The notes under the pieces: generated by a model
Seen by the model: the letters and a program-made list of their open reading frames with translations, nothing else
What the model was told of the DNA's origin: nothing
Databases searched by the model: none
Translations under genes and position numbers: made by a program
Assembly: GCA_027490575.1 (NCBI GenBank)
Contig: JAIXXV010000014.1
Location: 1 to 57,382, forward strand
Direction: 5' to 3'
From: a bacterium
Lineage (GTDB): Bacteria > Patescibacteriota > Minisyncoccia > Phycocordibacterales > CAIZLB01
DNA length: 57,382 bases
Shown: positions 1 to 57,382 of the stretch, in pieces
How positions within the stretch are numbered: the first letter of the stretch is position 1
How the letters are laid out: each line of letters begins with the position of its first letter

Positions 1-81
1 CACTGCTATTAGTGACACTGATAATGTCGCGATTATTATTTTTGAGGTTGTTTTAGAATATTTTTGATTCATATTTGTCAT
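1..81 (-). CDS. 5' end of a secreted or membrane protein, cut by the window edge
   Basis: An open frame starts at the ATG at 79-81 and runs off the left edge. Its first 27 residues are a short polar and basic stretch, then IIIATLSVSLIAV, which looks like a signal peptide or membrane anchor. It lies 33 bases downstream of scpB on the same strand, so it is probably the next gene of that transcript. A D-alanyl-D-alanine carboxypeptidase often follows scpAB in other bacteria, but nothing in these 27 residues identifies the product. An inner ATG at 70-72 is an alternative start. No clear Shine-Dalgarno site is visible. Confidence 0.5.
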   Translation of the reverse strand, partial: MTNMNQKYSKTTSKIIIATLSVSLIAV

Positions 82-114
82 TGATTTGATTTATTATTAA
101 GTTTCGTTAGGATT

Positions 115-876
115 TTATTGGCTTGTGTTTGATAAACTCTCGTCTACTAATTTTTCTAATTCGCTGTCTATGCTGTCATCCATGCCGTCTTCTATAATGT
201 CTCGGGCTGTGTCTTTTTCGATGAGCTCGTTTTCGCTTGCGTCACCTGTACCGGGTGCGACCATTGGTGGACTCGAACTATCTGTGGAAACTGACTCGGT
301 TTTACTTTGTAAATCATTTGCCTGAGTATGAGTATTGTCGGCGCCAGTGTGAAAGTTTTCTAACTCAGTTTTTACAAGCTCAAAGTTTGGTAACTTGTCC
401 AAACTCTCTACACCGAGGTATGACAAAAGCTCCATTGACGGTTCATAGATGGATGTCCGGCTATCTGTGGGTGAAGGTTTTTTTGTGATCAAGCCTCTGA
501 TAAGTAAATTTCTAAGTATGAAAGTGGAGTTCACGCCTCTAACATGGTCTATGTCACTTCTTCTAACTGGTCCTTTATACAAAATGATTGAAAGTGTCTC
601 AAGCGATGCTTTACCTAGATCCTTTGATAGTTCTTCTTTTGTAACCTCCTCTATGAGCTGGCTTGCTTCTGTTGATGTGCCAAGTGAATATTCACCCGCT
701 AGCTCTTGTAGTATCACGCCCTTGTTTTCCAGAGTTGACTTAAGTCTCTGTAAAGACCCTGCAACTTCCTTTTCAGGTAGCTTTGTTATCTTTGCAAGCT
801 CTTTTGCAGTCATAGGCTCACCCTTCCAAAAGAGTATTGCCTCAACTATATTGTCTGTCTTCGAGAACTCGTTCAT
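115..876 (-). CDS. scpB: Segregation and condensation protein B (ScpB)
   Basis: ScpB is a winged-helix partner of ScpA and SMC in the condensin complex that organises and segregates the chromosome. The first 170 or so residues have the ScpB layout: an N-terminal HTH with ILFWKGEPMTAKELAK, then a second winged helix with LETLSIILYKGPVRRSDI and a VNSTFILRNLL segment. The last 80 residues are an acidic, low-complexity tail typical of poorly conserved ScpB C-termini. I chose the ATG at 876 rather than the one at 885 because a TATAAT box at 884-889 ends 7 bases before it, and the upstream ATG would lie inside that box. ScpA is upstream on the same strand, but a small orphan pair and a terminator separate the two genes, so they are not one transcript. 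Confidence 0.9.
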   Translation of the reverse strand: MNEFSKTDNIVEAILFWKGEPMTAKELAKITKLPEKEVAGSLQRLKSTLENKGVILQELAGEYSLGTSTEASQLIEEVTKEELSKDLGKASLETLSIILYKGPVRRSDIDHVRGVNSTFILRNLLIRGLITKKPSPTDSRTSIYEPSMELLSYLGVESLDKLPNFELVKTELENFHTGADNTHTQANDLQSKTESVSTDSSSPPMVAPGTGDASENELIEKDTARDIIEDGMDDSIDSELEKLVDESLSNTSQ

Positions 877-883
877 GACGTAC

Positions 884-889
884 ATTATA
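884..889 (-). promoter_or_regulatory. -10 box of scpB, leaderless layout
   Basis: A perfect TATAAT on the minus strand ends 7 bases before the ATG at 876. Transcription should start at or next to the start codon. No good -35 hexamer is visible. Confidence 0.5.
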
Positions 890-1009
890 CTTATTTTTGA
901 TGTTTTTGGCTATGATGTTTTATGAATGTTTTAAGCTCTTATTACAGTTAGAATTAGCTGACTATTTAACTTTATTGCAACTCTTATAGTGTGCTTTTGC
1001 CTAATGTAT

Positions 1010-1038
1010 AAAAATAGCCCCGCTCAATCGAGCGGGGC
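1010..1038 (-). terminator. Intrinsic terminator of the 1062-1533 gene pair
   Basis: A perfect 9-bp stem (GCCCCGCTC with GAGCGGGGC, positions 1017-1038) with a 4-base loop is followed on the minus strand by TATTTTTAT. It sits 24 bases after the stop of the small gene at 1062. Confidence 0.85.
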
Positions 1039-1061
1039 CCTACCAGTAACTGGGTTGAGAA

Positions 1062-1235
1062 TCACCTGTCACGGATAACGGCGTTCAGCAGGTTGATGAA
1101 CCAACCTGGCGCTGGTCTTGGTGTCGATCCTTTTCTTATCCTGATGTAACTTTCTCCTGTGACCCCGGTCTTTCCCAGCACGACGCCGTATACTTGATAC
1201 TCGGCTAGTCCTTGTATGAAATCAATGATTTGCAT
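1062..1235 (-). CDS. 57-residue orphan protein
   Basis: This small gene starts at the ATG at 1233-1235 and stops with TGA at 1062-1064, giving 57 residues. Supporting evidence is a strong ribosome site (AAGAAAGGTGG) 6 bases before the ATG, a 14-base overlap with the end of the upstream gene, and an intrinsic terminator just downstream. The protein begins MQIIDFIQGLAEYQVYGVVL and has a basic, proline-containing middle (RIRKGSTPRPAPGW), with no membrane segment. I do not recognise a family. The overlap suggests translational coupling to its upstream neighbour. Confidence 0.65.
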   Translation of the reverse strand: MQIIDFIQGLAEYQVYGVVLGKTGVTGESYIRIRKGSTPRPAPGWFINLLNAVIRDR

Positions 1236-1533
1236 TTTTATCCACCTTTCTTTTGTTTCGTGGTATGCCCTGTTCTTGAGTTGATTGAGATCTATTCAAG
1301 GCGTTAATTTTGGCATGAACCATCCTTTTGATTTCGTCTGGTTCAGTGTCTCGATAAACTCGAAGTGGCTTCATGCCTTGCCTGACTGCCACTAGCATCG
1401 TCTCTTTTTTTCTTTTCTGAAACTGTTCTCTTTTGGTTGGCTTGCGAGACTTAAGAAAAGGCGCTCCTCGTAAGCCCTCAGTGTACCCATTGGTTGGCTC
1501 ATAACCTAAATCATCCGATCTTCTTGAATTCAT
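1222..1533 (-). CDS. Basic orphan protein, about 103 residues
   Basis: The reading frame is open from an ATG at 1587, but the ATG at 1533 is the better start because GGAAGGG lies 5 bases before it. The product is very basic, with clusters such as KSRKPTKREQFQKRKK, and ends NKRKVDKNANH. It has no membrane segment and no motif I recognise. Its high charge suggests nucleic-acid or ribosome binding, which is only an inference from composition. It overlaps the 57-residue gene downstream by 14 bases, and the pair shares one terminator. Starting at 1587 would add 18 residues. Confidence 0.55.
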   Translation of the reverse strand: MNSRRSDDLGYEPTNGYTEGLRGAPFLKSRKPTKREQFQKRKKETMLVAVRQGMKPLRVYRDTEPDEIKRMVHAKINALNRSQSTQEQGIPRNKRKVDKNANH

Positions 1534-1647
1534 GAGATCCCTTCCGTATTGGTTTGTTGTGAAATATCTACTTCTATAGGCAAACATCTCCTGTAGAATC
1601 TAGTAAAACATTATCAAATATACACTAAAAGTAAAGAAAACTTTTAT

Positions 1648-2418
1648 CTAATACCTCGGCACTCCCAAACTCTGAGTCTCCATTTGTATTTCATCAAACA
1701 AGCCTTCTTGGTGAGCGTCAATCGTGCCTTGCTTTACCAGCTCAAGCATTGCCAAAAAACTCACTATGACATGTACCCTCTCGCCTTTATCCAATGAACT
1801 CTTTCCACCACTGAAGTCTCTGAAGCTCATTCGCACCGCTGACTTTATACGTTCGGTCAATCTACCAATCATCTCCTCGAGACTCACAGTTTTTCGTACT
1901 AGTACTTTTGGTTCAGTTTTCGGTTTTGGTAATGATGTCAGTACCCGCCCTATCGCTTCAGTGATTTGTTCAAGTGTGATTTCTCTACTTGGTGCAAAGA
2001 TTGGTCCTATGTTTGATTTGAAGTTACCTTCGAAGCCTCCTCTTGGGAAAATGATTTTTTGTCCAAAAAGTTTTTGCACAGTAAGGCTGGCTTTTCTAAA
2101 TATCTCAAGCTCTTTCAAGCGACGTTCAAGGTCCGCAATATCTGTAGTTTCCTCTTCTGTAAGTGTCAGAGTTGGCAAAAGCGACTTTGCTTTTATCAAA
2201 AGAAGTGTTGATGCAATATATATGAACTGTGTTCTGTCACCTAGTGAATAGTCGGCAAGTCTGTTGATGTAGTTGATGTATTCATCAGTAACTTTTGCGA
2301 GCGAGATGTCGTTTATAAAAAGCTTTCTCTTTTCAATGAGCGTAAGTAGTAGATCGAGTGGTCCTTCAAAGACTTCGGTTTTGATGGTGAAGGTTGGTTT
2401 GGGTGCTGTTTGATCCAT
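1648..2418 (-). CDS. scpA: Segregation and condensation protein A (ScpA)
   Basis: ScpA is the kleisin that bridges the SMC heads and binds ScpB. The N-terminal signature FEGPLDLLLTLIEKRKLFIND (residues about 18-38) and the following ISLAKVTDEYINYI are characteristic. The C-terminal winged helix (VHVIVSFLAMLELVKQGTI, about residues 213-232) is the part that contacts SMC. The length of 256 residues is normal. The upstream region holds only AT-rich sequence with TATA-like boxes and no Shine-Dalgarno site. A divergent promoter for the structured RNA lies about 50 bases upstream. Confidence 0.92.
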   Translation of the reverse strand: MDQTAPKPTFTIKTEVFEGPLDLLLTLIEKRKLFINDISLAKVTDEYINYINRLADYSLGDRTQFIYIASTLLLIKAKSLLPTLTLTEEETTDIADLERRLKELEIFRKASLTVQKLFGQKIIFPRGGFEGNFKSNIGPIFAPSREITLEQITEAIGRVLTSLPKPKTEPKVLVRKTVSLEEMIGRLTERIKSAVRMSFRDFSGGKSSLDKGERVHVIVSFLAMLELVKQGTIDAHQEGLFDEIQMETQSLGVPRY

Positions 2419-2468
2419 TAACCTATATATTACTATATTTTTGGGTTTATGGTGCTTATTTATAAAAA

Positions 2469-2497
2469 TTGAAAGAATGTCCTTCTTATGATATATA
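2469..2497 (+). promoter_or_regulatory. Promoter of the 16S-like RNA gene
   Basis: TTGAAA at 2469-2474, a 17-base spacer and TATATA at 2492-2497 form a good sigma-70 promoter on the plus strand. The predicted RNA 5' end is near 2504-2505. Confidence 0.65.
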
Positions 2498-2504
2498 TAC
2501 CTTG

Positions 2505-2850
2505 CACTTTCATGTCAGACCTGAGAATCGGAATCGTCTCAGAAGTATGTCGGATTCTGGGCATAGAGGCTCGCCCTCTATTGTTTGCCAGATAACACGT
2601 GTCGGAGTACCAAATCGAAATGTGGTTTAGTAGGTATGGTACACACGCGGCCTATCAGCTTGTTGGTAAAGGGTTAGGAAGCCCGAGGTAACAGCTCACC
2701 AAGGCGACGAAGGGTAGCTTGGTCCAGTGAGGACCGGGCACGATATGTCTGAATGTTTGGGGTGTGTCCCTTGTCTCTATCACTTGAAAAAGAGCCACGG
2801 ATTAGATACCCGGGTACACGTAGTTCAAGATGAGACAAGGGTCTTTTTTT
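2505..2850 (+). ncRNA. Structured non-coding RNA carrying diverged 16S rRNA segments
   Basis: No credible reading frame covers this stretch, but it has its own promoter (2469-2497) and an intrinsic terminator ending at 2850. Three blocks match conserved 16S rRNA in the correct order: 2646-2667 (contains CGGCCTATCAGCTTGTTGG), 2685-2724 (contains GCTCACCAAGGCGACGA and GGGTAGCT) and 2799-2816 (contains GGATTAGATACCC, the 790 loop). The first two correspond to about E. coli 220-300 (helices 10-12), with 17 extra bases between them. The sequence at about 2590-2645 also loosely follows 16S. Everything between about 300 and 785 of 16S, and everything after the 790 loop, is absent. Other hairpins are CTGAGA/TCTCAG (2521-2542), ATAGAGG/CCTCTAT (2563-2581) and GTACC/GGTAC (2607-2642). 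It could be a functional rRNA-derived RNA or an rRNA relic. It does not match tmRNA, RNase P, SRP or 6S RNA signatures that I know. Confidence 0.7.
2768..2850 (+). terminator. Long-armed terminator of the 16S-like RNA
   Basis: A perfect 10-bp stem (CCCTTGTCTC at 2768-2777 with GAGACAAGGG at 2832-2841) is followed by TC and seven T. A second stem inside it (CTTGAA 2783-2788 with TTCAAG 2824-2829) encloses the copy of the 16S 790 loop. The hairpin therefore both ends the RNA and presents the 790-like loop. Confidence 0.75.
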
Positions 2851-2913
2851 GTACAGAATACGCTAAGTAGTCGTTTAGGAATGTGTTTCAATAAACCTGA
2901 TATTTACTTTATA

Positions 2914-2943
2914 TTGACAATATATCTGATATCATGTTATAAT
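2914..2943 (+). promoter_or_regulatory. Consensus promoter upstream of the 3164 gene
   Basis: TTGACA at 2914-2919, an 18-base spacer and TATAAT at 2938-2943. The predicted leader to the ATG at 3164 is about 215 bases. I see no riboswitch in that leader, though its length is unusual here. Confidence 0.65.
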
Positions 2944-3163
2944 ATAAATAATAAGAGTTCCTTGAAAGTTGGTTTTCCGCAGTCCTACAAACTTCTTCTG
3001 GTGGATTTTCTGAACAGTTTATTTATTGATATTTCACATATTTATAAATAAACTGGTCAGATGTCTTCCGTATGGTTGTACTTCTTGTCTAGTAGATCTT
3101 GTCACCTGTGATTTAAAGTCAAACAGCGTGAGCTTGTCCGCGAGACATTGGAGAATTCATAAG

Positions 3164-3583
3164 ATGAAAAAAGTTATCATACCAGCTGATGGTGTGCAGA
3201 GTGCGAATTTCAAAATGATCCGCCTTCAAAAAGGAGTGAGTCTTCTTCCTGAGGTCTCAGTGTGCATCACTGTTGATTCAGAGATGACATGCTTACTCCA
3301 TGTTAACTTCAGCGACAGAAGAGAGTCGATTGATTTATCACCTGAGAACTTGGTCTCCCTTTCTCAAAACGTAAGGGTCAACGCGGACATTAAAGCGGCT
3401 GATATTTTAAATCCACATCATATTGTTGAGCATCTCATTGCGGATGTTTACAACTTGTGCTGTGACCGAAGAGACTCTGGCTTCGAAATTTACCTTGTGG
3501 CGGCTCAAGGCGAGAACTTTCTCGTGGAGGACATATCAGTGCTTGTCGATAATGAGACGGCATCGAGGTTTTTGAAGTTCTAA
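3164..3583 (+). CDS. Orphan protein, 139 residues
   Basis: The frame is open from 3026, but the ATG at 3164 is preceded by TTGGAG, and the extra N-terminus would be unconvincing (cysteine-rich, no pattern), so I start here. The product begins MKKVIIPADGVQSANF and continues with alternating hydrophobic and polar residues (a beta-rich pattern), with no membrane segment or signal peptide. I do not recognise a family. It has its own promoter and terminator, and its base composition looks richer in G and C than the neighbouring synthetase genes. It is a single-gene transcription unit. Confidence 0.65.
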   Translation: MKKVIIPADGVQSANFKMIRLQKGVSLLPEVSVCITVDSEMTCLLHVNFSDRRESIDLSPENLVSLSQNVRVNADIKAADILNPHHIVEHLIADVYNLCCDRRDSGFEIYLVAAQGENFLVEDISVLVDNETASRFLKF

Positions 3584-3612
3584 CGTCACCAACTTGGTTA
3601 GCAAACCCTCAC

Positions 3613-3650
3613 CCTCCCCTCGAGCTCACGCTCGGCGGGGAGGATTTTTT
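3613..3650 (+). terminator. Intrinsic terminator of the 3164 gene
   Basis: Arms CCTCCCCTCGAGC and GCTCGGCGGGGAGG (3613-3643) form a GC-rich hairpin with small mismatches, followed by ATTTTTT. Confidence 0.8.
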
Positions 3651-3825
3651 ATACCCCAACGATTATCAAAGATATTACAATGATAATTATTATAAACACT
3701 ATATAACTCACTTCAATCTTGTTAAACATTGATTGTACCCTGCCAAAAGCTCCATCGAATTTACTACTAAAAGTAGATAGTAAGATCAATCCAACGAGTA
3801 TAATTCCAACAATTAAATTAAGCAT
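3649..3825 (-). CDS. Small two-helix membrane protein, 58 residues
   Basis: The frame runs from the ATG at 3823-3825 to TAA at 3649-3651. It encodes two hydrophobic segments (LNLIVGIILVGLILLSTF and YIVFIIIIIVISLIIVGV) joined by a short polar loop (SSKFDGAFGRVQSMFNKIEVS), a clear two-helix membrane layout. The loop and small size resemble SecG, the accessory subunit of the Sec translocon, but this is only a resemblance of shape and length. It starts 18 bases after the aspS stop, inside the heptad-repeat array, and converges on the terminator of the 3164 gene. No Shine-Dalgarno site is seen. Confidence 0.6.
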   Translation of the reverse strand: MLNLIVGIILVGLILLSTFSSKFDGAFGRVQSMFNKIEVSYIVFIIIIIVISLIIVGV

Positions 3826-3826
3826 A

Positions 3827-3857
3827 ACTGTAACTGATACCTGCTACTTGTTAACTG
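3827..3857 (-). repeat. CAGNTAN heptad array at the aspS stop codon
   Basis: On the coding strand the units are CAGTTAA, CAAGTAG, CAGGTAT, CAGTTAC. The array begins inside the last codons of aspS and supplies its TAG stop. Confidence 0.6.
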
Positions 3858-5295
3858 AAATCCCCAACTCCTTCAACTGCGTTCTAGAAATCTCACTTGG
3901 TGACTCCATCATCGGATCTCTTCCCTCACCTGTTTTAGGGAATGCTATAACCTCACGAATGTTTGGTTCGTTTTCGAGTATCATCATAAGTCGGTCGAAG
4001 CCCCAAGCAATACCACCGTGTGGAGGTGTACCACTTCGGAGTGCGTGCAACATGTGGGCAAAGTTCTTCTCGACAGTTTCTTGAGGGTAACCCATTATCT
4101 CAAAAACTTTCATCAAAGCATCGGCTCTATGGTTACGCACACTTCCTCCTCCTATCTCGTATCCGTTTAGAACTATGTCGTACTGTGAGGCTATGATTGT
4201 GTCTAGATCTTTGTCTTCTGCGTTACCGGCCATAAGTTTGTCAAAGTGTTCAGCTTTTGTTCCTGAAAATGGGTTGTGCGTAAATGTCCAAGCACTTGTA
4301 CCTCCTCCTTCGCCGTTTTGACCAACACCTCCTGCACCTTTTTCATTCTTCTCAAAGAAAGGAAAATCTACTACCCAACAAAAAGCCAATAGGTTTGGAT
4401 CCTCTTTGTCTTCTCTTATGTCTGGTCGGTCTATCTGGTACTTTTCCATTGCCTCTTTGTAAGGGATACGTGGAAATGGTATTTGTTGAATACGTTTGTG
4501 GGGGTAAAGTTTTTCTACTATCTCTATGAGTAGCTTCTCAGTCACATTCATAATATCTTCTTCTGTTGCAAAAGAAAGTTCCATGTCTAGTTGTGTAAAC
4601 TCTGGCTGACGATCACCTCTAGTGTCTTCGTCACGCATACATTTTGCAAACTGAAAATATCTTTCCATACCAGCCGACATCAACATCTGTTTGTACTGCT
4701 GTGGAGATTGAGGAAGTGCATAAAAAAGTCCAGATGATATACGAGATGGAACCACATAGTCACGTGCACCCTCTGGAGTAGACTTTGTAAGTATAGGAGT
4801 TTCAATCTCAGTAAAGTCTATAGCTGTCAAAAAGTTTCGCACGTATTGCATGATCTTTGCACGATTGCGAATGTTTTTCTGTAGCCGCTCACCTCGGAGG
4901 TCAACATATCTGTACTTAAGTCGCACCTCTTCACTCACCTCTCTAGTATCGGCGTGTATGTCAAAAGCAGGAGTCTCAGCTTCGTTTAGAATCTTCATGC
5001 CGAGTATTTCTAGCTCAATATCACCATTTTGTTTGTCCGCTTGCACGTTTCTCTCTGGTCGAGGGTTTACTTTGCCATGCACTTCTACTACCCATTCAGG
5101 ACGAGTCGTAGAACCTACAGCGTGAGCATCAGTCGCATTTGGAAGTATCACACCTTGGACCTTTCCAGTCATATCACGAAAATCAAAAAAGATAAGCTTT
5201 CCTTGGTCTCGGCGAACGTCTACCCAGCCCTTTATGACAACTTCATTTCCAGAGTGGCCCTTTAGATCTTTAATATATACTCGGTTTTGTGACAT
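3844..5295 (-). CDS. aspS: Aspartyl-tRNA synthetase lacking the GAD insert
   Basis: This class II synthetase charges tRNA-Asp (and tRNA-Asn if non-discriminating). The N-terminal OB fold (residues 1-105, with VDVRRDQGKLIFFDFRD) binds the anticodon. Motif 1/2 segments TPEGARDYVVPSR and FAKCMRDEDTRGDRQPEFTQ, and motif 3 GIAWGFDRLMMILE near the C-terminus, are intact. Bacterial AspRS is usually about 590 residues; here it is 483 because the text passes directly from DRPDIR to LLAFCWVVDFPFF, where the GAD domain normally sits. The ATG at 5295 has no Shine-Dalgarno site; a TATACT box lies about 35 bases upstream. The last codons and the stop lie in a heptad-repeat array. Confidence 0.94.
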   Translation of the reverse strand: MSQNRVYIKDLKGHSGNEVVIKGWVDVRRDQGKLIFFDFRDMTGKVQGVILPNATDAHAVGSTTRPEWVVEVHGKVNPRPERNVQADKQNGDIELEILGMKILNEAETPAFDIHADTREVSEEVRLKYRYVDLRGERLQKNIRNRAKIMQYVRNFLTAIDFTEIETPILTKSTPEGARDYVVPSRISSGLFYALPQSPQQYKQMLMSAGMERYFQFAKCMRDEDTRGDRQPEFTQLDMELSFATEEDIMNVTEKLLIEIVEKLYPHKRIQQIPFPRIPYKEAMEKYQIDRPDIREDKEDPNLLAFCWVVDFPFFEKNEKGAGGVGQNGEGGGTSAWTFTHNPFSGTKAEHFDKLMAGNAEDKDLDTIIASQYDIVLNGYEIGGGSVRNHRADALMKVFEIMGYPQETVEKNFAHMLHALRSGTPPHGGIAWGFDRLMMILENEPNIREVIAFPKTGEGRDPMMESPSEISRTQLKELGISVNK

Positions 5296-5396
5296 GGTTT
5301 GTGGTGTTTTTACTAATTATTATGGGCTGAGTATAGCAGAAAAATGAAGGTGGTGCATTATTGGACTGACAATTTCAATCTTTATGCTATTTTGCA

Positions 5397-5825
5397 CTAT
5401 GCCGTCGCTACAGAATACTCTGTTGGCAGAACTATTCCCTCAACTCTTTCAAGTCGGTGTTCTATGTTGTCTAAACGAGTGTGTACCTCGTCAAATCCAT
5501 GTTTTGTAATTATGGCAAGTTCATCTATTTTTTCATCTATCTTGTTCTCCAGGTTGGTTACTATTCTACGTTCCATTGAAACTAACTTGCCGTCAATTCT
5601 TTCTTCTGTGGCGACCAGTTTGCCACCGATTCGGTCTTCCACTGCGACTAGTTTACCATCAAATCTTTCTTCCATAGCAACTAGTTTACCGTTGATCCTT
5701 TCTTCCATTGAAACTAACTTGCCGTCAATTCTTCTCTCTACATTCTCCTCACTAGCTAATAATCTAGGTTCTAATACCTCAATTACTACGTTTTTTATAA
5801 TATCTATGTCTTGAGCGGTCAACAT
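5397..5825 (-). CDS. Coiled-coil protein with 11-residue repeats
   Basis: The 142-residue product has five tandem 11-residue repeats (residues about 32-86) of the type RIDGKLVSMEE, RINGKLVAMEE, RFDGKLVAVED, RIGGKLVATEE. Hendecad repeats of this kind form right-handed or nearly straight coiled coils. A second predicted coiled coil follows (DEVHTRLDNIEHRLERVEG, about 112-130). There is no signal peptide or membrane segment. It is probably a cytoplasmic oligomerising or tethering protein; its partner is unknown. An extended -10 (TGTATAAT on the minus strand, near 5856-5863) lies about 30 bases upstream of the ATG. Confidence 0.7.
   Translation of the reverse strand: MLTAQDIDIIKNVVIEVLEPRLLASEENVERRIDGKLVSMEERINGKLVAMEERFDGKLVAVEDRIGGKLVATEERIDGKLVSMERRIVTNLENKIDEKIDELAIITKHGFDEVHTRLDNIEHRLERVEGIVLPTEYSVATA
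5568..5732 (-). repeat. 33-base tandem repeats within the coiled-coil gene
   Basis: Five consecutive 33-base units encode the 11-residue hendecads. Units differ at several bases but keep the GGCAAGTTAGTTTC-like core, so copy number could vary by slippage or recombination without breaking the frame. Confidence 0.7.
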
Positions 5826-5968
5826 TATAGTATTTTGTTAGTGCTAATGATTTAATTATACAAACTTCATATTAAATTTCTATAAATATTTTATGAATTT
5901 AATAGATACAACATAATAATTTATCAATTCAATAGTAATTTCTTGGAAACCATTGATCGCAATGACTA

Positions 5969-6029
5969 ATTCTTAATTTGTCTCCTGTCTCCCTCAACTG
6001 TGAACTACTAACTGTAACCTGTTAACTGT
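5969..6029 (-). repeat. Heptad array after the trpS stop codon
   Basis: On the coding strand it starts just after the TAA and reads CAGTTAA, CAGGTTA, CAGTTAG, TAGTTCA, CAGTTGA, then passes into AATTAAG-type sequence. No hairpin terminator follows trpS. Confidence 0.65.
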
Positions 6030-7109
6030 TTATACAACCAATCCCACAACTTTCTTGACCTTTTGCACTAGCGGATGAGTTACCTCTCTCATATGAGCTC
6101 CATTTTGAGCTAGCATACTTCGTACCGCATCTTTATCCTTTGCTATCTCAGCTCGTCTGTCTCGTAGTGGCTTGATGAAGGCACATAGATCCTCAGTCAG
6201 AGCATCTTTTAAGGGCTTGTACTTCCCTTCTGTTGATTTGTAAAATTCGATCAAAGATTCTTCTGACTCTAGGTAGTTTTTTCCGCCAGCAATCAAAGTA
6301 CTGTTGCCTATAAAAAGTTTATGGATAGCGAATACGTTCTGTGGTATACCATCCGCACTTGATCCAGAGTCGGTCACTATCGAAGCTACGAGTTTTGCAA
6401 TATCCGCATCTTCTGAGAAAAGTGGTATATGATTGTTATAGCTTTTGCTCATCTTTCGCCCGTCTATACCAGGAACTGTCTCTACTTCTTCCTTTATAAA
6501 TACTTCAGGGAGTTTTAATATGGCTTGTGATGGGTCACAAAACTTACCGTCACCACAAAAAGTACGATTGAATTTTTCTGCTATGTCGCGAGCGTATTCT
6601 ACGTGTTGCTTCTGATCTTTTCCTACAGGCACAATATCTGCATTGTGTATCAAAATATCTGCTGACATGAGTACTGGATAGTCAAAAACGCCGACATTGA
6701 TTTCTTTGTTCTTTGCTTCAGCATCTTTGTATGCATGTGCCCTCATCAGATATGGCATAGTAGTAATACAGTTGAATATCCAAGTGAGCTCGGTAACTTC
6801 TGGTAGGTCTGATTGTTTGAAAATAGTAACCTTATCAGGGTCAAGTCCTATGGCGAGGTAGTCCATTGCGAGGTCGAGAGTTGACTCGGCAAGTTCAGGA
6901 CCACTGTGAATGCTTGTAAGTGAATGAAGGTCGGCAATGAAAACTCTCATTTCCTTTTCCTCACTATCAGATGCGTGACCAGATATACCATTTTGCAGGT
7001 CTACTAACTGCTTCATCATTCCAAAGTAATTCCCTATATGAGGTCTACCTGTGGACTTTATACCTGATAATACGATTTTTTTAGTTGGATTTTGCATAGG
7101 ATCTGTCAT
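6030..7109 (-). CDS. trpS: Tryptophanyl-tRNA synthetase
   Basis: This class I synthetase attaches tryptophan to tRNA-Trp. The HIGH-type signature TGRPHIGNYFG is at residues 20-30 and the KMSKS loop (GRKMSKSYNN) is near residue 220. The DADILIHNADIVPVGKDQKQH region (written here SADILIHNADIVPVGKDQ) is the amino-acid pocket typical of bacterial TrpRS. At 359 residues it is about the usual length, with a few extra residues near 45-52. The ATG at 7109 has no Shine-Dalgarno site; an extended -10 (TGATATACT) ends 16 bases upstream, so the leader should be under 12 bases. The heptad array follows the stop directly. Confidence 0.95.
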   Translation of the reverse strand: MTDPMQNPTKKIVLSGIKSTGRPHIGNYFGMMKQLVDLQNGISGHASDSEEKEMRVFIADLHSLTSIHSGPELAESTLDLAMDYLAIGLDPDKVTIFKQSDLPEVTELTWIFNCITTMPYLMRAHAYKDAEAKNKEINVGVFDYPVLMSADILIHNADIVPVGKDQKQHVEYARDIAEKFNRTFCGDGKFCDPSQAILKLPEVFIKEEVETVPGIDGRKMSKSYNNHIPLFSEDADIAKLVASIVTDSGSSADGIPQNVFAIHKLFIGNSTLIAGGKNYLESEESLIEFYKSTEGKYKPLKDALTEDLCAFIKPLRDRRAEIAKDKDAVRSMLAQNGAHMREVTHPLVQKVKKVVGLVV

Positions 7110-7243
7110 TGTTTTAGTGGTTTACAGTATATCAAAATAGCATAGTGATTGACTAGCGTCGACTATTAACCGTAAAAAACTATCACAAACTCTACAACAA
7201 GGCGCATCGAAATCTTGAATGCCAGCCAATCAAAATATATAAA

Positions 7244-7296
7244 TAAAAAGCCGACCTGCCAGAGTATATGCACCTTGCAATACTATGGAGGTCGGT
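7244..7296 (-). terminator. Intrinsic terminator of the hydrolase gene
   Basis: A stem CCGACCT/AGGTCGG (7251-7257 with 7289-7295) is extended by an inner CCA-AGTAT/ATACT-TGG stem and followed on the minus strand by CTTTTTATTT. It lies about 35 bases after the stop at 7332. Confidence 0.8.
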
Positions 7297-7331
7297 TAGG
7301 TACCAGATGTTTGAACAGGCCACTGTGGCTC

Positions 7332-8162
7332 TCAGCTGCTCATCATGAGACAGCTCGAGTCGTCATAAATCTCTGCGAGCAAATCCTCGAGGAATGCAAG
7401 ATTGTCAAATCCGATCAGGAAACCCATGTGAGAATAGTCCGCGTGGACATATTCACCACCCAGTTTTCTTGCAACCCTTTCTGCATGGCTTGAACGGATC
7501 ATTAGGTCGCGCTGTCCACCGAACACTGTAGCCGAGACACCTTGTCTCTTTAGTGTGTTAGCAATTGGCTCACGAAGTTTCCAGGCCAGATTGAACCTTT
7601 TTGTGAAGTTCGCAGCAATCACTCTTGGGAACCAAAGTCCAGAAACCCTTTCAAACGTGTCTTGCATTTTGCGTGACATGTCGTCTCCTGCCAGCAGTAG
7701 CTGGTGGTACTCATGAGAAAGCCTGAATGGCTTTGCCCAGGGTAAACCTTTTGACCAATAGCCCTTATGCATGAGCATGAGTCTGATGACGTAGTTCGGT
7801 AGAAAATCGCCAGGAAGTGGAGGAGGTGCAATGAGCACTATTTTTCCAATCCTGCAGTTTTCGGCCAACACTTCCTCGTCCACCATCTGGTTAATGATTG
7901 ATGCGTAGCAGATAGCCACATTGCACCCTGCGGAATGAGCTACAACTACTCCGTCGATTGGAAATATTCCTTGGTCGACAAGCAGCTGGGCTTGCTCCAC
8001 TACCCCCATGTTTTTTAGGGCTAAAAATCGGAACTCTCTGTGCCACTCGAGGTTTAAAATGTTTGGCAAAGCCTCACATCCTAGTCCCAAGAAGAACAGT
8101 TTCTTTTCTGAGTACCTAATAATCCTTCGATTTCCAGGTCCTCTCCTTGCCATGGTTTGCAT
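7332..8162 (-). CDS. Alpha/beta-hydrolase family protein
   Basis: The 276-residue product has the nucleophile elbow VVAHSAGCNVAI (Ser near residue 82), a later acidic position in GGQRDLMIRS and a C-terminal His in DYSHMGFL, a plausible Ser-Asp-His triad in the order usual for this fold. The substrate cannot be read from the sequence; the family includes lipases, esterases and peptidases. No signal peptide is seen, so it should act in the cytoplasm. The ATG at 8162 has a strong ribosome site (GAAAGGAGGG, 9 bases away), and a hairpin occupies the 5' leader. It has its own terminator and looks richer in G and C than trpS and the kinase genes beside it, which suggests later acquisition. Confidence 0.75.
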   Translation of the reverse strand: MQTMARRGPGNRRIIRYSEKKLFFLGLGCEALPNILNLEWHREFRFLALKNMGVVEQAQLLVDQGIFPIDGVVVAHSAGCNVAICYASIINQMVDEEVLAENCRIGKIVLIAPPPLPGDFLPNYVIRLMLMHKGYWSKGLPWAKPFRLSHEYHQLLLAGDDMSRKMQDTFERVSGLWFPRVIAANFTKRFNLAWKLREPIANTLKRQGVSATVFGGQRDLMIRSSHAERVARKLGGEYVHADYSHMGFLIGFDNLAFLEDLLAEIYDDSSCLMMSS

Positions 8163-8191
8163 TTTGCTTACCCTCCTTTCAGTTGGGTTTT

Positions 8192-8210
8192 GACCAAGTA
8201 GGACTTGGTC
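8192..8210 (-). promoter_or_regulatory. 5'-leader hairpin upstream of the hydrolase
   Basis: GACCAAG and CTTGGTC pair perfectly around a 5-base loop, 14 bases upstream of the GAAAGGAGGG ribosome site. A TATAC-type -10 near 8249-8254 would place it in the transcribed leader. Whether it regulates or only stabilises the mRNA is unknown. Confidence 0.4.
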
Positions 8211-8293
8211 TGGGTTGGTTGGTTTTTAAAGAGCGCGGCGAGACTGTATAGTACTTGCACACTGCTTTTTCTAACATAACTATACCACGATAC

Positions 8294-10003
8294 CTACATT
8301 GTAGCAAGTTTGATATGGAAAGAAGATCCTTTGTCGAGGCCTGGTGAAGTTGCCCATATATCACCATGGTGAGCTTCTATGATTTCTTTGGCCACATATA
8401 AGCCAAGACCTGTACCGATGATATTTGTTTTTGAAGCATCTGGTGCACGAGTGAACTTTTGGAAGAGCTTAGGAATGACATCTGGATGTATTCCAACCCC
8501 GGTGTCTGAAACAACTAGTTCTAGGTACAATACATTGTCTATACCCGTAACTTGCTTAAGTTCAATCTTCACATTGCCTTTAGGCGTATATTTGATTGAG
8601 TTGTCTACTATATTGCTAATAACTTGGCGAATTTTTCCTTTATCTGCATTCACAATCCATTTATCAGGTTTAAAGTTTGCTGGTATTACTTTATATGAAT
8701 CCTTTTGTGGTGCTGTTAAAATACTATGTATGATACTTGGCTCATCTTCTTTTATATGTCGCTCAGCTGTTGTCGTGTAAGAAAATCCAAGACCTGTATT
8801 CAAAATCATTGGCCTAAAACTCTCAACCACCTCTTTAACAAGTTCCTCTAGGTTAAATATAGAAAAAGCGTATTGCATTTTACCTTGTTCTATACTAGAT
8901 ATGTCTAGATAGTCTCCTACTATAGTCACAAGGTTTTCTGTAGATTGGTAAATGGTTTGTACAGCCTCTTTTTGAGCCGGTGTAATATCACCAAAGTCAC
9001 CTTCAGATACCATCGATGAATAACCTTTTATGGTGGCAAGTGGTCCTCGTATTCTATGACTTGCAAGGGACACGAACTCTGATTTTTGTTCGTCTATCTT
9101 TCTAAGTTGCACATTCACATTTTCAAGATCCTCTGCTAGCTTCTCAATCTGATTTCTAGCCCTGATCTCTTGTCTAACACTTCTAACCAAAAACACTCCA
9201 ATGATAGTCGTAGGTATCAAAAGTACAAAGTTACCAATCTGCTCATTTCTAGTAGTGGATATGATTGCTCGAAGAAAAATAAAGAGCCAAAGTGTAAATG
9301 TGAAAAGCTCTACAGTTATAACCTTTGTATCAAAAAGCTTATGTCTGTATATACCGTAAAGCACAACCATCACAAGTATTAGACCAAATATAGGTCCTGC
9401 CCATATGTAAGAATAATTGTAAACTGGCAGCACCAGGTTGAACCAAAGACCAAAAACATATGCAAAACCTGAACCTTTTATGATAAATGATAATTGTTTT
9501 TTGATTGCCTTATCATTTATATTTCTATAATACGAAAGTATAAGATTTATATATGCCCAACATAGAAAGACAAATACTATTGAGCTAAAGGTCAGATATC
9601 CAAACATCGATATCTCAACTTTTTTTGGTGCAGACATTATTATGTCTTTGAGGATAAATCCTTCTTGATGTGCAATAGTCATTGCAAGCAAAGTTGTAGC
9701 TAGTACTACAAAAACCTGTGCAATTTTTGATTTTGGTTGTGAGCCTGGAAATGATAGTGTAAACAATAGAAAGAAACTTATAATTCCTATTGCAGCTATG
9801 TAGTAGATCTTGGCAAACCAAGAAGCCAATATCTCACTATCAGTTGATATAAAAAGACCAAGGCCTAGTGCCCAGAAAGATATAGACATGATCATTCCTG
9901 TATAACAAATAAAGTTAAAGTCTCTCTGACCCTTTATCATGTTGTAACTGATGTATGCAGTTACAATTGCTATTATGTATAAGAATATTGTTTCTGTACC
10001 CAT
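8294..10003 (-). CDS. Membrane sensor histidine kinase with seven-helix N-terminus
   Basis: The first 270 or so residues form about seven to eight hydrophobic helices, matching the 7TM region found at the N-terminus of some histidine kinases. The phospho-acceptor helix SEFVSLASHRIRGPLATIKG is near residues 305-325. The ATPase domain has the N box (ISNIVDNSIKYTPKG), the G1 box (VSDTGVGIHP) and the G2 box (GTGLGLYVAKEIIEAHHG). Compared with the next gene it carries about 40 extra residues inside the ATP-binding domain (region of SIIHSILTAPQKDSYKVIP). No response regulator is encoded nearby, so its output partner must lie elsewhere. The start has no Shine-Dalgarno site. Confidence 0.9.
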   Translation of the reverse strand: MGTETIFLYIIAIVTAYISYNMIKGQRDFNFICYTGMIMSISFWALGLGLFISTDSEILASWFAKIYYIAAIGIISFFLLFTLSFPGSQPKSKIAQVFVVLATTLLAMTIAHQEGFILKDIIMSAPKKVEISMFGYLTFSSIVFVFLCWAYINLILSYYRNINDKAIKKQLSFIIKGSGFAYVFGLWFNLVLPVYNYSYIWAGPIFGLILVMVVLYGIYRHKLFDTKVITVELFTFTLWLFIFLRAIISTTRNEQIGNFVLLIPTTIIGVFLVRSVRQEIRARNQIEKLAEDLENVNVQLRKIDEQKSEFVSLASHRIRGPLATIKGYSSMVSEGDFGDITPAQKEAVQTIYQSTENLVTIVGDYLDISSIEQGKMQYAFSIFNLEELVKEVVESFRPMILNTGLGFSYTTTAERHIKEDEPSIIHSILTAPQKDSYKVIPANFKPDKWIVNADKGKIRQVISNIVDNSIKYTPKGNVKIELKQVTGIDNVLYLELVVSDTGVGIHPDVIPKLFQKFTRAPDASKTNIIGTGLGLYVAKEIIEAHHGDIWATSPGLDKGSSFHIKLATM

Positions 10004-10086
10004 TTGCTTGTTTTAAATGATTCGGTACATCTATCTGACGTGATGTTTCTTCCCCTCTACTTTCCATGTGGAACCATATGCTCTAT

Positions 10087-11691
10087 CTACTGCCTATACT
10101 CACCAATCTCAATGAAGAAAGTTGACCCTTTACCTACTCCTGCTGACTCAGCCCAAACTCGCCCATGGTGTGCTTCAATCATTTTCTTGGCTACATATAG
10201 ACCGAGACCTGTGCCCAATATGTTGGTCTTTGAGGCATCAGGTGCGCGAGTAAATTTCTCAAAGAGTTGTGGTAAGACATCTGGATGTATACCTACACCA
10301 TTGTCTGATATTGATATTTGTATTTTGCCATCGCCGGTGTTTCTAACCCATACATGTATTTCGCCTTTTGGAGTGTATTTGTTTGAATTGTCCAAGAGGT
10401 TGCTTATAACTTGCTTGATCTTACCTTGGTCACCGTTGACCATATAGTTTTTGTTCATTTCAAAATCAAAAGTCAGCTTGTTACCGGCTAGGTCAACGTT
10501 TGGTTGTAGTTCTGTAATGATTGTTGATACTAGTTGTTGAATATCAAAGACTGTGAAGTCATATTGCATACGACCTTGCTCAATACGTGATACGTCCAGA
10601 TAGTCATTGACCAAAACTACAAGGTCTTGAGTGGAAGTGTATATCTTTTCCATGGCGTCTTTTACCCCGTCTTTGACCTCACCGAAGTCTCCTTCAAGCA
10701 ACATCGAAGCATAACCTTTGACCGCAGTCAGTGGCCCACGCAACTGGTGACTTGCAAGCGACACGAACTCTGACTTTTGTTGGTCTAGCTCACGGAGGCG
10801 GATGTTGGTTTTTTTGAGGTCGTCGGCTAGAGTTTGGATTTTTTCTCTAGTTTGAACTTCTTTCTTTACGCTTTTAATTAGGAACAGTCCAACCACTATC
10901 GTCATTGCTAGCAAGCCAAGATTTACCAAGGTTTCGTTTATGTCCTGTGATACCAATGCTCGTATTAATATGAATATCCACAAACTGAATGTGAATATTT
11001 CAGAAGTTATTACTTTTGCGTCAAATAATCTATGTTTGTAAACTGCATAGAAAACAATCAAAACCAAAAGCATTCCAAATAGTGGGCCCGCCCATACGTA
11101 ATCATATGTATAAATTGGAAGTATTAAGTTGAAGATCATTCCTCCGATATAAGGAACCATTGTCCCAAAAAGAATAGTCTGTATTTGCTTTTTCTTATCT
11201 ATATCAACCTCCTCTCTATATGATTTATAAAGTTTAATAAAGGATAATAGTATTACTATTACAAAGTATGAAAAATACAAGGTATATGTTCGTGTATCAA
11301 TGTCTACGAATTTAAATTTTCCTAGATATACGTTTGAAAAAATAAAATCATTAAAATAAAATATAGAGAAAGAAATAGCTAGGAATATCGGCACAAAAAT
11401 GTTTTGAACTGTACTGAGCACAGGGCTCTTTTTTGGAAAAGAAAAAGAAAATAGTAAGAAAAAAAGTGGTATTGAAAGTGCAGCTACGTAATATGATCTT
11501 GCAAAAATCTCGGCTAACTCTAGATTTTGTGTAATATCAAAAAATGACACACCGAATGACCATATTCCAACTGCAAATATGAACATTGCAAAGACGTTGT
11601 TCGAGTAACTTTGTTTACTTCTCAATATGAAAAGACATAGATAGGTTGTTATAATTGAAACCGTAAAAAGTAGTATATTTTTTACTTCCAT
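10087..11691 (-). CDS. Membrane sensor histidine kinase, paralog of the 8294 gene
   Basis: It is a clear paralog of its downstream neighbour: about seven N-terminal membrane helices, the acceptor helix SEFVSLASHQLRGPLTAVKG, N box ISNLLDNSNKYTPKG, G1 box ISDNGVGIHP and G2 box GTGLGLYVAKKMIEAHHG. It ends a few residues after the ATPase domain, with no receiver domain. Its start is 4 bases from the stop of the methyltransferase-like gene, so these are probably co-transcribed. Tandem duplication followed by divergence in the membrane part suggests two related signals. No response regulator is seen in the window. Confidence 0.9.
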   Translation of the reverse strand: MEVKNILLFTVSIITTYLCLFILRSKQSYSNNVFAMFIFAVGIWSFGVSFFDITQNLELAEIFARSYYVAALSIPLFFLLFSFSFPKKSPVLSTVQNIFVPIFLAISFSIFYFNDFIFSNVYLGKFKFVDIDTRTYTLYFSYFVIVILLSFIKLYKSYREEVDIDKKKQIQTILFGTMVPYIGGMIFNLILPIYTYDYVWAGPLFGMLLVLIVFYAVYKHRLFDAKVITSEIFTFSLWIFILIRALVSQDINETLVNLGLLAMTIVVGLFLIKSVKKEVQTREKIQTLADDLKKTNIRLRELDQQKSEFVSLASHQLRGPLTAVKGYASMLLEGDFGEVKDGVKDAMEKIYTSTQDLVVLVNDYLDVSRIEQGRMQYDFTVFDIQQLVSTIITELQPNVDLAGNKLTFDFEMNKNYMVNGDQGKIKQVISNLLDNSNKYTPKGEIHVWVRNTGDGKIQISISDNGVGIHPDVLPQLFEKFTRAPDASKTNILGTGLGLYVAKKMIEAHHGRVWAESAGVGKGSTFFIEIGEYRQ

Positions 11692-11694
11692 TTT

Positions 11695-12606
11695 TTAATT
11701 CTTACTAGCTACAATTATAGAATGAATCTTCAATGGTTCATAGTAAACTTTCATGTCTAGATGTGAAAAACCAGATTCATGTACAAGCCTAGCTATGTGC
11801 TCTGCTGACCTATAGATCATAGGCCACCCAATAGCCTTTGTCACAAACTTTTTTTCAGAATTGTGATTGATGTTTGCTGTTATGAATTGACCACTCTTTT
11901 CTAGAGAAGAATGTATCTTTTCGAATATCCTTTTAGCCTTTTCATCATCAAAATAGTCCATAAGCCCAACCATTTCCACTATAGAATACTTCCTAGAGTT
12001 CTTATCAAGAAATCCATTTACGGTATCGTTTATCCATTCATATTTGTAATTATCAGAATTTATACCTTTCATGGTTTGTAGCAGTTCTACACTATAATCC
12101 AAGGCACTTTGATTTTTGTCTACAAAAGTTATGTTTACCTTTTTTGAAGTCGGATTATTTTCAAGTGCTTCTAAAACAGCCCTGGCAGATCCGGCAGCTA
12201 TACTTACGACGTTGATCTCGTCTTTTGAATCATTAACGATTAGTTCTTTAAGGATGGTGTCGATTTCATTCTTTACTATCTTAAGTCTGTTTCTAACACC
12301 TTTGGAGTTATTTGTATTAAACCAAATTGTATGAGACAGTTTCTCGTAAAACTTTTTGACTAAATGCTTATTTCCATTGCTGTATAATATTTCCAGAGCC
12401 TTGTGTGTCGTTGCGTTGTCGACTATATCACTAACCGACTTGTGACTCTTTTTTACCAGTGACCTAGATTTTATTGGTAATAGATTAAGTATAGGTATTA
12501 GTAGTATGTTAAGGGATTTTCTTATGAGACTGTTGGTCTCAAGTTTAAGATGTTTCGGGTTGTGTATCTCCACCTTCTTTTTCATTTGGGCTTCTATTTC
12601 TTTCAT
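11695..12606 (-). CDS. Putative class I SAM-dependent methyltransferase
   Basis: The middle of this 303-residue protein has a Rossmann-type methyltransferase pattern: NVVSIAAGSARAVLEAL (motif I position, but with AAGSA instead of a DxGxGxG glycine loop), NITFVDKNQSALDYS (acidic residue after beta 2) and IVEMVGLMDYFDDEKA (motif IV/post region). The N-terminal 100 residues are basic and partly hydrophobic (LNILLIPILNLLPI), perhaps a membrane-associated segment. The substrate is unknown. It directly precedes the histidine kinases and probably shares their transcript. Confidence in the fold is moderate. Confidence 0.6.
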   Translation of the reverse strand: MKEIEAQMKKKVEIHNPKHLKLETNSLIRKSLNILLIPILNLLPIKSRSLVKKSHKSVSDIVDNATTHKALEILYSNGNKHLVKKFYEKLSHTIWFNTNNSKGVRNRLKIVKNEIDTILKELIVNDSKDEINVVSIAAGSARAVLEALENNPTSKKVNITFVDKNQSALDYSVELLQTMKGINSDNYKYEWINDTVNGFLDKNSRKYSIVEMVGLMDYFDDEKAKRIFEKIHSSLEKSGQFITANINHNSEKKFVTKAIGWPMIYRSAEHIARLVHESGFSHLDMKVYYEPLKIHSIIVASKN

Positions 12607-12702
12607 TTATGTTTTTACTAAATTAATTACTTCACTATTGTACACTAAAATGTTATTTTCAACATATTATTTACTTATTAACATTTCGCACGTGGGCTAT
12701 AC

Positions 12703-12741
12703 GCTGCTAACTGTTTATTGCTAACCGCTATCTGCTAACTA
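12703..12741 (-). repeat. CAGNTAN heptad array at the plsC stop codon
   Basis: On the coding strand the units are TTAG, CAGATAG, CGGTTAG, CAATAAA, CAGTTAG. The array encodes the last residues of the protein (VVSR) and gives the TAG stop at 12728-12730. Confidence 0.65.
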
Positions 12742-13621
12742 CTAGCCCCACCACCTTCTCCCTCAAATCCTCCGCTGACTCCTCATATGTCCTACCAGTT
12801 GGTAAATACTCAGCCTTACCAATGTTTATAGTAATGTTTCGCCCCTTTATCTTTATTCCAAAAGGTAAAACTTTTGTATGTGTTGAAAGTGCTAGCGCGG
12901 TAACACCTCTTTTGAACATACCCACCTCACCTGTCCTGCTGATACGTCCTTCTGGAAACATTGCCACTATACCTTTATTTTTTATAATTCCCTTGGCTCT
13001 ATGTAGGTTTCTCTGGAGACCAAGACCTTGCTCGATAACGAATACTCCGAATAAGCTATATACAAATTTCACTATACCAAGTTTTGCCATTGTATTCATG
13101 AATGGGTCAATAAACTTATTCACTGCCATAAATCGCATTGGAAGAAGTCTTGAAAATGGTCCTACAGCAAGTCTGAACAAAAAACTATCATAAAACTTTA
13201 CGTGGTTTGAAACCATGATGAGTGGCGACCTCAGGCCTCTGAGGTTCTCTCTACCATGTATCCTTACTCTAAAAAGTATATTGAAAAGCGGCCAAAATAA
13301 AAACCATGAGAAAAATTGAGTTGTAGCTGAGTATGACTTTATCGAAAAACACATAAATGCATTTAGTTTTCTATAGATCTTTTTCCATAAAACTCTAACT
13401 AACAATACAAGCTCATCGGTAATATTGCGCATAAAATAAATGACGACTTTAGAAGGGTCGCCAAGAGCATTAATATTGAATTGTAAATTCGGAAGATTAT
13501 TTTGGAGATTGTTCGGGAGACTTTGAATGCCACCGCTAGATGATCGCGGTTTGAGTGAAGGGTTTTGGTTTATATACCTGCCCCCTCCAAGCAGTATATT
13601 GTTCTGCTTAATTGTAGGCAT
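12728..13621 (-). CDS. plsC: 1-acyl-glycerol-3-phosphate acyltransferase (PlsC family)
   Basis: PlsC-type enzymes put the second acyl chain on lysophosphatidic acid at the membrane. The acyltransferase signature NHVKFYDSF (HxxxxD, about residues 138-146) and the glycerol-phosphate-binding FPEGRISRTG (about 220-229) are present. A hydrophobic stretch FFSWFLFWPLFNILF lies just before the catalytic block. The first 60 residues are low-complexity (polar, Asn- and Ser-rich) and unlike other PlsC, so the true start could be internal, for example near MRNITDEL. An extended -10 (TGATATAAT, near 13644-13652) lies about 20 bases upstream of the ATG at 13621. Confidence 0.85.
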   Translation of the reverse strand: MPTIKQNNILLGGGRYINQNPSLKPRSSSGGIQSLPNNLQNNLPNLQFNINALGDPSKVVIYFMRNITDELVLLVRVLWKKIYRKLNAFMCFSIKSYSATTQFFSWFLFWPLFNILFRVRIHGRENLRGLRSPLIMVSNHVKFYDSFLFRLAVGPFSRLLPMRFMAVNKFIDPFMNTMAKLGIVKFVYSLFGVFVIEQGLGLQRNLHRAKGIIKNKGIVAMFPEGRISRTGEVGMFKRGVTALALSTHTKVLPFGIKIKGRNITINIGKAEYLPTGRTYEESAEDLREKVVGLVVSR

Positions 13622-13776
13622 TTCTTGTTATTTAAGTAATTATATCATAGCATATTTTATCGAAATTGGCAAATTGTGGGTTTTTTGATTTTGACAAAAA
13701 CTTATCTCGTCTTAATTTTTAATTGCTCTGGTGTCGGGCCATTATCAATTCTTAATTCTGCCCCCCGCTCTTGCCC

Positions 13777-13814
13777 CTAACTGTTACCTGACACCTGCTA
13801 CCTGTCATCTGTTA
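13777..13814 (-). repeat. CAGNTAN heptad array at the stop of the 13812 gene
   Basis: The cleanest array in the window: CTAACAG, ATGACAG, GTAGCAG, GTGTCAG, GTAACAG, TTAGGGG on the coding strand, in strict 7-base steps. The first TAA is the stop codon. AATTAAG-type units (GAATTAA, GAATTGA) continue to about 13710. Confidence 0.7.
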
Positions 13815-14288
13815 GTATCTCCTACCCGTCATCCAGTAAACTACAAATACTGGTACAGCCACTGACACAAAGTATCCTAGACTGCTACTTAAGAATGTTT
13901 GTATTTCTTTTCCGAAACCAAAGATGTCTTTGTAAGGCAAAACGTGGAAAGTCAAAGCCGAAGTCAGTAGTACCACTGATACTGACAGCATCAAAGCATC
14001 GATGAATCCTACAAAGCCAGATCTATTTCCATCTGAATGTATAATACGTCTTGCGACAAAGAAAAATCCTAGAAATATAACTGCGAATATTAACACATGA
14101 GAATAGAAAACCTGATTCGCATTATCATTTAGAAATATAAGACTCTTTTTGAAAGGAAAAGAGGTGTATAGAACAAATGATGGATAGAAGCTCACTATGA
14201 GTGCAAATAGTGTCGACTTGCCTTTGTAAAATGAGAGTATGGTTAGGATCGCTACGACTACTATTAGTGTAATATTGAATGTGAACAT
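13812..14288 (-). CDS. Integral membrane protein, 158 residues, unknown
   Basis: Four to five hydrophobic segments cover most of the protein (for example ITLIVVVAILTILSF, FYSHVLIFAVIFLGFFFVA, DALMLSVSVVLLTSALTF and SLGYFVSVAVPVFVVYW), with a basic C-terminus TGRRY. I do not recognise a family; small colicin-V-like or DUF membrane proteins have this shape. An ATG at 14315 would add nine residues, but a TATAAT box at 14295-14300 ends 6 bases before the ATG at 14288, so the shorter form is preferred. The stop codon is the first unit of a heptad array. Confidence 0.7.
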   Translation of the reverse strand: MFTFNITLIVVVAILTILSFYKGKSTLFALIVSFYPSFVLYTSFPFKKSLIFLNDNANQVFYSHVLIFAVIFLGFFFVARRIIHSDGNRSGFVGFIDALMLSVSVVLLTSALTFHVLPYKDIFGFGKEIQTFLSSSLGYFVSVAVPVFVVYWMTGRRY

Positions 14289-14294
14289 GAGTAC

Positions 14295-14300
14295 ATTATA
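14295..14300 (-). promoter_or_regulatory. -10 box of the 13812 gene, leaderless layout
   Basis: TATAAT ends 6 bases before the ATG at 14288; the sequence between (GTACTC) is nearly the same as at scpB (GTACGTC). Confidence 0.5.
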
Positions 14301-14377
14301 AATGATGTAGTGCATTAGCGCTATTTAATAATGCACATTTTCAATTTGTATCTCTTCAAATATATTTTGTAAAGAAA

Positions 14378-15547
14378 TTATAACCCCTCATCTCTCAGCT
14401 CCTCTATCAACTTCTGAGCTTTCTTTGATAGACGTTGTGGTACATCTATCTTTATATGCAACATCAAATCACCACGCAAAGTTTTTGCATTTCTGGATGT
14501 ATCTGGATTTGATGACCCTGGTCCATACGGCACACCTTTGCCTTTAACACGAAGTATCTCTCCGTGCTTGATGCCTTGTGGTATTGTCACTGTGATAGTT
14601 CCGTCCAATGTGTTTAGTTTGTACTCTGAGCCTAGCAAAGTATCTGTAAGTTTTATAATGGCGTCCATGGCTATGTTGTTACCCTCTTTTCGAAGTCTCG
14701 CTCCAGCAAAGTCACCAGATGGCTTTCTGACATGTATCTTTATATACAAATCTCCTTCTTTACCACCTGTGATTGCCTCACCTTTTCCAGCAACTCGGAG
14801 CATCTCCCCTGGCTCTATACCTGCCGGTATTATCACTTTTATACTGTCTTTGATACTCTCTGTGCCACGGCCCTTACAATGCTTACATTTATCTTTTGGA
14901 ATCTTTCCTGTACCAAAACAAGTGTCACATGTTCTTGCTGATTGGAATGCACCAAATATACTTCTCTTTGTCTCAATAACCTGACCAGATCCTCCACAGT
15001 CCTTGCAAGTATCAAGACTTGAACCCTTGTCCGCTCGACTTCCTTGGCAAACATTACACGTAGATGTTCTATGTACTGAGAATTCTTTCTCCGCACCAAA
15101 GATACTATCTTCAAAATCAATCTCAATGTCTACTTGTATGTCAGATCCTTTTCGCACTGATGACTTTTTTGAACGTGCTCCACCACCAAACATACTTCCA
15201 AATATATCGCCTAGGTCAAACTCAACTCCACCTTGTCCACCAAAGCCACCAAATCCTTGACCTTGAGTAAAGCCACTAAAGTCGAAACCATCAAATCCTC
15301 CATAGCCTTGTCCGCCACCTCCTCCACTAAACCCAGGGCCAGCGCTACCAAACTGATCATATTGAGCTCTCTTTTGATCATCAGATAAAACAGAGTAAGC
15401 TTCATTGGCTTCTTTGAACTTCTTATCATCACCACCTGTTTTATCAGGATGATGCTCATGTGCAAGCTTTCTGAATGCTTTCTTTATTTCGTCCTTTGAA
15501 GCATTTTTACTTACTCCGAGTATTTCATAATAATCTTTTTGTGACAT
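14378..15547 (-). CDS. dnaJ: Chaperone DnaJ
   Basis: DnaJ delivers substrates to DnaK and stimulates its ATPase. The J domain spans residues 1-70, with HPD at 33-35. A Gly/Phe-rich linker follows (about 70-125). The zinc region has four CxxC units: [24 protein letters not shown] and CKHCKGRG; the first lacks the usual second GxG. Two C-terminal substrate-binding domains complete a type I DnaJ of normal length (389). It follows dnaK on the same strand, separated by a 170-base repeat-filled spacer. The start has no Shine-Dalgarno site. Confidence 0.95.
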
Positions 15548-15559
15548 TTATTTGGCTTC

Positions 15560-15720
15560 GTTTATTTAACAATTACCGATTAAGAATTAGTAATTATTTG
15601 GTTATGATTTATAATTACTAATTCAGCCTGATAATCGTTAATCCAGTTTGTTAATTTGTAATCTTGCGCTTTAATTTCTTAATTCCTTAATTCTGCCGGC
15701 AAATTCTTAATTCTTAATTA
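15560..15720 (-). repeat. AATTAAG heptad array from the dnaK stop to dnaJ
   Basis: From the TAA stop of dnaK the coding strand reads TTAAG, AATTAAG, AATTTGC, CGGCAG, AATTAAG, GAATTAAG, and then more degenerate AATTA-rich units through the dnaK-dnaJ spacer. No hairpin terminator is present. Confidence 0.6.
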
Positions 15721-17649
15721 CTTTGTTTCAGCATCTCTAACGTTCTCCGCTGATCCATTGTCTTCTGCTGTATTTGCGTCAGCTCCAGCATTTGCATCAG
15801 TTGCCTGCGCACCATCTGCACCTTGAGCATTTTGACCAGCTTTAGCCATAGCTTCTCCAATCTTAGACATTTCGATAGAAAGATCTGCTGTAGCTTTTTT
15901 CAAAGCCTCTATGTCAGTTCCTTCTTTAGCTTTCTTTAGATCAGCTATCTTTGCCTCTACTCCAGATATTATGTCAGCTGAAACTTTGTCTTTATTATCA
16001 TTAACAGCCTTTTCTGCAGAGTAAAGAGTATGATCAGCTGTGTTTTTTACATCCACCTCATCTCTTTTTTTCTTGTCTTCAGCATCATGTGCTTCAGCGT
16101 CTTTCTTCATCTTCTCAATATCTTCAGGTGAAAGACCAGAACTTGCCTCAATACGTATAGACTGCTCTTTGTTAGTAGCCTTGTCTTTAGCTTTTACGTT
16201 TAGGATACCGTTTGCATCCACATCGAAAGTTACCTCTACTTGTGGCATACCTCTAGGAGCTGGTGGAATACCATCCAAGATAAACTTACCGAGTGATTTG
16301 TTGTCTGAAGCCATCGCTCTTTCGCCTTGTACGATGTGTATCTCTACAGATGTTTGATTGTCAGCAGCTGTTGAGAATACTTGTGAACGTGACGCCGGTA
16401 TGGTCGTATTTTTCTCAATGAGTTTTGTGCTAACTCCACCCATAGTCTCAATACCAAGTGAAAGTGGAATAACGTCTAGTAGCAAGATATCCTTGACATC
16501 ACCTCCGATAATACCTCCTTGTATCGCTGCACCAAGTGCCACAACTTCGTCTGGGTTAATACTCTTGTTTGGTTCTTTACCAAAGAAATCCTTAACAGCT
16601 TGTTGTATCTTTGGCATACGAGTTTGACCTCCTACCAAGATAACTTCGTTGATATCAGAAACCTTGAAAGGTGAAGCCTCAATAGCACGCTTTGTGATTT
16701 GCATAGCTCTTTCTACGAACTCGTCTGCAATCTCATCAAGCTTTGCACGAGTGAGCTTCATGACAAGGTGTTTTGGTCCATCTGCACCTGATGTGATAAA
16801 TGGAATGTTGATCTCTGACTCTATTGCAGTTGATAGCTCGATCTTTGCCTTCTCAGCTGCTTCATCAAGTCTTTGCATGGCAAGAGGATCATTTCTAACA
16901 TCTACACCTTGATCCTTTTTAAACTCATCTGCTATCCAGTTTAGAATCTTGTAGTCAATATCACGACCTCCAAGTCTATGGTCTCCGTCTGTGGACTTTA
17001 CCTCTACAACATCGTCACCTACTTCTAGGATTGAGATGTCGAATGTTCCTCCACCGAAGTCGAATACTGCAACTTTCTCATCTTTCTTTTTATTGAAGCC
17101 ATAAGCAAGAGCCGCCGCTGTTGGTTCATTGATGATTCTCTTTACATCAAGGCCCGCGATTTTACCTGCGTCTTTTGTAGCTTGTCTTTGAGCATCGTTG
17201 AAGTAAGCCGGAACTGTGATGATTGCTTCTGTAATCTTTTCACCAAGCTTTGCTTCAGCATCATTCTTAAGCTTTGTAAGTATCATCGCTGAAATTTCTT
17301 CAGGAGAATAGTCCTTAGTTCCTTCTTTATCATTTAGTCGAATCTTTACTCCTTTGTTATCAGCCTCTACTACTTCATAAGCAACAGTTGTTTTGTCTTG
17401 CTGAACACCTGACTCATCGAAGCTGTGCCCAATAAATCTCTTTATACCGTAAACAGTATTTTTTGGATTTGTAACTGCTTGTCTTTTTGCAAGTAGACCT
17501 ACAAGTCTTTCATTGTTTTTTGACACCGCCACTATAGAAGGCGTCGTGCGAGCCCCTTCTGCATTCTCTAGTACTTTTGGATCACCTGCTTCCATGACCG
17601 CTACCGCTGAGTTAGTTGTACCCAGGTCGATTCCTATGATTTTTGCCAT
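15718..17649 (-). CDS. dnaK: Chaperone DnaK (Hsp70)
   Basis: DnaK is the ATP-driven Hsp70 chaperone. The N-terminal phosphate loop [17 protein letters not shown], the second loop [14 protein letters not shown] and the adenosine motif [14 protein letters not shown] are all intact. The conserved interdomain linker [18 protein letters not shown] leads into the substrate-binding domain. The C-terminal tail is rich in Ala, Asp and Gly, as is usual in bacteria. At 643 residues it is full length. It lies between an unknown ORF (upstream) and dnaJ (downstream). The start region is AT-rich with no ribosome site. I see no CIRCE element, so HrcA control is not indicated here. Confidence 0.97.
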
Positions 17650-17675
17650 ATGTATTTTTGTTTAATTATTTATTA

Positions 17676-17791
17676 CTAATTATTAATTGTGTCGAATAAT
17701 TCTCAATTCTGTTTTATGTTTATGTCCAGAATTTTTAACTCTTAACTTTGTCTTTGTCGGGAAACTTTTAATTGTTAATTGCAAATTGTTA
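17676..17791 (-). repeat. AATTAAG-type heptad array at the stop of the 17789 gene
   Basis: Beginning at the TAA of the upstream gene, the coding strand reads CAATTTG, CAATTAA, CAATTAA, AAGTTTC, and further on AAGTTAA, GAGTTAA, GAATTGA, GAATTAT. The spacing stays close to 7 bases over more than 100 bases. Confidence 0.55.
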
Positions 17792-18244
17792 TCTAAAGGA
17801 TGGAGCTCTAGGTTTTTGTACTGAAAGTATAATATCTGATATTGAAAAATAAGGAGTTCGTATTGAGTTGTATTTTTTCTCAACTGGCAAAGAGTCTATC
17901 TTAGGAGATGCTGGTGATGAAAGATATAGGACTTCACATATATCTTGAGATGATGTTTTGGTACTAGAAGAATCTGCGGCTGTACTAGCAACCTGACCAT
18001 TTAGTTGGAGAGTATTTGAAAATCCTGCAACAGATCCTGTAAGGGTACATCCTGCTGATCCTGATTCTAGAGTCGAGACCTCATCAACTGTAAGTTGTCT
18101 CTTAGCAACCAGCGTAGCCTTTGAACCTAGGAATGATTTTTTAACATGAAAAAGCAAGGCGGTATATAAGCCGGCGTTCTCAACTATCAACGCTACTCTA
18201 CTTCCTGTGATGCTTTTTGCTATGATATTTCCTTGGATATTCAT
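17789..18244 (-). CDS. Unknown protein between grpE and dnaK
   Basis: This 151-residue product begins MNIQGNIIAKSITGSRVALIVENAG and has a beta-rich N-terminal half, two isolated Cys, and a Ser/Thr-rich middle (STAADSSSTKTSSQ). There is no clear signal peptide or membrane segment. It is not a chaperone family that I know. It lies inside the chaperone cluster in the same direction, but an extended -10 (TGATATAAT near 18260-18268) sits about 16 bases before its ATG, so it may have its own promoter. Whether it takes part in stress response is only a guess from position. Confidence 0.55.
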   Translation of the reverse strand: MNIQGNIIAKSITGSRVALIVENAGLYTALLFHVKKSFLGSKATLVAKRQLTVDEVSTLESGSAGCTLTGSVAGFSNTLQLNGQVASTAADSSSTKTSSQDICEVLYLSSPASPKIDSLPVEKKYNSIRTPYFSISDIILSVQKPRAPSFR

Positions 18245-18305
18245 ATTCTTTTGGACTTATATTATATCATATGAGTCAAGTGTGAAGATTGTGTGAATAA
18301 GCTCA

Positions 18306-18953
18306 TTAAGCCTGAAAAACTTTTACCATTGCCGGTCTCAAAACCCTCTCACTCATCTTGTACCCTGTCTGAAGAACCTCGGCCACAGTATGGTCCTGGT
18401 CTGCTGATGTAGCTTCAACAACAGCGACTGATTGGTGTAGGTTTGGATCAAAAGTATCACCCGCTTTGCCGAATGAAGTCACGCTGTGTTTTGCAAGAAT
18501 GCCTTGCAGTTGGTTGTAAATACCTTCAACACCCGCCCTCCATTCCGCATTAACAGTCTCCCAGTTCGCTTTGTTTGCCATAGCCATTTCAAAACTATCA
18601 AGTACAGGAAGCACGTCTTCTACAACATTTTGCTTTGCAAACTTCAAGAAATCTTGCTTTGATTCTTCGTCTCTTTTTCTAGCATTGATAAACTCAGCTT
18701 TATCTTTTTGCCAATTGTTTAAGTGGTTTTGCTTTTCTTCAACAGCAATCTTTAGTTTTTGACGAAGTTTCTTTACAAGTTCAGTGTGACCCATCTCTGA
18801 TTCATCGTCGAATACAAGCTCGTCCTCTGCTTGGTCTGCACCGTCAGCGTGTGACCCTGTTTCGGTGTCTTCCAAGGCATCAATATCAATAGCCACATCT
18901 TCGTGAGCTGATTCATTTTTTTGTGTAGTATTTTTATCTTCTTGATCAGTCAT
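18306..18953 (-). CDS. grpE: Nucleotide exchange factor GrpE
   Basis: GrpE releases ADP from DnaK. The long acidic N-terminus (residues 1-65) precedes the dimerising coiled coil (MGHTELVKKLRQKLKIAVEE to about 130). The beta-domain signature is seen in VTSFGKAGDTFDPNLHQSV and the C-terminal VAEVLQTGYKMSERVLRPAMVKV. The length of 215 is slightly long because of the acidic extension. It is the first gene of the chaperone group. A near-perfect promoter ends 9 bases before the ATG, so the leader should be only about 2-3 bases. Confidence 0.95.
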   Translation of the reverse strand: MTDQEDKNTTQKNESAHEDVAIDIDALEDTETGSHADGADQAEDELVFDDESEMGHTELVKKLRQKLKIAVEEKQNHLNNWQKDKAEFINARKRDEESKQDFLKFAKQNVVEDVLPVLDSFEMAMANKANWETVNAEWRAGVEGIYNQLQGILAKHSVTSFGKAGDTFDPNLHQSVAVVEATSADQDHTVAEVLQTGYKMSERVLRPAMVKVFQA

Positions 18954-18962
18954 AGTGCTGGT

Positions 18963-18991
18963 ATTTTAGCTATATAGAGAGGGTGTGTCAA
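18963..18991 (-). promoter_or_regulatory. Strong promoter of grpE, near-leaderless
   Basis: TTGACA (18986-18991), a 17-base spacer and TAAAAT (18963-18968) on the minus strand. Only 9 bases separate the -10 from the ATG at 18953. It looks like a housekeeping promoter with no sign of a heat-shock sigma or CIRCE operator. Confidence 0.75.
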
Positions 18992-18998
18992 ACTTAAC

Positions 18999-19023
18999 AA
19001 AAAAACACCCCATCTCTGGAGTG
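18999..19023 (-). terminator. Intrinsic terminator of the ribosomal operon
   Basis: CACTCC and GGGGTG (with one G-T pair) form a hairpin followed by seven T on the minus strand, about 20 bases after the rpsI stop. Confidence 0.75.
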
Positions 19024-19042
19024 CCTTTTTATCTGGAGAAAA

Positions 19043-19450
19043 CTATCTTTTCGACCACTGTGGAGCCTTTCTAGCTTTCTTCAAACCGAACTTTCGTCTT
19101 TCTTTTGCTCTCTGGTCTCTAGTAAGTAGACCTTCTGACTTTAGAACACCTCTAAGGTTTTTGTCATATAGCTCTATTGCTCTTGCAACACCAAGACTTA
19201 TAGCTTGTGCTTGTGAACTAGATCCACCTCCTACTGTCTTAACAGTTATTGAAAACTTTTGTTGGATACCTGACTTCTCTAGAGGTAGGATAGCTGTAGT
19301 TTGTAGGTCCAAAACCTTAAAGTACTCAGCAAGTTCTTTGTCGTTTACGTGTATAGATTGCTTCGTAGAAGGAATCATACGAACTCTTGCTGTAGAAGTT
19401 TTTCTTCTTCCTACTGCTTCTATGTACTTGTTAGCTGTTTCTTTTGTCAT
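19043..19450 (-). CDS. rpsI: 30S ribosomal protein S9
   Basis: S9 contacts P-site tRNA through its C-terminal tail. The N-terminal IEAVGRRKTSTARVRMIPS, the central TVKTVGGGSSSQAQAISLGVARAI and the basic C-terminus ERRKFGLKKARKAPQWSKR ending SKR are classic. Length (135) is normal. It is the last gene of the infA-to-rpsI cluster and follows rplM, as in many bacteria. A TATACT box lies about 11 bases before the ATG, so a secondary promoter is possible. Confidence 0.96.
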   Translation of the reverse strand: MTKETANKYIEAVGRRKTSTARVRMIPSTKQSIHVNDKELAEYFKVLDLQTTAILPLEKSGIQQKFSITVKTVGGGSSSQAQAISLGVARAIELYDKNLRGVLKSEGLLTRDQRAKERRKFGLKKARKAPQWSKR

Positions 19451-19489
19451 AATGATTTATAAGTATAATTAAAATTGCATTTTAAACAA

Positions 19490-19837
19490 TTACTCTGTAA
19501 CTGTTAACTTAGTTAACATCACGGCTTGTAATTTGTTTTTAGGTAGCATGCCCTTAACTGCTCTCTTGAATACTTCAGTTGTACCTTTTCTCTCTATAAG
19601 TTTTCCAAGAAACTCTTTCTTTTGACCTCCAGGGTATCCAGAATAAGTAAGGTAATACTTGTCACCTTTCTTTGATTCAGGAATCTCAGCTTTTGAAGCA
19701 TTTATGATTTCAACATGTACATCAGGCACAATGTTTCTTGCGAACATAGGAGTGTCCTTGCCTATAAGAAGCTTTGCTGCTTCTGTAGCAACTCTTCCTA
19801 TCTTTTTGTTCTGTGCGTCGATGATATGTTTTTTCAT
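19490..19837 (-). CDS. rplM: 50S ribosomal protein L13, C-terminally short
   Basis: L13 is an early-assembly 50S protein. The sequence shows IDAQNKKIGRVATEAAKLLIGKD and YLTYSGYPGGQKKEFLGKLIERK followed by AVKGMLPKNKLQAVMLTKLTV, where the family consensus then continues with a G-x-x-H-P-H-x-A-Q tail. Here the protein ends at 115 residues, about 25 short of E. coli L13, and that tail is absent. The stop region is AT-rich with heptad-like sequence (CTGTAACTGTTAA on the plus strand). It lies between rplQ and rpsI. Confidence 0.94.
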   Translation of the reverse strand: MKKHIIDAQNKKIGRVATEAAKLLIGKDTPMFARNIVPDVHVEIINASKAEIPESKKGDKYYLTYSGYPGGQKKEFLGKLIERKGTTEVFKRAVKGMLPKNKLQAVMLTKLTVTE

Positions 19838-19872
19838 GTTTTTAATATTATTAAATTATGTATGTCTAAGTA

Positions 19873-20226
19873 TTATTTTACTAGTTCTATTGCAGCCATC
19901 TTACTACCATCAGTAAGTCTTCTCTCTAGCTTTATAACTCTAGTGTAACCACCGTTTCTTTCTTTGTATTCTGGAGCTATGATGTCTACCAACTTCTTAA
20001 CGATGTTGTTGTTTGCAAGTCTAGAAGCTACAAGTCTCTTTGAAGCTAGATCACCAGCTCTCGCGATAGTGATAAGCTCCTCTGCAAAAGGTCTAACCTC
20101 TTTGGCTTTAGCCTCAGTAGTTACGATTTTTCCATGTAAAAACAACTCTCTAGCAAGAGATCTAAGTAGAGCGGCTCTCTGGTCTTTATTTCGTCCGAAT
20201 TTTCTATTTGCGTTGTGATGTCTCAT
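19873..20226 (-). CDS. rplQ: 50S ribosomal protein L17
   Basis: L17 sits near the exit tunnel of the 50S subunit. The N-terminus MRHHNANRKFGRNKDQRAAL and the following LLRSLARELFLHGKIVTTEAKAKEVRPFAEELIT are characteristic, and the C-terminal GYTRVIKLERRLTDGSKMAAIELV matches the family. Length (117) is normal. It follows rpoA, as in most bacteria. No Shine-Dalgarno site precedes the ATG. Confidence 0.96.
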   Translation of the reverse strand: MRHHNANRKFGRNKDQRAALLRSLARELFLHGKIVTTEAKAKEVRPFAEELITIARAGDLASKRLVASRLANNNIVKKLVDIIAPEYKERNGGYTRVIKLERRLTDGSKMAAIELVK

Positions 20227-20252
20227 GGTTTTGTCGTGGGTAACTTAAGATA

Positions 20253-21218
20253 CTACATTTTTAATGATAAGCCAAGTGTTTCTAGGACTGTCTTGATCTC
20301 CTCAATGCCCTTAGCACCAAGTCCGTCAACTTCTAGTAGATCCTTCTCTTTCTTTCTGATAAGGCCTCCTACAGTTCGTATGTTGGCTGCTACAAGCGCA
20401 TTTGAAGTCCTTTGAGACAAATCAACTGACTCAATCCTTGTCTTTAGAGCCTCGTCTAGAGCTTCCTTGTCCTCATTGTCAGCTTCCTTGGCTGGACCTG
20501 AAGCTTCAGTGATTGCAGGTTCTACTTCTTTGAAACCGATGATAGCTTTAAGTTGAGTAATCATTATCTCTATAGACTTTTCAAATGCTTCTTTTGGAGA
20601 AATAGTACCATCTGTCTTTACATACATCTTTAGCTTGTTGAAGTCAGTTCTGTCACCAACACGCATTTGCTCAACATCATAGTTTGCAAGTACAACAGGA
20701 GAAAAAGCAGCGTCCATAGCAATACTGCCAATATCAACTCTGTCCTTGTTTAGCATTTCTTTAGGTACGAATCCGATACCTTTCTCAACCGTAACCTCCA
20801 TGTCTATAGTAGTGTCTTTACCAGTGATAGTTAGTATATGGTGTTCTGGATTTGAAATAGTAACTTGACCAGGTAGATCAAAGTCGCCTGCTGTAACATC
20901 TTTGTTACCTTTTACCTTTAGAGTAACTTTTTGAGATTCATCACCAGTAATACCAAATCTGATCTTTTTTAGGTTTAGGATAATGTTTATAACATCCTCC
21001 TTTACTCCTTCGATAGTAGAAAACTCATGGTTAACTCCAGCTATCTTAACACTTGTAATAGCTGCACCAGGAAGAGATGAAAGTATAATTCTTCTCAAAG
21101 AGTTTCCTAGAGTATGTCCGTATCCTGGGTATAGACCGTCCACTTCAAAATGACCGTAAGTAGCTGTCTCTTCTACAATCTTTGGTTTTGATGGTAATAC
21201 AATGTGTGTTTCTGACAT
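20253..21218 (-). CDS. rpoA: RNA polymerase alpha subunit
   Basis: The alpha subunit dimer starts RNA polymerase assembly and its C-terminal domain binds UP elements and activators. The N-terminal domain has GHFEVDGLYPGYGHTLGNSLRRIILSSLPG, and a flexible acidic linker (about residues 235-255, EASGPAKEADNEDKEA) leads to the C-terminal domain. That domain has the helix-hairpin-helix motif near DLLEVDGLGAKGIEEIKTVLE. At 321 residues it is full length. It lies between rpsD and rplQ in the standard order. Confidence 0.96.
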   Translation of the reverse strand: MSETHIVLPSKPKIVEETATYGHFEVDGLYPGYGHTLGNSLRRIILSSLPGAAITSVKIAGVNHEFSTIEGVKEDVINIILNLKKIRFGITGDESQKVTLKVKGNKDVTAGDFDLPGQVTISNPEHHILTITGKDTTIDMEVTVEKGIGFVPKEMLNKDRVDIGSIAMDAAFSPVVLANYDVEQMRVGDRTDFNKLKMYVKTDGTISPKEAFEKSIEIMITQLKAIIGFKEVEPAITEASGPAKEADNEDKEALDEALKTRIESVDLSQRTSNALVAANIRTVGGLIRKKEKDLLEVDGLGAKGIEEIKTVLETLGLSLKM

Positions 21219-21261
21219 GTTGATTTTGTTATTATAAAAATTGTTAATGCTATCGATGATA

Positions 21262-21861
21262 CTATCGCTTGTAGTACTCTAATACTGCACTCAAATCAAA
21301 CAGAAGATCCTGATTTTCCATCGTAGGAAGTCTGAGCATGCTAGCTGTCTTTTTCTCTATGTTCCAAGTTATCCAGTTAGGAGTTGTTTGAGTCTTTAGC
21401 TTTTCATCAAGTTCTTTGAAGATTGAGTTTGATTTACTACCTTCTCTTACAGAAATAGTGTCGCCAGCTTTTACTACGTATGAAGGTACGTTTAGTTTTC
21501 TACCGTTTACCAATATGTGACCATGAGAAACAACTTGTCTAGAAAATTGTCTAGTAGATGCAAGTCCGAGTCTGTATACAACGTTGTCTAGTCTAGATTC
21601 TAGCTTTTGGAATAGGTCTGATGTAGGAGTATGGCTTCCTGATTCAATAACATCTTTTACATATTTTGAAAACTGCTTTTCTGAAATGTTATATGTAAAT
21701 CTAGCTTTTTGCTTTTCAATAAGCTGTCTAGCGAAATCACTCTTTGCCTTAGGCCTCTTTTTGCCTTCAGTTGAAGCAAGCTTAAACTTAGCAGTTTGAG
21801 TTTTTTCAAATATTGGAGCTCCTAGTCTTCGAGCGATTTTGAATTTTGGTCCAGTTTTCAT
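21262..21861 (-). CDS. rpsD: 30S ribosomal protein S4
   Basis: S4 begins 30S assembly by binding the 5' domain of 16S rRNA and is often a translational repressor of its operon. The N-terminal KTGPKFKIARRLGAPIF is a shortened form without the usual zinc cysteines. The S4 RNA-binding domain is clear (SRLDNVVYRLGLASTRQFSR, then VSHGHILVNGRKLNVPSYVV). Length 199 is normal. An AT-rich spacer without a ribosome site separates it from rpsK. Confidence 0.95.
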   Translation of the reverse strand: MKTGPKFKIARRLGAPIFEKTQTAKFKLASTEGKKRPKAKSDFARQLIEKQKARFTYNISEKQFSKYVKDVIESGSHTPTSDLFQKLESRLDNVVYRLGLASTRQFSRQVVSHGHILVNGRKLNVPSYVVKAGDTISVREGSKSNSIFKELDEKLKTQTTPNWITWNIEKKTASMLRLPTMENQDLLFDLSAVLEYYKR

Positions 21862-21879
21862 ATTATGTATTATTAATTA

Positions 21880-22299
21880 TTATATTCTTCTAGGTTTTTT
21901 AGCCTTTGGTCCGTTGTGTGGAACAGGAGTCGCATCCTTGATCTGCGCTACTGATATACCTTTAGCTATAAATGAACGTATTGCTGATTCACGACCAGAT
22001 CCTACACCCTTTACAACAACTGAAATCTCTTTAACACCCATAAGTACTGCTTTGTCTGCAAGTATTTCTCCAACCTTTGCAGCTGCGAAAGGTGTACCTT
22101 TTTTAGCTCCTTTGAATCCTAGTGATCCTGATGATGACCATGCTACAGCATTACCTTTTGTATCAGTAAGAATAAGCTTAGTGTTGTTGTATGTAGATTG
22201 AATACAAAGAATACCTGTATCCATCTTTTTCTTAGATGCAGATGAGGCCTTCTTTGCTCCGGCGTCTGATTTAGTTGTTGCAATACGTTTCTTTCCCAT
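21880..22299 (-). CDS. rpsK: 30S ribosomal protein S11
   Basis: S11 lies on the 30S platform near the mRNA exit. The N-terminal 25 residues are Lys/Ala/Ser-rich; the core then reads GILCIQSTYNNTKLILTDTKGNAVAWSSSG, with GFKGAKKGTPFAA and the C-terminal IKDATPVPHNGPKAKKPRRI typical of the family. Length 139 is slightly long because of the N-terminal extension. It sits between rpsM and rpsD. Confidence 0.96.
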   Translation of the reverse strand: MGKKRIATTKSDAGAKKASSASKKKMDTGILCIQSTYNNTKLILTDTKGNAVAWSSSGSLGFKGAKKGTPFAAAKVGEILADKAVLMGVKEISVVVKGVGSGRESAIRSFIAKGISVAQIKDATPVPHNGPKAKKPRRI

Positions 22300-22345
22300 T
22301 TTTTTGTTTAATATTAATAATCAAGGTAATAATAACTAGTAAGGA

Positions 22346-22723
22346 TTATTTCTTAGTATCCTTTTTCTTTCCAGAACCCATCGTCTTCTTTACACCCTTA
22401 AGTGTTCTTGCATTTGTCTTTGTTCTTTGTCCTCTAGCAGGAAGCTTTTTTGCATGTCTACTACCTCTGTAAGATTTGATATCTTTTAGTCTCTTTATGT
22501 TTGAAGCTATTTCACGCTTAAGGTCAGCTTCTAGTTTCAAGCTTTCAACTATAACTCTAACCTTGTTTTCTTCGTCAGTTGACAGGTCTTTTGTAGTTTT
22601 AGAGAAATCTACACCTGCTTCTGTTAGTATTGTGTGAGCTTTAGATCTACCAATACCGAAAAGTACTGTCAGAGCCATCTCTAATCTTTTATTGTCTGGA
22701 ATTGTAATACCTAGAATACGCAT
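22346..22723 (-). CDS. rpsM: 30S ribosomal protein S13
   Basis: S13 is a 30S head protein that bridges to the 50S subunit. MRILGITIPDNKRLEMALTVLFGIGRSKA and the helix-two-turn-helix region match S13, and the C-terminal RGSRHAKKLPARGQRTKTNART is diagnostic. A Lys-rich tail ends the protein (125 residues). It lies between rpmJ and rpsK. Confidence 0.96.
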   Translation of the reverse strand: MRILGITIPDNKRLEMALTVLFGIGRSKAHTILTEAGVDFSKTTKDLSTDEENKVRVIVESLKLEADLKREIASNIKRLKDIKSYRGSRHAKKLPARGQRTKTNARTLKGVKKTMGSGKKKDTKK

Positions 22724-22738
22724 AATTATGGTTGTTAT

Positions 22739-22855
22739 TTATCCTTGCTTTTGCTTATGGCGAATATTTGCCTTGCAAATAATATAAACAACCCCGCTTC
22801 TTCGGACTACTTTACATTGTGGGCATTTCTTTTTTACTGAAGCTTTTACTCGCAT
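22739..22855 (-). CDS. rpmJ: 50S ribosomal protein L36
   Basis: This 38-residue gene starts at the ATG at 22853-22855 and ends in TAA. It reads [20 protein letters not shown], then [18 protein letters not shown]. The zinc ligands of L36 are the CxxC pair, a third Cys (IICK) and the His in IRHKQ, all present. It sits in the usual place between infA and rpsM. Confidence 0.93.
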
Positions 22856-22931
22856 AAACTCAATCTAAAATTATAATAAAAAGTTGTGATGGTCATACTA
22901 CTATAACCACCGAAAAAAGTAAAGTGTATAA

Positions 22932-23156
22932 CTACATCCTACGTGTAATTCTTGCTTTACCGCCATATGGATCAATATCTAGCATTACCCTGTCGCCTAT
23001 AACTACCCTTATTCGGTTATGACTCATCTTTCCTGCCAAAAAGCTTAAAACAAGGTTTCCACTATCGTCGCCGTCTAGTTTTACCTTGTAAAGTGCGTTT
23101 GGAAGAGATTCGATTATTGTTCCGTATACTGCAGGCTTATCTTTCTTATTGTTCAT
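22932..23156 (-). CDS. infA: Translation initiation factor IF-1
   Basis: IF-1 is an OB-fold protein that covers the A site of the 30S subunit during initiation. The protein (74 residues) shows the IF-1 pattern: GTIIESLPNALYKVKLDGD, VLSFLAGKMSHNRIRVVIGDRVMLDIDPY and a basic end ARITRRM. It is the first gene of the ribosomal cluster. A TATAAT box (about 15 bases before the ATG) gives a leader of about 8 bases with no Shine-Dalgarno site. Confidence 0.95.
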   Translation of the reverse strand: MNNKKDKPAVYGTIIESLPNALYKVKLDGDDSGNLVLSFLAGKMSHNRIRVVIGDRVMLDIDPYGGKARITRRM

Positions 23157-23223
23157 ATTTGCTATACGAGCATTATATAGTATATAGCTGGAACGGTAAA
23201 GTCTCGATGTTGGACCAGGCTAT

Positions 23224-24837
23224 CTATCCTTCTATCTTTATCTCTATCTTGTTGGCTCTAGGTAATTTTGATCTCCACCATGGTCTTAGTGATACTTCAA
23301 GTGTCTCAAGATCAACTATAGATTTTATTGCAGGTATTGCTTGTTCTCTGGTGAGTCCACTAACTGCTCGGGCTACTTTTTCATTGTCTACTACAGATGT
23401 GATAGTTGAGGTGCCTGAAGCTACTACATAGGCTGTATCTCTAGCCAAATCTGTAAGTTTTACGTCCACAGGGAATCTAAACTCAAGAGAGTCGGTGTTA
23501 CCTGTATAACTTATGAGACTAGGTGTTGTTGTACCTCCGTCTACGACACCTGTGCTGTCTTGAGACTTGTTCAAGAAATCTGCCAATGAGCTCTTTTTGA
23601 CTATCAAGGCAGTAGCCTTTGCTGATATTTCAATATCAACTTTCTTTCCGTCTTTGGAAACAGTCTGCTTAGGAGAACTGTATTCTACAAGTATCATGTC
23701 ATCTATAAAAACCTCGCCGTCTTTGTCATCAACTTTTTGAGTTGCCTTTGATTTTAAATCCGTCAATATTTGGCCTTTTATGGACTCTGTTGTAGAGGCT
23801 ATAGAAGACTGAGGTATGTTCGGTACATCCCCTAAGAATCCATTACCAATGGAAGTCTTGCTTCTGGCATATATTTTGTTGTATCTTTCGGTACCTTTAT
23901 AAGCTACCAGTTTGAAGTCTTTTAGTCCTACATTGTACTTTTCACCGGCTTCACTTGCTTCAATGTTTACAGTAACAGATCCTGGGACCGATTTTCCTCC
24001 CACTGTCTTTCTTCCAGGTATTGTGACCCTTTCTTTTGTAAAGAATATAAGACCGTCTGATGTTTCCAGTCTTGTGTTGGCAACCAGAGTCTGGTCTGAG
24101 GTATTAAAATCATTATAAAGGATAACTGAGCCGCTAGCTTTTCTGCTTACTTTAGTCAGACCACTAGACTCTAAGCTTGCATCACCTTTTGATTCTAGCT
24201 CAATCAATCTATGTTCGACTTGGCTCAATAAAATCTTTGTATCATCAACAACAACTTCCTTTGTCGTTGGAACAATGTTTATCTTTGCCGATGCAAAGGT
24301 TGTAGACATTAATACTATTGCAATCAAGGCTATTGTGGCAATTACTATTGTGTTTCTGAGCCCATTACCTTTGTGCCGTTTTTGCCACTCTTCGAAGCCA
24401 ACGGTCTCTTCTTCGTTGTCTTCAACCCTATCCTCGGCTCTGCTATAACCATCATCGTCATTATCAGTTACTTTAGCAAATGAGTTGTGTGGCTTATGCA
24501 AAACCGGATCACTGATTCTTACGCCATCCATATTTCTAGGCTTTTGACTAACCTTTATCTTTTCTTGAGGCAATGTGTGCTTTTCTGATTCATCAATTTC
24601 ATGAATATTTCCAGAAAAATCCTCAACTTGCTTGTGGTGTTCTATCGCATTTGTTTCAAAAGCAGGCTCAATAATATAATCTCTGGGTTGATCTTTCGGT
24701 TCGATACTACCTTCCTCTAGGTGAGGTGCGGAATCAGCTGTCGCATCAGGTCCATTATGAGCATTTGACTTAGTAAGAGGTATATTTCTAATACTTCTCT
24801 TTTCTTGTGGGATTATATCGTAGAACTTTTTTTTCAT
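23224..24837 (-). CDS. Single-pass membrane protein with baseplate-J-like extracellular part
   Basis: The 537 residues split into an acidic, low-complexity cytoplasmic region (1-165), one membrane helix (about 166-186, NTIVIATIALIAIVLMSTTF) and a long extracytoplasmic region. The latter has KASGSVILYNDF, a run with NTRLETSDGLIFFTKERV and then VPGSVTVNIEASEAGEKYN, a pattern I associate with CPR proteins often labelled baseplate-J-like. That label is tentative. It follows an actin-like protein gene by 40 bases. By position the pair could be analogous to PilM with a PilN/PilO-type partner, or to an envelope attachment system. The function is not established. Confidence 0.6.
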   Translation of the reverse strand: MKKKFYDIIPQEKRSIRNIPLTKSNAHNGPDATADSAPHLEEGSIEPKDQPRDYIIEPAFETNAIEHHKQVEDFSGNIHEIDESEKHTLPQEKIKVSQKPRNMDGVRISDPVLHKPHNSFAKVTDNDDDGYSRAEDRVEDNEEETVGFEEWQKRHKGNGLRNTIVIATIALIAIVLMSTTFASAKINIVPTTKEVVVDDTKILLSQVEHRLIELESKGDASLESSGLTKVSRKASGSVILYNDFNTSDQTLVANTRLETSDGLIFFTKERVTIPGRKTVGGKSVPGSVTVNIEASEAGEKYNVGLKDFKLVAYKGTERYNKIYARSKTSIGNGFLGDVPNIPQSSIASTTESIKGQILTDLKSKATQKVDDKDGEVFIDDMILVEYSSPKQTVSKDGKKVDIEISAKATALIVKKSSLADFLNKSQDSTGVVDGGTTTPSLISYTGNTDSLEFRFPVDVKLTDLARDTAYVVASGTSTITSVVDNEKVARAVSGLTREQAIPAIKSIVDLETLEVSLRPWWRSKLPRANKIEIKIEG

Positions 24838-24876
24838 TTTCGTTTGTGATTAAATTCAAAAAATCAAATATATCGC

Positions 24877-26043
24877 TTAATCTATTCTATCATGTATATA
24901 GTGATTGTTAAACAAAGCACCTATGATCAGAGACGTGTCAGATTGAACACCTTTGTACAAAGTGTATAGCTTTGAAAAATCAGAACTTTTTACTTCATGA
25001 ACATCGAAGCTACCGTCACTAAATGAAAACTGTTGGTATTCCTCACTTGATATATAATCACAAAATATTTTTCCTAAATGGTTTGAAGTAAATACATAAA
25101 AAGTACTAGGCAAAGTCGCGCTTACTGACATGGCTGAAAGTGAGTCGGTTAAATCCCTCATCCAATCGATTTTAGTTTTTTCAAGTACGCTATCTATTTT
25201 TGACTTTAGACTAGGGTCAATTTCACCTTTACTATACATTTTGAGCATTGACTCTGATACCTCAACTGTAACATTTAACTTTTCTGATATAGCCTCCTCT
25301 ATAAATCCTTTTCCTTTAGGGAAAGATGCTGACTCAGATATGATGCCATTTCTAACTATCACCAACTCAGTAAGTTCTGAGGTAATATCGGCAATGATAT
25401 ACTTGTCAGCATTTGATTTCCATATACCGCTTATGATAGAAAATGATGCCAGTGACTGTGAGTGTATATCTATCTTATGAGTGTGAAATTGTCTCTCTAT
25501 GATTGACCTGATGCTGTCTGTAGAGGTTTTTCTCACAAAGCTTGTAAAAAGATTTATTTCTAGCATTTTCGCCATCTTTTTCAGAGGGTCCAGTGTTTGG
25601 TAGCCATTTAGGCATGTTTTAATGATTTTCTGCTCAAGGATATCTATGTTCAATGAGTTCGCCCCTTTATAACCCTTGCTTACATTTAGGCAGAGATTAT
25701 CTACCAAGGCCTGAGTTACCATGAAAGGTTTAGCTTCTTCAACTTTTACAAGTTTTGTCTCAGATAGATACCATGGTGAAGAAAGTATCACACATGTATT
25801 GTATATTTTGATCTTGTTATCAACTGCTACTTGGAAGTCGTTTTTCTTAACTTCATCGACTAAGTCTCTAAATTGCTCCAATATTCTAGACTCTAGATGT
25901 GCTCTATCTCTTTCGTGATATCTAGGAACCTCTTTGATACGAGAAGACATGATAGTGGGGAGCTTGCCTTTTTCATGGCAAACAATCGAACCTTTTACGA
26001 TGCTGTTTCCAATATAAAATACAAGAGAACCCGTTTTTTTCAT
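24877..26043 (-). CDS. Divergent actin-like ATPase (FtsA/PilM type)
   Basis: The 388-residue protein has features of the actin-ATPase fold: a first phosphate-loop-like VFYIGNSIVKGSIVC at the N-terminus, a second in YIIADITSELTELVIVRNG (about residue 215) and a third near the C-terminus in STFYVFTSNHLGKIF. The glycine loops are poorly kept, so ATP binding is uncertain. Related proteins in this group are often named FtsA- or PilM-like. It is followed by the single-pass baseplate-J-like protein, probably in one transcript. A leaderless-type extended -10 precedes the ATG. Confidence 0.5.
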   Translation of the reverse strand: MKKTGSLVFYIGNSIVKGSIVCHEKGKLPTIMSSRIKEVPRYHERDRAHLESRILEQFRDLVDEVKKNDFQVAVDNKIKIYNTCVILSSPWYLSETKLVKVEEAKPFMVTQALVDNLCLNVSKGYKGANSLNIDILEQKIIKTCLNGYQTLDPLKKMAKMLEINLFTSFVRKTSTDSIRSIIERQFHTHKIDIHSQSLASFSIISGIWKSNADKYIIADITSELTELVIVRNGIISESASFPKGKGFIEEAISEKLNVTVEVSESMLKMYSKGEIDPSLKSKIDSVLEKTKIDWMRDLTDSLSAMSVSATLPSTFYVFTSNHLGKIFCDYISSEEYQQFSFSDGSFDVHEVKSSDFSKLYTLYKGVQSDTSLIIGALFNNHYIHDRID

Positions 26044-26049
26044 GTATAC

Positions 26050-26055
26050 AGTATA
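26050..26055 (-). promoter_or_regulatory. Extended -10 of the 24877 gene, leaderless layout
   Basis: TGATATACT on the minus strand; the box ends 6 bases before the ATG at 26043. The same TTTTGATATACTGTA block occurs upstream of trpS. Confidence 0.5.
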
Positions 26056-26151
26056 TCAAAATTAGCAGTTCGGCGTGAGTCTTGTACACAGATTGTACAA
26101 AGATAAGTTATACAATGTCTTGAAAGTACAATATCGCACTAAAATATTGCA

Positions 26152-28017
26152 CTAGCTAATCACAGCTTTTATTCTTCTTACACCTTGCGACACAGCTTCT
26201 TCTTTTGCAATCTTAAATGTTCCTATCTCAGAAGTGTTCTTTACGTGAGGACCACCACAAAATTCTTTTGAGTATGCAATGTCTAGATTTGTTCCCTTTT
26301 CGTCAGCGTCTTTTGCAATGTAGTAGACAGTGACCTGATCGCCGTACTTTTCACCAAAGAAGTGCAGAGCACCTGTAGCCTCTGCATCTTTATACGATAG
26401 TGTAACAACGCCGACTGGTAATGCTTCTTGGATTTTTTGGTTTACTAATTCCTCTATCTTGAACTTTTCTTCATCTGTTAGCTTTGTAGGATGAGCGAAG
26501 TCGAAACGAAGTCTCTCAGTCGTGATATTGCTACCTTTTTGTTGTACATGAGTACCCAAAACTTCGCGTAGAGCTTGGTGGAGCAAGTGTGTGGCTGTGT
26601 GGTATCGGATAGATATGTCACTAGTATCACCGAGACCTCCTTTGAATTTTTGCTCTGAACCACTTCTAGAAAGGTTTTTATGCTCTTCAAAAAGCTTTAG
26701 ATATTCAGCTTCATCTATATGAAGGCTATTTTCTTTGGCCATCTCAACCACCATTTCATATGGAAAACCATATGATGTTACAAGTTTGAATACGAATTCA
26801 GAAGAAACTTCTTTAGTAGACTCATCCTGTAGTCTCTTAATGTATTTGTTAAATTCTTTTAGTCCAAGAGTTAGAGTGTTTCTGAACTTTTTCTCCTCTG
26901 TGTCTACAGCTACCTTTATGGTCTCTCTTTGCTTCTGAACATTTTCATAGACTTCCTGGTATGTATCAATCACAGAATCCGCTATCCAGAAAAGTGAACC
27001 AGACTTCATGCCCAGATTGTCAGCGTGTCTAACCGCTCTACGCAAAAGTCTTCTCAAGATATACCCTTGATCTGTGTTTGAAGGCAAAACGCCGTCTGAT
27101 ATTAGCATGACAGATGTTCTGATATGGTCCGCCACTATTCTCATTGATTTTGAAATCTCTTTTGGTACATCAGTCGCGCTTGAGTCTAGGGTTGCGCCCG
27201 CATCAGATGACAGCTCCCTTATCTTGGCTATAATGTTTTCAAATATATCTGTTGAAAATATATCTGTCTTACCTTGTAGGACCATTGCAACTCTCTCGTA
27301 TCCAGACCCTGTGTCGACGTTCTTTGTTTCTAGTTTACCTACAACTTTTCCGTCTTTTGATTGATATTCCATGAAAACATCGTTCCATATCTCTACTACC
27401 TGTTGTTTGTCATCTGCCTGTATGTATTCGTCCTTTGTAAGCCCTTCTGTTAGTTTGCCCGTTACATCATAAAACATCTCCGTATCAGGTCCACAAGGTC
27501 CATTGTCGCCAGGTGTCCACCAGTTACTTTTTGCAGACATAAAGTAAATGCGTTCTCCTGTTACGCCATTTTTCTTAAATATATCCGACCAAATTTGAGC
27601 TGATTCTTCATCTTTCGGTGCATTTTCATTGCCTTCAAAACATGTAACATAAAGCCGCTGAGGATCCAGACCAAAGCCATACTCTTTGTTGGTCAAAAGT
27701 TCATAACTCCACCCTATAGCTTCTTTTTTGAAATAATCTCCAAGAGACCAGTTACCCATCATTTCAAAAAAAGTAGCGTGAGTATTGTCACCAATGTCAT
27801 CTATGTCTACAGTACGAACGCATTTTTGAAGATTTACAAGTCTTGTTCCAAGGGGGTGTTTTTCACCTAAAAGGTATGGCACTAGAGGTTGCATGCCAGC
27901 CGTATTGAACAATACCGAAGGATCATTTTCAGGTATAAGAGAGGCGCTTGGTAAAACAGCATGACCTCTTTCCTCAAAAAAAGCTAAAAACCTTCGTCGT
28001 ATTTCAGATGATTTCAT
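26152..28017 (-). CDS. alaS: Alanyl-tRNA synthetase, C-terminally short
   Basis: AlaRS charges tRNA-Ala and edits mischarged Ser or Gly. The catalytic core (FLAFFEERGHAVLPSASLIP, FNTAGMQPLVPYLLGE, ANDNxHATFFEMMGNWSLGDYF type segment written here NTHATFFEMMGNWSLGDYF) and the editing domain (HTATHLLHQALREVLG and CGGPHVKNTSEIG) are present. The protein stops at 621 residues, soon after the editing domain; E. coli AlaRS is about 875, so the C-terminal DHHA1/C-Ala region is missing. This shortening is common in CPR. An extended -10 (TGCTATAAT) ends 9 bases before the ATG. Confidence 0.93.
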   Translation of the reverse strand: MKSSEIRRRFLAFFEERGHAVLPSASLIPENDPSVLFNTAGMQPLVPYLLGEKHPLGTRLVNLQKCVRTVDIDDIGDNTHATFFEMMGNWSLGDYFKKEAIGWSYELLTNKEYGFGLDPQRLYVTCFEGNENAPKDEESAQIWSDIFKKNGVTGERIYFMSAKSNWWTPGDNGPCGPDTEMFYDVTGKLTEGLTKDEYIQADDKQQVVEIWNDVFMEYQSKDGKVVGKLETKNVDTGSGYERVAMVLQGKTDIFSTDIFENIIAKIRELSSDAGATLDSSATDVPKEISKSMRIVADHIRTSVMLISDGVLPSNTDQGYILRRLLRRAVRHADNLGMKSGSLFWIADSVIDTYQEVYENVQKQRETIKVAVDTEEKKFRNTLTLGLKEFNKYIKRLQDESTKEVSSEFVFKLVTSYGFPYEMVVEMAKENSLHIDEAEYLKLFEEHKNLSRSGSEQKFKGGLGDTSDISIRYHTATHLLHQALREVLGTHVQQKGSNITTERLRFDFAHPTKLTDEEKFKIEELVNQKIQEALPVGVVTLSYKDAEATGALHFFGEKYGDQVTVYYIAKDADEKGTNLDIAYSKEFCGGPHVKNTSEIGTFKIAKEEAVSQGVRRIKAVIS

Positions 28018-28026
28018 AATTTCGTC

Positions 28027-28032
28027 ATTATA
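28027..28032 (-). promoter_or_regulatory. Extended -10 of alaS, near-leaderless
   Basis: TGCTATAAT on the minus strand with 9 bases to the ATG at 28017. Confidence 0.5.
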
Positions 28033-28079
28033 GCATAAAAGTTCGGCACCAAAAACCTTTAAAAAATAAGGGCAATGGG

Positions 28080-29921
28080 CTACTTTGAGGATTTTTTCAG
28101 AAGTTTTTCAAGTCTTTCTATGTCCTTTTCTATACTCTTTAGACCATCAAGATAAAATGATGGATTTGTAACGTCTACACCTATACTTTTAAATATGTCT
28201 TCAGGTGACATAGACTTTCCTGCCTTCATAAAGCTATCCACTTTCGCATAGAAACTTTTATCAGCTTTACACTTTTCGTACAGTGATCTGCTGACTAGCG
28301 CGCCGTATGCGTATGAGTAGACGTAGAAATATCTTCTTATGTGTCCCCAGGCTTCAAAAAAGTATCCGTCGTTTTCAGTAAGCTTTGCTACTGGACCAAG
28401 ATATGCTGACATGTGTTTATTGTGAAGCGCGCTGATTTCGCTTGCACTTAAGAATCCTTTTTCTCTGATTTTTGTGTGTAACTCTAGTTCAAAGTTGAAA
28501 CAAGCAACTTGCCTGAATATTGTACTGATATTGTCGGCAATTTGGTTATGCAGAGCGACCACTTTTTCTTTATCATTCAATTTTTCAAACATTTCTTCAA
28601 AAGCTAGATTCTCAAAAAAAGTACTAGCAACCTCCGCCACTGACATTGTGTAATTCTCATATATTGCAGGCTGTTCTCTTGCTAGCTCAGTATGTATCGC
28701 ATGTCCCATTTCATGAGCGAGAGTCATAACGCATGTAATTGAATCTATATGATTTAACATAATGATTGTAGGTGCATTTTGTCCACCCCAGCAATATGCC
28801 CCAGCCCTCTTCCCTTTTTTGGGATATACATCTATGCGACCATTTTTAAGCATGGTATCAAGTATGTCTGCGTAATGACCGCCTGCTTTCCCAAAAGCAG
28901 ATCTGATTATCTCTACAGTTTTATCAAATGATACCTTTTTAACATTCTTCCCTATACCCACAGCTCTGTCTGCATATGTCAGCTCCTTTAGACCTAAAGC
29001 TTTTGCTTTGAGCTTATAGAATCTATGTGCGATGGAGAAATTGTCGGTTACAGTTTTAACTAGAAGTTCAATGTTTTTTATATCATTTTCATATGAAAGT
29101 ATTGAAGCTTCGTACGGTTTAGAAAATCCTCTAAGTTGATCTTCGATTTTTTTGTCTGTGTAAACTGCATTTATCTCTGACTCCGCAAAATCAGACAATG
29201 ATTTCAAAACCAACATACAGCTTTCGTGGAGTTCATGTCTGTCTTTTGTAGGGAGACTACTAATCTTGGACATTGCCTCAGAAATTGGAAGCTTTTTTCC
29301 TTTAAATACAACGACTTGTTTTGACATAGTCTTTTCAAATCCATCAACCCACATCGTATTCGACGGCTGTGATTTTAGGTTAAGAACCTTCTCTACCTCC
29401 TCGGATAAATCATGCTTAGCATTATCAAATGTTTTTTTAAGTAAATAATGATACTTCTTTAGAGATATATTTTTCAACACACTGGTTTGATTCGATTTAG
29501 GTATTTTTGCTAGTTTTAGCGTGAAAAAAAGAATCTCATTGATTGATTCAGTTAGTATCGGACTTAGTCTATTTACATTTGCTGTAATAACATTGTTCTC
29601 GCCATCTATATTTTGCATGTTCATTAGATACCATACAGGCAAAGAAGAACCTATTTTCTCTATTAGTTTGTCATAGTCATTTAAGGTTGTAAGCAGTTTT
29701 TTCTCATCACTTAAATAGTCGTCGTTACTAGAATATTTCTTTGCAAAAGCTAAGCAGTCCGCCTTTATCGCAAGTGTGTCCTTTTCAAGCTTTGGATCAC
29801 TCGGACCACTATACATATCAGAAAAATCCCAAGATGTTTTGTATTTCGTTGTATTTTTAGGCGAAGGTGTCCTCTTGCTATCTTTCGCACCAGCTGATTT
29901 TGATATTTTCTTTGCAGGCAT
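28080..29921 (-). CDS. pepF: Oligoendopeptidase F, M3 metallopeptidase
   Basis: This zinc peptidase (613 residues) cleaves short peptides in the cytoplasm. The zinc site HEMGH is near residue 402, with the upstream Ala/Gly-rich GAYCWGGQNAP and the third ligand region ASTFFENLAFEEMF about 25 residues further on, all as in the M3B family. The N-terminus is a basic, Ser/Lys-rich extension of about 25 residues. Its ATG follows directly after an AATTAAG repeat array from the upstream gene. No Shine-Dalgarno site is present. Confidence 0.93.
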   Translation of the reverse strand: MPAKKISKSAGAKDSKRTPSPKNTTKYKTSWDFSDMYSGPSDPKLEKDTLAIKADCLAFAKKYSSNDDYLSDEKKLLTTLNDYDKLIEKIGSSLPVWYLMNMQNIDGENNVITANVNRLSPILTESINEILFFTLKLAKIPKSNQTSVLKNISLKKYHYLLKKTFDNAKHDLSEEVEKVLNLKSQPSNTMWVDGFEKTMSKQVVVFKGKKLPISEAMSKISSLPTKDRHELHESCMLVLKSLSDFAESEINAVYTDKKIEDQLRGFSKPYEASILSYENDIKNIELLVKTVTDNFSIAHRFYKLKAKALGLKELTYADRAVGIGKNVKKVSFDKTVEIIRSAFGKAGGHYADILDTMLKNGRIDVYPKKGKRAGAYCWGGQNAPTIIMLNHIDSITCVMTLAHEMGHAIHTELAREQPAIYENYTMSVAEVASTFFENLAFEEMFEKLNDKEKVVALHNQIADNISTIFRQVACFNFELELHTKIREKGFLSASEISALHNKHMSAYLGPVAKLTENDGYFFEAWGHIRRYFYVYSYAYGALVSRSLYEKCKADKSFYAKVDSFMKAGKSMSPEDIFKSIGVDVTNPSFYLDGLKSIEKDIERLEKLLKKSSK

Positions 29922-29925
29922 CTTA

Positions 29926-29954
29926 ATTCTTAATTTATTAACTATTAATTTTTA
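29926..29954 (-). repeat. AATTAAG heptad array between the 29952 gene and pepF
   Basis: After the TAA of the nuclease gene the coding strand reads AAATTAA, TAGTTAA, T, AAATTAA, GAATTAA, G and then the pepF ATG. The whole intergenic spacer is made of the repeat. Confidence 0.6.
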
Positions 29955-30752
29955 CTTTTTCTTAACTTTTGACAGCGCCCCAGCACCAAACGCTTTTACA
30001 TGCTTTTGGAATGCTTCTCCTGCTTCTTTTCTATATTTACAATGTTCGCATTCTGGATGTGATGACGGTAATTCGTCACCATCGAGACAAGTCTTGGCCT
30101 TTACCAGTACATCATCAACCCAATCAGACTTGCCTGTATATGGTATGAGATTTACATCAAACTCCAACTTTGCATCGAAAGCTTTATTATCTCTTTTACC
30201 ATTTACATAAACAAAATATCCTGTATCTGAAACCTTCAAATCATTGTGCTTAAGCAACCATTGATACATTTCCATCTGTCTTCTGTATTGGTCGTGCCAT
30301 TTTGTATCATCCAGCTCTTTGATCTCCGTATCTTTGCTAGTTGCTTTATAGTCGACAACATACACAACACCTTCTTTGTCTATCCATATATCATCAACTG
30401 CCCCAAATACTAAAAAGTTTGTAGGTTTGTGCAGGTATTGAACTCCTACAAAGTTTTCTCTCCATTCGTCCATTTGCTTGTGTTGGAAAGGGACAAGTTC
30501 CAAACCGTATGATTTTAGAAGTGGATGAGGTGTCTTTTCAGCCCTATGTGTATCAAACTCCTTCTTCAAGAGATGGTCAACAGCATTGTTCAGAGTAAAT
30601 GATGCCATACTAGGCCTTCCTACGCCCAATCTTCGGTCTAGGTAAAAGCATTGTGGGCACTCGAGAAAACTATCAATCTTCGAACGACTAAGCTTAAAAG
30701 GCTCATTTTGACCTGGTTCGTATAGTTTTTTCTTGTAGGGTGTCCATGCCAT
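29952..30752 (-). CDS. PD-(D/E)XK nuclease-family protein, RecB/Cas4-like
   Basis: The 266-residue protein begins the core with LSRSKIDSFLECPQCFYLDRRL, the opening of the PDDEXK_1 family. The catalytic D and E-x-K equivalents lie in FGAVDDIWID and VVYVVDYKATSK (D-Y-K in place of E-x-K). Cysteines at the C-terminus (HPECEHCKYRKEAG) together with CPQC near the start could bind an iron-sulfur cluster, as in Cas4 and AddB. There are no cas genes nearby, so a DNA repair or recombination role is more likely. A promoter with GTGACA, 17 bases and TACAAT ends 8 bases before the ATG. Confidence 0.8.
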   Translation of the reverse strand: MAWTPYKKKLYEPGQNEPFKLSRSKIDSFLECPQCFYLDRRLGVGRPSMASFTLNNAVDHLLKKEFDTHRAEKTPHPLLKSYGLELVPFQHKQMDEWRENFVGVQYLHKPTNFLVFGAVDDIWIDKEGVVYVVDYKATSKDTEIKELDDTKWHDQYRRQMEMYQWLLKHNDLKVSDTGYFVYVNGKRDNKAFDAKLEFDVNLIPYTGKSDWVDDVLVKAKTCLDGDELPSSHPECEHCKYRKEAGEAFQKHVKAFGAGALSKVKKK

Positions 30753-30760
30753 ATATCTGA

Positions 30761-30789
30761 ATTGTAGTTTAAATCTTTTTAAATGTCAC
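30761..30789 (-). promoter_or_regulatory. Promoter of the 29952 gene, leaderless layout
   Basis: GTGACA (30784-30789), a 17-base spacer and TACAAT (30761-30766), with 8 bases to the ATG at 30752. Confidence 0.6.
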
Positions 30790-30803
30790 CCCCCCCACTG
30801 TGC

Positions 30804-30846
30804 CCGGTTGCCAACTGTCATCTGCTCCCTGATACCTGCTATCTGT
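30804..30846 (-). repeat. CAGNTAN heptad array at the stop of the 30839 gene
   Basis: On the coding strand: CAGATAG, CAGGTAT, CAGGGAG, CAGATGA, CAGTTGG. The TAG of the first unit is the stop codon. Confidence 0.65.
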
Positions 30847-31780
30847 CCGCTGGCTTTAAATTAATGATACTTGCAATCTCTTCAAACACAGCTGTAATCT
30901 TCTCTTTACTAAATCCTAGCTTTTCTAGAATGTTTTTATTGCTGTAGACTGATTTACATAAAACTATCTTATGTTGCAAGAGCTGTTGCTTCTCACTCTG
31001 AGTCAATGTTAGTAAGCATGTTATCGGATGAAGTTTTGCGTCTTCTATCATGCTAAATAGGTTCTGGTTTTCAGGATATGACCAGCTCATCAAGGTTACA
31101 CCTCCTTTGCACTCAACGTACTTTATTGCTGTATCGGTAAATCGTGTATTGGTAATCAATAACCATTTATCAATCTTTCTATCCTGCATGCCTTCATATG
31201 TAAAAGTAATATCCTTTAGATCGTCGAATCTAGCCTTAACATATAGCGCAGTTTTGAGGTCTGTCTTGCCTGAAGGGTCATTGTGATATTTGACCTCTGC
31301 CATGATAAGCTCTTGCTCTTTCCAAGCAACTACGTCTACTTCATGAGGCACACAGCCACCATAGACTATTTGACCTGTTAAGGTCTTGTATCCATGCGCT
31401 CTGTACAACTCTGCAATATAAGACTCAAAAGGAAAACCAGTCGGCCCAAACTGCATCAAGGATCTTCTAAGGGAGTATCTCGCCGCAGCGGACTTAGACA
31501 TATCCTTTAGCATTGAAAATGCTTTAGCATATATAGCATTTACTGAGCACAAACCTTTGTCTTCAGTACTCAGGTCGCAAGTCCCCTTACCTATCTCGTC
31601 TATGATTGTCTTAATGATCTTATGTGAGACCTCTATACTAGCACCTGATTTCAAAAGAGAGTTTTCTAGTTTGGCCGGCGAAAAGCTTTCTTTGACACCG
31701 TCTTCTTTTACAATCTGTACTGATTCATAAATATCTTCCTCGGCTGTTCTCTTGGTGGGTGATCCAGGGCTTTGATTCAT
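30839..31780 (-). CDS. ATP-cone domain fused to a Mrr-like restriction endonuclease domain
   Basis: Residues about 15-105 match an ATP-cone (VQIVKEDGVKESFSPAKLENSLL and following helices), the regulatory domain of ribonucleotide reductases and NrdR. The second half has a restriction-endonuclease-like core: HGYKTLTGQIVYGGCVPHEVDVVAW with the D of HEVDVV and then MAEVKYHND (E-x-K). The combination occurs in bacterial genomes and may link nuclease activity to nucleotide levels; this is inference. I start at the ATG at 31780; a GTG at 31786 would add two residues. A TATAAT box ends 6 bases before that ATG. Confidence 0.8.
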   Translation of the reverse strand: MNQSPGSPTKRTAEEDIYESVQIVKEDGVKESFSPAKLENSLLKSGASIEVSHKIIKTIIDEIGKGTCDLSTEDKGLCSVNAIYAKAFSMLKDMSKSAAARYSLRRSLMQFGPTGFPFESYIAELYRAHGYKTLTGQIVYGGCVPHEVDVVAWKEQELIMAEVKYHNDPSGKTDLKTALYVKARFDDLKDITFTYEGMQDRKIDKWLLITNTRFTDTAIKYVECKGGVTLMSWSYPENQNLFSMIEDAKLHPITCLLTLTQSEKQQLLQHKIVLCKSVYSNKNILEKLGFSKEKITAVFEEIASIINLKPADR

Positions 31781-31786
31781 GTGCAC

Positions 31787-31792
31787 ATTATA
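31787..31792 (-). promoter_or_regulatory. Extended -10 of the 30839 gene, leaderless layout
   Basis: TGATATAAT on the minus strand ends 6 bases before the ATG at 31780. It overlaps the last codons of mnmA. Confidence 0.5.
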
Positions 31793-33002
31793 TCATCTCA
31801 ATCACTCCACCTCCAATGCATTTATTATCTATATAGAAAACCGCTGATTGCCCATACGGGATTGTTTTTTGGGGTTCGTCTAGAACAAGTCTGGCAGTTC
31901 TTTTGTCGAGGTTTATTTCCGATAAAGTGCCACTTATCTTACTTTGTCTATATCTCAGCCTTAATTTCAATTTTAAATCAATTTTTCCTGAATTTATTTT
32001 ACCTTCATTATTTTCTTCATCCTTACTTTTATCATCTTTATAATTTATCGCCATTTCCTTTATATATTCTTCAGATGTGAATGATAATTTACTTATATTT
32101 ACTTCATGTATTTCGTCGCCATGACTACCATCGGGTCCAAATGTGCCCATACTTTTATAATCTGACTCAGCTTGCACTGTCAAAGTATTGTTTTTTAAAT
32201 ATTTTTTTACTATGTAATATGGCTCATTATCAGTTCTTTTAACAAATACTTTAAAACCATGTCTCTCCCCCTCTGTATATAACTCTACACCGTCGTGCTC
32301 ACCTATAACATTTTCATCTGTATCCAACACATCACCTTTTTTCACACTTATGTGCTCTTTTAAAAACTCCTTCATATCTAGATGACCTATAAAACAAACA
32401 CCCTGACTGTCCTTCTTATCAAATACAGGTAGCTTGTATTTTTCTGCCAATTTTCTTACTTCATCTTTTTGAAAACTTCCAACTGGAAACATTACATGTT
32501 CCAAATCTGCCTGAGTAAGTGTCCACAAAAAATATGACTGATCTTTGTTTGAATCAGCTCCCTCAAGCATTTCATACACTCCTTTTTTCTCATCATAAAT
32601 ATTTTGCGCATAGTGACCAGTGGCAACATAGTCAACCCCGTCTGCAATTGCTTGTTCTAGAAATGAGCCAAATTTTACATAGCGATTACACATAACGTCA
32701 GGGTTCGGTGTTCTGCCTGCTTTATATTCAGAAATCATATAATCAACAACCTCCTTTTTGTATTTTTCAGAAAAATCAAAAGTTTTAAATGGAATGTCTA
32801 AAACAGCTGCGACCCTCATGGCATCTCGTCTCTCATCTTTCCAACCACAGTCAGTGCTATCAGGTTGCCATACTTTTATAAAAACACCTGTTACATCGTA
32901 ACCTTGCTCTTTTAGTATTGCAGCCGAAACAGAAGAGTCTACTCCTCCTGACATACCAACATATACTTTTTTACGATTTGTTTTAAGTTTATTTACTGTC
33001 AT
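31788..33002 (-). CDS. mnmA: tRNA-specific 2-thiouridylase MnmA
   Basis: MnmA thiolates U34 of Lys, Glu and Gln tRNAs. The PP-loop SGGVDSSVSAAIL is at about residues 19-31. The two catalytic cysteines are in NPDVMCNRYVKFG (about 105) and DSQGVCFIGHLDMKEFL (about 205). The C-terminal barrel contains an extra Lys/Glu-rich, low-complexity insert (about 325-345, KSKDEENNEGKINSG), which lengthens it to 404 residues compared with about 360-370. It lies downstream of mltG, with no Shine-Dalgarno site at its start. Confidence 0.94.
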   Translation of the reverse strand: MTVNKLKTNRKKVYVGMSGGVDSSVSAAILKEQGYDVTGVFIKVWQPDSTDCGWKDERRDAMRVAAVLDIPFKTFDFSEKYKKEVVDYMISEYKAGRTPNPDVMCNRYVKFGSFLEQAIADGVDYVATGHYAQNIYDEKKGVYEMLEGADSNKDQSYFLWTLTQADLEHVMFPVGSFQKDEVRKLAEKYKLPVFDKKDSQGVCFIGHLDMKEFLKEHISVKKGDVLDTDENVIGEHDGVELYTEGERHGFKVFVKRTDNEPYYIVKKYLKNNTLTVQAESDYKSMGTFGPDGSHGDEIHEVNISKLSFTSEEYIKEMAINYKDDKSKDEENNEGKINSGKIDLKLKLRLRYRQSKISGTLSEINLDKRTARLVLDEPQKTIPYGQSAVFYIDNKCIGGGVIEMI

Positions 33003-33035
33003 TTTATATGTCGACCTAGGTGCTAGGCACTGAGA

Positions 33036-34073
33036 CTACCGCAAGTACTTGTTTTTATTGGCCAAATGCTCTTTGTAGGTCTCGGCAAAATGATTTATAC
33101 CATTATTGTCAGATAAGTAAAAGAAATAGTCGTTCTTGATAGGTGTCAACACTGCCTCAATACTCATTAGCCCTGGATTTCCTATGGGTCCTGGTGGTAG
33201 ACCTCTTCTAGTATATGTATTGTATGGATGGTCAGTCCTAAGCTCCGCAAGTGTCAGCTCAGCCGAACCTTTACCAAGAAAATACATAAAAGTGGCGTCT
33301 ATTTGTAATGGCATATCTATATCAATACGTTTTTGTATTACATCAGCTACCTTACGCATATCTTCAAGACTTCTAACTTCTCTTTCAAGCATGGATGCAA
33401 TTGTTAGAATCTCATTCATTGATTTACCAGATGAATTTATCTGATCTTCAAACCTCCTTATCTTTCTATCAAATGTTGTCCTCATTTTTTTGACTATATT
33501 TTCCAATGAGTCCATTGGTGCGAAAAAGTAAGTGTCAGGAAAAAGATAACCTTCAAATTTTCTTAGATATTCTTCGGTTGTAGTAGCTGAAAGGTCAGGG
33601 TATTTAGCAGACAATATTTCTGATATCTTTTTTGAGTCAGATCCCTCAGGTATAGTTATCCTAACAGGCACATATCCAAAATCTCCTCGCATTATTCTTT
33701 TTGATACTGCAAATACATTTTGTGGTTCCTCGAAAAGATAAAAACCAGCCTTTACTCTATTTTCACCACCATATAGCACTGTTACACTTTGAAATACACT
33801 TGAGAATCTAACTACTCCTGAATTTTTAAGTTTTTTTGATATAGAATTGACGCTTTCTCCACTTACTATTTCAACGTAAAGTGGATTATCGGCGCTGAGT
33901 ACACTGGTGGGAATTCTAGGACCAGTTACAGAATATGCAAAAGCTATTAGGGCTACCATGATGGCTAATCCAAGCATCAAAAGAAAAAATGTCTTGTTTA
34001 CTTTTACTTTCTTAATCTTGCTTACGATTGACTTTATATATGATACTTTCTTTTCAGGTGTAATTTCATCCAT
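33036..34073 (-). CDS. mltG: Endolytic transglycosylase MltG (YceG-like), first copy
   Basis: MltG cuts nascent peptidoglycan strands at the membrane and sets glycan length. The protein has one N-terminal membrane helix (about 24-46, FFLLMLGLAIMVALIAFAY), a LysM-like N-terminal lobe (SGESVNSISKKLKNSGVV) and the YceG catalytic domain with TIASMLEREVRSLEDMRKVA carrying the active-site Glu. The C-terminus has the usual NTYTRRGLPPGPIGNPG and HFAETYKEHLANK. Length (345) is normal. It begins 11 bases after the 34085 gene. A second copy lies at 48297. Confidence 0.92.
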   Translation of the reverse strand: MDEITPEKKVSYIKSIVSKIKKVKVNKTFFLLMLGLAIMVALIAFAYSVTGPRIPTSVLSADNPLYVEIVSGESVNSISKKLKNSGVVRFSSVFQSVTVLYGGENRVKAGFYLFEEPQNVFAVSKRIMRGDFGYVPVRITIPEGSDSKKISEILSAKYPDLSATTTEEYLRKFEGYLFPDTYFFAPMDSLENIVKKMRTTFDRKIRRFEDQINSSGKSMNEILTIASMLEREVRSLEDMRKVADVIQKRIDIDMPLQIDATFMYFLGKGSAELTLAELRTDHPYNTYTRRGLPPGPIGNPGLMSIEAVLTPIKNDYFFYLSDNNGINHFAETYKEHLANKNKYLR

Positions 34074-34084
34074 ATTTATGTTGG

Positions 34085-35335
34085 CTATATTGGTAGGTTT
34101 GAAGGTGGTTCAACTTTCTTGGCTGAAACTCTTGATAATGAAGGTGTTCTGGCAACATCACCTGGGAAGTGAAATACAGTGGCTAGTTCTTCTGTGTTCA
34201 TTACGAAATAATCACCCTTGTATCCCCTAGGTATATACTCATTGTAAAAGAATGCTCTGTTTCTAAATAGCTCGAAAAGTTTTTTTCTTTGTGATATGAC
34301 TGATTCATGGTCGTCACTGTGCCAAAAGTGTTTCTTTTCAGGAGCTTTGTGGGCTTTGAAACTGTTGAGGTTTTGAGCGCCAAAAGGTCTAAGTGCGCCA
34401 CTAATGCCCGCTTGAGTAGTACTTCTATATGACGCAAGTGTTGCAACGTAAACTGCCCTGATGGCACAGTCAAAAGGAACCTTAGCAATACTTTTCTCTA
34501 TGGCTTCTACAGCTGCCTTTTCACCTTGAGTCAAAGACATGAGGGCTGGATTCATCGGTTTTTCTTTATCTATCTTCAGGTCACGCTTTGTGCGCTTTTT
34601 GATATCTTCATTTGCAAAATATTTCCAGTCAACTTTATCAAACCATGTATCAGGCTTCTTCTGATCTTTTGTATGAGCTCTGATACATATTTGGAACCAA
34701 ACATTTTCACCCTTTCTTAGTGAACCAAGGAACTCTATGACAGGGGTTATGGGGTCTATCTTGTATTCTTCTTTTTGGTCTTCAGATAGGCCGTAGTCTA
34801 CATATGTCTTTATGGGCAAATGTGATACTTCTGATTTTTTGAATTCGCATCCCCAATACTGGTACTTGGTTGGGTCATAAGGAATGAGCTTTGTATAGTC
34901 AACATCAGTAACATCTGCAATTTCTATATCAGGATATTGTGAGTATAGGTTGGTTTCTATCATGTCTTTAAACTTCTCCTTTGCCCAGATGAAAAATCTA
35001 ACAGAGCCGTTGACGGAAGCTATCTCCAATGAAAACCAAGATCTAACAGAACCTTTTATGTATTTGTCCATCCAAGTACCCTCGCCTCCTGGTTGAAAAA
35101 GAGAGTTTATAAATATCTCCATTGCAAGTGGCGATTTTGTCATTATTTTAGGGATCTTCAGTTCAAGTAGAACGTATTTTTGATTTGCAAAAAACTTGGC
35201 TCTTACATAAGCAACCCAATTTGACCAAAAAGACTGTATCAGCACTACAGGTATCACTATTATAATCGCAATGTAAAGTACTCTTAGGAAAGTAATGAAA
35301 ACTATACTCGTTTCTATAGAACTTGAAGGGCTCAT
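34085..35335 (-). CDS. Membrane protein resembling the N-terminal part of secretion/conjugation ATPases
   Basis: A single N-terminal membrane helix (about 14-38, LRVLYIAIIIVIPVVLIQSF) is followed by about 375 soluble residues. The region FHFPGDVARTPSLSRVSAKK and the terminal EPPSNLPI resemble the segment before the ATPase domain of VirB4/TraG-like proteins, but no Walker A or B motif follows, because the protein ends there. It may be a stand-alone partner of a type IV secretion or HerA-like ATPase encoded elsewhere. It precedes mltG, a cell-wall enzyme, which fits an envelope role. A near-leaderless -10 precedes the ATG. Confidence 0.55.
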   Translation of the reverse strand: MSPSSSIETSIVFITFLRVLYIAIIIVIPVVLIQSFWSNWVAYVRAKFFANQKYVLLELKIPKIMTKSPLAMEIFINSLFQPGGEGTWMDKYIKGSVRSWFSLEIASVNGSVRFFIWAKEKFKDMIETNLYSQYPDIEIADVTDVDYTKLIPYDPTKYQYWGCEFKKSEVSHLPIKTYVDYGLSEDQKEEYKIDPITPVIEFLGSLRKGENVWFQICIRAHTKDQKKPDTWFDKVDWKYFANEDIKKRTKRDLKIDKEKPMNPALMSLTQGEKAAVEAIEKSIAKVPFDCAIRAVYVATLASYRSTTQAGISGALRPFGAQNLNSFKAHKAPEKKHFWHSDDHESVISQRKKLFELFRNRAFFYNEYIPRGYKGDYFVMNTEELATVFHFPGDVARTPSLSRVSAKKVEPPSNLPI

Positions 35336-35345
35336 AATCTTGTAG

Positions 35346-35351
35346 ATTATA
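35346..35351 (-). promoter_or_regulatory. Extended -10 of the 34085 gene, near-leaderless
   Basis: TGTTATAAT on the minus strand with 10 bases to the ATG at 35335. Confidence 0.45.
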
Positions 35352-35368
35352 ACACAAGACTAGTTCAA

Positions 35369-35414
35369 TAAAAAACACCCGTTTGAGCAAGATTGCTTTA
35401 CGGATGTTTTTTTC
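35369..35414 (-). terminator. Bidirectional hairpin terminator after the 35457 gene
   Basis: ACACCCGT and ACGGATGT (one mismatch) pair around an 17-base loop, with A-runs and T-runs on both sides. On the minus strand it ends the sigma4-HARE gene. Confidence 0.65.
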
Positions 35415-35456
35415 TTCCTTAGTCGCTGATAGTATCCACAGCCCAACAACTAACTC

Positions 35457-36503
35457 TTAACCATTGACTGCTACAAGGTGATATTTACCGTCTTTGTTCT
35501 TCTTGAATACTTTAGAGTTTTGCAGGTTTACAAGTATAGTGTTTTCTTTAACATATCTCTCCTTCATAACTTTTTGAATGATATCGTCTTTAGAAAGTGG
35601 TCCATGTTTATCAAGCATCTTTACGATAACGTCTTTTACTACTCCACTTGCATAACCCCACTCTGTAAGAGCGTAAAGTCCTCTACCTACTAGTACAAAT
35701 CTGTCATCTTTGATCAACTCATTGTGAGTAGTTGCAATGTGAGCTTTTTTGTTGAAAAGTTTTTCTATAAGCTTTGCAATATCTCTGAAATGTATTGGTG
35801 AACCGTGCTTTCTCATTGCAAGAAAAGCGTAGTCTCTTATACCTTTAGTTTTAACGTTTTGAGAACTTGACTTACCCCATTCACCTAGTGGATTTTTAGA
35901 TATTTGTTTTGAAATATTCAACCATCTCTTTGCAACCTCTTCATTTCTGAATTTTTCATTGACATCCTTTAGGTGCTCTAGAAAATCCTCTATAATCTCA
36001 GACTCAGGGATAAGTTGGTCATCCTTTAGGTTTGAGTATAGTTTTCTGATAGCTTCATGTATCTTTTTAGATAGCTGAGTATCAACGTGCCATCTGTGCT
36101 TGAACTCAGTGTCTTCTTTCTCTTTCTTAAATGCGTCACCTATAACTAGTAAAAAATGCAAATGATTTTTTGAGCTCTGATCCTTTGCAAAATGAGCTAA
36201 AAGTTCTTCTTCACCTACCATGCCACCTATGTTATGAACAGCATCATGTAGCTCCTGGAACACATCTTTTTCTTGCTTGTAGTAAGCAGACTTTCTGATG
36301 TTTTGAAGTGCAGCATGCTCTATCTGTCTAACTCTCTCTCTAGTGATGCTGTACATGTCTCCTATGGCTTCTAGGGTCATCCTTTCGTTGTCTTTGTCTA
36401 GTCCATATCTCTTAGTAACCACAAGCTTTGCTCTATCAGAAAGAGCTGACATAAGTCGCTTTGTTACATTTTTTGGTTTAAATGATAGTGTGATTGTAGC
36501 CAT
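35457..36503 (-). CDS. Sigma-70 region 4 fused to a HARE-HTH domain
   Basis: Residues about 15-75 are a sigma-70 region 4: ALSDRAKLVVTKRYGL, then LEAIGDMYSITRERVRQIEH, which is the helix-turn-helix that reads -35 elements. Sigma region 2, needed for -10 recognition and melting, is absent. Residues about 222-290 (YAFLAMRKHGSPIHFRDIAK to LVGRGLYALTEWGY) match the HARE-HTH winged helix seen in the RpoE delta subunit of Firmicutes. The combination suggests an RNA-polymerase-associated regulator rather than a full sigma factor. It has its own terminator, while leuS lies upstream. Similar fusions are known in CPR genomes. Confidence 0.8.
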   Translation of the reverse strand: MATITLSFKPKNVTKRLMSALSDRAKLVVTKRYGLDKDNERMTLEAIGDMYSITRERVRQIEHAALQNIRKSAYYKQEKDVFQELHDAVHNIGGMVGEEELLAHFAKDQSSKNHLHFLLVIGDAFKKEKEDTEFKHRWHVDTQLSKKIHEAIRKLYSNLKDDQLIPESEIIEDFLEHLKDVNEKFRNEEVAKRWLNISKQISKNPLGEWGKSSSQNVKTKGIRDYAFLAMRKHGSPIHFRDIAKLIEKLFNKKAHIATTHNELIKDDRFVLVGRGLYALTEWGYASGVVKDVIVKMLDKHGPLSKDDIIQKVMKERYVKENTILVNLQNSKVFKKNKDGKYHLVAVNG

Positions 36504-36594
36504 ATATTTATTGATTGTTGTTAAGTTGTATCACGAATGCCCAATTAAGTCAATAATCTGTCAAGTGGGGAGATTTTATCATAAATGATACCAA

Positions 36595-39045
36595 TTACAC
36601 AATAATATTTATCAACCTTCCTTTAACGTATATTACATTTTTTGGTGTAGCACCCTCAAGCTTTGCAACTATTTCTGGTAGCAAAAGAGCCTTAGACTTC
36701 ATGTCTTCATCTGGTAACTCAGGGGTTTCAAAAACTGCCCTAAGTTTACTATTGATTTGTACCACTATCTTGTACATTCCTGAATCAAGTTTAGCAGGGT
36801 TATATTTTGGCCAAGGTTCAGTGTGAATACTTTTTTTATTACCTAGTTTTGACCAGATTTCTTCAGATATATGAGGTGCAAATGGTGCCAGTAGCTTTAT
36901 AAATACTTCATAATCAGAGCGAGTAACTGTCGGAGCTTTCTCAAAAGCATTTAACAAAATCATCATAGTAGATATGGCTGTGTTGAATCCCATACTTTCT
37001 ATGTCATCACCAACTTTCTTGATTGTCTTATGGACCAATGATTCTAGTTCTTTGTCCACCGTTTCGCCTGAGTTTGTCTTTGCAGCTGAGGTCTTACCAG
37101 ATTTCAAATCAACTTTATTGAACAAGTTGAAAACTCTTTCTATAAACCTCCTCGAGCCGATAATACTTGATGTATCCCAGGCCACTTGTTGGTCAAAAGG
37201 ACCCATAAACATTTGATAAACTCTAAGTGTGTCAGCGCCATATACCTTGATAACATCATCAGGGTTTACAACATTGCCAAGTGATTTAGACATCTTTACA
37301 CCACCTTCAGCCAAGATCATACCGTGAGCTGTTCTCTTTGCATAAGGCTCATTTTCGTCCACTACTCCTATGTCGAAAAGGAACTTGTGCCAAAACCTCG
37401 AGTACAAAAGGTGTAGAGTAGTATGTTCCATACCTCCGTTATACCAGTCGACTGGATTCCAGGCTTTAAGTTTTTCAGGAGATGCCAATTGCTTGTCATT
37501 TTTGGTGTCTGTGTATCTCAAGTAATACCAACTAGAACCCGCCCAGTTTGGCATTGTGTCTGTTTCCCTCTTTGCTTTTGCATTACAAACAGGGCATTTT
37601 GTGTTAACCCATTTATCAACTTTTGAAAGTGGTGATTCACCATCATCTGTCGGTTCGTACTTAGCAACTTTAGGAAGTTTTACAGGCAAATCTTTTTCAG
37701 GTACCGGTACCCATCCACAATCAGGACAATTTATCATCGGTATAGGCTCACCCCAATATCTTTGTCTTGAAAATACCCAGTCTCTAAGCTTGTATTTTGT
37801 TACAATCTTTCCGCCTACAGAGTCTGTGATAGCTTTTTTTGCTGTTTCTGAGTCCATATCGTCGAACTTGCCTGAGTTTGTGAGGATACCTTCTTCGGTT
37901 ACAACTCTTTTGATCTCGAGTCCATACTTCTTCGCAAACTGAAAATCTCTCTCATCATGAGCTGGAACTGCCATAACAGCACCTGTTCCATAAGTTGCTA
38001 GTACATAGTCAGCAATCCAAACAGAGACTTTTTCACCATTTGCTGGATTTATGGCAAATACTCCGTCGAGCTTTACTCCAGTTTTTTCTTTACCTTCAGC
38101 TGTTCTGTCCATATCGTCTTTGGCCTTTGCCTGGTCAATATATTTTTGAACCTCTTCTTTGTTTTTGATATTGTCCCAAAGTGATTTTACTAGCTGTGCT
38201 TCAGGTGCCAACACAACGTATGTAACGCCAAAAAGTGTATCAGCTCTTGTTGTGAATGCTTTTATATTAAAATCGGTGCCTTCTACTTTAAAATCAATCT
38301 CAGAACCAACACTCTTTCCAATCCAGTTTCTTTGTTGGATTTTTATTCTCTCTAGATAGTCAACATCATCAAGGTCTTTATCAAGCCTGTCTGCGTATTT
38401 TGTTATGGCAAGCATCCATTGGTCCTTTTCCTTTTTTATCACTTGAGTTCCACATCTCTCACAACACCCATTAACAACTTCCTCATTTGCAAGACCTATC
38501 TTATCCTTTGGGCACCAGTTTATGGTTATCTTGTCTTTATATGCCAGACCTTTTTTGAACATTTGCAAAAATATCCACTGCGTCCACTTATAGTATGCTG
38601 GGTCAGTAGTATTTATTTCTCTAGACCAGTCAAAAGATATGCCGACAGATTTCAACTGTCTTCTAAATGTATCAGTGTTCTGCTTCGTCGCCTTCTGAGG
38701 ATCAATACCCGTCTTGATTGCATAGTTTTCAGTAGGAAGACCAAATGCGTCCCATCCCATAGGAAACAATACGTTTTTGCCTTCAGCCCTCTTCTTTCTA
38801 CTCACTATATCCATCGCTGTATAGCTTCTAGTGTGACCTGTATGCAGTCCTGCTCCAGATGGGAATGGAAATTCTACCAGTGCAAAAAATTTGTTTTGGC
38901 GATCTTTTATAGCCTTAGAGTCACTTGCCTTATAGATACCTGATTTGTCCCAGGCCTTTTGCCACTTTTTCTCTATCTTTAAATGATCGTATTGCTCAAT
39001 TTTCCGATTACCTTGATTATCTTTGTTAGCCTTGGCGTTTTTCAT
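36595..39045 (-). CDS. leuS: Leucyl-tRNA synthetase
   Basis: LeuRS is a class I synthetase with an editing domain. The HIGH-type motif is in FPFPSGAGLHTGHTRSYTA (about 53-71), followed by LFPMGWDAFGLPTENYA. The CP1 editing domain has FTTRADTLFGVTYVVLAPE and the AVPAHDERDFQFAKKY segment. A zinc-type pair CPDCGWVPV and CPVC is seen, and the KMSKS loop is KMSKSLGNVVNPDDVI. The length (816) is close to the normal bacterial size. Its first 20 bases overlap the end of the upstream DUF2157 gene, suggesting coupled translation. Confidence 0.96.
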   Translation of the reverse strand: MKNAKANKDNQGNRKIEQYDHLKIEKKWQKAWDKSGIYKASDSKAIKDRQNKFFALVEFPFPSGAGLHTGHTRSYTAMDIVSRKKRAEGKNVLFPMGWDAFGLPTENYAIKTGIDPQKATKQNTDTFRRQLKSVGISFDWSREINTTDPAYYKWTQWIFLQMFKKGLAYKDKITINWCPKDKIGLANEEVVNGCCERCGTQVIKKEKDQWMLAITKYADRLDKDLDDVDYLERIKIQQRNWIGKSVGSEIDFKVEGTDFNIKAFTTRADTLFGVTYVVLAPEAQLVKSLWDNIKNKEEVQKYIDQAKAKDDMDRTAEGKEKTGVKLDGVFAINPANGEKVSVWIADYVLATYGTGAVMAVPAHDERDFQFAKKYGLEIKRVVTEEGILTNSGKFDDMDSETAKKAITDSVGGKIVTKYKLRDWVFSRQRYWGEPIPMINCPDCGWVPVPEKDLPVKLPKVAKYEPTDDGESPLSKVDKWVNTKCPVCNAKAKRETDTMPNWAGSSWYYLRYTDTKNDKQLASPEKLKAWNPVDWYNGGMEHTTLHLLYSRFWHKFLFDIGVVDENEPYAKRTAHGMILAEGGVKMSKSLGNVVNPDDVIKVYGADTLRVYQMFMGPFDQQVAWDTSSIIGSRRFIERVFNLFNKVDLKSGKTSAAKTNSGETVDKELESLVHKTIKKVGDDIESMGFNTAISTMMILLNAFEKAPTVTRSDYEVFIKLLAPFAPHISEEIWSKLGNKKSIHTEPWPKYNPAKLDSGMYKIVVQINSKLRAVFETPELPDEDMKSKALLLPEIVAKLEGATPKNVIYVKGRLINIIV

Positions 39046-40057
39046 TGTTGATGTATTTTTTGTTTAGATAATATGTAGCATATCCGAGGCCAATAATCAA
39101 AAAGCCGATGAGTACAAGTAGTAGTGACCAACTAATACTTCCAGCAAAGTATTGAGCAGATATTTTGATAAGGTAGATAGCGACTGCTATAGAAGATACT
39201 ATTAGAGTGGCTGTTGAACGCATTGAAACACTAAGAGAAATAGCACCTATGGCTATGAATGCATATAGGAAGTTCCAAATACCACCTAGAAAGAGAGCTG
39301 AAAATAGAAATAGGATAAATGATACGAGAGTAAATAGTTTAGAAAGAGAGTATTCCTTTTGAGAAAATTTCAGCCAATGGCCATATGCAAAGTAACCAAG
39401 TGCTATGACCATGGATGTGAACACTACTGTATCCTTTATAAATCCAAATCTAAATCCTGTACCACGTAGCATTTCTGCAACTATCGAGTAGATAAGCCAA
39501 GTTGCGAATATTGCTGAAAAAACATGCAGCACTTTCTTTTTTGTAACATAAAGTGCAGATGCAGATACCAAAAGTGATACAAGTGATATAACAATACTGA
39601 TAACAGCAACTGATACAGTATCGTAAAATGCTAGCTCAGAAAGTAAGATGTTTAGGCCAAGTGGAAACAAAACGGCTGATATTGCAAAGTAAACCTGAGT
39701 AGGTATTGCGCTGATAGCTTTTATACTCTGCTTTTCAGGCGCAGACTGCTGTCCAACTGTAGAAGATATTTTGAATGTATAAAAAGCAAGAACATGAGAA
39801 ATCAACGCTATGCCAAGTGTAGAAAGTAGTCTGCCTACTACGCCTATAGCATCCCAGTTTTGAGAAAGTAGAACTATTACACCAACAAGTACAATCAGGC
39901 CTCCAATTCCAAACAAAACCTTTGTAACAATATTGGTCTTGTCTTCATTGCTCTGCGGCGTTGTGGCAGAAAGCTCATTTGTCAGACTTTTTAGCTGACT
40001 TATAGTTATCTCACCTGTCTCAACTCCTTTTTTAATTTGTTCTATAAGATTGTTCAT
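39026..40057 (-). CDS. DUF2157-type multi-pass membrane protein
   Basis: The N-terminal 40 residues (EQIKKGVETGEITISQLKSL) are followed by eight or so membrane helices, starting with VLFGIGGLIVLVGVIVLLSQNWD, a hallmark of DUF2157 proteins. The function of the family is unknown. It overlaps leuS downstream by 20 bases and lies 37 bases after a small single-pass protein, so the three are likely co-transcribed. Small and hydrophobic residues dominate, and there is no obvious catalytic motif. Confidence 0.7.
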   Translation of the reverse strand: MNNLIEQIKKGVETGEITISQLKSLTNELSATTPQSNEDKTNIVTKVLFGIGGLIVLVGVIVLLSQNWDAIGVVGRLLSTLGIALISHVLAFYTFKISSTVGQQSAPEKQSIKAISAIPTQVYFAISAVLFPLGLNILLSELAFYDTVSVAVISIVISLVSLLVSASALYVTKKKVLHVFSAIFATWLIYSIVAEMLRGTGFRFGFIKDTVVFTSMVIALGYFAYGHWLKFSQKEYSLSKLFTLVSFILFLFSALFLGGIWNFLYAFIAIGAISLSVSMRSTATLIVSSIAVAIYLIKISAQYFAGSISWSLLLVLIGFLIIGLGYATYYLNKKYINNEKRQG

Positions 40058-40094
40058 GTTTTTATTGCTATTTTATTTTTTGTTAATAATTATT

Positions 40095-40715
40095 TTAGTT
40101 TCCTTTAATGTTTTGATCTACCCAGCCTATGAATCTAAAATCATTTTCATTGTAATAACTTTGGCTGGTAGAAGTTTCTGTTTCAATGCGTCTCACTGGA
40201 TTGCCGTTTTTTATCAAGAACACACCGCTTCTGTTGTCTGAACCGCCAAATATATCCAGCAGACTTCCACTGCTGTATCTTGTGCTAACTCTATATCCAT
40301 CAGGAGATGTATTTATATCTAGTATCTTGATATCTGATAGCTGATCAGCTGATATCTTTCTCGATGTATTGGTTTGAAAGTCAAAAACAAATAAATCTGG
40401 AGCTGTTCTGAATACCATAGGTTGGCCACTACATGCTTTCATACGAACAAGCTCAGGGTCTTCTTCTCCTGAGTCCGCAATATAGAAATCTCTAAGTGCT
40501 ATGCTTCCGTCCGCACTGATTTGATAGTATTTTTCATATACGATGCAATCATTTCCACGAAATATGTATTGGTTATTTGCAGAATTCTCTGAGTATAAGA
40601 AATTGTAGTCAGACTTACTAAAAACCTTCGGCATATATGACAATGCACCTATGACAAGTACCAAAAGTATAGGTGCCCCGATAGCTACGTAAAAAGGAAT
40701 GTTCTCTTTTTTCAT
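40095..40715 (-). CDS. Single-pass membrane protein, 206 residues, unknown
   Basis: An N-terminal helix (FYVAIGAPILLVLVIGALSY, residues 8-27) anchors an extracytoplasmic domain with a beta-rich pattern (FLIKNGNPVRRIETE, VFDFQTNTSRKISADQL, NTSPDGYRVSTRYSSGS) that recalls beta-propeller-like or WD-type blades, though only one or two blades' worth of sequence is present. I do not recognise a family. It heads the short operon with the DUF2157 protein. An extended -10 (TGGTATAAT) ends 7 bases before the ATG. Confidence 0.65.
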   Translation of the reverse strand: MKKENIPFYVAIGAPILLVLVIGALSYMPKVFSKSDYNFLYSENSANNQYIFRGNDCIVYEKYYQISADGSIALRDFYIADSGEEDPELVRMKACSGQPMVFRTAPDLFVFDFQTNTSRKISADQLSDIKILDINTSPDGYRVSTRYSSGSLLDIFGGSDNRSGVFLIKNGNPVRRIETETSTSQSYYNENDFRFIGWVDQNIKGN

Positions 40716-40722
40716 AATGGTT

Positions 40723-40728
40723 ATTATA
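40723..40728 (-). promoter_or_regulatory. Extended -10 of the 40095 gene, leaderless layout
   Basis: TGGTATAAT on the minus strand with 7 bases to the ATG at 40715. Confidence 0.55.
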
Positions 40729-40806
40729 CCATGAATAATGTGCTGTGTATCAGAGGAGATCTAGGTGGCGTAGGGTTTTTTCAGAATGGTATGAAATATG
40801 TTTAAT

Positions 40807-40838
40807 AAAAAAACCGTCAGGATTTGTGGTCCTGACGG
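40807..40838 (-). terminator. Intrinsic terminator of the 40849 gene
   Basis: A perfect 9-bp stem CCGTCAGGA/TCCTGACGG with a 7-base loop, followed by seven T on the minus strand. Confidence 0.9.
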
Positions 40839-40848
40839 GGCAAGCATT

Positions 40849-41676
40849 TTACTGTCCGATGCTTGAATCATAACTAACTGTAATTTTTGGCTTTTTGCTG
40901 AACTTATATCCATGCAGACCTGGGTTCACAGATGACGAAAATGAATGAAGGACCTTCAGAGGAACGTCTTTTCCTTCATCAAACTCGTCACTTGGAAATC
41001 CTGAGACAACCCTCTCTAGGTTGTAGTAAAGATACTCATCCATCTTTTTAAGTCCACCCGCCGGGTCGCTTTTGGTTTTAAAGGATATGTTTGAAATATT
41101 ATCCATGTCGACTACTGATGAATATTCCAGAACAGCAACAACGGGCACTGAGTCTTTTGTCTCTGTGGAGACAGTTACCCACCTGGCATAGTTAGTCGTC
41201 GAAACAGAGCTAATGTTCACTTCTATATCGCTTCTTTTAGCATTGCTGAGTGAGTTTACAAAGATCGGACTACTTAGGTCATTACCGTGATAACTATAGA
41301 GTACCAACCATGAAAAGAGTGGTTTAGGACTCCAAAGTACGAATGACATCATAAAGTTTCCAACCGTGAATAGCACAAATACCATTTTGGTCATGGAAAA
41401 CGTTCTACTTTGCCCAGACTCAGGAACAATGATACTTGCTATGATGAAGATCAGAAGTACCATCGCTGATCCTAGGTGTATGGGCTCCGCTATACCAATC
41501 CTGTCACCTGCAAAATCCGTCGGGGCGATGTAAAGTGATATGGCGTACAGAGCAAGAAGTGACATCGGCAACCACCAACACTTAACTAATTTCCATGCTA
41601 GTTTACCAGCAATTGCCAGAAAGTTCCAAAATTTAACAAACTTATCAGCTGACTGAGTGGATTCAACATTATTCAT
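40849..41676 (-). CDS. Three-helix membrane protein, paralog of the 41809 gene
   Basis: The N-terminal half has three membrane helices (around LPMSLLALYAISLYIA, LGSAMVLLIFIIASIIV and KMVFVLFTVGNFMMSFVLW). The soluble C-terminal part starts with DLSSPIFVNSLSNAK, which lines up with DISTPVWVNPFSSHK in the next gene, and both end with a similar G-Y-x-x-x-x-F-x-x-x-x-x-V-S-Y segment. This shows a tandem duplication. The C-terminal domain has a loose resemblance to SPFH/prohibitin domains, but I would not assign it. No Shine-Dalgarno site is seen, and it has its own terminator. Confidence 0.65.
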   Translation of the reverse strand: MNNVESTQSADKFVKFWNFLAIAGKLAWKLVKCWWLPMSLLALYAISLYIAPTDFAGDRIGIAEPIHLGSAMVLLIFIIASIIVPESGQSRTFSMTKMVFVLFTVGNFMMSFVLWSPKPLFSWLVLYSYHGNDLSSPIFVNSLSNAKRSDIEVNISSVSTTNYARWVTVSTETKDSVPVVAVLEYSSVVDMDNISNISFKTKSDPAGGLKKMDEYLYYNLERVVSGFPSDEFDEGKDVPLKVLHSFSSSVNPGLHGYKFSKKPKITVSYDSSIGQ

Positions 41677-41758
41677 AACACAAAGAACGGGTTTTGTTTT
41701 GACCCTTTGATATATTGCTTTTTTAGATTATCTTTGTCAAATAACTAACTTATAAAAT

Positions 41759-41790
41759 AAAAAGTGCCAGCAACTCTCGCTGCTGGCACT
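41759..41790 (-). terminator. Intrinsic terminator of the 41809 gene
   Basis: A perfect 10-bp stem AGTGCCAGCA/TGCTGGCACT with an 8-base loop, then TTTTTA on the minus strand. Confidence 0.9.
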
Positions 41791-41808
41791 GTAGCCCATC
41801 ACTTGTGA

Positions 41809-42639
41809 CTACTGTGTTACATGTCCGGGTACATAGGACACCCTAGCCTCTTTGAACTCCTTCAGGTGATACCCTATACCTGAAAGATTCAGGGATTTTT
41901 CCAAACTAGCTAGCTCAGCCAATGTAAGTCTACTGCCATCCACCAAGGACTTTACGTCCAGGGTTTTGCAGAACTCAAACACTCCTTGGCTTAGATGTCT
42001 TGCAACCATGTCCTTCTGACTCTCCAAGACCCCGTTTGGTTCTGAGAAAAATGGAACTTTTTCCAATCTTCCATTATCAATCTCAATAACCAAACCTAGT
42101 TCAAGCTTTGCATTCACGCCCTCAGGCGTGAAGTGATATTCCTTGATCGCGAAGTTATGCTCTATGTCCGCACAAGGTATCATCGACATAGCTTGAGCTT
42201 TATGGCTTGAAAAAGGGTTGACCCAGACAGGAGTTGAAATGTCTCGAGTGGTGGAGTAAACCTTCTCTATTGCCAAGGGTTGCCAAACCACAGCAGAACC
42301 AAGGATGTATAGAGAGACGAGAAAAACTGACAGCGTCTTGTAGTTTGAGACATTGTCCTTAACATACTCTTTTGATCCAGACCTGTTTGCGATAATAATG
42401 GACCCTATTGCGTACACTTGCGACACCAAACTGAACCAGAACAAGGCATAGTTTGCACCGATCATGCCACCCTCCGCATCCTTGACCTGGATGCTGTACC
42501 AGATATAGAAGGACACTACGTTGAGTATTATCCACCTGCCTGCATAGGCTACCTCCCAGATCAGTTTGATGCACTCGATTGCAACCTTCCTCATTGAAAC
42601 CGATTTCGCTGGAACCGACGGCTGACTGATTGTTGACAT
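41809..42639 (-). CDS. Three-helix membrane protein, paralog of the 40849 gene
   Basis: The same plan as its neighbour: three helices in the first 125 residues (RWIILNVVSFYIWYSI, NYALFWFSLVSQVYAIGSII, LSVFLVSLYILGSAVVW), then a 150-residue soluble domain starting DISTPVWVNPFSSHK. The soluble part has many charged residues and the ending IGYHLKEFKEARVSYVPG. At 276 residues it is almost the same length as its paralog. It has its own terminator, so the two are separate transcription units despite being neighbours. It looks richer in G and C than leuS or mnmA. A weak GAAAGA ribosome site precedes the ATG. Confidence 0.65.
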   Translation of the reverse strand: MSTISQPSVPAKSVSMRKVAIECIKLIWEVAYAGRWIILNVVSFYIWYSIQVKDAEGGMIGANYALFWFSLVSQVYAIGSIIIANRSGSKEYVKDNVSNYKTLSVFLVSLYILGSAVVWQPLAIEKVYSTTRDISTPVWVNPFSSHKAQAMSMIPCADIEHNFAIKEYHFTPEGVNAKLELGLVIEIDNGRLEKVPFFSEPNGVLESQKDMVARHLSQGVFEFCKTLDVKSLVDGSRLTLAELASLEKSLNLSGIGYHLKEFKEARVSYVPGHVTQ

Positions 42640-42782
42640 ATGTGAATCTTTCTATCTTTCGTTGTTTATGTTTTTTTGACGTTTGGAACATTGTCCAATT
42701 TGAAGGATGACATTTGATTGCGTATATGTCAATGGTTTGTTTACTTTAATTGCGGCGATTCAAAGGCGTTGAACAGTTACAG

Positions 42783-42812
42783 GAAACCCCTGCATGCAGT
42801 AGGTTTCTTTTT
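42783..42812 (+). terminator. Plus-strand hairpin with T-run, no gene assigned
   Basis: GAAACC and GGTTTC pair around CCTGCATGCAGTA and are followed by TTTTTG. It lies in the 270-base space between 42640 and 42911. No convincing plus-strand gene precedes it; it may end a small RNA or a very short peptide gene. A second hairpin (CTCTGAAT/ATTCAGAG type, about 42848-42870) follows. Confidence 0.45.
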
Positions 42813-42910
42813 GTCTAAACCCTAACTCCATTTATTCCACGCTTCGCTCTGAATCTCCGAATTCAGAGTTACACCCTAAACTCAATAGTACTACCATCTT
42901 CCGCTAACAG

Positions 42911-42958
42911 AAAACCCACCTCTCACGACGTGAATTTTCCGCGTTGAGATGGTGGGTT
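42911..42958 (-). terminator. Hairpin terminator of the 42957 gene
   Basis: Long arms AACCCACC(T)CTCA and TGAGATGGTGGGTT pair around a 19-base loop; on the minus strand they are followed by TTTTC, a short T-run. The stop codon overlaps the upstream arm. Confidence 0.65.
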
Positions 42959-43193
42959 AATAGCCTTTCTTTTTTCCTTTTCCGAGGACAAAATCTCGTT
43001 CGGACTCGAGTAAACTTGGTGCCTTGCTGGAGAGAAAATAAATCCTCTCTCCAATTTCACAAATCTTGCTTGCTGGTAGCTCAGCAAGATCGCAGTTAAG
43101 GCCAGGTCCCTGACGAGGGCATTCCTCTTCAAGAATTTTAGTGATTGTTTCGAGTCGTTCGGTTTCTGTCCAGTTTTTACTTGGATTATTCAT
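42957..43193 (-). CDS. Small orphan protein, 78 residues
   Basis: It begins MNNPSKNWTETERLETITKI, followed by an acidic Cys-containing stretch (LEEECPRQGPGLNCDLAELP) with a third Cys in SKICEIGERIYFL, and ends in a Lys/Gly-rich GKGKKKGY. Three cysteines in a small charged protein could bind a metal, but the spacing fits no motif I know. A good ribosome site (AGAAAGGAAACC) lies 9 bases before the ATG, and a terminator follows directly. It lies downstream of ychF but has its own expression signals. Confidence 0.65.
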   Translation of the reverse strand: MNNPSKNWTETERLETITKILEEECPRQGPGLNCDLAELPASKICEIGERIYFLSSKAPSLLESERDFVLGKGKKKGY

Positions 43194-43248
43194 GCTGTGG
43201 TTTCCTTTCTAGGAACACCATACATCTAATTACCGTGCAAGTCAATGT

Positions 43249-44355
43249 CTATACCCTAAACTCCACAACATCCCCATCTTTCACCACATACTCCTTCCCT
43301 TCTGTTCGTATTAAACCTTTATCTCGTGCATTTGCAAATGAGCCTGCATCTATGAGGCCATTCCAAAAAACGACTTCAGCTCTTATGAACTTATCCTTAA
43401 AATCAGTATGTATGGCAGTACCTGCAAGTGGTGCAGTCCACCCTTTTTCTATAGTCCATGCTCTAGTCTCCTTTTCACCTGTAGTAAAGTAAGTCTGTAG
43501 ATTTAGCAGTGAATACCCTGCCTTTATAAGGTTGTTTATGCCATCATCACTAGCGCCAAGCTCTTGTCTAAACATTTCTTTCTCTTCACCTTCCAGATCC
43601 TTGAGTTCATGCTCAACTTTTGCATCAACGACTACCCACTCTGAGCCTTGTGCTTTTAGATAATCAATCAGAGCTTTGTATCTTGCCTCATTACCATTTT
43701 CCATTTCATCTAGGTTTACGCCACCAGACTTTTTGTTCAAGATATACATCATTGGCTTCATGGTCAAAAACTGAAAACCTTTTATAGACTCAGTTTCCTC
43801 TTCATCAAGTGTCAAGGTATTTATAAGTTTTTCATCTTCCAAGGTCTTTTTTATCTTCTCAAGAACACCTTTTTCAAATATGGCTAGTTTGTCCCCTCTT
43901 TTTACATCTTTTTCTATACTTCCAAGTCTTTTGTTCACTGTCTGTAAGTCTGCAAGTATTAGCTCCAGGTTTATGACCTGTATATCGTCTACTGGGCTAA
44001 CTCTTCCGTCCACGTGTATAACATTTTGATCCTCAAAAATACGCACAACTTGTGCTATAGCATTCACCTCTCTAATATGTGAAAGAAATTGATTTCCAAG
44101 TCCAGCTCCTTCAGACGCACCTTTTACCAGACCGGCAATATCTACAAACTCCACCACCGCAGGTACTGTTTTTTGAGTCTTAGAAAAAACCGCCAACTTA
44201 TACAGTCTCTCATCAGGCACAGCTACTATACCCACAGCAGGATCTATTGTACAAAAAGGATAGTTGTCAGCAGGAACTGACTTTTTAGTAAGTGCATTGA
44301 AAAGTGTTGATTTACCAACGTTAGGTAATCCAACGATGCCGATTGATAGTTTCAT
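43249..44355 (-). CDS. ychF: Ribosome-binding ATPase YchF
   Basis: YchF is an Obg-family nucleotidase that prefers ATP and binds ribosomes. The P-loop GLPNVGKSTLFNAL is at residues 8-21, followed by DNYPFCTIDPAVGIVAVPD (switch region) and VDIAGLVKGASEGAGLGNQFL (G3). The position of the usual NKxD is YILNKKSGG here, in line with relaxed base specificity in this family. The C-terminal TGS domain runs from LLNLQTYFTTGEKETRAW to the end. Length 368 is normal. A TATGCT box ends about 12 bases before the ATG. Confidence 0.95.
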   Translation of the reverse strand: MKLSIGIVGLPNVGKSTLFNALTKKSVPADNYPFCTIDPAVGIVAVPDERLYKLAVFSKTQKTVPAVVEFVDIAGLVKGASEGAGLGNQFLSHIREVNAIAQVVRIFEDQNVIHVDGRVSPVDDIQVINLELILADLQTVNKRLGSIEKDVKRGDKLAIFEKGVLEKIKKTLEDEKLINTLTLDEEETESIKGFQFLTMKPMMYILNKKSGGVNLDEMENGNEARYKALIDYLKAQGSEWVVVDAKVEHELKDLEGEEKEMFRQELGASDDGINNLIKAGYSLLNLQTYFTTGEKETRAWTIEKGWTAPLAGTAIHTDFKDKFIRAEVVFWNGLIDAGSFANARDKGLIRTEGKEYVVKDGDVVEFRV

Positions 44356-44426
44356 TGGAGGGAGTTTAGCATAAGAGGTACTTTTTTGAAATATGCTTAT
44401 AGGTAAATTATATTTTGATCGTTAAT

Positions 44427-44457
44427 AAAAAAGACACCTTGCGGAAACCGCAAGGCG
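44427..44457 (-). terminator. Intrinsic terminator of the 44496 gene
   Basis: CCTTGCGG and CCGCAAGG pair with a 3-base loop and the stem extends partly outward; six T follow on the minus strand. Confidence 0.85.
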
Positions 44458-44495
44458 CTTGTATTAGGTCTGTACCAATTGTTTTTGGACACTGA

Positions 44496-44666
44496 TTACC
44501 ACATACTTATGCGTGGTGGCACAAATGTCGTAGTTCTCGGCACATACCTGTTGCTAAAACCGTACACAATGCTAGCGTTGTAACGCTTCTTGCGTAAAGG
44601 CTTAGCTTTTTTTCCAGCCAAGGCCATCCGTTTCAGGTGTTTTGCGTTTCTATGCTTTTTGCCCAT
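44496..44666 (-). CDS. Very basic 56-residue orphan protein
   Basis: The gene runs from the ATG at 44664-44666 to TAA at 44496-44498. It begins MGKKHRNAKHLKRMALAGKK, continues AKPLRKKRYNASIVYGF and ends with a Thr/Pro/Arg-rich TTTFVPPRISMW. About a third of the first 30 residues are Lys, Arg or His, so nucleic-acid or ribosome binding is likely. It is not a ribosomal protein that I recognise. A perfect ribosome site (AAGAAAGGAGG, 6 bases from the ATG) and an intrinsic terminator frame it, which strongly supports a real, well-translated gene. Confidence 0.75.
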   Translation of the reverse strand: MGKKHRNAKHLKRMALAGKKAKPLRKKRYNASIVYGFSNRYVPRTTTFVPPRISMW

Positions 44667-44786
44667 ACTTACCTCCTTTCTTGTTGTATTTTATATGGAA
44701 CGCCGTTGTGGAGATTCCGATGAAGACTTTATCAAAATATTCAAAAAGCGCAACAATTTTGATGCACGATAATAATGTTGAATAAA

Positions 44787-44814
44787 CAAAAATCCGCCTC
44801 ACGACAAGACGAAT
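44787..44814 (-). terminator. Intrinsic terminator of the 44844 gene
   Basis: ATTCGTCT and AGGCGGAT pair (with two G-T pairs) around a 7-base loop, followed by TTTTG on the minus strand. Confidence 0.7.
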
Positions 44815-44843
44815 TTTCACATGTTGTAGGAGGTGTTAAACCT

Positions 44844-45083
44844 CTACTTCTTCCCTTGCATAATCTTCTGAAGTTGCCCTTGGTTCTTTCTCATAACTTC
44901 CATAGTAGCTGACATCTGGTCTCGTCCTTGTTTGGTCAAAACCTCAACCTCCTTCGCTATATTTTCGAAGAATTCAGGATTAGACTCTACTAAACTTATA
45001 ATACGCTCTTGTTCTGCTTCAGGGACACCTTTCATCTGTCTCTTGAGCATTTGTTTCATCAAAAAGTTTTTAAAAAATGCCAT
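44844..45083 (-). CDS. Small helical protein, 79 residues
   Basis: The sequence is predicted helical throughout: MAFFKNFLMKQMLKRQMKG, an acidic middle (EAEQERIISLVESNPEFFENIAKEVE) and a Gln/Met-rich end (MEVMRKNQGQLQKIMQGKK). Similar small proteins are common in Parcubacteria and unnamed. No signal peptide is present; the N-terminal amphipathic helix could touch the membrane. An extended -10 (TGATATAAT) ends 9 bases before the ATG, and a hairpin terminator follows. The function is unknown. Confidence 0.7.
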   Translation of the reverse strand: MAFFKNFLMKQMLKRQMKGVPEAEQERIISLVESNPEFFENIAKEVEVLTKQGRDQMSATMEVMRKNQGQLQKIMQGKK

Positions 45084-45092
45084 ATGCCAGAT

Positions 45093-45098
45093 ATTATA
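45093..45098 (-). promoter_or_regulatory. Extended -10 of the 44844 gene, near-leaderless
   Basis: TGATATAAT on the minus strand with 9 bases to the ATG at 45083. Confidence 0.5.
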
Positions 45099-45185
45099 TC
45101 ACCTTTCAAGTGGCTGGCGAGTGTACACTTATGAAGATTTATTACCAAATATTGAAAAATATTCCATGACCCAGGCAGGCTCTCT

Positions 45186-45243
45186 GTTAACAGATACCTG
45201 TTATCTGCCAACTGATACCTGTTATCTGAAATCTGCTAACTAA
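45186..45243 (-). repeat. CAGNTAN heptad array at the zwf stop codon
   Basis: On the coding strand from the stop: GTTAGCA, GATTTCA, GATAACA, GGTATCA, GTTGGCA, GATAACA, GGTATCT, GTTAAC. Eight units in strict 7-base register; the TAG stop lies at the start of the array. Confidence 0.7.
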
Positions 45244-46423
45244 CAATCCTCCACTGCTCCAAAACCTCATCAAAATCAACAAAATATTCACGTCTGCCTT
45301 CTAGTGCAAACTTTATAACATTTTCATATGCATCAGGTACTCTGTCACCATCTCTAGTCATAGCTGAGCTCTTGTAATTATTTATAGGCAATAACAAATT
45401 TCTCCCATCTTTCAGAACGATAGAAACCTCACTTTTATCTTCTGGTTGATATTTACCACCTTCTATTATCACATCAACAACACCATCGAACTTACCACTT
45501 ATTTCAAAGTATGTTTCTGTTTTTGACTCATTACTCACACCCTCGACGCTTTTATAGGCAGGATCTTGTATTTTTTTTACATTATCAAATGAGATTGCAT
45601 GCAAGATATTAGATCTCGACTCTGACTCACTTGCTACACTTAAAATACTGGTCAAAACTCTTAGACAATGATTTTGACCGACATCTTTTATCGCACCGAC
45701 ACTATCATAAAATGCACCACGACCATCAACACCCTTTTTCTCTAGTATTGATACCTTTATGCATTTTATATCATCCAAAGACTCTTTTTCGCCTGATAAT
45801 CCAAAAAAGCCATCGAATCCTTGAGTTTCGAAATCAACTATAGCTTGCTTGCATGCATAATGATCAACCAAATACACATTCTCAGTGTTAAGGTCAGACT
45901 CAATGATTGCACGTAGCTTCTCAGCTGTTTCTAAATCACTGCCAAAAGGTTTTTCAATCAAAAGTTTATTTCTACTGTCAGTCTTGCTTAAGATACCTGA
46001 TTGAGAAAGTCTGGCCAAGACCGTTTCTGTTAGTTGTGGTGGCAAAGATATATATATTAAAGATTCTTCCCCGGCTATTTCCATCTTCAAATTTTCATAA
46101 CCAGCCATATCATCTATTTCAGACTGAACATACACCCATTTTTTTATAAAATCATTATAACTACCGTCAGAAAATGCGCCGCTGGCATCAGCACTAGCAG
46201 TCGTATCAGATCCACCGACTACAGTGTCCGTAGAATTCTCGATTAAACCACCTATGTAAGCCTGAAAATCGCTCACTGACATGTCTTTGCGCCCAAACCC
46301 GATATACTTGCTGATACGGTTTTCTGCATCAGCACCGAAGACTGTAGCGAGTTTACTTAAAGCTGGTACAATCTTTTTCTTGGCAAGATCTCCTGTTATA
46401 CCAAAAATGACAATGTTTTTCAT
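45236..46423 (-). CDS. zwf: Glucose-6-phosphate 1-dehydrogenase-like protein, short
   Basis: G6PD oxidises glucose-6-phosphate with NADP as the first step of the oxidative pentose phosphate pathway. The N-terminal Rossmann loop is IFGITGDLAKKKIVPAL (residues 5-21). EKPFGSDLETAEKL and VDHYACKQAI follow; the latter replaces the family motif RIDHYLGKE but keeps D, H, Y and K. The catalytic block GRGAFYDSVGAIKDVGQNH, with its His, is intact. At 395 residues it is about 90 shorter than usual, with loss mostly in the C-terminal half, so activity is probable but not certain. A TAAAAT box ends 7 bases before the ATG. Confidence 0.8.
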   Translation of the reverse strand: MKNIVIFGITGDLAKKKIVPALSKLATVFGADAENRISKYIGFGRKDMSVSDFQAYIGGLIENSTDTVVGGSDTTASADASGAFSDGSYNDFIKKWVYVQSEIDDMAGYENLKMEIAGEESLIYISLPPQLTETVLARLSQSGILSKTDSRNKLLIEKPFGSDLETAEKLRAIIESDLNTENVYLVDHYACKQAIVDFETQGFDGFFGLSGEKESLDDIKCIKVSILEKKGVDGRGAFYDSVGAIKDVGQNHCLRVLTSILSVASESESRSNILHAISFDNVKKIQDPAYKSVEGVSNESKTETYFEISGKFDGVVDVIIEGGKYQPEDKSEVSIVLKDGRNLLLPINNYKSSAMTRDGDRVPDAYENVIKFALEGRREYFVDFDEVLEQWRIVS

Positions 46424-46430
46424 TGCCTAT

Positions 46431-46436
46431 ATTTTA
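46431..46436 (-). promoter_or_regulatory. -10 box of zwf, leaderless layout
   Basis: TAAAAT on the minus strand with 7 bases to the ATG at 46423. Confidence 0.45.
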
Positions 46437-46449
46437 CACTATCAGATGG

Positions 46450-47730
46450 TTATATAGAAACCTCAGGGTTTGTAGAAGTTGCTGCTGAATCTGTTGATGT
46501 TGAAGTAGTGTCTGTAGAACTAGCTGTGCTACTGCTCGCAAGTATATCCGCAATAGTGGCAGACATAATGACTTCTGATGAAGAAGTTGAAAGAGTACTT
46601 AGTGACATTGTTATATTTGACAATGCGTCAGCTGTGACAGATTTCAAAGCTTCTGTACCTGCTAGGTTTGTAGCCAAAACTACCTCGGCATCATTTGCAT
46701 ACTGAAATGCTGATTGAACTAGTATAAGAGACTCTTGGAACAATGACTTTCGTAGTTTGTCAGTTGCAAATCTAGCCAGTCTATTGGCCTCAGAGATGTA
46801 GCCACGAGTAGTGGAAGCAGATGATTCACTAAGTGTTGAGCTTGATACCTGAGTTGTTAGATCTGCTAATTTGGCTCTAACTTGAGATATTCTAAGTTCT
46901 AGTTTCTCTCTATCTTCTGATCCAAGTACCGATGCAACCTCTTTACTCTGTATTGTATTTCTGGCAATAGTTGTAGTAGCTATCTCTGATTTCAATTTAG
47001 ATATAAGGCTGTCTAGCTGAGCTAGTTTTTCAGTATTGTAAGTTCCAGTTGAAGATGCGTGCTCTGTAGATATCTTTTCAAGAATAAGCTCATGAGCTCT
47101 CATAGATGATTCAAAGTTTAGAGCAATTTCTTGTGCTGACTTTAGGTCGTTGGTAGAAACAAGTGAAGCTACTTGGAACTTTACTTGATCTGCTTGTTTT
47201 GCAAGCTGTTTTGTAAGTATAAGGCCAGTTTGATTGTTAAGTCTGCCCTTTTGAGAAAGTAGGGCTACTTCCTTAAGTCTCTTGTCAGCTATTTCTAGAG
47301 CAAATTTTGCTTTTGCTTCAGGTGTGATAGCTATAAGTGACTTTGCAGACTCATTTATATTGACTTTGACTGTATACAAAACATCACCTGGTAAAGATGA
47401 TTCAGCTGCCAGTGATACGCCGCCAGTACCTATAAGTAGCGCTAGTACTGCTAATGATCCAGCAAAACTATTTTTAGAAAAATATGCCCAGTTAGGGTAA
47501 AGATTTGTATAGAAATTTGATTTGACTCGCCCGATAGTTTTTGTAAGAGCTTTTTTAGAATCACTAGTCTCATGATTGTATGAATCAGGAGTGACTGCAT
47601 ACATCATATCAATCTTTTCAATCATGTTTAAAGAAGACTGCAAAACATCAGCTTTTTCGTCTTGAGTCATTTTGATTGACTTAAGATCTAGTATTAAATT
47701 TTGAAATTGTTTATTTTTCATTATTTTCAA
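46450..47730 (-). CDS. DUF5667-type anti-sigma-like membrane protein
   Basis: The N-terminal 90 residues are cytoplasmic. A membrane helix follows (about 94-112, AGSLAVLALLIGTGGVSLA), then SLPGDVLYTVKVNINESAK and EAKAKFALEIADKRLKEVALL, the DUF5667 signature. The remaining extracytoplasmic part is helical with a Ser/Thr-rich end (STASSTDTTSTSTDSAATS). The first 20 bases overlap the end of the ECF sigma gene, the usual layout of a sigma factor with its anti-sigma factor. Its role as anti-sigma is inferred from position and architecture. Confidence 0.75.
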   Translation of the reverse strand: MKIMKNKQFQNLILDLKSIKMTQDEKADVLQSSLNMIEKIDMMYAVTPDSYNHETSDSKKALTKTIGRVKSNFYTNLYPNWAYFSKNSFAGSLAVLALLIGTGGVSLAAESSLPGDVLYTVKVNINESAKSLIAITPEAKAKFALEIADKRLKEVALLSQKGRLNNQTGLILTKQLAKQADQVKFQVASLVSTNDLKSAQEIALNFESSMRAHELILEKISTEHASSTGTYNTEKLAQLDSLISKLKSEIATTTIARNTIQSKEVASVLGSEDREKLELRISQVRAKLADLTTQVSSSTLSESSASTTRGYISEANRLARFATDKLRKSLFQESLILVQSAFQYANDAEVVLATNLAGTEALKSVTADALSNITMSLSTLSTSSSEVIMSATIADILASSSTASSTDTTSTSTDSAATSTNPEVSI

Positions 47731-48241
47731 AAAGTTTTTGAAGCTCCTTTATAGCTCTATGTAGCTTTACAGATATCGTATTTTCACGTTCATCGAGTAT
47801 TTCCGATATTTCTTTTACAGAAAGCTCGTCTACATAGCGCATAAGAACAATATCTCTAATGGATTCATCGAGTTTCATCACAAGTTCAAGAGCTTTTTGG
47901 CTATCAAGACTTCTCAATACTTTGTTATGAATCTCAGAATCTATAGGATCAAAACCTTCTTCCGACAAAGCGTCCAAAGACACATTTTTCTTCTTTCTGT
48001 ACTGGTCAGTTATCGCATTTATAGCAATTCGGTATAAAAATGATTTAACATTTTTAACCTCTTCGTTACTGTCTGTGATAACGTATTCCCAGTATTTTAC
48101 GAATGTGTCCTGCACAACATCCTTTGCTTTTTCTCTGTCTGAAAGTCTGTAAAATGAGAAACGGAACAAAGAATCTGAGTACTCATGGTATACTTTATGA
48201 AAGTCGTTTTTGAGGTTCTGATGTTTTTTATTGTTCTGCAT
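47711..48241 (-). CDS. ECF-type RNA polymerase sigma factor
   Basis: The 176 residues contain sigma region 2 (YSDSLFRFSFYRLSDREKAK and VVQDTFVKYWEYV, about 18-55) and region 4 (DESIRDIVLMRYVDELSVKE and the HTH ISEILDERENTISVKLHRAI, about 123-165). Region 3 is absent, as in the ECF group. It overlaps the DUF5667 gene and is divergently oriented to mltG (second copy), so envelope stress may be the signal; this is inference. The start at 48241 has no ribosome site, and a TAATAA box lies about 25 bases upstream. Confidence 0.92.
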   Translation of the reverse strand: MQNNKKHQNLKNDFHKVYHEYSDSLFRFSFYRLSDREKAKDVVQDTFVKYWEYVITDSNEEVKNVKSFLYRIAINAITDQYRKKKNVSLDALSEEGFDPIDSEIHNKVLRSLDSQKALELVMKLDESIRDIVLMRYVDELSVKEISEILDERENTISVKLHRAIKELQKLFENNEK

Positions 48242-48282
48242 AGCTTATGACGTAAAAAACTCGCATTTATTACACCGTGTCA

Positions 48283-48288
48283 TATAAT
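48283..48288 (+). promoter_or_regulatory. -10 box of the second mltG, leaderless layout
   Basis: TATAAT on the plus strand with 8 bases to the ATG at 48297. It lies in the short gap between the divergent sigma gene and mltG. Confidence 0.5.
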
Positions 48289-48296
48289 AGTATCAC

Positions 48297-49178
48297 ATGA
48301 ATAAACAAAGAGTAATAAGAAAATACACCAAAAAGCCAGTCGCACCATCCAATATGCGCCGAAATATCCTTATTGCAGGCCTTATATTTTCAATCTTTAT
48401 AGGTGGCTCAAGTGTTTATATCTCAAGAAACTTTGATATTTCCCCACTAGCATTTTATGCAAATCTAGCCAATCCAAACCTTAGATATGTGACAATACCA
48501 GCAGGATTGCGAAAAGAAGAGATCGCCGAGCGATTTGCCAAAGTATTACCCTGGGGTTCCGAAGAAATAGAGCAGTTTATGAAGACTGGTCCAACTGACC
48601 CAGAGCGAGGTGTCCTCGACGGCTACTATATGCCAGGTTCATATTGGGTAAAGCTAACAGACAAAGGTGATGATGTGGCTCTTATGATGATGAAAAATTT
48701 CAATAAAGTTGTCGGTGAAAATATTGATCAGCTTAAAAAAGCTCAAAAAGACAGCAATAAAAGCAATATGGTTAACCTGGATACCGCCGTTCGTATTGCT
48801 TCACTTATACAGAAAGAGGCTGCTGGAGGCAAGGATGCTAGAATCATATCTGGAATAATCTGGAATAGACTTTTTAGTGGTATGACGCTCGATATAGATG
48901 CCACACTTCAGTATGCTAAAGGCAATGAAGAGGACTGGTGGCCAATGCCAAAGAGCGAAGATAAAAAGATAGTTTCCCCTTTTAACACTTATAAAAACAA
49001 AGGTCTACCTCCTACTGCTATCGCAAATCCAAGTTGGAAAATGATTGAGGCGGCACTTAACCCTACAAAAACTGATTGTGTATTCTATATACATGACAAT
49101 CGCCGTGGATTCCATTGTGCAAAGACATACGAGGCTCATAAGCAAAATATTCAGAGGTATTTAGTTGGAAGCAAATAA
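48297..49178 (+). CDS. mltG: Endolytic transglycosylase MltG (YceG-like), second copy
   Basis: A basic N-terminus and one membrane helix (about 23-43, NILIAGLIFSIFIGGSSVYI) lead into the YceG domain. TIPAGLRKEEIAERFAKVL is the LysM-like part, and the catalytic segment reads RIASLIQKEAAGGKDARII. The first Glu of the usual E-K-E pattern is Gln here, while the second is kept. The C-terminal NTYKNKGLPPTAIANPSW and HCAKTYEAHKQNIQRYL match the family. At 293 residues it is shorter than the 33036 copy. It is one of the few plus-strand genes and ends in a clear intrinsic terminator. Confidence 0.9.
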   Translation: MNKQRVIRKYTKKPVAPSNMRRNILIAGLIFSIFIGGSSVYISRNFDISPLAFYANLANPNLRYVTIPAGLRKEEIAERFAKVLPWGSEEIEQFMKTGPTDPERGVLDGYYMPGSYWVKLTDKGDDVALMMMKNFNKVVGENIDQLKKAQKDSNKSNMVNLDTAVRIASLIQKEAAGGKDARIISGIIWNRLFSGMTLDIDATLQYAKGNEEDWWPMPKSEDKKIVSPFNTYKNKGLPPTAIANPSWKMIEAALNPTKTDCVFYIHDNRRGFHCAKTYEAHKQNIQRYLVGSK

Positions 49179-49205
49179 AGCCACGTCAAAAATTGCAAAA
49201 AACAT

Positions 49206-49241
49206 CCCCTCTACGCTTGTGACGTGAGGGGTAGTTTTTTT
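49206..49241 (+). terminator. Intrinsic terminator of the second mltG
   Basis: CCCCTC and GAGGGG pair around a 14-base loop, with inner ACG/CGT pairing, followed by TAGTTTTTTT. Confidence 0.8.
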
Positions 49242-49298
49242 ACCTTGATTTACTTATTTTAGTCTATCTATCTGAAAAGCTGTCTTTCATTATTTGTA

Positions 49299-50291
49299 TT
49301 ATGCCGCAACTTCGTTATGGGCCTTAGTATCCACCTCGTAACTTGTATTTTGTGCTTCGAAGAAGTTTACAAGCTCGTGTACATCAGTTGCTGTTGCCAT
49401 CCATTTTGCAGGGTTAGATGCATTGTAGTGAGGTTCTAGTCCAAGCTCTTCTAGTCTTCGGTCTGCAACGTACTGTACGTATTGATTTACATAGCTGGCG
49501 TTTAGACCAAGGATACCATTTGGAAATAGATCTTTGTTGTACTCTACTTCTACATTTACCCCTTCGATAACGATATCTCGTATCTCTTGTGCAAATTCAG
49601 GTGTAAGAAGGTCTGGATTTTCCTCCAGTACAGTGTGTATCAAGTTGATACCAAACTTTAGGTGAAGACTTTCATCTCGAAGTACCCAGTTAATCATTGA
49701 GGCAAAGTTTCTAAGCTGGTTCCTTTGTCTAAATGACATAACAACCATGAATCCACTGTAGAACCAAGTACCTTCCATGACAATGTTTGTTGCTACCAAG
49801 TTTCTTACGAAATCTTTCTTGCCTTCTACAGTCTCAATATCAAGCATAGTCTCTGTCATACGACTTAGATATTTCTCGATATATGCCTCTTTTGCAAGCA
49901 TAGAAGGAGTTTCTAGGTGATTGTTGTAGACTTTTTGCTTATCGAATGGGAATGTTTCAAGAACATACTCGAAAGATACACAGTGGTTAGCTTCTTCCCA
50001 CATCCATTTTGCAAGAAACAAGTGAGCCTCAGGAGCCTTCAGGTATGGATATATACCTAGTGCTATAGATCTGTTGACCATAAGCTCAGCTGGGTTGAAG
50101 AATGACATAACAAACTCTACAGCATGTCTTTCATCTTCAGTCATCTTGGCAAAGTCTTGCAAATCTTCTTTTAGCGCGATCTCATGTGGAAACCAAGTGT
50201 TTCTTACAGCTTGATTGTAAAGCTCATAAGCCCATTTGTACTTTATAGGGTGAAGAGTTGTATCTGTTGGTGATGGTTTTCCGACAATCAT
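49299..50291 (-). CDS. nrdB: Ribonucleotide reductase small subunit, class Ic-like (Tyr to Phe)
   Basis: NrdB makes the oxidant that NrdA uses to reduce ribonucleotides. All six metal ligands can be placed against E. coli NrdB with exact spacing: E69 (Asp84), E100 (E115), H103 (H118), E173 (E204), E207 (E238) and H210 (H241). The radical Tyr122 position is F107 (EEANHCVSF), and the first ligand is Glu instead of Asp. This pair of changes is the known signature of Chlamydia-type class Ic enzymes, which use a Mn/Fe cofactor and no tyrosyl radical. The assignment to class Ic is inferred from the residues. It lies downstream of nrdA, across a 255-base gap with a heptad array. Confidence 0.92.
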   Translation of the reverse strand: MIVGKPSPTDTTLHPIKYKWAYELYNQAVRNTWFPHEIALKEDLQDFAKMTEDERHAVEFVMSFFNPAELMVNRSIALGIYPYLKAPEAHLFLAKWMWEEANHCVSFEYVLETFPFDKQKVYNNHLETPSMLAKEAYIEKYLSRMTETMLDIETVEGKKDFVRNLVATNIVMEGTWFYSGFMVVMSFRQRNQLRNFASMINWVLRDESLHLKFGINLIHTVLEENPDLLTPEFAQEIRDIVIEGVNVEVEYNKDLFPNGILGLNASYVNQYVQYVADRRLEELGLEPHYNASNPAKWMATATDVHELVNFFEAQNTSYEVDTKAHNEVAA

Positions 50292-50478
50292 TATATTTAT
50301 ATATTATTGATGAACAATTTATAATCATTCAACAGTCTTTAATAATTTATTTCTAATAATGTAATCGACCTATTGTCCACCTATTTTATATTTCTAAATT
50401 ATTTATTTGAAAAATATGTTAGGTGGGACTTATAGTATACCAGTCGATCATTCATATGTGCATTGAGTTATCAGCACC

Positions 50479-50556
50479 GAATATTAACTGTTACTTTATA
50501 TCTGTTAACTATTACCTACCATCTGTTAACTGATATCCTCTAACTGTTATTGGCAA
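50479..50556 (-). repeat. CAGNTAN heptad array after the nrdA stop codon
   Basis: The longest CAG-type array: CAGTTGC, CAATAAC, then CAGTTAA, CAGATGG, TAGGTAA, TAGTTAA, CAGATAT, AAAGTAA, CAGTTAA on the coding strand. It begins in the last codons of nrdA and gives its TAA stop. The remaining 190 bases to nrdB are AT-rich with no other feature seen. Confidence 0.7.
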
Positions 50557-53222
50557 CTGTCGCACACGTTTGCATCTGCAGGATCTAGTCCAAAATCTCT
50601 TGCGTCTACAATCCTGGACGGATTTGAAGGTGCAGATGACGTTGTTGATACTGGAGATGATTCTGCTGATATAGATATTGTAGGAGAAGAAATAGATGAA
50701 GTGCTTGTAGAGCCACTATCTATATCTACTTTGATTGTAGAAGTTTGCTCTAGATTGACTGATACTGTAGGTGTTTCAACTGCAATAGACGCAGTTGGAG
50801 CCATACGCATACCGGCAAAACCTTTTTTACCTAGCTGTTGAGACTTGTTTACACTAACTGTACTCTGCTCTGCACTGTGCTGAGGCTTCATGTGTAGGTA
50901 GTATGTAGACTTTAGGCCCTTCTTCCATGCTGTGCTGTATATGTGAATGAGCTGGTTTATATCTCTTGTTTCAAGGTACATATTTCTAGATAGTGCCTGG
51001 TCAACCCATTTTTGAGCTCTCGCAGCTACTTCTATAACCGCATAAGGTGATACTGAGAAAGAAGTCTTGTAAACATTTTTAATGCTATCTGGAATACCAT
51101 CTATGTCTTGTATATCTCCTCTATGTTCTATAATCTTACTTTTAACTTTGTCCCAAACACCTGCTTTTTCTAGATCCAAAACTAGGTTGTGGTTTATGTC
51201 TAGGTATTTACCAGAAAACTTGTTTCTAGAAAATGCTTGAGCGAAACGTACATCTATACCGGGTACAGTTCCAGCCAAGAGTCCTATATTTGCATTTGGA
51301 GCAACTGCCATCAAAGTAGCATTTCTAATCCCCTTTTTAACTTTTGCTCTAAGTTTATCCCAGTCTAGATCAGCATTGAAACTCTCTTTTGTTACAAGCA
51401 ATGCCTCACCTCTGTCTTTTTCTAGCTTAGCTATAGTGTCGATGGGAACAAAGCCTTGTGACCACATTGAGCCATCGAAGTTTTTATAAGAACCTCTCTC
51501 TGTTGCAAGGTCGCAACTTTCATCTATCGCATTGTAACTTATAAATTCAAACAGCTTATCTACAAGGTTGAAGGCTTCTTCACTATCGTATGCATATCCG
51601 AACTTCTCGAAAAGGTCTGAGAACCCCATCACTCCAAGCCCTACAGCTCTGTTCTCTTTGTCAGACTTAGCAGCTTCTGGTACAGGAGGCATGTTGATAT
51701 CTATGAGGTTATCAAGATGTCTGATGGCTAGTCTGGTAGTCTTTGCAAGGTCTTCCCAGTCTATCTCTTTTACAAGAGACTCTTTGCCGCCTAGATCCTT
51801 TACTGTCTTTTCTTTCAAATGTGCTACTACGTTCAAAGATGCAAGGTTGCAAACCGCAATGTTTTCCTTGTCTTGAGGTAGACAGATTTCAGTACACAAG
51901 TTAGACATGTGTATTGTGCCGGTATTGTTGTTCAAAGCTCTAACATTAATAGTATCTTTCCATGTAAGCCAAGGATGAGATGTAGTTTGAAGTGATACAA
52001 GCATTTGTCTGTATAGCTCTTCAGCTGGCATCTTTTTCCACATTCTGATCTTGCCCGCTTCTGCCATTTCTATGTATTCAGCATATCTCTTGCTAAATTC
52101 TTGACCATAAAGCTCATTTAGATCTGGAGTTTCTTTTGGATCAAATAGGTACCATTGAGCACCTTGAGTAACCCTCTTCATAAACTCATCAGGTATATAA
52201 GAAGCTGTGTTGGCAGTTCTCATACGCATATAGTCATCACCCGCATTGTGTCTCCAGTGTATGTATTCAGGAAAATCATAGTGCCAGTTCTCCATGTAGA
52301 AGCAAAGTGCACCTTTTTTCTTTCCACCTCTGACAATAGCATGGATAGCTGTGTCCATAATCTTTGCAAAAGGAGTAGGTCCGCTAGATGTAGTGTTACT
52401 AGAGTGCAATATAGATCCTGTAGCTCTTAGTTTTGTAAGAGAAACACCAAGTCCTCCTGTACCTTTTGATATAAGCATGACATCAGACACTGACTTTGCT
52501 ATATGCTTCATGTCATCGTGTACCTCTAGTAGATAACAGTTTGAAAGAGCGGGTCTTGGAGTACCAGCTGTAAGGTTTGTAGAACCTCCTGCGACATATT
52601 TGAGCTGAGACATTTGCTTATAGAACTCTATAGCCTGAGCGTTTGGATCCTTTTCATGATATGACATCCCCATAGCAACTCTCATAAAGAAGTATTGAGG
52701 TGATTCGATAGGTTTTTGATTTGTATCTTTTATAGAATATCTGTGTAGAAGTGTTGATAGACCTGAATAAGTGAACAACTCGTCTCTTTTTATATCAAGA
52801 GCTTTAGAAATCTTCACAAGATCAAACTTATCTCTCATGTCCGTATGAAGCATTCCTAAATCAACAGCTCTCTTAATGTGCTCTACGAAGTTTTTCTGAT
52901 GTTTTGCTGAAAGCTCTTCATCACTGTCTTTGTCGAATTCGCCTATAACCCTTCTGTAAACTGTCTTGAGCAGCAGTCTCGTAGCTATCTTGTCATATCT
53001 GATGTCATCTTGGACATTTTGAAGCGCTGCACTTATAGTTGCCTGGTCTAGTTCTTCTGTAGTGATGCCATCATATAGAGTCAACTGCGTCTCACTTGCA
53101 ATCTGGGTTACATAACTGGCTGAGTTTTCAAAATCATCACAAGCTCTAGCTATGGATGCATTGATCTTATCAGCGTTAAACGGTTCTTTTGTCCCATCTT
53201 GCTTTGTTACAGTTATGTTCAT
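50547..53222 (-). CDS. nrdA: Ribonucleotide reductase large subunit, class I
   Basis: NrdA reduces ribonucleoside diphosphates. The N-terminal ATP-cone (ITVTKQDGTKEPFNADKINA) regulates activity. The active-site residues are present: first cysteine in RPALSNCYLLEVHDD, the thiyl-radical Cys with Asn and Glu in MSNLCTEICLPQ, the partner Cys in NIAVCNLASLNVV and the Tyr pair in STYYLHMKPQHS. Between the core and the C-terminal redox pair (VCDSCQ) lies a Ser/Thr-rich linker of about 75 residues, which brings it to 891 residues. I saw no intein. The conserved CDSC end overlaps the start of the heptad array. The upstream 410 bases hold its likely promoter region. Confidence 0.95.
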   Translation of the reverse strand: MNITVTKQDGTKEPFNADKINASIARACDDFENSASYVTQIASETQLTLYDGITTEELDQATISAALQNVQDDIRYDKIATRLLLKTVYRRVIGEFDKDSDEELSAKHQKNFVEHIKRAVDLGMLHTDMRDKFDLVKISKALDIKRDELFTYSGLSTLLHRYSIKDTNQKPIESPQYFFMRVAMGMSYHEKDPNAQAIEFYKQMSQLKYVAGGSTNLTAGTPRPALSNCYLLEVHDDMKHIAKSVSDVMLISKGTGGLGVSLTKLRATGSILHSSNTTSSGPTPFAKIMDTAIHAIVRGGKKKGALCFYMENWHYDFPEYIHWRHNAGDDYMRMRTANTASYIPDEFMKRVTQGAQWYLFDPKETPDLNELYGQEFSKRYAEYIEMAEAGKIRMWKKMPAEELYRQMLVSLQTTSHPWLTWKDTINVRALNNNTGTIHMSNLCTEICLPQDKENIAVCNLASLNVVAHLKEKTVKDLGGKESLVKEIDWEDLAKTTRLAIRHLDNLIDINMPPVPEAAKSDKENRAVGLGVMGFSDLFEKFGYAYDSEEAFNLVDKLFEFISYNAIDESCDLATERGSYKNFDGSMWSQGFVPIDTIAKLEKDRGEALLVTKESFNADLDWDKLRAKVKKGIRNATLMAVAPNANIGLLAGTVPGIDVRFAQAFSRNKFSGKYLDINHNLVLDLEKAGVWDKVKSKIIEHRGDIQDIDGIPDSIKNVYKTSFSVSPYAVIEVAARAQKWVDQALSRNMYLETRDINQLIHIYSTAWKKGLKSTYYLHMKPQHSAEQSTVSVNKSQQLGKKGFAGMRMAPTASIAVETPTVSVNLEQTSTIKVDIDSGSTSTSSISSPTISISAESSPVSTTSSAPSNPSRIVDARDFGLDPADANVCDSCQ

Positions 53223-53378
53223 ATTTGATGTGCAATTAACTTTTAAATGAATATTAATTTTCCTAATCGCGCCGAGACCTAGTGATCAGAAGAACGATAT
53301 GTATTAGCAATTTTACACCTCACAAGCTCAATTGTCTTAAATTTTCTGTGGATAGTGAGCCTAAAAAAGTACTAAAAC

Positions 53379-53395
53379 ACATTTGAAAATGTCAA
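53379..53395 (-). promoter_or_regulatory. Possible nrdA operator overlapping a TTGACA
   Basis: ACATTTGAAAATGT (53379-53392) is a perfect inverted repeat with a 2-base centre, overlapping a minus-strand TTGACA (53390-53395) about 170 bases upstream of nrdA. With flanking bases it loosely resembles an NrdR box (ACAC...TGT), but the core does not match well and no second box is clear. The -10 for this TTGACA is poor. Confidence 0.3.
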
Positions 53396-53595
53396 CGCAA
53401 TACCTGTGCCCAAATGAGTCTTTTTTTGAAATGTATTATAGATACAGCAAGCTAAAAATTATTAGAAATACCAGAAATAAATTTTCATATTTACTCTCGA
53501 AGCTTTAACAAATATTAATTACTAATTGATAATCATCAATTGTCATATTTTAAGCCGTATTTAACAATATATATCTATATTTGTCTATATTATAC

Positions 53596-53624
53596 TTGAC
53601 ATATTACTATACATGGTATATAAT
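53596..53624 (+). promoter_or_regulatory. Perfect consensus promoter, leaderless, of the PKD protein
   Basis: TTGACA (53596-53601), a 17-base spacer and TATAAT (53619-53624): the full sigma-70 consensus. The ATG at 53633 is 8 bases after the -10, so the mRNA should begin one or two bases before the start codon. Confidence 0.8.
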
Positions 53625-53632
53625 ATGTATAT

Positions 53633-55081
53633 ATGAAAAATACACTTTTTACATTTATCATAACAATATTAACAATAATAGGTCCAATGGTTCCTGCGTC
53701 TAGTGCTGAAGCTGCATCTGGGACTTCATGTCCCTTTGTTGCAAGTGCCGACAATTACGTAGTTAAATTCCCAAGTAAAACACTTTTCTCTAATCAAGGA
53801 GTGGAAAATGCATATGTAGATATTAAAAATCTAAATATACCAGCAGGTACATATGAAATAACTCTGCATGCCTATGACAATCACTCCGCTCATGGAGGTC
53901 AAGGGCAAACAGATGAAAGATACTTTATTGTTGCAGTACAAGATACAAACACTAGATTCAGATCATCAGCATCTGCAGATATCCCTGAAAACAAAAACAC
54001 TTCTACTACAGTAGTGAGCAGGGGTGCAGTTATTCAGAATACAGTTAGGTGGATAAGAGCTCAGCATGCTGGATATACAGTGAGTGGAAATTGGCAATCA
54101 GTAATACCAGTATGTGCTCAGTTTAAAAAGGTGGGTGGTACAACAACTCCTCCTGCTACTACAACTCCGCCTATTACTCCTATAAACCCAGTAGCATCTT
54201 GTACAGTATCAAAGACAAACCCTGTTGTTGGTGAAGTTATCACTTACGCTGCGAGTTCAACAGGTGGAAGACTTCCTTATACATACCAATGGACAGGACC
54301 TTTCACATCATCAGCTCAGTCTCTAGTACACACATTTACAGTACCTGGAGTATACAATGCAACTGTTATAGTAAGAGATGCGGACAACAAAATCACAACT
54401 GCTCAATGTCCTGCTGTTACTGTTACAAACATCAATATACCACCAGTAAATCCCCCTGTATCAGCTCTAGATGGTTCATGTTCAATATCAGCTACATCAG
54501 CTCAGATAAACCAGGATCTTGTATTCACAGCTAGTGGATTCGGTGGATCAGCTCCATACACATATCAGTGGTCTGGAAGTGATGGTCTAATGAGTTCAGC
54601 ACAAACATTTACAGGAAGATTCAGTATACCTGGATTCAAGAATGCAAATGTTATCATCAGAGACAATAACGGAAACGCTGTATCTAGAACTTGTTCAGTA
54701 ACAGTTGGTCAAGTTACGAGTATTCCTCCAACTTACAACCCGCCCGTATACTACCCGCCTACATATCAGCCTCAACCTCCAGTTTATCAACCACCAGTTA
54801 CAGGTACACCAGTTTCAGGAGTATTCCTAAACCAAGTGCCAGCTACAGGTATAGAGTTTGGTTTCAAGATGACATTGTTCACTATAGCTATGCTGATCTG
54901 GTCAGTATTTGCAGCCTATCTATTCGTAACTAAGAGATACAAGACGCTATTTGCAGATGTATCACTAGTTGGAAATGATTCTGTAAATGCTTCAAACAGC
55001 CTTTCAAAAGCTAATGCAACTCTGTCAGACAAAATAAACTCCTTTAAACTTAACAATCAAATACTCAAAGGTATGAGATAA
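53633..55081 (+). CDS. Secreted PKD-domain surface protein with VPATG anchor-like end
   Basis: A signal peptide (residues 1-27, TLFTFIITILTIIGPMVPAS then SAEAAS) precedes an unknown N-terminal domain (about 28-165). Two PKD-type Ig-like domains follow (about 188-265 and 275-350), each with Y-T-Y-Q-W and a Cys pair (CTVSK...AQCPAV and CSISA...RTCSV). A Pro/Tyr-rich stretch (PPVYYPPTYQPQPPVYQPP) spaces them from VPATG at 402-406, a membrane helix (about 412-432) and a basic stop KRYK, like a sortase signal. A further 45 residues after the helix are unusual for a sortase substrate, so a simple membrane anchor is also possible. It probably serves in cell-surface adhesion. A perfect promoter suggests high expression. 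Confidence 0.8.
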   Translation: MKNTLFTFIITILTIIGPMVPASSAEAASGTSCPFVASADNYVVKFPSKTLFSNQGVENAYVDIKNLNIPAGTYEITLHAYDNHSAHGGQGQTDERYFIVAVQDTNTRFRSSASADIPENKNTSTTVVSRGAVIQNTVRWIRAQHAGYTVSGNWQSVIPVCAQFKKVGGTTTPPATTTPPITPINPVASCTVSKTNPVVGEVITYAASSTGGRLPYTYQWTGPFTSSAQSLVHTFTVPGVYNATVIVRDADNKITTAQCPAVTVTNINIPPVNPPVSALDGSCSISATSAQINQDLVFTASGFGGSAPYTYQWSGSDGLMSSAQTFTGRFSIPGFKNANVIIRDNNGNAVSRTCSVTVGQVTSIPPTYNPPVYYPPTYQPQPPVYQPPVTGTPVSGVFLNQVPATGIEFGFKMTLFTIAMLIWSVFAAYLFVTKRYKTLFADVSLVGNDSVNASNSLSKANATLSDKINSFKLNNQILKGMR

Positions 55082-55137
55082 TATCAAATAACAATGAGTA
55101 CAAGCTAGGTAAAACTAGTTTGGGTAAAGTAAAAAGG

Positions 55138-55168
55138 CAAAAATACCCCGCTCCATGGGGTATTTTTG
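55138..55168 (+). terminator. Intrinsic terminator of the PKD protein gene
   Basis: A perfect 12-bp stem CAAAAATACCCC/GGGGTATTTTTG around a 7-base loop; the arms include the A-run and T-run, so it can work in both directions. Confidence 0.85.
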
Positions 55169-55228
55169 TTTATATTACTTACCTACGCTACTTTAGGTGA
55201 TGTAAATGTATTGAACCATTACGTTTAC

Positions 55229-55257
55229 TTGTAAATATCAATAATATGTTGTATAGT
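55229..55257 (+). promoter_or_regulatory. Promoter of the 55319 gene
   Basis: TTGTAA (55229-55234), a 17-base spacer and TATAGT (55252-55257). The leader to the ATG at 55319 is about 55 bases and holds the ribosome site. Confidence 0.6.
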
Positions 55258-55318
55258 ATGAGCAGTTCTTTCCATCGTATATGGGAGATTAGATAAACCC
55301 TAAAAAGAAAGGTTCAGG

Positions 55319-55906
55319 ATGAAAATGATGTTAGTAAAGTTGTTAGTTTTTGTGGTTGTCGTGGCACTAGCCTATCTGTCAGTGTTCAAGGCAGCGGATG
55401 CGCAAGAAGTCACCCTTGAAAGTGTTCAGGTCTCGAAACTCGAGGAGCTCAGCAAGGGCTTGGAGAGGTTCTCATTTGAGCTTGAAAACGGTCTTTATCG
55501 CCGAGCAAAAGGCGACATTGAGACCAGGGCTGTTAAGGACGCTGTTAGAAAATTTGAATCAAAATGCAATGTCAAGAAGTCCTGGTTCGTGAACGGTAGT
55601 CCATACGCCATGATTCTGGACAAGACTTTCCAGCAAAGTATGTATGAGGTGCGTGGCATGTTCATAATACAGTCTCTGTTGGATTCCAGACCAAATCACA
55701 TGCGAGTCGAGACGACATTGTCTCTTCTCGATGCTCTGGAGTCGGATGATCCGATTATGGTATACCCCGAGTGGTTTTTGTATGCCATTGCCAATGGGCA
55801 TGCAAACTTCATGAAAGTTATTCGGAAATTTTCAAATCCCTATGATTTGCTTTTTTGGACAAAAGACATCGGGAGTGTGAAGAGCGTCAAGATACCACGT
55901 GACTAA
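55319..55906 (+). CDS. Secreted or membrane-anchored orphan protein, 195 residues
   Basis: The first 28 residues (MKMMLVKLLVFVVVVALAYL then SVFKAADAQ) are a signal peptide with a possible cleavage after ADA. The remaining 165 residues are mostly helical, with one Cys and no motif that I know (for example LEELSKGLERFSFELENGLY and MRVETTLSLLDALESDDPI). A ribosome site (AAGAAAGG) lies 6 bases before the ATG. It has its own promoter and terminator and is visibly richer in G and C than the PKD gene beside it. It may be exported; the function is unknown. Confidence 0.7.
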   Translation: MKMMLVKLLVFVVVVALAYLSVFKAADAQEVTLESVQVSKLEELSKGLERFSFELENGLYRRAKGDIETRAVKDAVRKFESKCNVKKSWFVNGSPYAMILDKTFQQSMYEVRGMFIIQSLLDSRPNHMRVETTLSLLDALESDDPIMVYPEWFLYAIANGHANFMKVIRKFSNPYDLLFWTKDIGSVKSVKIPRD

Positions 55907-55936
55907 TGTCACCCATGGACTGTTCCAAGCAGTCTG

Positions 55937-55965
55937 GCGTATACCTTCGGGTATACGCTTTTTTA
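55937..55965 (+). terminator. Intrinsic terminator of the 55319 gene
   Basis: A perfect 9-bp stem GCGTATACC/GGTATACGC closed by a TTCG tetraloop, followed by six T. Confidence 0.93.
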
Positions 55966-56022
55966 ATACAAATGTATGTAGGTCTCGGTGCAAAGCCTAC
56001 AAGCTAGGTCAGCAAGCTAAAG

Positions 56023-56421
56023 CTAAAGGTTAAGTATAAGAATATTTATCTGAAGAAAAGTGGCGAAAGTTACCCAGATAAAATAAGGGATATTAATGTA
56101 TGCTACCCATTTGTAATATGGGAATATAGCTTTCATAAACCAAATGATTGTTATCAATACAATAATAATATCTATCGAAGCTAATAGGTTGTTTTGCAGA
56201 ACAAATTGTAGAGGCGAGAAAGCTACATTGGAGATAATGTTAAATATGAAAGGCAGAGCAACTTTCTTTGGCAAGTCCCCTTTCATAATTTTATAAAAAA
56301 CAAAACCAAATGATACTGCAATAATACTGTAAAGCACTGTCCAAACTGGGCCAAAAAGATAAGATGGCGGAGCCCATGTCGGTTTAATAAGTTGTTGATA
56401 CCATTGTGATGTAGGGTTCAT
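56023..56421 (-). CDS. TspO/MBR family membrane protein
   Basis: TspO proteins are five-helix membrane proteins that bind porphyrins and related ligands. The signature IKPTWAPPSYLFGPVWTVLY (residues 12-31) is diagnostic, and five helices follow. At 132 residues it is slightly short, with small loops. Helix 5 (YFIWVTFATFLQINILILNL) replaces the usual end N-x-x-I-x-x-L-N. TspO is uncommon in genomes as reduced as this appears. An extended -10 (TGCTAATAT) ends 6 bases before the ATG. Confidence 0.88.
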   Translation of the reverse strand: MNPTSQWYQQLIKPTWAPPSYLFGPVWTVLYSIIAVSFGFVFYKIMKGDLPKKVALPFIFNIISNVAFSPLQFVLQNNLLASIDIIIVLITIIWFMKAIFPYYKWVAYINIPYFIWVTFATFLQINILILNL

Positions 56422-56427
56422 GTCTAT

Positions 56428-56433
56428 ATATTA
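56428..56433 (-). promoter_or_regulatory. Extended -10 of the TspO gene, leaderless layout
   Basis: TGCTAATAT on the minus strand with 6 bases to the ATG at 56421. Confidence 0.45.
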
Positions 56434-56499
56434 GCATGTTTGGGGTTTGGTTGATATAGGTGGACAACATACTGTAATGACTGCAAAATACAGAAATTT

Positions 56500-56536
56500 A
56501 AAAAGTCGCATACACCAATCTGGTGAAATGCGACTT
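56500..56536 (-). terminator. Intrinsic terminator of the 56572 gene
   Basis: AGTCGCAT/ATGCGACT and an inner CACC/GGTG form a near-perfect stem; on the minus strand TTTTTAAAT follows. Confidence 0.85.
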
Positions 56537-56571
56537 TGTGCACAAAACATTCATTTTGCTTTTTAGTTTGC

Positions 56572-57036
56572 TTACTCACGAACGCTGAACATAAACGGTT
56601 CCTCGAGGACAAGGTCCAACTTTTTCCCATCAAATGTTTCAGCTATCAGGAACCTTGGATCATCTCCAACTCTATCAAATTTCCCGATTCGAAGGTCTCT
56701 GATTTTCTTTTGTACCTCATGAAGTGGCCACGGCAGGAGATGCAGGCGAGACTCTCCAGGAATCAAATGACGTTCAGTGACATGTATCATGCTGATGTGG
56801 CCACATTGCGTCGAATCAGATGATGCATAGACCATCATTGATCTGCCGTCACGTACTACCCCTGTCAGAGCCGAGAGTTTCCACAGATGCGGAACACTCA
56901 TGCTGGAGTTATCGTATGGGTACCAACCGTCTTTACACACCTTTCTTACTTCAGCTGGTAGATTATCAGGCAGAAACATTCTCATTCTCACAGGCTCTGC
57001 CACGAATGGTGGGCTCTTACAAGAATAACTAAACAT
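56572..57036 (-). CDS. Orphan protein, 154 residues
   Basis: It begins MFSYSCKSPPFVAEPVRMRM and has no signal peptide or membrane segment. The middle contains GVVRDGRSMMVYASSDSTQCG and ISMIHVTERHLIPGESRLHL, and the protein ends LVLEEPFMFSVRE; the pattern is beta-rich with isolated Cys. I do not recognise a family. A perfect ribosome site (AAAAAGGAGG, 9 bases from the ATG) and an intrinsic terminator frame it, as for the other orphans. A TATAAT box at 57079-57084 is its likely -10. Confidence 0.7.
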   Translation of the reverse strand: MFSYSCKSPPFVAEPVRMRMFLPDNLPAEVRKVCKDGWYPYDNSSMSVPHLWKLSALTGVVRDGRSMMVYASSDSTQCGHISMIHVTERHLIPGESRLHLLPWPLHEVQKKIRDLRIGKFDRVGDDPRFLIAETFDGKKLDLVLEEPFMFSVRE

Positions 57037-57078
57037 AATTTTGTCCTCCTTTTTCTTGGTTTGATTTTGTTTAACAGC

Positions 57079-57084
57079 ATTATA
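57079..57084 (-). promoter_or_regulatory. -10 box of the 56572 gene
   Basis: TATAAT on the minus strand, about 42 bases before the ATG at 57036, leaving a leader with a strong ribosome site. The -35 is weak. Confidence 0.4.
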
Positions 57085-57224
57085 AAGCCATCATGGATTC
57101 AATGAACATCTCTCATACTAGATACAAGAGATATATAACCTACTTGAATTATCCATTTTTTAATGAATATGTAAACACCTAAATTTATCGAAAAAGTGAT
57201 GCCTGTTGAGAATTGGAATGGTCA

Positions 57225-57382
57225 CTACTCCTGCGTAGAAACAAAAGACCCTTCATCAACAACAACATTTTGTCTTAGTAAGGTATCATTTATATACATC
57301 AAACCTACTATGATGACAATCAGTGCGAGTGTCATAAGTACAATCCTTGGATGGTGTATTTTTCTGTTTTTGATCAATATGA
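57225..57382 (-). CDS. C-terminal part of a small membrane protein, cut by the window edge
   Basis: An open frame enters from the right edge and stops with TAG at 57225-57227. The 52 visible residues are a basic stretch (KNRKIHHPR), a membrane helix (IVLMTLALIVIIVGLMYI) and a short polar tail ending EGSFVSTQE. It could be a small single-helix protein or the C-terminal anchor of a larger one. Between its stop and 57085 I see only AT-rich sequence. Confidence 0.45.
   Translation of the reverse strand, partial: ILIKNRKIHHPRIVLMTLALIVIIVGLMYINDTLLRQNVVVDEGSFVSTQE

Follow-up and report, generated by a model that had tools for sequence, protein, structure and literature searches.

A candidate noncoding RNA in a very small bacterial genome carries a 16S helix 11 module that recurs in phages

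Pieces of 16S rRNA lie in a noncoding gap of a very small bacterial genome, between scpA and an orphan gene, and the question that this locus raises is whether they are the remains of a 16S gene or part of an RNA gene with a role of its own. We analysed the window, meaning the whole 57,382-nt stretch of DNA that contains the gap. A sequence-only reading of the locus had described a free-standing RNA without a coding frame, and indeed no convincing ORF was found in the gap. The features on which the argument turns are the following, in window coordinates.

1648-2418, minus strand: scpA, divergent from the noncoding unit
2469..2497, plus strand: possible promoter TTGAAA-17-TATATA, read from the sequence and weak
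2505..2841, plus strand: proposed noncoding RNA unit, its ends inferred from promoter-like and terminator-like sites
2592..2648, plus strand: putative helix 7-like arm, TAACACGTGT ... ACACACGC, with an inner GTACC/GGTAC stem in predicted folds
2652..2714, plus strand: 16S helix 11 mimic with kink-turn strand GGCGACGA, from a covariance model (R1) match and the SW score
2668..2684, plus strand: 17-nt insert AAAGGGTTAGGAAGCCC in helix 11, which can fold as a GGGUU/AGCCC hairpin inside the helix
2717..2739, plus strand: 9-bp hairpin GCUUGGUCC AGUGA GGACCGGGC in the position of 16S helix 12, from MFE and constrained folds
2768..2848, plus strand: terminator-like 10-bp stem (2768-2777/2832-2841) with T-run, from sequence and MFE, enclosing the 790-loop hairpin
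2799..2816, plus strand: match GGATTAGATACCCgGGTA to the 16S 790 loop (h24), 17/18 to E. coli 16S
3164..3583, plus strand: orphan gene (139 aa), inside the same inserted stretch as the RNA unit

The clearest 16S-like part of the unit is positions 2646-2739, which correspond to the helix 11-helix 12 (h11-h12) module. Positions 2646-2714 read as CGCGGCCTATCAGCTTGTTGGT, the insert and then GAGGTAACAGCTCACCAAGGCGACGAAGGG; this is 16S helix 11, kink-turn strand included, split by 17 nt. Aligned to E. coli 16S, positions 2590-2745 gave an SW score of 40 against a shuffle maximum of 28 (0/200), and the h11 core at 2658-2710 scored 37.2 bits (E=3.2e-9 over 86 kb) with R1, a covariance model made from viral and prophage h11 copies only, so that the proposed h10-h12 block split by 17 bases is real. 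Through this R1 match the window RNA carries the viral h11 core with the kink-turn strand GGCGAYGA, and it likewise has the h11 sequence and structure of the Rfam 16S family RF00177, though not the full-length, four-domain 16S that the family describes. The h12-position hairpin comes after h11 at 16S spacing, and a 16S-like fold containing h11, the insert hairpin and h12 costs only 0.2 kcal/mol relative to the MFE (-83.8 versus -84.0 kcal/mol). The second hairpin right after h11 and a closing helix are predicted for this copy by the energy model only. For the whole unit the folding z score is -2.2; since the opposite strand, at z = -3.4, is unusually stable too, folding energy alone tells little. 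An h11 pattern that includes the insert matched once in the window and nowhere in IMG/VR; this insert is unique to the window copy and might disturb protein binding.

Beyond this module, the most distinct 16S piece is the 790 loop in the last third of the unit. The sequence-only reading had placed it at 2799-2811, where GGATTAGATACCC is exact, and the likeness continues through 2816; the segment GGATTAGATACCCGGGTA scored 31 against a shuffle maximum of 29 (0/200). In the MFE, G-C pairs close its 9-nt loop AUUAGAUAC, which sits within the terminator-like hairpin; the 10-bp stem of this hairpin, as first described, is present in both sequence and MFE. TCTTTTTTT comes directly after the stem, and the loop of this hairpin exceeds the length handled by the terminator scan used. 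The sigma-70 promoter of the sequence-only reading fared less well, because the TTGAAA-17-TATATA at 2469-2497 can be read by eye but was not among the sites listed by a consensus promoter scan of the window, leaving it as weak evidence. A helix 7 analogue, TAACACGTG..CACGCG at 2592-2648, is also weak, with a 12-mer test that was not significant (3 mismatches, reached in 18.5% of shuffles), and the 5′ part of the unit scored no higher against 16S than shuffles did. The remaining universal 16S segments were not found in the unit, which agrees with the view that most of 16S is missing. The 16S covariance-model check that had been suggested came out negative: an Rfam scan of the window gave no match and the SSU model was silent even at E<=1, probably owing to the insert in h11.

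An exact GGATTAGATACCC, 17/18 identity to E. coli 16S and a closed 9-nt loop are what one would look for if the unit were a decoy for IF3 or a platform factor, in which the 790-loop hairpin is functional and h11 only stabilises the RNA. We regard this as very improbable. None of the viral representatives tested has the loop, its pattern has no match in IMG/VR, and the combined h11 and 790-loop pattern at this spacing had 0 matches in the other genome contigs searched, as did an h7-truncated pattern; both the insert in h11 and the extra 790 loop have been seen in the window copy only. Given these absences, the loop cannot be the shared function. The earlier suggestion of a decoy or ribosome-regulating RNA is thus weakened in its IF3 part, as the piece that recurs in viruses is h11, the uS17 site, rather than the 790 loop with its 0 matches in IMG/VR.

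To place the unit in its genome, we compared the locus with the resident 16S gene and with related genomes. The genome, which to judge from its size probably belongs to the candidate phyla radiation, has an intact 16S elsewhere (contig C30), whose h11 reads TTGGTAAGGTAATGGCTTACCAAGGCTATGA, while the h11 of the window RNA has the general bacterial form GGCGACGA. Since the resident h11 differs, the window RNA is not a copy of the resident 16S, and for the same reason an assembly chimera with the resident gene, which had been named as a possible refutation, is unlikely. The aspS-scpA junction varies among congeners, with ~100 nt in G001 and other ORFs in G003-G005, which marks the RNA unit as a lineage-specific insertion at this junction. 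No second copy was found in its own genome or in 147 relatives, where the best matches of the unit fell in the h11 and 790 parts of 16S genes and the others were short chance matches. The orphan protein downstream has no Pfam or PHROGs family and only weak matches, in 4 of the 147 relatives. A 12/12 consensus promoter, TTGACA-18-TATAAT with TG preceding the second hexamer, lies at 2914-2943, ~220 nt 5′ of the orphan gene, and a long hairpin occupies 3010-3066 in the presumed 5′ UTR of that gene.

With model R1, more than one h11 match occurred in 3 of 380 genomes from the phylum, the window genome among them. A survey of the class gave extra h11 matches in several genomes, and most of those inspected proved to be true 16S at the ends of contigs. 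Two further observations were made in genomes of the class. A CRISPR array in one (L245, G208:C2, reverse strand, about 9278-9460; also L236) holds a self-matching spacer, identical to that genome's own 16S helix 11, and another genome (L237 2000-2130, G319:C1) has an intergenic hairpin that resembles h11 but lacks the kink-turn strand.

These comparisons bear on whether the unit is simply a nonfunctional, decayed fragment of a foreign 16S gene, left as a pseudogene or a chimeric insertion. A sequence of 16S origin or mimicry, a single copy among the relatives searched and a weak promoter would all suit such a fragment. Decay would not be expected to keep the pairing of h11 and h12 while most other 16S was lost, nor to yield an insert that folds back into the helix, in a sequence unlike the resident 16S and an architecture that matches many covarying viral elements. 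We consider decay improbable. The fold, the loss of most of 16S, the difference from the resident gene and, above all, the independent viral elements described below support the free-standing RNA that was originally proposed.

The h11 module turned out to be widespread in unrelated viruses. In a blastn search of phage records, a stretch of the window matched unannotated gaps of Streptomyces phage Omar and E. coli phage ECOO78, in addition to true 16S. A 45-nt h11 query found matches in unannotated or hypothetical-protein stretches of further phages: Klebsiella phage SBP, Yersinia phage 30.14, Shewanella phage Y11, Streptomyces phage Stella, the T4-like phages Muldoon, VP8, PS2 and 4S, the Schitoviridae phage Pokken and its relatives, and Edwardsiella phages. 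E. coli prophages also carry the module, without other 16S landmarks. A pattern scan of IMG/VR returned 76 contigs with h11, none of which had other 16S landmarks at 16S spacing, and more than 100 after further patterns. Over the same 2.9 million contigs, control patterns for the 790 and 530 loops gave 0 and 3 matches, respectively, with one of the three in an rRNA and two in apparently coding stretches. As these controls are nearly absent, contamination by 16S genes does not account for the viral h11 matches. Two IMG/VR matches (L096 and L101) that lack the upstream half of h11 were discarded as chance, and two contig-end fragments that resemble true 16S (L156 and L190) were excluded from the alignment.

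The viral copies are held to the constraints of h11. Of the pairing cells in 32 distinct copies, 97.7% hold standard pairs, changes on both sides occur in 5 of 11 pairs, and 23 double-change cells were counted against a shuffled mean of 4.8 (0/500), a covariation signal that was abolished by sliding the register. The kink-turn strand GGCGACGA is nearly invariant in these copies. Because true 16S varies likewise, this covariation does not imply an origin independent of 16S. The covariation check proposed at the outset therefore divides: the window copy has no homolog in the 147 relatives, but the module it carries covaries in the viral set. The copies in Omar and Stella align to positions 106-311 of the Rfam SSU model with 68 and 85 bits, both above the gathering cut-off, and the match consists of h7-h11-h12 with h8-h10 removed. 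Near the h11 element of Omar (L063 1717-2957), four type II hammerhead ribozymes lie between small genes.

The module is set in several unlike scaffolds. A compact group of ~83 nt (GUUGUGGUG ... CACCACA) has h11 and one more hairpin, a lambdoid group is closed by UUUGG-GCUGGC ... GCCAGC-ACCAAA, a third group by GUUUGGAU ... AUCCAAAC, and T4-like phages have h11 within 450-600-nt noncoding stretches. Rfam 15 has no family for the scaffolds in the phage loci scanned, and models of GOLLD, ROOL, OLE and HEARO matched neither the window nor the phage loci. The genomic settings vary as well. Lambdoid copies lie in the leader ahead of recT/exo genes, one copy is found between Q and holin, the SBP copy occupies a ~480-nt stretch with its own promoter-like and terminator-like sequence, opposite to the flanking structural genes, and some copies, including T4-like ones, lie within phage tRNA clusters. 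A general tie to phage tRNA genes was dropped, at 3 of 39 clusters against 2.4 expected.

The lambdoid leaders and the copy between Q and holin would fit a cis element, in which a ribosomal protein, recruited by h11 while the leader is being made, controls the gene downstream or transcription elongation, in the manner of ribosomal-protein leaders or phage antitermination. As a general account we give this poor odds. The window unit ends at a terminator-like hairpin ahead of the next gene, and that gene encodes an orphan protein instead of a ribosomal protein; the SBP copy has a terminator-like sequence after it and neighbours on the opposite strand, and the T4-like copies sit among tRNA genes.

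One phage RNA scaffold, GUUGUGGUGAAUGCGCAGGCUGAUGCGC ... AAGCCGGAGAUCAGCACCGGCCACCACAAC, is common to 173 phage records, most by their outer parts only. In the seven examples examined (L193-L199: mEp460, ZCKP8, KlebP_265, ST4, KP591P1, 6991 and RCS47; about 1460-1680 in each), other arms replace h11, as if the middle arm were exchangeable. Two constant hairpin loops of this scaffold, GGCUGAU and AUCAGC, are complementary, as in a kissing interaction, and sub-threshold matches to the STnc100 sRNA occur near it (L196 940-1048 and L199 2193-2313; 38-39 bits, E about 2e-5 to 4e-5). Phage tRNA clusters can counter anticodon nucleases. The RNAs might serve as decoys or antitoxins, aimed at a factor of the host or of a competitor that cleaves or modifies 16S rRNA at h11, with h11 as one of several exchangeable baits, for which the swapped arms of the scaffold and the copies within tRNA clusters both speak. 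However, the other arms are unlike rRNA: against the rrnB operon they gave no convincing match and one borderline 23S-like stretch (3/200 shuffles). We know of no defence factor that targets h11, and we think this explanation unlikely.

We favour a different reading, to which we assign a probability of about 0.42: that the window RNA is a trans-acting noncoding RNA gene of phage-like design that presents 30S protein sites, chiefly that of uS17. Its structure and class are well supported. The RNA, transcribed from the 2505-2841 unit, would be a multi-helix molecule in which an h11 arm with its kink-turn, almost identical to the helix of 16S, is followed by the h12-position hairpin, with perhaps an h7-like arm and a closing helix of its own. 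In the E. coli 30S subunit, S17 contacts h7, h9 and h11 (PMC3359968). The Streptomyces phages and, with less clarity, the window have kept helices 7, 11 and 12, and the conserved features, the kink-turn strand and a paired stem, are what an h11-reading protein would need. Since the retained pieces include S17 contacts and conserved h11 features, we propose uS17 binding. The h11 arm would then titrate newly made uS17 in competition with nascent 16S, or the RNA may otherwise disturb or tap small-subunit assembly, or exploit uS17. The 790 loop in the terminator hairpin could serve as a further mimic of the 30S, specific to this locus. The window genome has a gene for uS17; no bS20 was detected in the assembly, which is 93% complete. 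The decoy mechanism is a tentative part of the proposal, and we hold it a little less firmly than the reading as a whole. The unit may have been acquired from, or be shared with, mobile DNA; no phage link was found at the window locus, where the orphan neighbour has no PHROGs match. We lean somewhat more, at still slightly less than even odds, towards the broader statement that a widespread, mostly viral class of free-standing, h11-imitating RNAs captures a small-subunit protein, most likely uS17, or an assembly factor, with the window locus as a chromosomal member that adds the 790 loop.

Should this hold, phages would be making repeated use of RNA copies of a defined ribosomal-protein site, a host-takeover route absent from Rfam 15 and the literature searched. 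An RNA of about 83 nt would then offer a small, testable way into the question of whether viruses act on ribosome assembly, and a natural ligand or antagonist for the making of the 30S subunit. That literature contained no account of phage RNAs that mimic rRNA, and the word 'rRNA' is absent from the main text of a 2025 review of phage small RNAs; as the papers searched were mostly open ones, an earlier description is possible. This suggests that the viral class is undescribed, a judgement and not a proof. The first claim that no such RNA had been described agrees with Rfam 15 and these papers, but has to be qualified by the resemblance of the window RNA to a broad group of viral elements.

Compared with known systems, the window RNA is closest in sequence to h7, h11 and h12 of bacterial 16S (RF00177, about 106-311), with which it shares the h11 sequence, the kink-turn strand and the order and spacing of h11 and h12. 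Unlike 16S, it is free-standing and ~340 nt long, lacks most of the rest, and has an insert in h11 and its own closing helix. With the phage and prophage elements (Omar, Stella, SBP, ECOO78, Muldoon, Pokken and the lambdoid copies) it shares a free-standing h11 with kink-turn, and with their compact groups also a second hairpin after h11 and a non-16S closing helix, whereas it differs from them in being chromosomal (aspS-scpA) and in having the 17-nt insert and the 790 loop. Leaders of ribosomal-protein mRNAs mimic rRNA, as does the uS8 site on spc mRNA (PMC10931766), and are likewise RNAs outside rRNA that imitate a ribosomal-protein binding site, but they act as cis leaders of ribosomal-protein genes, while the window RNA is a stand-alone unit beside an orphan gene. 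AgvB, a phage-encoded RNA mimic or sponge that imitates the mRNA targets of an sRNA (PMC12197685), offers a parallel as a phage-borne RNA that works by molecular mimicry, though in its case no rRNA is involved.
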